This document shows positions 1-23,593 of a stretch of 23,593 nucleotides of DNA, piece after piece. Every line of letters starts with the position of its first letter. Within the stretch, counting starts at the first letter, position 1. Location of the stretch: positions 1 to 23,593 of IMG/VR virus record IMGVR_UViG_3300030098_006613, one strand, 5' to 3'. This DNA comes from a virus. A model generated the notes under the pieces. It saw only the letters and a program-made list of their open reading frames with translations. It was not told where the DNA came from and did no database searches. The position numbers and the translations under genes are program-made.

Positions 1-1073
1 CCGTTATCGAAAAGTATTCTACCCAAATTAAAGAAGCAGTAGAAGAGATTTTAAACACAACCACTCTTAACGAAGAAGAGGAAGAAGACGAAAAGCCAAC
101 AGACGTACTTGACCAAGTACAACACGCAGCCGCAGATGACGACCATGAGCATGATGATGACTGTCCGTGTCCTGACAAGGAAGACAAAGAAGAAGTTGTT
201 CTTGATCTTACAGATCTTCTAGATGCCATGAAGAATGAAGAAGAAGACGAAGGTCTAGATGTTTCTGAGATGTTAGACAGAGAAGAAGTCGCGGAAGAAA
301 TCGTACCAGAAGATGATGAATCAATGGATGAAGAAATTGAACTTGATGAAGCTGCTTTGGAATCTCTCCTAGAAACAGAGGAAGAACTCGAAGAAGAATC
401 AAAACCGGATTTTTTAGATCTTGATAAAGATGGAGATAAAGAAGAGCCGATGAAAAAAGCTGCAAAAGAAAAGGAAGTAAACGAAGAGACAATAGAAGCA
501 GAAGTTGAAATCTCCGAAGATAATATTGCTGACATTGTTTCCGAAGTTCTTGCAGATCTTACAGAAGAAGTTACAGTAGACATTGCAGATCCTCTTCCAA
601 AAGCAGGTTGGTCAGAATCTAAGCCCGCTGAAGCTGGTACAGAAGAGTATCAAGAAACTCTTAGAAAAGAAATTGAAAAAACAAAAGAAGCTACAAATGA
701 GAATAAAGAACTCAAAGCACGAAATAAAAAACTAAACGAAACACTTAACAAGGTGCATGGAGTTTTGAAAGAAACTGCTACTGCTAATGCACGATTGTTA
801 TATACGAACAAGGTTTTAACAAACACCTCCTTGAATGAGCGACAAAAGATTAAAATTGTCGAAGCGTTGTCTAAAGCCGGTTCTGTTGAAGAAGCAAAGA
901 TTATCTTTGAGACTCTTCAAAGCGCAGTGGGCACTTCTGCTAATGTAAAACAGCCACAATCACTGAGCGAAGCAGTTACAAGAAATTCTTCAACTTATTT
1001 ACCTAAGTCAGAAAGCAAGAAAGATAAAACTTCCCCTGCAACTGACCGATGGAAAATTTTAGCAGGTCTATAA
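1..1073 (+). CDS. Prohead core scaffold protein, gp22-like (5' end outside window)
   Basis: The frame is open from base 3, so the ATG at 228 is internal and the true start lies upstream of the window. What is visible is about 356 residues. A very acidic Glu/Asp-rich region fills the first two thirds. A helical Lys/Glu stretch follows (about bases 650-780, likely coiled coil). The C-terminal helical segment (about bases 790-940) contains ARLLYTNKVLTNTSL, which resembles the end of phage prohead core proteins, and the protein finishes in DRWKILAGL. An acidic, coiled-coil protein directly upstream of the major capsid gene matches the place and composition of T4 gp22, the internal scaffold degraded by the gp21 protease during head maturation. 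An unusual His/Cys cluster (HEHDDDCPCP, about bases 144-173) sits in the acidic part. The gp22 role rests mainly on position and composition; a protease-scaffold fusion upstream cannot be excluded. Confidence 0.65.
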   Translation, partial: VIEKYSTQIKEAVEEILNTTTLNEEEEEDEKPTDVLDQVQHAAADDDHEHDDDCPCPDKEDKEEVVLDLTDLLDAMKNEEEDEGLDVSEMLDREEVAEEIVPEDDESMDEEIELDEAALESLLETEEELEEESKPDFLDLDKDGDKEEPMKKAAKEKEVNEETIEAEVEISEDNIADIVSEVLADLTEEVTVDIADPLPKAGWSESKPAEAGTEEYQETLRKEIEKTKEATNENKELKARNKKLNETLNKVHGVLKETATANARLLYTNKVLTNTSLNERQKIKIVEALSKAGSVEEAKIIFETLQSAVGTSANVKQPQSLSEAVTRNSSTYLPKSESKKDKTSPATDRWKILAGL

Positions 1074-1106
1074 AACAAACTAAAATATATAAGGAGAATT
1101 TAAAAA

Positions 1107-2882
1107 ATGTCTGTTTTACAAAAACTTACTGAAGGCATTCAAACACGCAACCTTCAGCAAGAAGGAGATGCCCTCCTCGAAAAGTGGGAGCGCACCGGAC
1201 TTCTTGAAGGATTAGATAACGAGAACAAGCGTCAAGGAATGGCTCGTCTTCTAGAAAATCAAGCAGCTCAGTTGCTTAAAGAAACATCCACCATGGCTGG
1301 TGGAGATGTGGAAGGTTTTGCTTCGGTAGCTTTCCCAATCGTTCGTCGTGTATTCGGCGGTCTTATCGCTAATGATCTTGTTAGTGTCCAACCTATGAGT
1401 CTCCCTTCGGGTCTCATTTTCTTCTTGGACTTCACAACACGCTTCGACAAGCTCGGCTATGGTGCCGGCGAGTCGCTCTTCGGCGGTGGAGTTGTCGCAC
1501 AGCAAATTACAGGTGGTGTGATTCTCACAGGTGATAACGCCTCTAAGGGTCCTTACAACTTGAACAATGGTTATGCTGCTGCTACAGCTAGTTCTGAAGA
1601 GAATATCCGTGAAAGAGCTGGCGCTCTCGTTGGATGGGGTGCAGTTGGACGTACAGATGTTGCGGTCGGCGCAGGACTCCAACCAACACAAGCTCAGCTG
1701 GACGAGTGGGTTCGTTTTGATCCTGATTTGTCTGGCTCTTCTGTTGCTGTTATTTCTGTCACAGGTTCTACTGGTCTTGCTCAGTTTAATACTAATGACC
1801 TTGTTGCTCTGTGTACTACCGGAACTTTAGACCAGGGTCGCCTTGTTCGACGCTTAAGTCAAATTTCTACCGGTTCTACAGGCGAAACGCCTGGTAACGG
1901 TAACTGGGAAGCTCTTTTGGTGTTTGAAGCAACTACAGCAAATGGTCTCTTCGGAAATAACGGTGGACTTCTGCACGAGCTTACAGGTGGAACAAATGTC
2001 ACTGGTCTCGGTCTTGGATTCCCAATTGATGATAACTTCGTCGATGGCGGAGCCCTTGGTTCGGTTGTTGGTGCGACTGCCTGGGAACTTGAAAATAACG
2101 GAAACCTCCCTGAAATCGATATCAAAGTCGATTCGGTCGCGGTTACCGCTATGACGAAGAAGCTCAAGGCTAAGTGGACACCAGAACTTGGTCAAGACTT
2201 GAATGCTTACCATAATCTCGACGCTGAAGTTGAGCTTACAAGCATCCTTTCGGAGCAAATCGCTCTTGAAATCGACCAGGAAATCCTTGAGGACCTTATT
2301 AAAGGTGCCAAGGCTGGTACTTACTACTGGAGTCGTTCACCGGGTCTCTTCGTAAGAAAAGATACTGGTAAAGAAATCGGCGCTGCCTCGGCTGCTCCTG
2401 ACTTCACTGGTACTGTCAGCGAATGGTACGAGACACTTCTCGAAACCGTCAATGACGTAAGTGCTCAGATTCACCGCAAGACGCTTCGCGGCGGAGCTAA
2501 CTTCCTCGTTACTTCCCCTGAAGTTGCCAATATCATGGAATTCACCGCTGGCTTCCGCGCCACTGTGACTGCTGATGATAAGAAAGGTCAAGCTGGTACT
2601 GTTAAAGTTGGTACATTGAATAACAAATGGGACGTCCATGTTGACCCATACTTCCCACGTAACGTTGTTCTTGTTGGTCGCAGAGGTTCTGGATTCCTTG
2701 AGTCTGGATATGTCTACGCTCCATACGTGCCACTTCAGGTCACACCGACTATCTTCGGTACTGAAGACTTCGTGCCCCGTAAAGGCGTGATGACTCGATA
2801 CGCGAAGAAGATGGTCCGTCCTGATATGTACGGATTGGTTATTGTCCGCGATCTCCTCGGAGGCGCAGGCGCAACTAGCTAA
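1107..2882 (+). CDS. 23: Major capsid protein, T4 gp23-like
   Basis: A 591-residue protein that forms the head shell; T4 gp23 is 521 residues. Recognisable blocks are VSVQPMSLPSGLIF at about residues 92-105 (T4 has a similar VQPM..PTG segment), the spine block KLKAKWTPELGQDLNAYH near 350-370 followed by DAEVELTSILSEQIALEID, and the C-terminal YVYAPYVPLQ near 534. In T4 the first 65 residues are removed by the prohead protease at (I/L)xE sites. Here LLKE ending at residue 59 is a plausible equivalent, which is inference. Residues about 165-340 are longer than in T4 and rich in Gly/Thr/Ser, which suggests an enlarged surface domain. The start is supported by AAGGAGAA at 1091-1098. A strong terminator follows 25 bases after the stop. 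The codons look richer in C- and G-ending forms than in neighbouring genes, as expected for a very highly expressed protein. Confidence 0.95.
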   Translation: MSVLQKLTEGIQTRNLQQEGDALLEKWERTGLLEGLDNENKRQGMARLLENQAAQLLKETSTMAGGDVEGFASVAFPIVRRVFGGLIANDLVSVQPMSLPSGLIFFLDFTTRFDKLGYGAGESLFGGGVVAQQITGGVILTGDNASKGPYNLNNGYAAATASSEENIRERAGALVGWGAVGRTDVAVGAGLQPTQAQLDEWVRFDPDLSGSSVAVISVTGSTGLAQFNTNDLVALCTTGTLDQGRLVRRLSQISTGSTGETPGNGNWEALLVFEATTANGLFGNNGGLLHELTGGTNVTGLGLGFPIDDNFVDGGALGSVVGATAWELENNGNLPEIDIKVDSVAVTAMTKKLKAKWTPELGQDLNAYHNLDAEVELTSILSEQIALEIDQEILEDLIKGAKAGTYYWSRSPGLFVRKDTGKEIGAASAAPDFTGTVSEWYETLLETVNDVSAQIHRKTLRGGANFLVTSPEVANIMEFTAGFRATVTADDKKGQAGTVKVGTLNNKWDVHVDPYFPRNVVLVGRRGSGFLESGYVYAPYVPLQVTPTIFGTEDFVPRKGVMTRYAKKMVRPDMYGLVIVRDLLGGAGATS

Positions 2883-2907
2883 TAGTTAAAGCGTTTCGTA
2901 AAAAGAG

Positions 2908-2938
2908 CCCCGGTTGTTGATTCAGCCGGGGTTTTTTT
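2908..2938 (+). terminator. Rho-independent terminator after the capsid gene
   Basis: A 9-bp stem (CCCCGGTTG pairing with CAGCCGGGG, with one G-T pair) and a 6-base loop, followed by seven T. It closes the head transcription unit directly after the capsid gene. Confidence 0.9.
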
Positions 2939-2962
2939 ATGCAAAATAAACATCCCATTCAG

Positions 2963-3008
2963 CTGTAATAGAGCTACTTACATGGTAGGGGAAACCTACA
3001 CCATACAG
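2963..3008 (+). other. Potential structured 5' leader (hairpins)
   Basis: Between the capsid terminator and the 157-residue gene lie two adjacent inverted repeats. TGTAA at 2964-2968 pairs with TTACA at 2978-2982. GTAGG at 2985-2989 pairs with CCTAC at 2995-2999 around a GGAAA loop. An outer pair, CTGTA at 2963-2967 and TACAG at 3004-3008, would compete with the first hairpin. No U tract follows, so this is not a terminator. I recognise no known riboswitch or ribozyme core. The stems are short, so chance is possible. Confidence 0.25.
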
Positions 3009-3021
3009 TTTTTAATACGAT

Positions 3022-3029
3022 TATAAATG
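3022..3029 (+). promoter_or_regulatory. Possible late promoter, TATAAATG
   Basis: TATAAATG matches seven of eight bases of the T4 late promoter box TATAAATA. It lies 18 bases before the GGGAGGA ribosome-binding site (3040-3046) and 26 bases before the ATG at 3056, in the gap after the capsid terminator where a promoter is expected. It is a single weak match in AT-rich sequence. Confidence 0.3.
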
Positions 3030-3055
3030 GAAAAACCAAGGGAGGATTTTAAACT

Positions 3056-3529
3056 ATGGGATCGAAAAGAGTAGGCTTGGCACGGACCCAAGCATTAATT
3101 GAAAATTTAAAAAGAGACTTGCAAATGAATGGTTCAACTATTCAAGGTGCCGAAAGACAGGTCATTAGACTAACAGGCGCTGGCGCATCACAGGCGCTCA
3201 CATCCAAAGACTCGGGTGCATTGGTAGTTATGGCTGGAGCTGACGCTTCTACCATCACATTGCCCGCAGTTCAAGCAGGAGCCGAATTTGAGGTTTTTGC
3301 TTTTACAGCATTTAATCACGTTGTTAACGGTGGAGACAGCCTTATTTATGGTGGAATTTATGATAATCAAAACGATTCTAGCGATACTAATGTTGATCGA
3401 TCAGCAGTCAATGCTGCATCGTCAATCACGCTACAAAACGCTGCGGTTGGAGATTGCTTAACGTTTATCTCTGATGGCACCAACTGGTATGTCAAAGGAT
3501 GGCTAAACGATACACCATCTGTCTCGTAA
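3056..3529 (+). CDS. Small beta-rich virion protein (decoration-like), function unproven
   Basis: A 157-residue protein with a strong GGGAGGA ribosome-binding site (3040-3046). A short helical, basic N-terminus (residues 1-30) precedes a region of alternating hydrophobic and polar residues, consistent with a beta-sandwich: ITLPAVQAGAEFEVFAF near 70-85, a GGDSLIYGG turn, SSITLQNAAVGDCLTFISDG, and a closing W-Y-V-K-G-W strand. Small proteins with the same ITLP...G..F...SDGTNWYV pattern occur in tailed phages as minor virion or fibre-associated proteins; this is from memory and not checked. It forms its own transcription unit, with a terminator on either side, just after the capsid gene. That position, together with likely separate expression, favours a head decoration or other abundant virion role. 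No membrane segment or signal peptide is seen. Confidence 0.6.
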   Translation: MGSKRVGLARTQALIENLKRDLQMNGSTIQGAERQVIRLTGAGASQALTSKDSGALVVMAGADASTITLPAVQAGAEFEVFAFTAFNHVVNGGDSLIYGGIYDNQNDSSDTNVDRSAVNAASSITLQNAAVGDCLTFISDGTNWYVKGWLNDTPSVS

Positions 3530-3555
3530 TCTATAAAATATAAATCTATATTTAT

Positions 3556-3584
3556 CCCCCTTCTTCGGAAGGGGGTTTTTTTTT
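3556..3584 (+). terminator. Rho-independent terminator with UUCG loop
   Basis: A perfect 8-bp stem (CCCCCTTC with GAAGGGGG) capped by the extra-stable TTCG tetraloop and followed by nine T. It ends the transcript of the 157-residue gene. Confidence 0.95.
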
Positions 3585-3600
3585 GTTTTTTGCTTTATTA

Positions 3601-3611
3601 ATAACTATTTA
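3601..3611 (+). promoter_or_regulatory. Recurrent motif ATAACTATTTA (copy 1), candidate late promoter
   Basis: Begins 16 bases after a strong terminator and ends 21 bases before the ATG of the threonine-rich gene. It is one of five near-identical copies in intergenic gaps of this window (others at 3989, 6668, 9867 and 11583). The position after a terminator and before a gene fits a promoter or transcription-start element. The promoter role is inferred. Confidence 0.45.
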
Positions 3612-3632
3612 CCTTATCAAAAGGAGCTTATT

Positions 3633-3944
3633 ATGGGCAAGAAACGACGCAGAATGCATTCACCAAAATTTATCAATCATCCGTCAAACAAATGGGGAAC
3701 AACGACAGACACCACAACAACCACGGAAGATGTTGTTACTACAATCCCTGAAACTGTCGTCACTCCAACTCCCGAGCCAGTTGTTATTGCTACACCGGAA
3801 CCAGTTGAAACTACAACAACTTCTACTACAACTACGACCAAAACAACGACAACAACCAAGAAGCCAAAAACTACAGGCACTAAAGCCACGACGACGACAA
3901 AAAGAACAACGCCTCGAACAGGTACAAAGAAAACTCGTAAATAA
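3633..3944 (+). CDS. Threonine-rich basic low-complexity protein, function unknown
   Basis: A 103-residue protein supported by AAGGAG at 3621-3626 and by its own promoter-like motif. The N-terminus is strongly basic (MGKKRRRMHSPKFINHPSNK). Residues about 23-55 mix Thr with Pro/Val/Glu, including a repeated TPEPV unit. Residues about 57-80 are almost entirely Thr, and the tail alternates Thr with Lys/Arg. All four Thr codons are used, so this is selected amino-acid composition and not a simple DNA repeat. No fold is predicted. Such a chain would be extended and could carry O-linked sugar or bind nucleic acid or the capsid surface; these are guesses. The antisense strand shows a Val-rich open frame that is only the mirror of the Thr codons. 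I consider the gene real and its role unknown. Confidence 0.7.
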   Translation: MGKKRRRMHSPKFINHPSNKWGTTTDTTTTTEDVVTTIPETVVTPTPEPVVIATPEPVETTTTSTTTTTKTTTTTKKPKTTGTKATTTTKRTTPRTGTKKTRK

Positions 3945-3988
3945 GTCTTCTTGATAAACCGGGGTTTTTTATCTTTATGTGGTTTGCT

Positions 3989-3998
3989 ATACTATTTA
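3989..3998 (+). promoter_or_regulatory. Recurrent motif ATACTATTTA (copy 2), candidate late promoter
   Basis: Shares the ACTATTTA core with the other copies, with T instead of A before the core. It lies 24 bases before the ATG of the gp13-like gene and just after the GGGG-T6 remnant at 3961-3970. Confidence 0.4.
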
Positions 3999-4022
3999 CT
4001 CTGATATAGGAGAATAATATTA

Positions 4023-5309
4023 ATGGCAGTTCCTGTTTTAACTCCCGCAAGCCAGACATCTACGGTTATTTTGCCGGCAACTGGCAACACTGATACGGCA
4101 GCTAGTGGCTCTCTTTATGCACTTGGCGTGTATGTGGATGATACCTCTGATCTTTACGATATTAACTTTATCTCAGGAGCATCAGATCAAGTAACATATA
4201 CTTATCGTAAGCTCGGAGGTGCAATATTAGATATCGAGCTTACAGAGAAAGACGTATATTCTCACTATGAAGATGCTGTCTTAGAGTATTCATACTTGGT
4301 GAATATCCACCAAGCTAAAAACACCCTTCCTAATGTTCTGGGTGCTCCAACTGGTACTTTTAACCAAGATGGAGAGCAAACATCAGATTCCCCTCTTCTA
4401 GGCACTACTGCCTCTCTACAGTATCCTCGCTTTTCTTTTGGGTATGCCCTTAGAGTTGGCGACGGAACGTCTACAGAGGCGAATATTGGGGGTTCTACGC
4501 CAATCTATTCTGCTTCCTTTGATACCGTCCCTGATCAGCAAGATTATGACCTTCAGAGTATCTTAGAGAATCAATCAGCTACAGAAGCCGGTTCGTTATT
4601 TTATCAAGAAGTGGGAAATAAAAAAGTCACCATCCGCAAGGTATATTATCGCACTCCGTATGCGATGTGGCGCTTCTATAGTTACTATGGAGGGTTAAAC
4701 ACTGTCGGAAATATGTCTACTTATGGACAATATGCGGACGATTCACAATTTGAAATTGTGCCTGTGTGGCAAAATAAACTTCAAGCAATGGCGTATGAGG
4801 ATGCGATTTACACAAGAACATCACAATACTCTTATGAAATTCAGAACAACAGATTGAAACTCTTTCCTACTCCTGAATCAGGAGATCCCGTAAAATATTG
4901 GATTGAATTTACCGTTAAAGATGATCCTTGGACCGAATCTGCTTCTGCTGAAGATGGAATGAGCGGTGTAAACAACATGAACACACTTCCCTTCTCTAAT
5001 TTGCCGTACAACAGCATTAACTCTATTGGTAAACAATGGATTCGAAGGTTTGCTCTTGCAATTTCAAAAGAGACTCTTGGACAGGTAAGGGGCAAGTTTG
5101 GTACAATTCCCATTCCCGGCAATGATGTAACTTTAAATGCAAGCGACTTGCTTTCACAAGCCCAGGCAGAGAAAGATGCGCTTCGAGAAGAGCTTAAAAC
5201 AGTGCTTGATGAATTAACATATGAAAAGTTAAGCGAGAAACAAAACAATATCAGTACCACAGCTCTTGAAACCATGCAAAAGATACCTGTTGGTATTTTC
5301 CAAGGATAG
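4023..5309 (+). CDS. Neck protein, gp13-like
   Basis: A 428-residue protein (T4 gp13 is about 309) with TAGGAGAA at 4008-4014. The N-terminal Thr/Ala/Ser-rich lead is followed by an acidic helical segment (TEKDVYSHYEDAVLEYSYLV near residues 77-96), as in head-completion proteins. The C-terminal part carries WIRRFALAISKETLGQVRG near 340-358, then IPIPGNDVTLNASDLLSQAQ and a charged coiled coil to about residue 410, ending KIPVGIFQG. This C-terminal pattern (helix, IPIPG..VTLN, coiled coil, KIP..I..G) is what I associate with gp13-type neck proteins of marine T4-like phages. The next two genes look like gp14 and gp15, so the order 13-14-15 supports the call. These proteins seal the DNA-filled head and provide the tail attachment site. 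A different minor head protein remains possible. Confidence 0.6.
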   Translation: MAVPVLTPASQTSTVILPATGNTDTAASGSLYALGVYVDDTSDLYDINFISGASDQVTYTYRKLGGAILDIELTEKDVYSHYEDAVLEYSYLVNIHQAKNTLPNVLGAPTGTFNQDGEQTSDSPLLGTTASLQYPRFSFGYALRVGDGTSTEANIGGSTPIYSASFDTVPDQQDYDLQSILENQSATEAGSLFYQEVGNKKVTIRKVYYRTPYAMWRFYSYYGGLNTVGNMSTYGQYADDSQFEIVPVWQNKLQAMAYEDAIYTRTSQYSYEIQNNRLKLFPTPESGDPVKYWIEFTVKDDPWTESASAEDGMSGVNNMNTLPFSNLPYNSINSIGKQWIRRFALAISKETLGQVRGKFGTIPIPGNDVTLNASDLLSQAQAEKDALREELKTVLDELTYEKLSEKQNNISTTALETMQKIPVGIFQG

Positions 5310-5320
5310 GAGGATAACTT

Positions 5321-5809
5321 GTGCCAAAAGACAAATGGAAACAACCTACAAACCCTCCACCTCCCATGTTTCTTGGAGAGAAAGAGCGAAATTTAGTTAA
5401 GCAAGTTAACGATGAATTAATAGAGCGCGTCATTGGACAACAAATTCTCTATTATCCTATTAGCTATGAACATACAAATTATCACCCTGTATACGGAGAG
5501 GCAATAAATAAAAACTTTCTTTCCCCAATTCGTGTGTATGCGTTAATTGAATGGGGAGGTCTGGAAACAACCACAGATCGCCTTGGGCTTGATAAGATGT
5601 ATTCGATTACTGCTCACTTTCATAAACGTCGTTTAACAGAGGATCAAGACTTGTATGTCCGCGAAGGTGATTTTGTTTTATACGACGACGATTATTATGA
5701 AATTGTAACTTTATCCGAACCAAGAGAAATATTTGGACAAGCAGGCAAGAGCATAGAGATATCAGCCACTTGTATCAAATCGAGAAAAGGATTATTCGAT
5801 GCCAAGTAA
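5321..5809 (+). CDS. Neck / head-closure protein, gp14-like
   Basis: A 162-residue protein starting with GTG, fixed by an ideal AGGAGG at 5308-5313 that overlaps the previous stop. Conserved-looking stretches include GEKERNLVKQVNDELIERVI (about residues 19-38), then YYPISYEHTNYHPVYGEA, FLSPIRVYALIEWGG and FHKRRLTEDQDLYVREGDFV. An REGDFV-YEI pattern followed by EPREIFGQ is typical of small beta-barrel head-closure or stopper proteins. It is shorter than T4 gp14 (256 residues), so the gp14 label rests on its place between gp13-like and gp15-like genes. Its last codons overlap the start of the next gene by 11 bases, which implies coupled translation and a shared connector function. Confidence 0.55.
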   Translation: MPKDKWKQPTNPPPPMFLGEKERNLVKQVNDELIERVIGQQILYYPISYEHTNYHPVYGEAINKNFLSPIRVYALIEWGGLETTTDRLGLDKMYSITAHFHKRRLTEDQDLYVREGDFVLYDDDYYEIVTLSEPREIFGQAGKSIEISATCIKSRKGLFDAK

Positions 5810-6647
5810 AGACCCTAATGTAAGTGAAGAATTAATAATGCCTTCTACCATTGAAGATATCGATGCAGCAATGCTGGATTATCTCAAGAATGACCTTAAG
5901 ATCAGCACCAGGACTAACCAAGGGTTTAAAGAGGTGCCTATTATTTGGGTTGCTGCCGAACGCGCTGCTCAAATCAAAGACCATAAGGATTTGAGGAATG
6001 AAACAGGAGCCTTAATCTATCCTCTGATGACTCTCCAAAGAAACTCTATCGTCAAGGATTTGTCTAAGAAAGGTTCTGTTTTCGGCAATATTCCACCTGT
6101 AGCGGATGCAAAGGGAGGTTCTATAACCATCGCCCGCCGCTTGCAGCAGAAAAAAACATCTGAATTTGCTAACGCAGACTCTAAAAGATTATATGGGCAA
6201 ATTAACTTTAAAACACAGAAACAAAATAAAAAGATCGTTTATACAACCTATACCGTTCCATTACCTGTATACATCACTGTGAATTATACAGTATCTATCA
6301 CTACGGAATATCAAGAACAAATGAATGATATTATAACTCCCTTTATTACTGTACCAGGAGGCATTAATTATTTTCAGTTAAAGAGAAATGGTCATCTATA
6401 TGAAGGATTTATAGAGTCAGACTTTGCTGTAGAAAACACAGTAGAAAATCTTCAGCAAGAGGAAAGAAAATTTGTTACTAATATTAATATACGCATTTTA
6501 GGTTATTTGATAGGAGAAAACAAGAATCAAGAGTCTCCTAAAATAGTTAAAAGAGAAAATGCCGTAGAAGTTCGCTTCCCACGCGAAAGGGTGGTTTTAG
6601 GCGACATCCCGGAGGATGGTGCAGATGGAGCATTTTATAGACCTTAA
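5799..6647 (+). CDS. 15: Tail sheath terminator / tail completion protein, gp15-like
   Basis: A 282-residue protein, close to the 272 of T4 gp15, which caps the finished tail tube and sheath and joins the tail to the neck. EVPIIWVAAERAAQIK at residues 45-60 is the characteristic helix-strand block of this family. It is followed by LIYPLMTLQRNSI and, in the middle, a long beta region (KKIVYTTYTVPLPVYITVNY, then YEGFIESDFAVENTVENLQQEER). The ATG at 5799 has AAAAGGA at 5785-5791; an internal ATG at 5838 is a weaker alternative without such a site. It overlaps the upstream gene by 11 bases and is separated from the sheath gene by 82 bases with a new promoter-like motif. Confidence 0.8.
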   Translation: MPSKDPNVSEELIMPSTIEDIDAAMLDYLKNDLKISTRTNQGFKEVPIIWVAAERAAQIKDHKDLRNETGALIYPLMTLQRNSIVKDLSKKGSVFGNIPPVADAKGGSITIARRLQQKKTSEFANADSKRLYGQINFKTQKQNKKIVYTTYTVPLPVYITVNYTVSITTEYQEQMNDIITPFITVPGGINYFQLKRNGHLYEGFIESDFAVENTVENLQQEERKFVTNINIRILGYLIGENKNQESPKIVKRENAVEVRFPRERVVLGDIPEDGADGAFYRP

Positions 6648-6667
6648 AAAGTATTTTGGCAATTTGC

Positions 6668-6678
6668 CTAACTATTTA
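6668..6678 (+). promoter_or_regulatory. Recurrent motif CTAACTATTTA (copy 3), candidate late promoter
   Basis: A third copy of the ACTATTTA motif, 51 bases before the sheath ATG. A short AT-rich inverted repeat (AGAATA with TATTCT) lies between the motif and the ribosome-binding site AGGAG at 6717-6721. The longer leader is unlike the other four copies, where the gap to the start codon is 20-24 bases. Confidence 0.45.
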
Positions 6679-6729
6679 TAAGAGAATAAAATTATATTCT
6701 TACCACTTGTTATAATAGGAGAAAAAAGA

Positions 6730-9700
6730 ATGTCCGTTAAAAAATATAAATTTGTATCCCCTGGAGTTTTTGTTTCTGAAATTGACAATTCTCAATTACC
6801 AGAACAACCCGCAGATATTGGACCTGTGGTTATTGGTCGCTCCCAGCGCGGACCAGGCATGAAGCCTGTAACAGTCGAATCATTTGCTGATTTTATTAAT
6901 ACTTTCGGCAACCCTACCCCTCAAATTAACACTGGTGATGCATGGCGAAATGGTCCCATCACTGGTCCTACCTATGCTGTTTATGCAGCACAAGCGTGGT
7001 TAAGAAATAACAGTCCTTTGACGTTTGTTAGGCTTTTAGGGGAAGAAGACCCACAAAAAGAAACCGCAGGAGCAGCCGGATGGTTCACACGAGATACAGA
7101 CGGTGACTTTAACGGAAATGCAGTCGATGGCGGCGGCGCATACGGATTATTTATTCTTCCTTCTTCTTCAGTCTCTGATGCTCAAGTCGATGACTCGGGC
7201 GACCCGATACTAAAAGGACGAACTCAAATGACTGGTGGTCTTGCTGCAATTTGGTATTGCAACGAAGGATACATCACTTTGACAGGTTCTCTGGCAGGTG
7301 CTGGAGCAGCAGGAGCTGGAACTTCTAGTTGTGGTGTGTTAGTCAGCAGTGAAAGTGGCAAAAAAGCTTTTACAGCAGAGATCTTTAACAGCGCTAACGC
7401 TTCCCAAGGAAAAGTAAATTTCTCTCTAACAAGAACAGACGATAATTACATTAGAAATGTTTTCAACACCTCTCCTCCTCAAACTAACAATCGTATCACT
7501 TCAGATTATTCTAATATATTCTTAGGAGAAAGCTTCGAAAAGCATATTGACCAATCTGTTCGTATAGTTTCTGGTGCGTTCGCCGTAGATGGACAGCCTA
7601 ACGGGGTGGTAAGCAGACCGACTGACTATTGGGGCGTTATCATGCCTCTTAAATTGTCGGGTTCTTCTATTGAACAAGGAGATTTCCGAAAGCAAGCCCA
7701 AGCAGCTCAGACAGGTTGGTTCTTCTCGCAAGATATTGTACCACGACCTGGGGAGATTCCAAATGCTCTTACGCCGGTCTCGGGAAATGCTTATCAAGCT
7801 CAAAACATGCCTAAATTGTTTAGACTTAAGGCGCTCTCTAAAGGAGAATGGGCTTCAAAAAACCTTAAAGTATCTATTGCCAATATTAAACAATCTTTTA
7901 ACAGCAACTATCCTTATGGTACTTTTTCGATTCAACTAAGAAGGCTTGATGACAATGATTCAGCCGTTCAGATTGTTGAACAATTTGATAACTTGAGCTT
8001 AGATCCTGATTCGGCTAATTACATCTCTAGAAAAATTGGTGACCGCTACCAAACTTGGGATAACACCAACAAGCGATACATCGAATACGGAGATTATGCC
8101 AATCAATCTAAGTTTGTCTATGTTGAGGTAGATCCTGGTGTAGCTAACAAAACCACCGATGGCGAAAGATTGCCGTTTGGTGTGTATGGTCCTCCTACGT
8201 GGAAGTCCATTCAGTTTAGAAGCGGCGCACTTGCCCAGACCTTGGACAATCTCTCTGGAGAACTAACAACTGCGGCTGTTTATAGTACGGCAGTAACAAA
8301 TGTTGCATTTCCTGACGCCGGCGGACGAGGCACAATGGGCGGTGAACCGATATATGCTTCCGGCCCAGGTGCCGCTGAAACATTTATAAGTCTTAACGAT
8401 GTAGATCCAGTAATGGACTGGTCTGTTGGCTCGACAAAGTTGAATGCCCTTACTGGTACTCTAGAATTCCCAAGAACGTATGTTCGCGTGAGTAGTTCTA
8501 CTGGAAACAGCAATTCGCCATCTGCGGTTTATTGGGGATTTGACAGCTCTCTTGGAGCCACTTCACCAAGTATTTTTGCAAAATCTACCTTGGATGTTGT
8601 ATTGCCCAAGCCAGCGGGACAAGATGATTTTACTGTAGCTGAAGACGGTCCTACACAATATAGTTGGATTTTTACACTTGATGATATCACGCAGAGAGTG
8701 TCAGGCGCAGTAGGCACTGGTTATACGGGAGACAATATTACGCCTAATGCAATCTATGTTTCAGGTTCTCGTGCTAATGGACTTTCTGTAACCTCTATTT
8801 CCAGCAGTTGGCAGAAGTTGTTAGATTTAGGATTCAACTCTTTCACATCCCCTCTCTTTGGTGGAACCGATGGGTTGGATATTTACGAAAAAGAGCCGTT
8901 CAACAATACAGATGCTCTATCAACCTCGGCAACAGAAGCTAACAGCTATGCTTACTACAGCACCAAAAAGGCTATTGATTCTATTACAGATCCAGAAGTT
9001 GTTGAATACAACCTAGCCTCACTCCCTGGTATTACCAATACAAAGCTCACCAACTACTTGGTTGAAACCTGTGAAAGCCGAGGAGATGCACTGGCAGTTG
9101 TAGACTTGCAAGATGTATATGTACCTGCTGTCGATTATGGAGTCGGCGGCGCACAAAGAGGTAATGTTAATACCTGTATTACAACTCTTAAGAATCGCCA
9201 ACTCGACAGTAGTTATGCTTGTGCATACTATCCCTGGGTTCAGATTCAAGATACTATCAACGACATAACTCTCTGGGCACCACCTTCAATCGCAGCGCTA
9301 GGAACTTTCTCAAGTTCAGAGTCTGACTCTAAACTTTGGTTTGCACCAGCCGGATTCAATCGCGGTGGTCTCACTGAAGGTTCTGCGGGTATTCCGGTGG
9401 TTGGGGTGAGAGATAAGCTCACCTCTAAGCAAAGAGACAAGCTATACGAGGTGAATATTAACCCTATCGCCTCATTCCCGGCAGAAGGTATTGTGATTTT
9501 TGGTCAAAAGACCCTTCAAGCTACCCCCTCTGCCTTGGACAGAATTAACGTCCGCAGATTGATGATTTTTGTGAAGAAGCAAATTTCCCGAATTGCCAAT
9601 AACATTCTTTTTGAACAGAATGTACAGGCTACTTGGGATGGATTCCTCGCAGCCGTCAATCCTTTCCTCAGTTCTATTCAATCGGATTTCGGCTTAACGG

Positions 9701-9855
9701 ACTTTAAGGTTGTTCTTGATGAAACAACCACAACCCCTGAGTTAATTGACCGAAATATCTTATACGCTAAGATTTTCCTCAAACCTGCCCGTGCGATTGA
9801 ATATATTGCAATTGATTTCAATATTACGAACACGGGAGCTTCATTCGAAGACTAA
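6730..9855 (+). CDS. 18: Tail sheath protein, gp18-like, enlarged
   Basis: A 1041-residue contractile sheath subunit; T4 gp18 is 659. The N-terminus (SPGVFVSEID near residues 10-19, then GPVVIGRSQRGPG and a FADFINTFG motif) and the C-terminus (LYEVNINPIASFPAEGIVIF near 905-924, ALDRINVRRLMIFVKKQISR, FLAAVNPFLSSI, and the final strand IEYIAIDFNITNTG) are clear sheath signatures. Both ends form the inner core domain that makes the handshake strands between neighbouring subunits. The extra length lies between about residues 110 and 860, a Gly/Ser/Thr-rich region expected to form surface domains on the outside of the tail. The start is supported by AGGAG 8 bases upstream. The tube gene follows, as in other contractile phages. 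Confidence 0.95.
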   Translation: MSVKKYKFVSPGVFVSEIDNSQLPEQPADIGPVVIGRSQRGPGMKPVTVESFADFINTFGNPTPQINTGDAWRNGPITGPTYAVYAAQAWLRNNSPLTFVRLLGEEDPQKETAGAAGWFTRDTDGDFNGNAVDGGGAYGLFILPSSSVSDAQVDDSGDPILKGRTQMTGGLAAIWYCNEGYITLTGSLAGAGAAGAGTSSCGVLVSSESGKKAFTAEIFNSANASQGKVNFSLTRTDDNYIRNVFNTSPPQTNNRITSDYSNIFLGESFEKHIDQSVRIVSGAFAVDGQPNGVVSRPTDYWGVIMPLKLSGSSIEQGDFRKQAQAAQTGWFFSQDIVPRPGEIPNALTPVSGNAYQAQNMPKLFRLKALSKGEWASKNLKVSIANIKQSFNSNYPYGTFSIQLRRLDDNDSAVQIVEQFDNLSLDPDSANYISRKIGDRYQTWDNTNKRYIEYGDYANQSKFVYVEVDPGVANKTTDGERLPFGVYGPPTWKSIQFRSGALAQTLDNLSGELTTAAVYSTAVTNVAFPDAGGRGTMGGEPIYASGPGAAETFISLNDVDPVMDWSVGSTKLNALTGTLEFPRTYVRVSSSTGNSNSPSAVYWGFDSSLGATSPSIFAKSTLDVVLPKPAGQDDFTVAEDGPTQYSWIFTLDDITQRVSGAVGTGYTGDNITPNAIYVSGSRANGLSVTSISSSWQKLLDLGFNSFTSPLFGGTDGLDIYEKEPFNNTDALSTSATEANSYAYYSTKKAIDSITDPEVVEYNLASLPGITNTKLTNYLVETCESRGDALAVVDLQDVYVPAVDYGVGGAQRGNVNTCITTLKNRQLDSSYACAYYPWVQIQDTINDITLWAPPSIAALGTFSSSESDSKLWFAPAGFNRGGLTEGSAGIPVVGVRDKLTSKQRDKLYEVNINPIASFPAEGIVIFGQKTLQATPSALDRINVRRLMIFVKKQISRIANNILFEQNVQATWDGFLAAVNPFLSSIQSDFGLTDFKVVLDETTTTPELIDRNILYAKIFLKPARAIEYIAIDFNITNTGASFED

Positions 9856-9866
9856 AAACTACTTTC

Positions 9867-9877
9867 ATAACTATTTA
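9867..9877 (+). promoter_or_regulatory. Recurrent motif ATAACTATTTA (copy 4), candidate late promoter
   Basis: An exact match to copies 1 and 5 over eleven bases. It lies in the 42-base gap between sheath and tube genes, 20 bases before the tube ATG and 5 bases before its AAGGAG. It would allow separate strong expression of the tube protein. Confidence 0.45.
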
Positions 9878-9897
9878 CACATAAGGAGAAAATAAAA

Positions 9898-10461
9898 ATG
9901 GCATTTTGGGGAGGACAAGGAAACGCAATGGTTGATCCGAAGCGATCATTTAGATGGCTCGTAACTTTCGGAACCAAGCATAATAAATTACACGATTGGT
10001 ATGCTAAATCAGCAAATAAGCCAAGCTTTACGGTAGGTGAAACTCCTCATAGGTTTGTTAATCACACTTTCTTTTACCCAGGAAGAGTGGAATGGCAAAC
10101 AATTGACATTGTTTTAGTGGACCCTGCCCGCGAAAATGACAGCTCGCTGGCATTGATGCAATCTCTGCAAGAATCCGGTTATTACAACCCTACCGATCCT
10201 CTTTCGGCAACTAGCACTATCACGAAGCGCAACGCTGTCAAGGCACTCGGTGGGCAAATTTTTCTTAAGCAATTAGGGCAAGATCGTAATGACATAGTGG
10301 AAACCTGGACTCTTATTAATCCATGGATTAAAGATATTAAATTTGGTGATTTGAATTACGAAAGTGAAGATATGGTAGAAATTACCTTAACAGTCAGGTA
10401 TGATTTTGCTACACTTACAGCAGGAGTTCCAACTAAAACAGCTTCTACTCCAAAGAAATAA
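9898..10461 (+). CDS. 19: Tail tube protein, gp19-like
   Basis: A 187-residue protein (T4 gp19 is 163) that stacks in rings to make the inner DNA conduit. The N-terminus FRWLVTFG, the KPSFTVGETPHRFVNHTFFY segment and GRVEWQTIDIVLVDP match the conserved first half of T4-type tube proteins. The end of the fold is WIKDIKFGDLNYESEDMVEI followed by a last strand LTVRYDFATL. The last 12-15 residues are a Thr/Lys/Pro tail likely to be flexible. AAGGAG at 9883-9888 fixes the start. It sits directly after the sheath gene, as in nearly all contractile systems. Confidence 0.93.
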   Translation: MAFWGGQGNAMVDPKRSFRWLVTFGTKHNKLHDWYAKSANKPSFTVGETPHRFVNHTFFYPGRVEWQTIDIVLVDPARENDSSLALMQSLQESGYYNPTDPLSATSTITKRNAVKALGGQIFLKQLGQDRNDIVETWTLINPWIKDIKFGDLNYESEDMVEITLTVRYDFATLTAGVPTKTASTPKK

Positions 10462-10484
10462 TAATCACACAATAAGAGGTAACA

Positions 10485-11357
10485 ATGTCTAGAAACAATA
10501 TGGACCGTCTTGGGGGAGACGATAAGTCCCCCGGCGGTGCAGATGCACCTTTGTCTAATGTCCCCATGGACACCACTTCTCAACCACTTAGCTTTTCGGT
10601 CCCAACCGAGCACGTTGAGCTACCTTCAGGTGGGAAATATTATCCCGAGAATCACCCTCTTCATAACGCGGAAACAATTGAGATTAAATATATGACCGCG
10701 AAAGAAGAGGATATCTTAACTTCTCCTAGTCTGTTAAAGAAAGGGCTTACAATCGAAAGATTGCTCAGAAGTATCATTTTGGATAAAAGTATTGACCCTC
10801 AAAACTTACTTAGCGGCGACCGCAACGCAATTTTGGTTGCAGCCAGAATCACAGGATATGGAGAAGAGTACGCAGCTAAGCTTACTTGTCCTTCATGCTA
10901 TACTCCTAACGATTGGGCAGTAGACCTATCCGCCGTAATGGATTCCTCTAGAACGACCTTTGAGGATTCTCCATACAACATTACAGCAAACGAAGACGGC
11001 ACTTTCGTCATTAACCTTCCAAAGACAGATTTAAATGTAACTGTAAAGTTGTTAACTGGTAGAGATGAGAAAATGATCGCTTCTGCTATTGAAAAAAGAA
11101 AAAAACACAAGCTTGATGAAAGCCAATTGACTGAACAATTAAAGCAAATGATTGTTGCAGTGAATGGAAGAGAAAACCCCGCCGAAATTGATCAATTTAT
11201 TAATTTTGTACCAGCATTTGATTCTAAATATTTGAGAAATGCATATGCTGCCCTGGTTCCTAATATCAACATGAAGCATGATTTTACCTGCTCAGCCTGC
11301 GATTACAATGATGAGGTGGAGGTTCCGCTTACTGCGGAGTTTTTTTGGCCTAAGTGA
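10485..11357 (+). CDS. 26: Baseplate hub assembly protein, gp26-like (T4 baseplate family PF12322)
   Basis: A 290-residue protein; T4 gp26 is 208. After a disordered Gly/Asp/Pro-rich lead (residues 1-35) come VELPSGGKYYPE and EIKYMTAKEEDILTSPSLLK with the following helix LTIERLLRSIILD, all typical of gp26-type proteins. Two Cys pairs, C135/C138 (CPSC) and C269/C272 (CSAC), probably join to hold one zinc ion. The protein ends EFFWPK. The start is supported by AAGAGG at 10474-10479. In tail operons this slot, between the tube gene and the tape measure gene, is where tail assembly chaperones are found. The last codons TTT TTT TGG form a run of seven T from which ribosomes could enter the overlapping downstream frame (see the separate entries at 11340 and 11344). 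Confidence 0.8.
   Translation: MSRNNMDRLGGDDKSPGGADAPLSNVPMDTTSQPLSFSVPTEHVELPSGGKYYPENHPLHNAETIEIKYMTAKEEDILTSPSLLKKGLTIERLLRSIILDKSIDPQNLLSGDRNAILVAARITGYGEEYAAKLTCPSCYTPNDWAVDLSAVMDSSRTTFEDSPYNITANEDGTFVINLPKTDLNVTVKLLTGRDEKMIASAIEKRKKHKLDESQLTEQLKQMIVAVNGRENPAEIDQFINFVPAFDSKYLRNAYAALVPNINMKHDFTCSACDYNDEVEVPLTAEFFWPK
11340..11346 (+). other. Putative programmed ribosomal frameshift site (seven T)
   Basis: The gp26-like frame reads GAG TTT TTT TGG CCT AAG TGA here. A +1 or -2 slip on the T run moves into a frame that stays open for 62 codons. A -1 slip hits TAA within a few codons. Just upstream is a small hairpin (CCGC at 11325-11328 with GCGG at 11334-11337, extendable by one or two pairs), and a GGAGG at 11318-11322 lies 17 bases before the run. 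No good independent start exists for the downstream frame. Frameshifting is inferred. Confidence 0.5.
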
Positions 11358-11535
11358 CCAATATACTGAAATGGTATATGAGGAGCTTTTTCAGCTAAAA
11401 CATCACGGTAACTGGAGCTTCATTGAGGCTTATAATTTGCCGATGGTATTGAGAAAGTGGTTCTTAAGGCGTTTGGCTAAACAGTTCCAAGATGAAAAAG
11501 ATCAAATAGAAAAAGCTCAGAGGAAGAATCACTAG
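11344..11535 (+). CDS. Frameshift extension of the gp26-like gene, or a separate tiny gene from ATG 11371
   Basis: The frame encodes GLSDQYTEMVYEELFQLKHH and continues through WSFIEAYNLPMVLRKWFLRR to a charged helical tail. The composition looks genuinely coding and helical, and the pattern (aromatic, Y.LP..LRK...) resembles small proteins I recall next to gp26 in T4-like phages. The frame also runs back to an ATG at 11278, but that part only mirrors the gp26 zinc-binding end in another frame. The ATG at 11371 would give 54 residues but has no Shine-Dalgarno sequence; it lies 13 bases past the gp26 stop, so reinitiation is possible. With a +1 shift the fusion would be 349 residues, with -2 it would be 350. 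By analogy with G/GT proteins, the fusion could chaperone the tape measure protein. Confidence 0.6.
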   Translation, partial: FGLSDQYTEMVYEELFQLKHHGNWSFIEAYNLPMVLRKWFLRRLAKQFQDEKDQIEKAQRKNH

Positions 11536-11539
11536 ACGC

Positions 11540-11580
11540 ATGCCTTTGGAGACAAAAGTCTCCAAAGGCATTATTTTATT
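11540..11580 (+). terminator. Strong hairpin terminator, 14-bp perfect stem
   Basis: ATGCCTTTGGAGAC pairs perfectly with GTCTCCAAAGGCAT around an AAAA loop (stem 11540-11553 and 11558-11571), followed by the T-rich TATTTTATT. It begins 5 bases after the stop of the frameshift extension. The T tract is interrupted by A, so efficiency may be partial, or the hairpin may be a processing or mRNA-protecting element. Confidence 0.8.
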
Positions 11581-11582
11581 AA

Positions 11583-11593
11583 ATAACTATTTA
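11583..11593 (+). promoter_or_regulatory. Recurrent motif ATAACTATTTA (copy 5), candidate late promoter
   Basis: An exact copy of the motif 12 bases after the perfect hairpin and 22 bases before the ATG at 11616. The terminator-then-motif-then-gene arrangement repeats that seen at 3556-3633. Confidence 0.5.
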
Positions 11594-11615
11594 TCAATAG
11601 AGAGGTTTGTTTATT

Positions 11616-11951
11616 ATGAAAAGCGACAATGAGCTAGTTTCGCAAGTTTTAGACTTAGGAGCTAATCGAAAAGGCGAGATAACTGAAACTTATTTAGGAG
11701 CCATTGGTACAGGTATCAAACAAATGATTGCATGGACCTTTGGCGAAAACATTTTCTTTCCTTCTAAGATAAAAGGCACACGCCGCGAAGTAGATTCGTT
11801 CATGAACGCATTGACTGGCGAGCGGCGATATATGCAGGCTTACAAGCGCTACGGCTTAAATGATCCTCGGACTTACGATAGTAAGTATTTGCTCGACGAC
11901 GCCATCAAAAATTTTGAAAGGACAACAAAATTAAAATGGCCATTTAAATAA
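11616..11951 (+). CDS. Conserved-looking small tail-region protein, function unknown
   Basis: A 111-residue protein. I chose ATG 11616 because AGAGAGG at 11599-11605 is correctly spaced for it; the in-frame TTG at 11607 would sit almost on the ribosome-binding site. The first half contains ETYLGAIGTGIKQMIAWTFG, a helix with some hydrophobic character but too short and mixed for a membrane span. The second half, TRREVDSFMNALTGERRYMQ then YGLNDPRTYDSKYLLDDAIKNFE and WPFK, is helical and charged. I recall similar small proteins beside tape measure genes in marine T4-like phages but cannot name a function. Its place between the gp26-like gene and the tape measure gene suggests a role in tail assembly. 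Confidence 0.8.
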   Translation: MKSDNELVSQVLDLGANRKGEITETYLGAIGTGIKQMIAWTFGENIFFPSKIKGTRREVDSFMNALTGERRYMQAYKRYGLNDPRTYDSKYLLDDAIKNFERTTKLKWPFK

Positions 11952-11966
11952 AAGGGGTAGAGTTAA

Positions 11967-14441
11967 ATGGCAAACGGTGATGACGACAACAGTACTATGA
12001 GTCAAGAAGAGTTTAATAAACTCTTAGACGCAAAACTTAAAAGACAGACGAAATCTAACGAACAAATAAAAGAAGAGATCGCGCTGCGTCAAACTTTATT
12101 AGACTTGATGGATGATGAGATTGGTTACTTTGAAAAGCAAGAAGCCGCTGATCTCCTAAGAATAAGGCAACTTAAACACGAGATCAAAGCTCAAACGGAT
12201 CAGATGGATAAGCTTCTTGAAAGACTAGCCACTGAGAAAGATCTCACAGATGAACAGCGCCAACGAATGCTCGCACAAGCAGCGGCATTTGCGAAAACCG
12301 CCGCCGCCTTGGAAAAGAAAATTGCTCTTCTTAAGGAAGCGAAGAAAGCCGCTGGAAATGTAGGTGAGCAGTTTGATACGTGGCTTGGCAAACTTCAACT
12401 CAATGACTCTTACTTAAAAACCTTTAGTGGAGGTCTTGTTAACGCTGCTTTTCAAGCCGGCGGTCTTCGTAGAGCATTTGATGAAATTGGAAAGACCTTG
12501 GCAAAGCGCTTGTCTCCAAAACAAATTATTGGAACTTTTGTAGGTAATATTGAACAACAAACGACTCAGATGGTCGGTAAAGCCTCCAGCGCTTTCGCTG
12601 ATTTTACGGGTCAAACAATGGAAAGGCAAGAGGACTATAGAGGAAGCATTGTAAAAGTTGCCAGAGCCCAAGCAACTCTTGGAGTAGGAATCATTGAAAA
12701 CACCAAGACTTTCACTGACTTATATACTTCATTGGCAAGTTTTAAACATCTTAATAAAGCCACTCAAGAAGAACTAGTCCAAACAGCCAACATACTTAAG
12801 AGATTTGGTGTAGATGGAAAAACATTTGGACAAACAATAGAGTTTGCTCAGCTGGCTTTGGGGAAAACTGTCCCTGAAGCGCAAGCGCTTACTAGAGAAA
12901 TGGCAAGCTTTAGTAAACAGCTTAAAAAGTCTGCCGGTGAAGTGATGAAAGATCTTACTCGCATGGAAGGTGTTATTGCTGAGTTTGGTGCTCGCGGCGT
13001 AGAAGAATTTAAAAAACTAGCTAAAGCAGCTGATACAGCAGGTGTGTCTATAGATACTGTCGCATCTGTAGGTAAGAATTTTGATTTCCTAGAAGATGCC
13101 GTACCTAGAATAGCTCGTCTTAATACTTTATTAGGGCGTAACGCTCTAGATGCAATGAAAGTCATGCGTGCTCCTCTTGAGGAACGTAGTCGCATGATAT
13201 TAGATGCCGTCAAAAAGACTATGAATCTAGAATCGGCTGAAGCCCGTCATAATAAAATTTTGATTGCCCAACATCTGGGATATAGAGATGTTGGGGAAAT
13301 GATGCGTATGGTAAATAACCAAACTAAAGAGCTTACCGAAAGTCAAAAGCAGCTTAATGCCAGGGGTCTTACTCAAGAGAAATTAGCCGAACTTGCTGAA
13401 AATGCCACCCCTCCTTTGACGGTGTTGTCCGCAGCTATGGAACAATTTGTTATTTTCTTGTTTCCCTTAATTGATATGCTCAGAGAAGTTACAACATATT
13501 TGGCGGAGAATGTTTCTACCGAATTTATGGAGTTTGCAGGTGTAATTATTTTGATTTCTCTGGGTCTGAGTCTTATTTCGCTTGCCTTCGGAGGCATCTT
13601 TAAAGTGATAGGTAAGTTAATAAAACTTACGCCTTTAGCTGCTATAGGAACCAAAGCGCTGACAACAGCAACGGGCGGTCTTGCCGTCGCCGCCACCGCC
13701 GCGACTCCCGCAATGGCGGCGCTATCTAGAGCCTCAATGGGCTTTATCATTCCTATGACTATTATCGCAGTTGCTATTGCTGTTGTGGTTGTGGAATTGA
13801 TTGATTTTATGAAGGTAGCTATCAAAGCTGGTGTTCCTATTATGGACTTAGCCCTCGCCGTCACGGCGCTGGGATTTGCGTTTGCAATGTTGGGGAAAGT
13901 GGCGTTGCCTACGCTATTAGGTGCCGGCGCTGTCGCCATCGGAGTCGGAGCTTTGGCTGTTGCATTTAACCTTTTCTCTTCAAATAATCTTAACGCCGTA
14001 GCTGTAACATTTAAAAGCATGGCTGCTGTTGTTGCAAAAAATCGCAACCCATTTTTCTTATGGGCTCAAGGTATTAAAGACTTTGCAAGTGCTGCTTCGG
14101 ACTCTAAGGAAGACATTGAGAACATCTCTAAGTGGATTGCCAACATGAACCAATTGAATAGAAAGGTTGGCAAAGTGGAAGTCATTGAGTCGATGACGAA
14201 GTTTACCACTACAAGCGTAGAAGGAATAAAAGAAGCACGAGCTTTGATTCATGAGTTAAGATTCGGTGGCGCAGAAGATACTGCCAAGGCTATAGAAAAC
14301 ATGATAAACGCATTCAATACTAAAACACAAAAAATGTTGCTTGCTGCAATGCCTAAAGATATCGTTATCAAGCTAGATGACTACGAAATGGGTCGATGGG
14401 TGAGACGTAAGAATAAAGAACAATTAAGGAAACCTAACTAA
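11967..14441 (+). CDS. Tail tape measure protein (gp29 analogue)
   Basis: An 824-residue, mostly helical protein; T4 gp29 is 590. Residues about 10-130 form a charged coiled coil. About 135-500 is helical, with repeated Ala-rich and amphipathic segments. Hydrophobic stretches then appear near 524-548 (VIILISLGLSLISLAFGG), 591-611 (FIIPMTIIAVAIAVVVV), 625-645 and 649-668, separated by Ala/Thr/Gly-rich linkers. A long coiled-coil protein with a central hydrophobic membrane-active region, placed after the tube gene and before baseplate genes, is the usual form of a tape measure. It fixes tail length and may form a channel in the host inner membrane on ejection. The stop overlaps the next start (TAATG), so translation is coupled. 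Confidence 0.85.
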   Translation: MANGDDDNSTMSQEEFNKLLDAKLKRQTKSNEQIKEEIALRQTLLDLMDDEIGYFEKQEAADLLRIRQLKHEIKAQTDQMDKLLERLATEKDLTDEQRQRMLAQAAAFAKTAAALEKKIALLKEAKKAAGNVGEQFDTWLGKLQLNDSYLKTFSGGLVNAAFQAGGLRRAFDEIGKTLAKRLSPKQIIGTFVGNIEQQTTQMVGKASSAFADFTGQTMERQEDYRGSIVKVARAQATLGVGIIENTKTFTDLYTSLASFKHLNKATQEELVQTANILKRFGVDGKTFGQTIEFAQLALGKTVPEAQALTREMASFSKQLKKSAGEVMKDLTRMEGVIAEFGARGVEEFKKLAKAADTAGVSIDTVASVGKNFDFLEDAVPRIARLNTLLGRNALDAMKVMRAPLEERSRMILDAVKKTMNLESAEARHNKILIAQHLGYRDVGEMMRMVNNQTKELTESQKQLNARGLTQEKLAELAENATPPLTVLSAAMEQFVIFLFPLIDMLREVTTYLAENVSTEFMEFAGVIILISLGLSLISLAFGGIFKVIGKLIKLTPLAAIGTKALTTATGGLAVAATAATPAMAALSRASMGFIIPMTIIAVAIAVVVVELIDFMKVAIKAGVPIMDLALAVTALGFAFAMLGKVALPTLLGAGAVAIGVGALAVAFNLFSSNNLNAVAVTFKSMAAVVAKNRNPFFLWAQGIKDFASAASDSKEDIENISKWIANMNQLNRKVGKVEVIESMTKFTTTSVEGIKEARALIHELRFGGAEDTAKAIENMINAFNTKTQKMLLAAMPKDIVIKLDDYEMGRWVRRKNKEQLRKPN

Positions 14442-15472
14442 TGCCTAAAAAAATAAAACCTGACTTCATGGATTATAATGATTCTTTTGGTATTTGGAAG
14501 AGGCGTCTTTATAACAACAATGGACTTCACAAGCTGCGCTTTTATGACATCACCAGAGGCACAGAGTTTACTTTTGTCGGCGGCGTTGAGGACTTTTCTG
14601 ACAGTTATACGTCTAACTGGACTGATGATGACGTTTATGGTAAACAAGATCCTATGGCAATCTTCGCTAACACACGTAGAAACATATCTCTCTCTTGTGT
14701 GTTGCCTGCCTATTCTTTCGTTGAAGCAGAGGAAATTCTCGCTAGATGTCAACTGATAGCATCAGGGATGTATCCTGATTATACACGTATCAATGGAATC
14801 AAGCTTTTAAAGACTGCGCCTCTGTGGAAGGTAAAATGGGGAAATTTAATTACAGGCGGAAGACAAAACTATGGAACCGCAAAGCGTTCAGGCTTAACAT
14901 GTAGAATAGATTCATTTGAGTACACTCCAGACTTAGAAGCTAACGTTTCTGTACTCGGCTCCTTAGCGCCTATGGTAACAAGAGCTAGCTTTTCTTTAAC
15001 TCCTTTCCACGAACACACCGCTGGTACAACTCACAAAAAGGCGGTGCGCCACTTTCCTTATAATCAGCGCAAGTGGAGCGACCAAGGGGGCATAGCAGAT
15101 CGTGGTATGGGCGACATCGCCGGCTTAGAGCAGCCAATCTATAGACTGGGAGTGGATAGCGTAGGGCTAACTATAACCCGCGTTGAGAAAGGGAAAAACA
15201 AAGGGAAATACATGGTCATTACGAACCCTCAAAAAAGCTCCAATACTACTGCCGAAGGCTACATAATTACCGAGAACCTAGCCAATGCTCTTAAGAATAG
15301 TGGTTATTATGCAGACCCGCTAAATCCCAAGAAGGGCGTGGAAGACCCGAGGGTGCCTGTTTCAGCTTTGCGAGATTACGAAGAGGGAAGAAAAGTTATT
15401 AAAGCGCTGCAAAGACAATACATCAAACAAGTAATGGACCCCAATGTCGAATGGGAAAAGAACAAGTACTAA
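14441..15472 (+). CDS. Baseplate tail-tube cap/initiator-like protein (gp48/gp54-type)
   Basis: A 343-residue protein whose ATG overlaps the tape measure stop. The first half resembles the tube fold used by baseplate tube-initiator proteins: HKLRFYDITRGTEFTFVGGV (about residues 29-48), a SDSYTSNWTDDDVYGKQDPM loop, then ANTRRNISLSCVLPAYSFVE and a helix AEEILARCQLIASGMYPDY. A further strand-rich part follows (GLTCRIDSFEYTPDLEANVS near 146-165). The W...DVYG..DP...Y/F..T.R.I pattern is common in phage proteins that sit between hub and tube. The C-terminal third is charged and probably an added domain. T4 gp48 is 364 and gp54 is 320 residues, so the length fits. Which of the two it represents cannot be decided here. 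Confidence 0.6.
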   Translation: MPKKIKPDFMDYNDSFGIWKRRLYNNNGLHKLRFYDITRGTEFTFVGGVEDFSDSYTSNWTDDDVYGKQDPMAIFANTRRNISLSCVLPAYSFVEAEEILARCQLIASGMYPDYTRINGIKLLKTAPLWKVKWGNLITGGRQNYGTAKRSGLTCRIDSFEYTPDLEANVSVLGSLAPMVTRASFSLTPFHEHTAGTTHKKAVRHFPYNQRKWSDQGGIADRGMGDIAGLEQPIYRLGVDSVGLTITRVEKGKNKGKYMVITNPQKSSNTTAEGYIITENLANALKNSGYYADPLNPKKGVEDPRVPVSALRDYEEGRKVIKALQRQYIKQVMDPNVEWEKNKY

Positions 15473-15484
15473 GGATTCACTCAT

Positions 15485-15826
15485 ATGCGAAGAAACAACT
15501 TAAGAAATAAATTTGTTAATGATACTGTAGAATACAGGAATATCTTAAAAAAGAAAAAAAGAGACTTCATTGTGCAGTTTAAAACCCCTATTCTGGAACA
15601 TATTGAGCCCGAAGATTATGATTTATTAGATATTGATGTCTATACGTGGCAACTTGGAGATCGTCTGTTTAAACTTGCCCACCAGTATTATGGTAGAGCA
15701 GACGCATGGTGGCTTATAGCGATGTTTAATAATCGCCCTACCGATCAACACTTTAGACCAGGGGACGAAGTTTATATCCCTACTAATTATTTACAAGTCT
15801 TGCAACTCATAGATATTACTGACTAA
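15485..15826 (+). CDS. Small LysM-like baseplate protein (gp53-like)
   Basis: A 113-residue protein with AAGGA at 15471-15475 overlapping the previous stop. Residues about 53-100 read as a LysM-type module: YTWQLGDRLFKLAHQYYG, then DAWWLIAMFNN, ending RPGDEVYIPT. The YYG...WW.IA..N.......PG....IP pattern is the one found in T4 gp53 and in tail protein X of P2-type phages, where the module acts as a structural part of the baseplate and is not an enzyme. T4 gp53 is larger (196 residues), so this is a shortened form. The basic N-terminus (KKKKR near 22-26) may anchor to partners. Confidence 0.7.
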   Translation: MRRNNLRNKFVNDTVEYRNILKKKKRDFIVQFKTPILEHIEPEDYDLLDIDVYTWQLGDRLFKLAHQYYGRADAWWLIAMFNNRPTDQHFRPGDEVYIPTNYLQVLQLIDITD

Positions 15827-15837
15827 AACGAGATATA

Positions 15838-18800
15838 ATGGCACCTTTTAACATTAGAAAAGCTCCCAAGATAGAACAATTTATGCGATTGTACTTGAAC
15901 GATCCGGCTACTTACTTGTTTCAAAAACCTGCCTCAAAGGTGATAGATTTTTCTGGAAAAAACGATCCCATTAAAGAAGCAGAGAAATCAAAAGAAATAT
16001 TTAAAAAAGTTGTAGGTTCATTATTTTTGGACGATCCAAATCTAAAGGTGACGATAGGAGATATACCAGGAGCCAAAGGAACCGCTACTGCGCCAGTCCC
16101 ATCTATCCCCGGTTTCGATGCGAGTGATATGAGAAATCTTTTCAAAACCGTCTTCGAAGGGAACGGTCAAGAGCAATTTGATCTCCACAGATCCATATCG
16201 TGGGCATATTACTTGTTGTGGTATCATTTGAAAAAAGATATTGATGCAGGTGACGAGAAAGAGATAAAAAGAAAACTAAGGATATTATGGGAAACCGAGT
16301 GGGAACGCACACCCAAAGACGGCATACAATTAGCTAAAGTTTTCGGCGGAGGCATGACAGAAAGCGATGCTAGTATTCATTCCGTATCCGACGCCCGACG
16401 ATGGACTAATTCCAAAACAGGCGAAAAACTTCCTTCTAATTTAATTATTCCACCCCCTACTAAAACTCCCAACAACACAGTGCCAGCAGTAGGCGTATAT
16501 TGGCGAGAAAATGGATTGCGTGGTTCAGAGATAAAAAACGCTCTTGCCACTAATGATTCCTCCCTAAGTGCAGAAGGTTTTACTAGTGCTCTTAAAAGCA
16601 AATTGCAAAGCAATGGTAATGTTTATCGTACATATGGAAGCTTCCGCATTTGTGCTTATTTTGAAAGGCATCGCTTAGATACTGTAGGTCAAAAAGACTT
16701 TTCAATAGTTAGAAGAGCCCCGAAATGGCTCAATGAACAAGTCGGACACCTGACGCCTAACGGTTTTTATTGGAACCGGGCAAGCAACTTTCCTGATAGA
16801 ATAAACCTGTTGTATAAAGACGCGGAAGACAGAGCGGATAAAATCGCTAGAAGCTTGGGGATAAAACTGGCAGACATGGACGTAGCTAGATCACAATATG
16901 GTCGCGCTTATCCTGGGTTCCCCGTCAGACAGCACACCTGGCGAGATACTAAGCTCTTCAACGACTTTGATGATATGATTTCTATGTATACGGACAGTGG
17001 CGATGACGGAACAAGGTTGATCTTTCCTGCTAACCTAAAAAAGCCCAAGGATTATTATTCACCCTATTTAGACAAAACGTACTCTACTACCGATGGTTGG
17101 CGCTATAGAAATTTTGGATATTCTGGCGGCGGCGCTATGCACAACATGAACCCCTGGGACGAAAGAATTCCACAATGGAGCAATATCGAAGAGGAAAGAT
17201 ACATATTAGATGAAAACAATAAGGCACTCACCGAGAAGATTATGGACCCAGGTAACTACGCAGTAGGGCTCAGCGAACATAAAAAAATACTTAACTCTCG
17301 GTCACGGCAGCAGCTTTGGGTGGCTTCTGCTATGGACCCTGAGATTGTGCAGACATCTATGCATGAAGTTGCGTGGTTTACATTGCTTGAGCCAGGACGC
17401 TATCCTGCTTTACAACCCTCTCAGGCTCTTCTTAACAAGTGCAAAAAAGCAGACGCATGGGAAGCCACTACTTTTACCGACGATTCTATTATTTGGTCTC
17501 CTCATAAATATAATGACGGACGACTAGGGTACGCCAAGTGGATGTCTAACGATAACACAGACAACGAACACGGTGGAAAAGTTGCTCAACTTTATTCTTG
17601 GGACCAAGATTCTGCCAAAGATGTATCCGAAGGGAAAGAGGCATGGGACAATGAAGGTGGTATAACCGTTAGAGGACAAAAACAAACGAATCCACTAACT
17701 CAGATGCAAACACTTCTCCAAAAGGGAAGCGCCTGGGGACGAGCCATCGGTAGACACAAAAATTATAATATGTTCGGTTGGATGTCCTCTATGTGGTATC
17801 ACGGGGAGGGGAACTCTGACCGCAGGAAGGTACGATTGACAGCCCCTCGTTTCATGGCTATGTTAAATGGATTTTATAATTTCGATCCTATCTTTTCTAG
17901 ACAGTTGCGATTCTCTATTACTCCAAGCTTGAGCTTTGAGTGGACCAAGTGGGAACTTGTAGATAGTCTCTATAATATTGAGTATGTCTCGTGGTTAGAG
18001 TGGAACACCCGCGACCAAGGCGGCGTCGGCTCCCAGGTCGCCACGAAAGGACCTAACGCCGGTTTACTGCCTCCCGCAGGACTAGATGAAGGACGCCGTT
18101 TGCTGCCTATTTTTGAGGTAGAGTGGAATTATTTCTTTCTTCAAACCATGCGACTTACTTCTTATTTCTTGTCTATGTTTATGGAAGGAATCTTTAGCTA
18201 TGGTGATGATCAAGGCAGAAATTGGCTTCCTTTTAAAGATGGCGATATAAATGATTCATTCATTGCTAGTAAATATGGAAAGAGACGAAAAGGACACGGC
18301 TGGGATGAGTGTACTGTCTCTAATTTCTATAAAATTTTGGTTTCTACTATATACCGGGCTGTCTTTTCATTTGCTGAGTTTGAAGCTGAAATTGAAGCTA
18401 TTAAAAAAGCCAACGATGCTTTATCGCCCGACGATCCCAGAGTTTCAGAAGACCGAGAAAATGTCGTACTAGATAACATGCAGTGCTTTCTTTTGAACAC
18501 TGCCGATGTTTTTGCTAAAATTCACCAAGTAGACAAGGTTGCCAATAAGTTTAGAACCCATTACTTGTTTACCAATGTTAAGGGTCCAAGTTCCAACTTT
18601 GCTAACTTAATTGGCTTCAAGCCAGAATCAACCACAGCTTTCTTAAACCTGTCTTCTAAAGATTTGGCTCAACTACAACCAAAAATTCGTCTTTTTAAAG
18701 AAAGAGTTGTGTATGATACAGATGTAGATCAATACGGCAATGCTTCTACCGGAGACCAAACAGGAAAGGTTCTGTATCGCAACACCTACGAAGTCCCTAT

Positions 18801-21210
18801 CTTGTTTGACCCTGTTGCCCTGGGCTCTTATGATGTAGCGCGTATAACGGCAGCAGGAGGACGCCAGCCCGGCGGCGGAATTCAAGAAATACGCTTCTCC
18901 CAACAAGGAGGACAAGAGATTGGGAATATCAATGAGACCAAAGAGGTGGAGATAAAATATTTTTTCAACAGTATTGAAGACATGTTTGTCAATTGGCCGC
19001 GTTATGAAATTAATCGTAAAGGAAATAAAATTAAATCTATTAAGGCGACCTATCCTTTTGGGAAGCGTAGCTTTGGAGCTAGAACTCCCTCATTTGATAA
19101 AAATAAATATAAAATTCAAGGTGAGGTTCCTTATTCTTCCGCCGCCGAATTATTCTTTGCGGTCCCTAATCAATTTTTAGCAGAGGTCCCTCAAGGTCTT
19201 GTGGACTTGAACAGCCCATCTCATGCTATTCTGTTGGAGCTTGGTTGGATGTGGTCAGAGCCGTTTGGAAAAAATCGACGTAAAGGAAGTGTGCTGAGAC
19301 AATTAAATGAACAAAAACTATCTCGCACCTACAAGCTCTCACCTACTGATACAGATTTTGAATTTATGGAAACTGGCGCGATTAAAGCAACAGTAAAATA
19401 CATAGCGTTTTCACACCATCTAAATTCTCTAGAAGAGAATAAGCTTTTTCCGGTATCTGGAATCATTGCTAAAGAAGTTAAGGATAATAAAGATTACCAA
19501 AAGCACATGAAAACAATCAATCGAATAGAAAAAAAATGGAAGGCTAATCCTAACCATGCGAGAACTGCTCAAGATATAGAGCAATACGAGAAAGCCAAAA
19601 CAGCTATTGATGCGCTCATCAAGGCAGCGAAAGAAAAACAATCGGCAAGATATCGTAACGAACAGTTGCAAAAGTTCATGAGAAGACTTACCGAAGCAGG
19701 CATGGTACACAGAGTATATATCCCAGCGCCCTTTTTAGGACAAAGAAGTGACAATAGAGTCGTCCGATGGTATCCCTATAGAAATATGACCTTGTTCAGG
19801 CGCTTTAAAAAGCACCTCGCAGACGAAGGAAGAAGACCCGATTCTCGCACACGTAATCGGCTCAACGCCATTAAAGAAGCTCTTAAGAGAGGTAAAAAGC
19901 CTGATCCAAATAAAAAAACTGGGGCGAAACTGCCCTGGGATGGACCAGAATGGCCTATTGATTTTATTTATTTTGGAGATTTAATTCATGTTCTTTTAGA
20001 ATACAATTGGATAAACTATGGCGACCATATCGAACCGCCAGAAAAGTCGGGACCGTACCGGATGCCTCATCTTAAACACATACACTTCATTCTAGGAAGC
20101 ATACAAATTCCTGTTATCAAAGGCGCTGGGTTCGCTCCTACGTGGGTAAGCTTATGTGATCTTCCGATTGTGGTGGATTTCTTGGGAGAATTTATTGTAA
20201 ATAACATAGCGACTACTGAAAATTACAACATGACGGTTTCTGATTTTATACTGCAATTTTTTAAAGATATTCTTTATAAATATTTTGATGAGACTTGCTT
20301 CATCACGCAACAAGGGCTAGATCGCGCCAAACCTGAAATTACGTGGTTTGACTTAATGGTGCCATTTACAAAAAGCGGAAAATACGATTACAGAAACGAC
20401 ATGGCTGAATTGATTTCGTCATTTCAGCCACTCATCAAATCGCCTGTTAACTCCAGCCAGGTAAACCCCCCACCTTTGCCCCGCGTGGAAGGTATGGGTC
20501 GGTTCCACAACAAGGCTAGATTCCGCACTATGTTTAAGCGTTACGAAACACAGATAAAAAAAACGAACCCAGCTTCAAAAAAAGGTAAGTCAGCAATGGT
20601 GCAATTTTGTTTCCTCGGTGCTCATGCAATTGCAGAAGGAACTTACAGCGCCAAGGAAGATAGAAAACAGAATATTCATCATTTCTACATGGGTCGTGAT
20701 TTAGGTCCGGTGAAGAAGATTCAATTTAAATCAGAACAGATAAAAGGTATGTCCACTGCGTTATTGCTCGGCGGCACCAAACAATTTAAACACGCCGTAG
20801 ACCAAAGCACAATTGAAGCGAAGATGATTATTCCTCGTGTATTTAACGCAGACGTAACTTTAGTAGGAAACACGCTTTTTGAAACCGGTCAAACTTTCTT
20901 TGTAGATCCGGTTCTTGGAACTTCGTTAGGCATGACAGGCAAAAAGAAGCAAAAAGGTTTTAATATTATTGAACAGACGGGCTTGGGGGGTTACTACTAT
21001 ATTACCAAGATTGATACTATTATCGCCCCAGGAAGATATGAGACTGTTTTAGAAGGCAAGACGGACAAAAGTGCGTCCCGAGAAACAGTCACGCAAGCTT
21101 CATTTAATCCCAAAGACATGGAAAAGAAAGTCAAAGAAGCCCTTGAGGCTGGAAAAGAACAGTTCGATGGCATGCTGAAAGACGCCAAAGACAAAATGAA
21201 CCCTTTCTAG
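15838..21210 (+). CDS. Giant baseplate structural protein with hub-like C-terminus
   Basis: A 1790-residue protein, the largest in the window; I recognise no full-length family. The N-terminal 900 residues are rich in Trp, Tyr, Asn and Asp, with many short aromatic motifs. About 910-1330 has strands and charged helices (for example KEVEIKYFFNSIEDMFVNWP near 1032-1051). A Lys/Arg-rich helical linker lies at about 1220-1360. The region near 1400-1520 includes HIHFILGSIQIPVIKGAGFA and DFILQFFKDILYKYFDETCF. Residues about 1585-1745 contain MIIPRVFNADVTLVGNTLFE then FFVDP, and YYITKIDTIIAPGRYETVLE, a pattern like the closing domains of tail hub proteins (gp27/gpD-type). A helical tail ends the protein. 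Only a weak ribosome-binding site precedes it. It probably combines hub and wedge roles. No lysozyme or peptidase motif was recognised. Confidence 0.65.
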   Translation: MAPFNIRKAPKIEQFMRLYLNDPATYLFQKPASKVIDFSGKNDPIKEAEKSKEIFKKVVGSLFLDDPNLKVTIGDIPGAKGTATAPVPSIPGFDASDMRNLFKTVFEGNGQEQFDLHRSISWAYYLLWYHLKKDIDAGDEKEIKRKLRILWETEWERTPKDGIQLAKVFGGGMTESDASIHSVSDARRWTNSKTGEKLPSNLIIPPPTKTPNNTVPAVGVYWRENGLRGSEIKNALATNDSSLSAEGFTSALKSKLQSNGNVYRTYGSFRICAYFERHRLDTVGQKDFSIVRRAPKWLNEQVGHLTPNGFYWNRASNFPDRINLLYKDAEDRADKIARSLGIKLADMDVARSQYGRAYPGFPVRQHTWRDTKLFNDFDDMISMYTDSGDDGTRLIFPANLKKPKDYYSPYLDKTYSTTDGWRYRNFGYSGGGAMHNMNPWDERIPQWSNIEEERYILDENNKALTEKIMDPGNYAVGLSEHKKILNSRSRQQLWVASAMDPEIVQTSMHEVAWFTLLEPGRYPALQPSQALLNKCKKADAWEATTFTDDSIIWSPHKYNDGRLGYAKWMSNDNTDNEHGGKVAQLYSWDQDSAKDVSEGKEAWDNEGGITVRGQKQTNPLTQMQTLLQKGSAWGRAIGRHKNYNMFGWMSSMWYHGEGNSDRRKVRLTAPRFMAMLNGFYNFDPIFSRQLRFSITPSLSFEWTKWELVDSLYNIEYVSWLEWNTRDQGGVGSQVATKGPNAGLLPPAGLDEGRRLLPIFEVEWNYFFLQTMRLTSYFLSMFMEGIFSYGDDQGRNWLPFKDGDINDSFIASKYGKRRKGHGWDECTVSNFYKILVSTIYRAVFSFAEFEAEIEAIKKANDALSPDDPRVSEDRENVVLDNMQCFLLNTADVFAKIHQVDKVANKFRTHYLFTNVKGPSSNFANLIGFKPESTTAFLNLSSKDLAQLQPKIRLFKERVVYDTDVDQYGNASTGDQTGKVLYRNTYEVPILFDPVALGSYDVARITAAGGRQPGGGIQEIRFSQQGGQEIGNINETKEVEIKYFFNSIEDMFVNWPRYEINRKGNKIKSIKATYPFGKRSFGARTPSFDKNKYKIQGEVPYSSAAELFFAVPNQFLAEVPQGLVDLNSPSHAILLELGWMWSEPFGKNRRKGSVLRQLNEQKLSRTYKLSPTDTDFEFMETGAIKATVKYIAFSHHLNSLEENKLFPVSGIIAKEVKDNKDYQKHMKTINRIEKKWKANPNHARTAQDIEQYEKAKTAIDALIKAAKEKQSARYRNEQLQKFMRRLTEAGMVHRVYIPAPFLGQRSDNRVVRWYPYRNMTLFRRFKKHLADEGRRPDSRTRNRLNAIKEALKRGKKPDPNKKTGAKLPWDGPEWPIDFIYFGDLIHVLLEYNWINYGDHIEPPEKSGPYRMPHLKHIHFILGSIQIPVIKGAGFAPTWVSLCDLPIVVDFLGEFIVNNIATTENYNMTVSDFILQFFKDILYKYFDETCFITQQGLDRAKPEITWFDLMVPFTKSGKYDYRNDMAELISSFQPLIKSPVNSSQVNPPPLPRVEGMGRFHNKARFRTMFKRYETQIKKTNPASKKGKSAMVQFCFLGAHAIAEGTYSAKEDRKQNIHHFYMGRDLGPVKKIQFKSEQIKGMSTALLLGGTKQFKHAVDQSTIEAKMIIPRVFNADVTLVGNTLFETGQTFFVDPVLGTSLGMTGKKKQKGFNIIEQTGLGGYYYITKIDTIIAPGRYETVLEGKTDKSASRETVTQASFNPKDMEKKVKEALEAGKEQFDGMLKDAKDKMNPF

Positions 21211-21257
21211 GCTGAAAAAACATGCATGGTGAAGTAATTAAATAGAGGATTAAAAAC

Positions 21258-22517
21258 ATGGCAGTCGATGAATTTTTAGGTAGTTCTTTATTAAGCAGTG
21301 TGTCAAATTGGCAAGAGCGAGCCCTATACAAAGAAGAGGCAATGGCGCAATATGATAAGTTAAATCTTAGCGACACATGGTATGATAGTCCATTTTATGG
21401 GAAAGTAAATACTGAAGGTTGCTCCATTTTTCCCCGAGAAGAGTTCTTGACACAAATGGATTCTCCTCTCTTGATAATGGGTCTCGATTTTATCGAATAC
21501 GCTTACAGCAATCTTTATCGTACTTACCTGTTGGGTCTGAGCGCCAAGTATGGAATTAAAAATTTTAATTCTAATTTGGTAAACATTACACCTAAAAAAG
21601 GATTCGAATCAGTCCACAGTCTATATCACAAACATCAAAACGAGCTTTATAGTCTTTTCTTTGCTTACATTACGTCGACAAAACAAATAAGCAACAAGAT
21701 GTGTAGTTTGAAGAATTTTTTAAATTACTATTTTATCTTTTTGCGAACCATCATTGCAGACTTGCCAATAACCAAAACAGCCTTTATTAAAAGCAATCTC
21801 TGTCCCGTCAACATTTCAGGTTTGACCGTCGAGATCGGAGAGAATTTTTCCTACGATGATGATGAAGTCAAGAGTAACAAATTTTTGCAAGATCCTTTAT
21901 TCGATGATTATGTACGCCACGCTGCACGTCACGGCTTCTCTGTAGATAAAAACGCGCCATGGCGGCTTATTGCGAGGCTGTCCTCTAGTCCTATGAAGAA
22001 ATATATTTCTAACTTTACACTTGAAAACGTTTTCGATCGTTACTATTATAAATCATATAAAAGCGACTTTGATAATTTTAAAACAATAGCGGTCCAATTT
22101 TATAACACATTTCAACAAGAACAGCCAATCTTCACTAAGGTAGGGTTTTCAAAAAGTAGCGGAAAAATGCTAGTTAACACTCTGGAAAGAAAATATGCTG
22201 ACGATGATGAAGTCGCTTCAATTAGCAATATGTTCTGGCTCAACCACTATTACATAATTCGAACTTTAGAGCAAGGTTATAAAATTACCCCTTTACAAGC
22301 TAAAAACCAAGTACAACACCTGCTCCGCATCTTTAAAAGACGCGGACAAGAAGCAGCACTAGAAGCAATGGAAAAGAAATTTCTTAAACTTGATAAATTA
22401 GCAATACCGACAGAGAGAAGGAAGTATTTTAATTACGGTCCCCTTAATGTTCAAGGTGTGATTTATGAAGAAAAGAAAAATGAATTCCTCAACGAGCACA
22501 ATCAAAATAATTATTAA
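21258..22517 (+). CDS. Unrecognised 419-residue protein at end of tail operon
   Basis: The start is supported by TAGAGGAT about 9 bases upstream. The protein is helical and aromatic-rich. Notable pieces are YGIKNFNSNLVNITPKKGFE (about 95-114), an NYYFIFLRTIIADLP segment near 157-171, NAPWRLIARLSSSPMKKYIS near 233-252, VFDRYYYKSYKSDFDNFKTI, and a charged helical C-terminus. There is no signal peptide, no convincing membrane span and no catalytic motif that I can identify. It follows the giant baseplate gene by 47 bases and precedes the polymerase gene by 8, so it is probably co-transcribed with both. A minor virion protein of the baseplate is likely by position, but the sequence does not prove it. 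Confidence 0.6.
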   Translation: MAVDEFLGSSLLSSVSNWQERALYKEEAMAQYDKLNLSDTWYDSPFYGKVNTEGCSIFPREEFLTQMDSPLLIMGLDFIEYAYSNLYRTYLLGLSAKYGIKNFNSNLVNITPKKGFESVHSLYHKHQNELYSLFFAYITSTKQISNKMCSLKNFLNYYFIFLRTIIADLPITKTAFIKSNLCPVNISGLTVEIGENFSYDDDEVKSNKFLQDPLFDDYVRHAARHGFSVDKNAPWRLIARLSSSPMKKYISNFTLENVFDRYYYKSYKSDFDNFKTIAVQFYNTFQQEQPIFTKVGFSKSSGKMLVNTLERKYADDDEVASISNMFWLNHYYIIRTLEQGYKITPLQAKNQVQHLLRIFKRRGQEAALEAMEKKFLKLDKLAIPTERRKYFNYGPLNVQGVIYEEKKNEFLNEHNQNNY

Positions 22518-22525
22518 GAGGATAA

Positions 22526-23593
22526 ATGCTATTTCAAGTATTAGATGATAAAGAGGAGTGCGTATCTGTATGCCTTAACGGCAAGATTGTGCGTGACCCT
22601 TCGTTCGACAACCTTACCAAAACTTGGCGATGGTCGCCTTCCATTGGCGATGTTGATGTAGAGTGCGCTTTTCTTTATGCGAACGGCAAGAGTCTAAACG
22701 ACCTTTGTCCCCAGGATCTAAAAGAAGAGTGGAGCGCCCTATTAAAGAAGTTCGCCGCATTCAATACTGCATTCAAGCAAGCCAAGATTGAAACTAGGGA
22801 CGTTTGCCGAGACCTGCTTATACCCGACAGATATTTCAAAGAACTTTGCTTTTTTAAAGACAAAATTTCAGAACACGTCTTTGAAAACTATGAAAAGCCA
22901 TGCAACTATGACTTTCTCTATAATCTCACCAAAATCCTTGAAGAAATAAAAACACAGAAACTTAACATTGTTCCCTATGGTTTAGAAGACCGAATGTCTG
23001 CTTATAAGACCCGCAACTTCGCTCGAAAGTTAAAGCATCTTCAACCTTATATTAACTATGATATCTTTGGAACAATCACAGGGCGTCTCACCACAAAAAG
23101 AAATAGCTTCCCTATTCTTACCCTTGACAAAGACCATCGTCAAGTAATCCATCCTAATAACGATGACTTTATCGAACTAGACTTTAACGCAGCCGAGATA
23201 AGGGTGTTTTTAGCCCTTGCAGGCATTTCTCAACCAAAAGAAGACATTCATACCTGGATTAATGAAAACGTCTTTAAGGGGCAAAAGACTAGGGAAGAAA
23301 CGAAAAAGGCTGTTTTTGCTTGGTTATACAATCCAAAAGCATCCAACAAAAAACTTGAAGAACTATTTAAAAGAGATGAAGTAATTGCCAAGCATTACAA
23401 TGGCACACACGTTCATACGCCTTTCGGTCGCAAGATAGAAGCACCAGCAGACAAGGCACTAAACTACATTATCCAATCAACTTCGTCAGACCTTTTCTTG
23501 CGAAGAATGATTGAGGTTCACAAGAAACTTAAAGGAAAAAAGACAAAGATTGCTTTTTGTATTCACGATTCGCTTGTTTTAGATTATAATAGG
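22526..23593 (+). CDS. Compact family A DNA polymerase (3' end outside window)
   Basis: Reads from ATG 22526, 8 bases after the previous stop and with AAGAGGAT just upstream, through 356 open codons to the window edge. Family A motifs are clear. TGRLTTKRNSFPIL at 185-198 is the usual TGRLSS..PNLQ block. Motif A is DFNAAEIRVFLALAG, with catalytic D219. The O-helix TREETKKAVFAWLYNP (255-270) aligns R256, K260, F264 and Y268 with T7 R518, K522, Y526 and Y530. NYIIQSTSSD holds Q317. Motif C is CIHDSLVLDY, with D348 in HDS in place of HDE. The distance from K260 to D348 is 88 residues, against 132 in T7 and about 124 in E. coli Pol I, so the fingers are shortened. No DxE exonuclease motif is seen in the 150 residues before the polymerase core. 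It probably replicates or repairs phage DNA. Confidence 0.88.
   Translation, partial: MLFQVLDDKEECVSVCLNGKIVRDPSFDNLTKTWRWSPSIGDVDVECAFLYANGKSLNDLCPQDLKEEWSALLKKFAAFNTAFKQAKIETRDVCRDLLIPDRYFKELCFFKDKISEHVFENYEKPCNYDFLYNLTKILEEIKTQKLNIVPYGLEDRMSAYKTRNFARKLKHLQPYINYDIFGTITGRLTTKRNSFPILTLDKDHRQVIHPNNDDFIELDFNAAEIRVFLALAGISQPKEDIHTWINENVFKGQKTREETKKAVFAWLYNPKASNKKLEELFKRDEVIAKHYNGTHVHTPFGRKIEAPADKALNYIIQSTSSDLFLRRMIEVHKKLKGKKTKIAFCIHDSLVLDYNR

Follow-up and report, generated by a model that had tools for sequence, protein, structure and literature searches.

Does the gp26-like gene of this phage specify a single protein, or does it also encode a longer form through a second reading frame that overlaps its 3' end? 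The DNA analysed, hereafter called the window, is a stretch of 23,593 nucleotides from a virus record of IMG/VR. The original prediction was that a programmed shift fuses the gp26-like protein to an extension read in another frame, on the plan of lambda G/GT. The comparative evidence presented here supports such a fusion, and we consider it very probable that this gene yields both tail assembly chaperone (TAC) forms by programmed +1 frameshifting at TTT TTT TGG CCT. Judging from profile matches (Pfam, PHROGs), the window carries clustered structural genes from a T4-superfamily myovirus, with the following features.

6730-9855: tail sheath protein of 1041 aa, with a conserved C-terminal domain (residues 933-1033) and a large extra middle part
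9898-10461, + strand: tail tube protein, gp19-like (phrog_4542, E=1.1e-24), encoded directly before gp26
10485-11357, + strand: gp26-like (PF12322) protein, putative short tail assembly chaperone (TAC-N), 290 aa, ending ...EFFWPK*
11317-11323, + strand: Shine-Dalgarno-like TGGAGGT, 20 nt 5' of the P-site codon, found in the near clade only
11324-11338, + strand: hairpin TCCGC-TTACT-GCGGA just 5' of the T run, a possible 5' stimulator
11340-11351, + strand: predicted slip site TTT TTT TGG CCT
11347-11535, + strand: +1-frame extension of 62 codons (C domain, 'T'-like), stop TAG at 11533-11535
11540-11571, + strand: 14-bp intrinsic-terminator-like hairpin, a perfect inverted repeat with a T-rich tail, 3' of the extension
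11607-11951: ORF of 114 aa between the extension and the tape measure gene
11967-14441, + strand: tape-measure-like protein (phrog_1533, tail length tape measure protein, E=6.8e-6)
15485-15826: baseplate wedge protein

The gene order is tail tube (phrog_4542), gp26 (phrog_150), one 114-aa ORF and tape measure (phrog_1533), and the gp26-like gene lies in the G/GT-type slot between the tail tube and tape measure genes. The 114-aa ORF had no significant match in Pfam or PHROGs. An ORF of 1790 aa (15838-21210) lies 3' of the wedge-like gene, and a search of NCBIfam with it gave no match.

Frame 0 of the gp26-like gene ends with GAG TTT TTT TGG CCT AAG TGA. No stop interrupts the +1 frame between 11278 and the TAG codon, and entry by a +1 slip would leave 62 codons (11347-11532; GLSDQYTEMVYEELFQLKHHGNWSFIEAYNLPMVLRKWFLRRLAKQFQDEKDQIEKAQRKNH), for a fusion of 349 residues. 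The -1 frame is closed by a stop lying 4 nt before the frame-0 stop, and the T run of the window, G TTT TTT T, is not the -1 heptamer T TTT TTY of the cyanophage-type TACs. The candidate ATG for the extension (11371) is located 13 nt past the TGA and has no Shine-Dalgarno sequence. The 62-codon open frame, the early stop in the -1 frame and the missing Shine-Dalgarno start had been correctly described, as had the perfect terminator past the extension stop. A GGAGG (11318-11322) and a short hairpin had also been described just upstream from the run and both are present, the hairpin with 5 bp (TCCGC/GCGGA), but the GGAGG is 20 nt from the P-site codon, a larger distance than a prfB-type stimulator would allow.

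Homologues of gp26 were gathered from IMG/VR and from annotated phages, five gp26 proteins and one extension serving as seeds. After the removal of duplicates, the census comprised 264 loci, each consisting of gp26 with its downstream sequence, and most of the contigs were metagenomic. All 264 distinct loci matched the extension profile; the match was in the +1 frame for 261 of them and in the -1 frame for three, and no locus lacked the extension. The same arrangement was found in sequenced isolates, namely the Microcystis phage Mel-JY01, the Flavobacterium immuto phages, SP-15 and LIS04. An alignment of homologues had been proposed as a check on the prediction, and among the homologues the slip site and the +1 frame (261/264) are conserved, whereas the ATG at 11371 is not (2/94). 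The arrangement is not peculiar to this phage but general in a large clade, with -1 versions in cyanophages and many other T4-superfamily phages.

The substitutions in the extension point in the same direction. The pN/pS ratio was 0.30 in the +1 frame, versus 1.1 and 1.8 in the other frames (318 pairs), and changes were biased to the third codon position of the +1 frame. As judged from these patterns, the extension is evolving as a protein in the +1 frame. A sequencing error or a decayed frame, with the extension left untranslated, might be suspected from the metagenomic nature of the contigs and from the annotations, in which the region appears as intergenic sequence or as independent ORFs. 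However, the recurrence of the arrangement in 261 distinct loci and in the isolates, together with purifying selection in the +1 frame, already refutes this explanation, the probability of which we regard as practically negligible.

The sequence at the junction is strongly constrained. Among the 240 loci whose A-site codon is TGG, 215 have TTTTTTTGGCCT, eight have TTTCTTTGGCCT and five have TTCTTTTGGCCT, and the rest carry other variants. In 20 further loci, the Trp of the A-site codon is replaced by Tyr or Phe, with the first base still T. Throughout the main clade, the P-site codon is TTT or CTT, never TTC, and the next base is always T, resulting in a shift-prone YTT_T at which the P-site tRNA could re-pair in the +1 frame; the 94 dereplicated loci include 87 with TTT, seven with CTT and none with TTC. 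On a YTT_T sequence, tRNA-Phe or tRNA-Leu can move forward by one base and pair anew with UUU, the mechanism known from prfB. TTC accounts for 24% of the Phe codons in gene bodies and its absence from the P site is significant (p=6e-11), and for the Pro that follows TGG, 91 of 92 dereplicated loci use CCT, versus 30% elsewhere (p=1.7e-46); many of the loci are related, so that these p-values for synonymous bias overstate independence, but the direction is clear.

The variants of the site also bear on how the extension frame is entered. The original prediction had left the choice between a +1 and a -2 slip, and only the +1 slip was borne out. A -2 slip on the T run, as in Mu, would lead to the same frame with one extra Phe, and the seven T residues of the window would let UUU re-pair two bases back. 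However, the variants TTT CTT TGG, TTC TTT TGG and TGG TTT TGG allow no matched -2 re-pairing, and yet they have the extension in the +1 frame and all keep YUU_U, which makes a -2 slip very unlikely. Transcriptional slippage, generating a second mRNA in the fused frame, might equally be proposed for seven consecutive T residues, but these same variants have runs of only three or four T and still keep the +1 extension; we consider this explanation extremely improbable.

The preference for CCT can be accounted for by double coding, because GGC CTN in the +1 frame encodes Gly-Leu. This Gly-Leu pair, directly past the slip, is kept in 232 of the 240 loci, including loci that have lost the frame-0 Pro: L098 and L099 have TGG TTT AAG, read as GGT TTA, and L095 has TGG GCT, read as GGG CTC. 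The retention of Gly-Leu in L095 and L098 despite the loss of the frame-0 Pro argues that decoding in the +1 frame begins at the slip rather than at a later ATG. The conserved extension domain likewise starts at the slip codon, before the ATG at 11371. In 55 loci, no more than 30 nt separate the upstream +1 stop from the frame-0 stop, and this is the sole interval in which the +1 frame can be entered.

These observations weigh against the extension being a second protein started separately, by reinitiation at the ATG at 11371 or from an upstream +1 start. Such a start could be favored by the short distance of this ATG from the TGA, and the Mel-JY01 record lists the extension as a separate overlapping CDS. 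However, a Met at the corresponding position (extension codon 8) was found in only two of 94 loci, the +1 frame contains no ATG before the domain core in 142 of 261 loci and no ATG, GTG or TTG in 68 of 261, and the ATG of the window has no Shine-Dalgarno sequence and lies 3' of the start of the conserved domain. Neither a separate ribosome-binding site nor a conserved ATG at 11371, either of which had been named in advance as arguing for two proteins, was found among the homologues. We therefore consider separate initiation highly improbable, and a +1 slip at YUU_U remains our preferred reading.

We looked for elements that might stimulate this +1 slip. Synonymous constraint rises from about 12 codons 5' of the slip site. 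Only seven of 240 loci have a T directly before the T run, the other 233 having C, G or A, which suggests that the -1 heptamer T TTT TTT is avoided. The region upstream from the site (-30 to 0) folds more stably than expected, with a mean z of -1.73 when protein sequence and codon usage were held, but this excess shrank to a mean z of about -0.8 once G/C counts were also held, with control windows at about 0; the register of the hairpin differs between relatives and the effect is modest. In the near clade, the Glu codon within TGGAGGT (codon -9) is GAG in 43 of 44 cases. No strong, universally conserved stimulator was found among the homologous loci, and downstream RNA structure, which was also looked for, was weak. 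The roles of the hairpin, of TGGAGGT and of T avoidance as stimulators of the +1 shift are therefore suggestive only.

The gp26-like protein matched PF12322 with a score of 55.1 bits (curated cut-off 24.5, E=1.1e-14) and phrog_150 with an E value of 4.5e-18, and it carries zinc-ribbon cysteines. This protein and the extension were folded separately. The AlphaFold2 model of the gp26-like protein had a pLDDT of 90.5, and the best solved match of its residues 38-126 was YqbN (3klu; Z 5.8, 79 aligned residues, 3.1 A), which we take to be a member of a prophage chaperone family. The second match of this N-domain was the HK97 TAC (2ob9; Z 5.6, 75 aligned residues, 3.2 A), and the next row had a Z of 3.2; all these values are below 8, and a structural Z in this range is no proof by itself. 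The extension, which had been expected to be helical, was indeed modeled as three helices (pLDDT 92.5). A search of the PDB with this model returned no matching chain, Pfam and NCBIfam contain no family for the extension, and the Foldseek matches all had E>0.1, those with names including P-HM1 Gp51 and two tail chaperones.

The extension profile nevertheless matched, over 53 columns (E=4e-8), a profile built from 16 -1-frame extensions located behind gp26. One of these 16, the S-PM2 'gp51', belongs to phrog_634 ('baseplate hub assembly catalyst'). PF12322 matches T4 twice, the first approximately 200 residues of T4 gp51 match this family, and residues 147-246 of T4 gp51 match phrog_634. The PF12322 and phrog_634 matches together indicate that T4 gp51 consists of gp26 plus the C domain. 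A direct match of the extension to T4 gp51, with a single sequence or a small profile, was too weak to use, and the link is instead drawn from phrog_634 and phrog_150, the double PF12322 match in T4 and the profile-profile match. This chain of profile matches makes the extension domain a homologue of both the cyanophage "gp51" and the C-terminal part of T4 gp51. The assignment of gp26 as the short chaperone (TAC-N) and of the gp26-extension fusion, or gp51, as the long chaperone (TAC-NC) is supported on the same comparative grounds.

The predicted scheme would be as follows. Most ribosomes would read to the TGA and produce the 290-residue short form (TAC-N, the 'G' form). A minority would slip by +1, the peptidyl-tRNA-Phe moving from UUU at 11343-11345 to UUU at 11344-11346 before the UGG is filled; the next codon would be GGC at 11347, followed by CUA AGU and so on for 62 codons, and the product would be the 349-residue long form (TAC-NC, the 'GT' form) with its three-helix C domain. 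On the model of lambda G/GT, the tape measure protein would be coated by short and long forms alike, and tail tube subunits would be brought in through the C domain carried by the few long molecules. Coding in the +1 frame, entry at YUU_U and the identity of the two forms as TAC-N and TAC-NC are supported by the sequence comparisons; we infer the efficiency of the shift, any contribution of the hairpin and the action of the proteins as chaperones, and tube recruitment by the C domain is proposed by analogy.

In many other T4-superfamily phages, the C domain lies in the -1 frame. This was the case in the cyanophages, Pseudomonas pf16 and PA5oct, Vibrio VH7D, Aeromonas phiAS5, Acidovorax ACP17, the rhizobial phages, Xanthomonas XacN1 and Stenotrophomonas RAS14, and in nearly all such phages the C domain was behind T TTT TTY. 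At the gp26 end of S-PM2 (L126:2640-2864) and of L130, L131, L134, L135 and L136, 'gp51' is in the -1 frame behind T TTT TTC. Annotators either give this 'gp51' of cyanophages and other T4-superfamily phages (about 57 aa) a gene of its own or overlook it; it is probably synthesized fused to gp26. The C domains of Bacillus SP-15, Listeria LIS04 and Streptococcus GXN1 are in the +1 frame, and these phages also conserve an NCC CGA TTY sequence. It follows the Phe-Phe codons (L112:3270-3310, L114:3190-3232 and L115:3170-3211, for SP-15, GXN1 and LIS04, respectively), and the slip in these three phages may occur not on UUU but on NCC C, with the rare CGA codon occupying the A site.

A tree built from 39 gp26 proteins grouped the window with Mel-JY01, the immuto phages and a huge phage in one supported clade (100/97). 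When the +1 label was placed on this tree, the starred branches forced at least two changes, and the best tree needed three. The three census loci with the extension in the -1 (or +2) frame (L051:3229-3276, L057:2504-2551 and L140) have TTC TTC TGG CCT TCC CG[GA] TAG at the gp26 end; they are related and nested inside the +1 clade, and their slip point is not obvious. The direction of the predicted shift is labile, and the fusion is kept. We give about even chances to a fuller scenario, in which a large environmental T4-superfamily lineage switched from -1 to +1, with a minimal YUU_U and a sense A-site codon, aided by a hairpin behind the ribosome and by T avoidance before the run, and in which the direction changed at least twice (to -1 again in L051, L057 and L140) with the fusion kept.

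The T4 superfamily would thus include a one-gene, forward-shift solution to the making of its two chaperones, and three arrangements, separate genes (T4), a -1 shift (cyanophages and others) and a +1 shift (here), can be tied together as routes to one protein pair. The result corrects the annotation of hundreds of environmental phages, as well as that of Mel-JY01, the immuto phages, SP-15 and LIS04, in which the second half has been missed or listed as a separate hypothetical gene. The loci also provide a natural data set of more than 250 prfB-type +1 sites with a sense A-site codon.

Xu et al. reportedly described frameshifted tail assembly chaperones in 2004, with -1 shifts in most phages and a -2 shift in Mu, and Vladimirov, Gautam and Davidson are said to have identified the chaperones of T4-like phages in 2022. 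Atkins et al. 2016 (PMC5009743) describe G-T frameshifting as broadly conserved, T4 being the exception, and consider a +1 shift 'very likely' in the haloarchaeal HSTV-2. According to the text citing it in PMC10885494, some T4-like phages have a short gene and a long fusion gene (Vladimirov et al. 2022), and poly-T -1 signals are known in T4-like TAC-N genes, in the words of the citing text in PMC12846349 (Vladimirov et al. 2022). The frameshift had been put forward as new for PF12322/gp26 genes, but the G/GT assignment and the -1 poly-T sites of the T4-like family had already been published. No description of a +1 version in the PF12322/gp26 family was found in the open-access literature, and it is the +1 variant, in its direction and its site, that appears to be new.

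The gene of the window shares the PF12322 N domain with T4 gp26 and gp51, and in gp51 this domain is followed by a C domain from the family of the extension. However, T4 obtains the two forms from separate genes, whereas a single gene would give rise to both here by a +1 shift. Homologous N and C domains are also present in S-PM2, P-HM1, S-SM2, pf16, VH7D, phiAS5, ACP17, PA5oct, Atu_ph07 and XacN1, and in the phages with a -1-shifted 'gp51' the predicted slip involves the same pair of Phe codons at the end of the gene. Those phages have the C domain in the -1 frame behind T TTT TTY, whereas here the base before the run is mostly C or G and the C domain is in the +1 frame. With lambda G/GT and other TACs, the gene shares the slot between tube and tape measure, the predicted short and long forms and a predicted slip near the 3' end, and the N-domain has a tentative structural match to the HK97 TAC (Z 5.6); it differs from the lambda type in its +1 direction and its YUU_U site, and no sequence similarity was found. 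With the CUU_UGA site of Escherichia coli prfB (RF2), it would have in common a single P-site slip from YUU to UUU, CTT_T being a natural variant among our loci. The A-site codon of prfB is UGA, whereas it is a sense codon here (UGG, UAC or UUC), and the conserved Shine-Dalgarno sequence at 3-nt spacing of prfB has no counterpart in this family.
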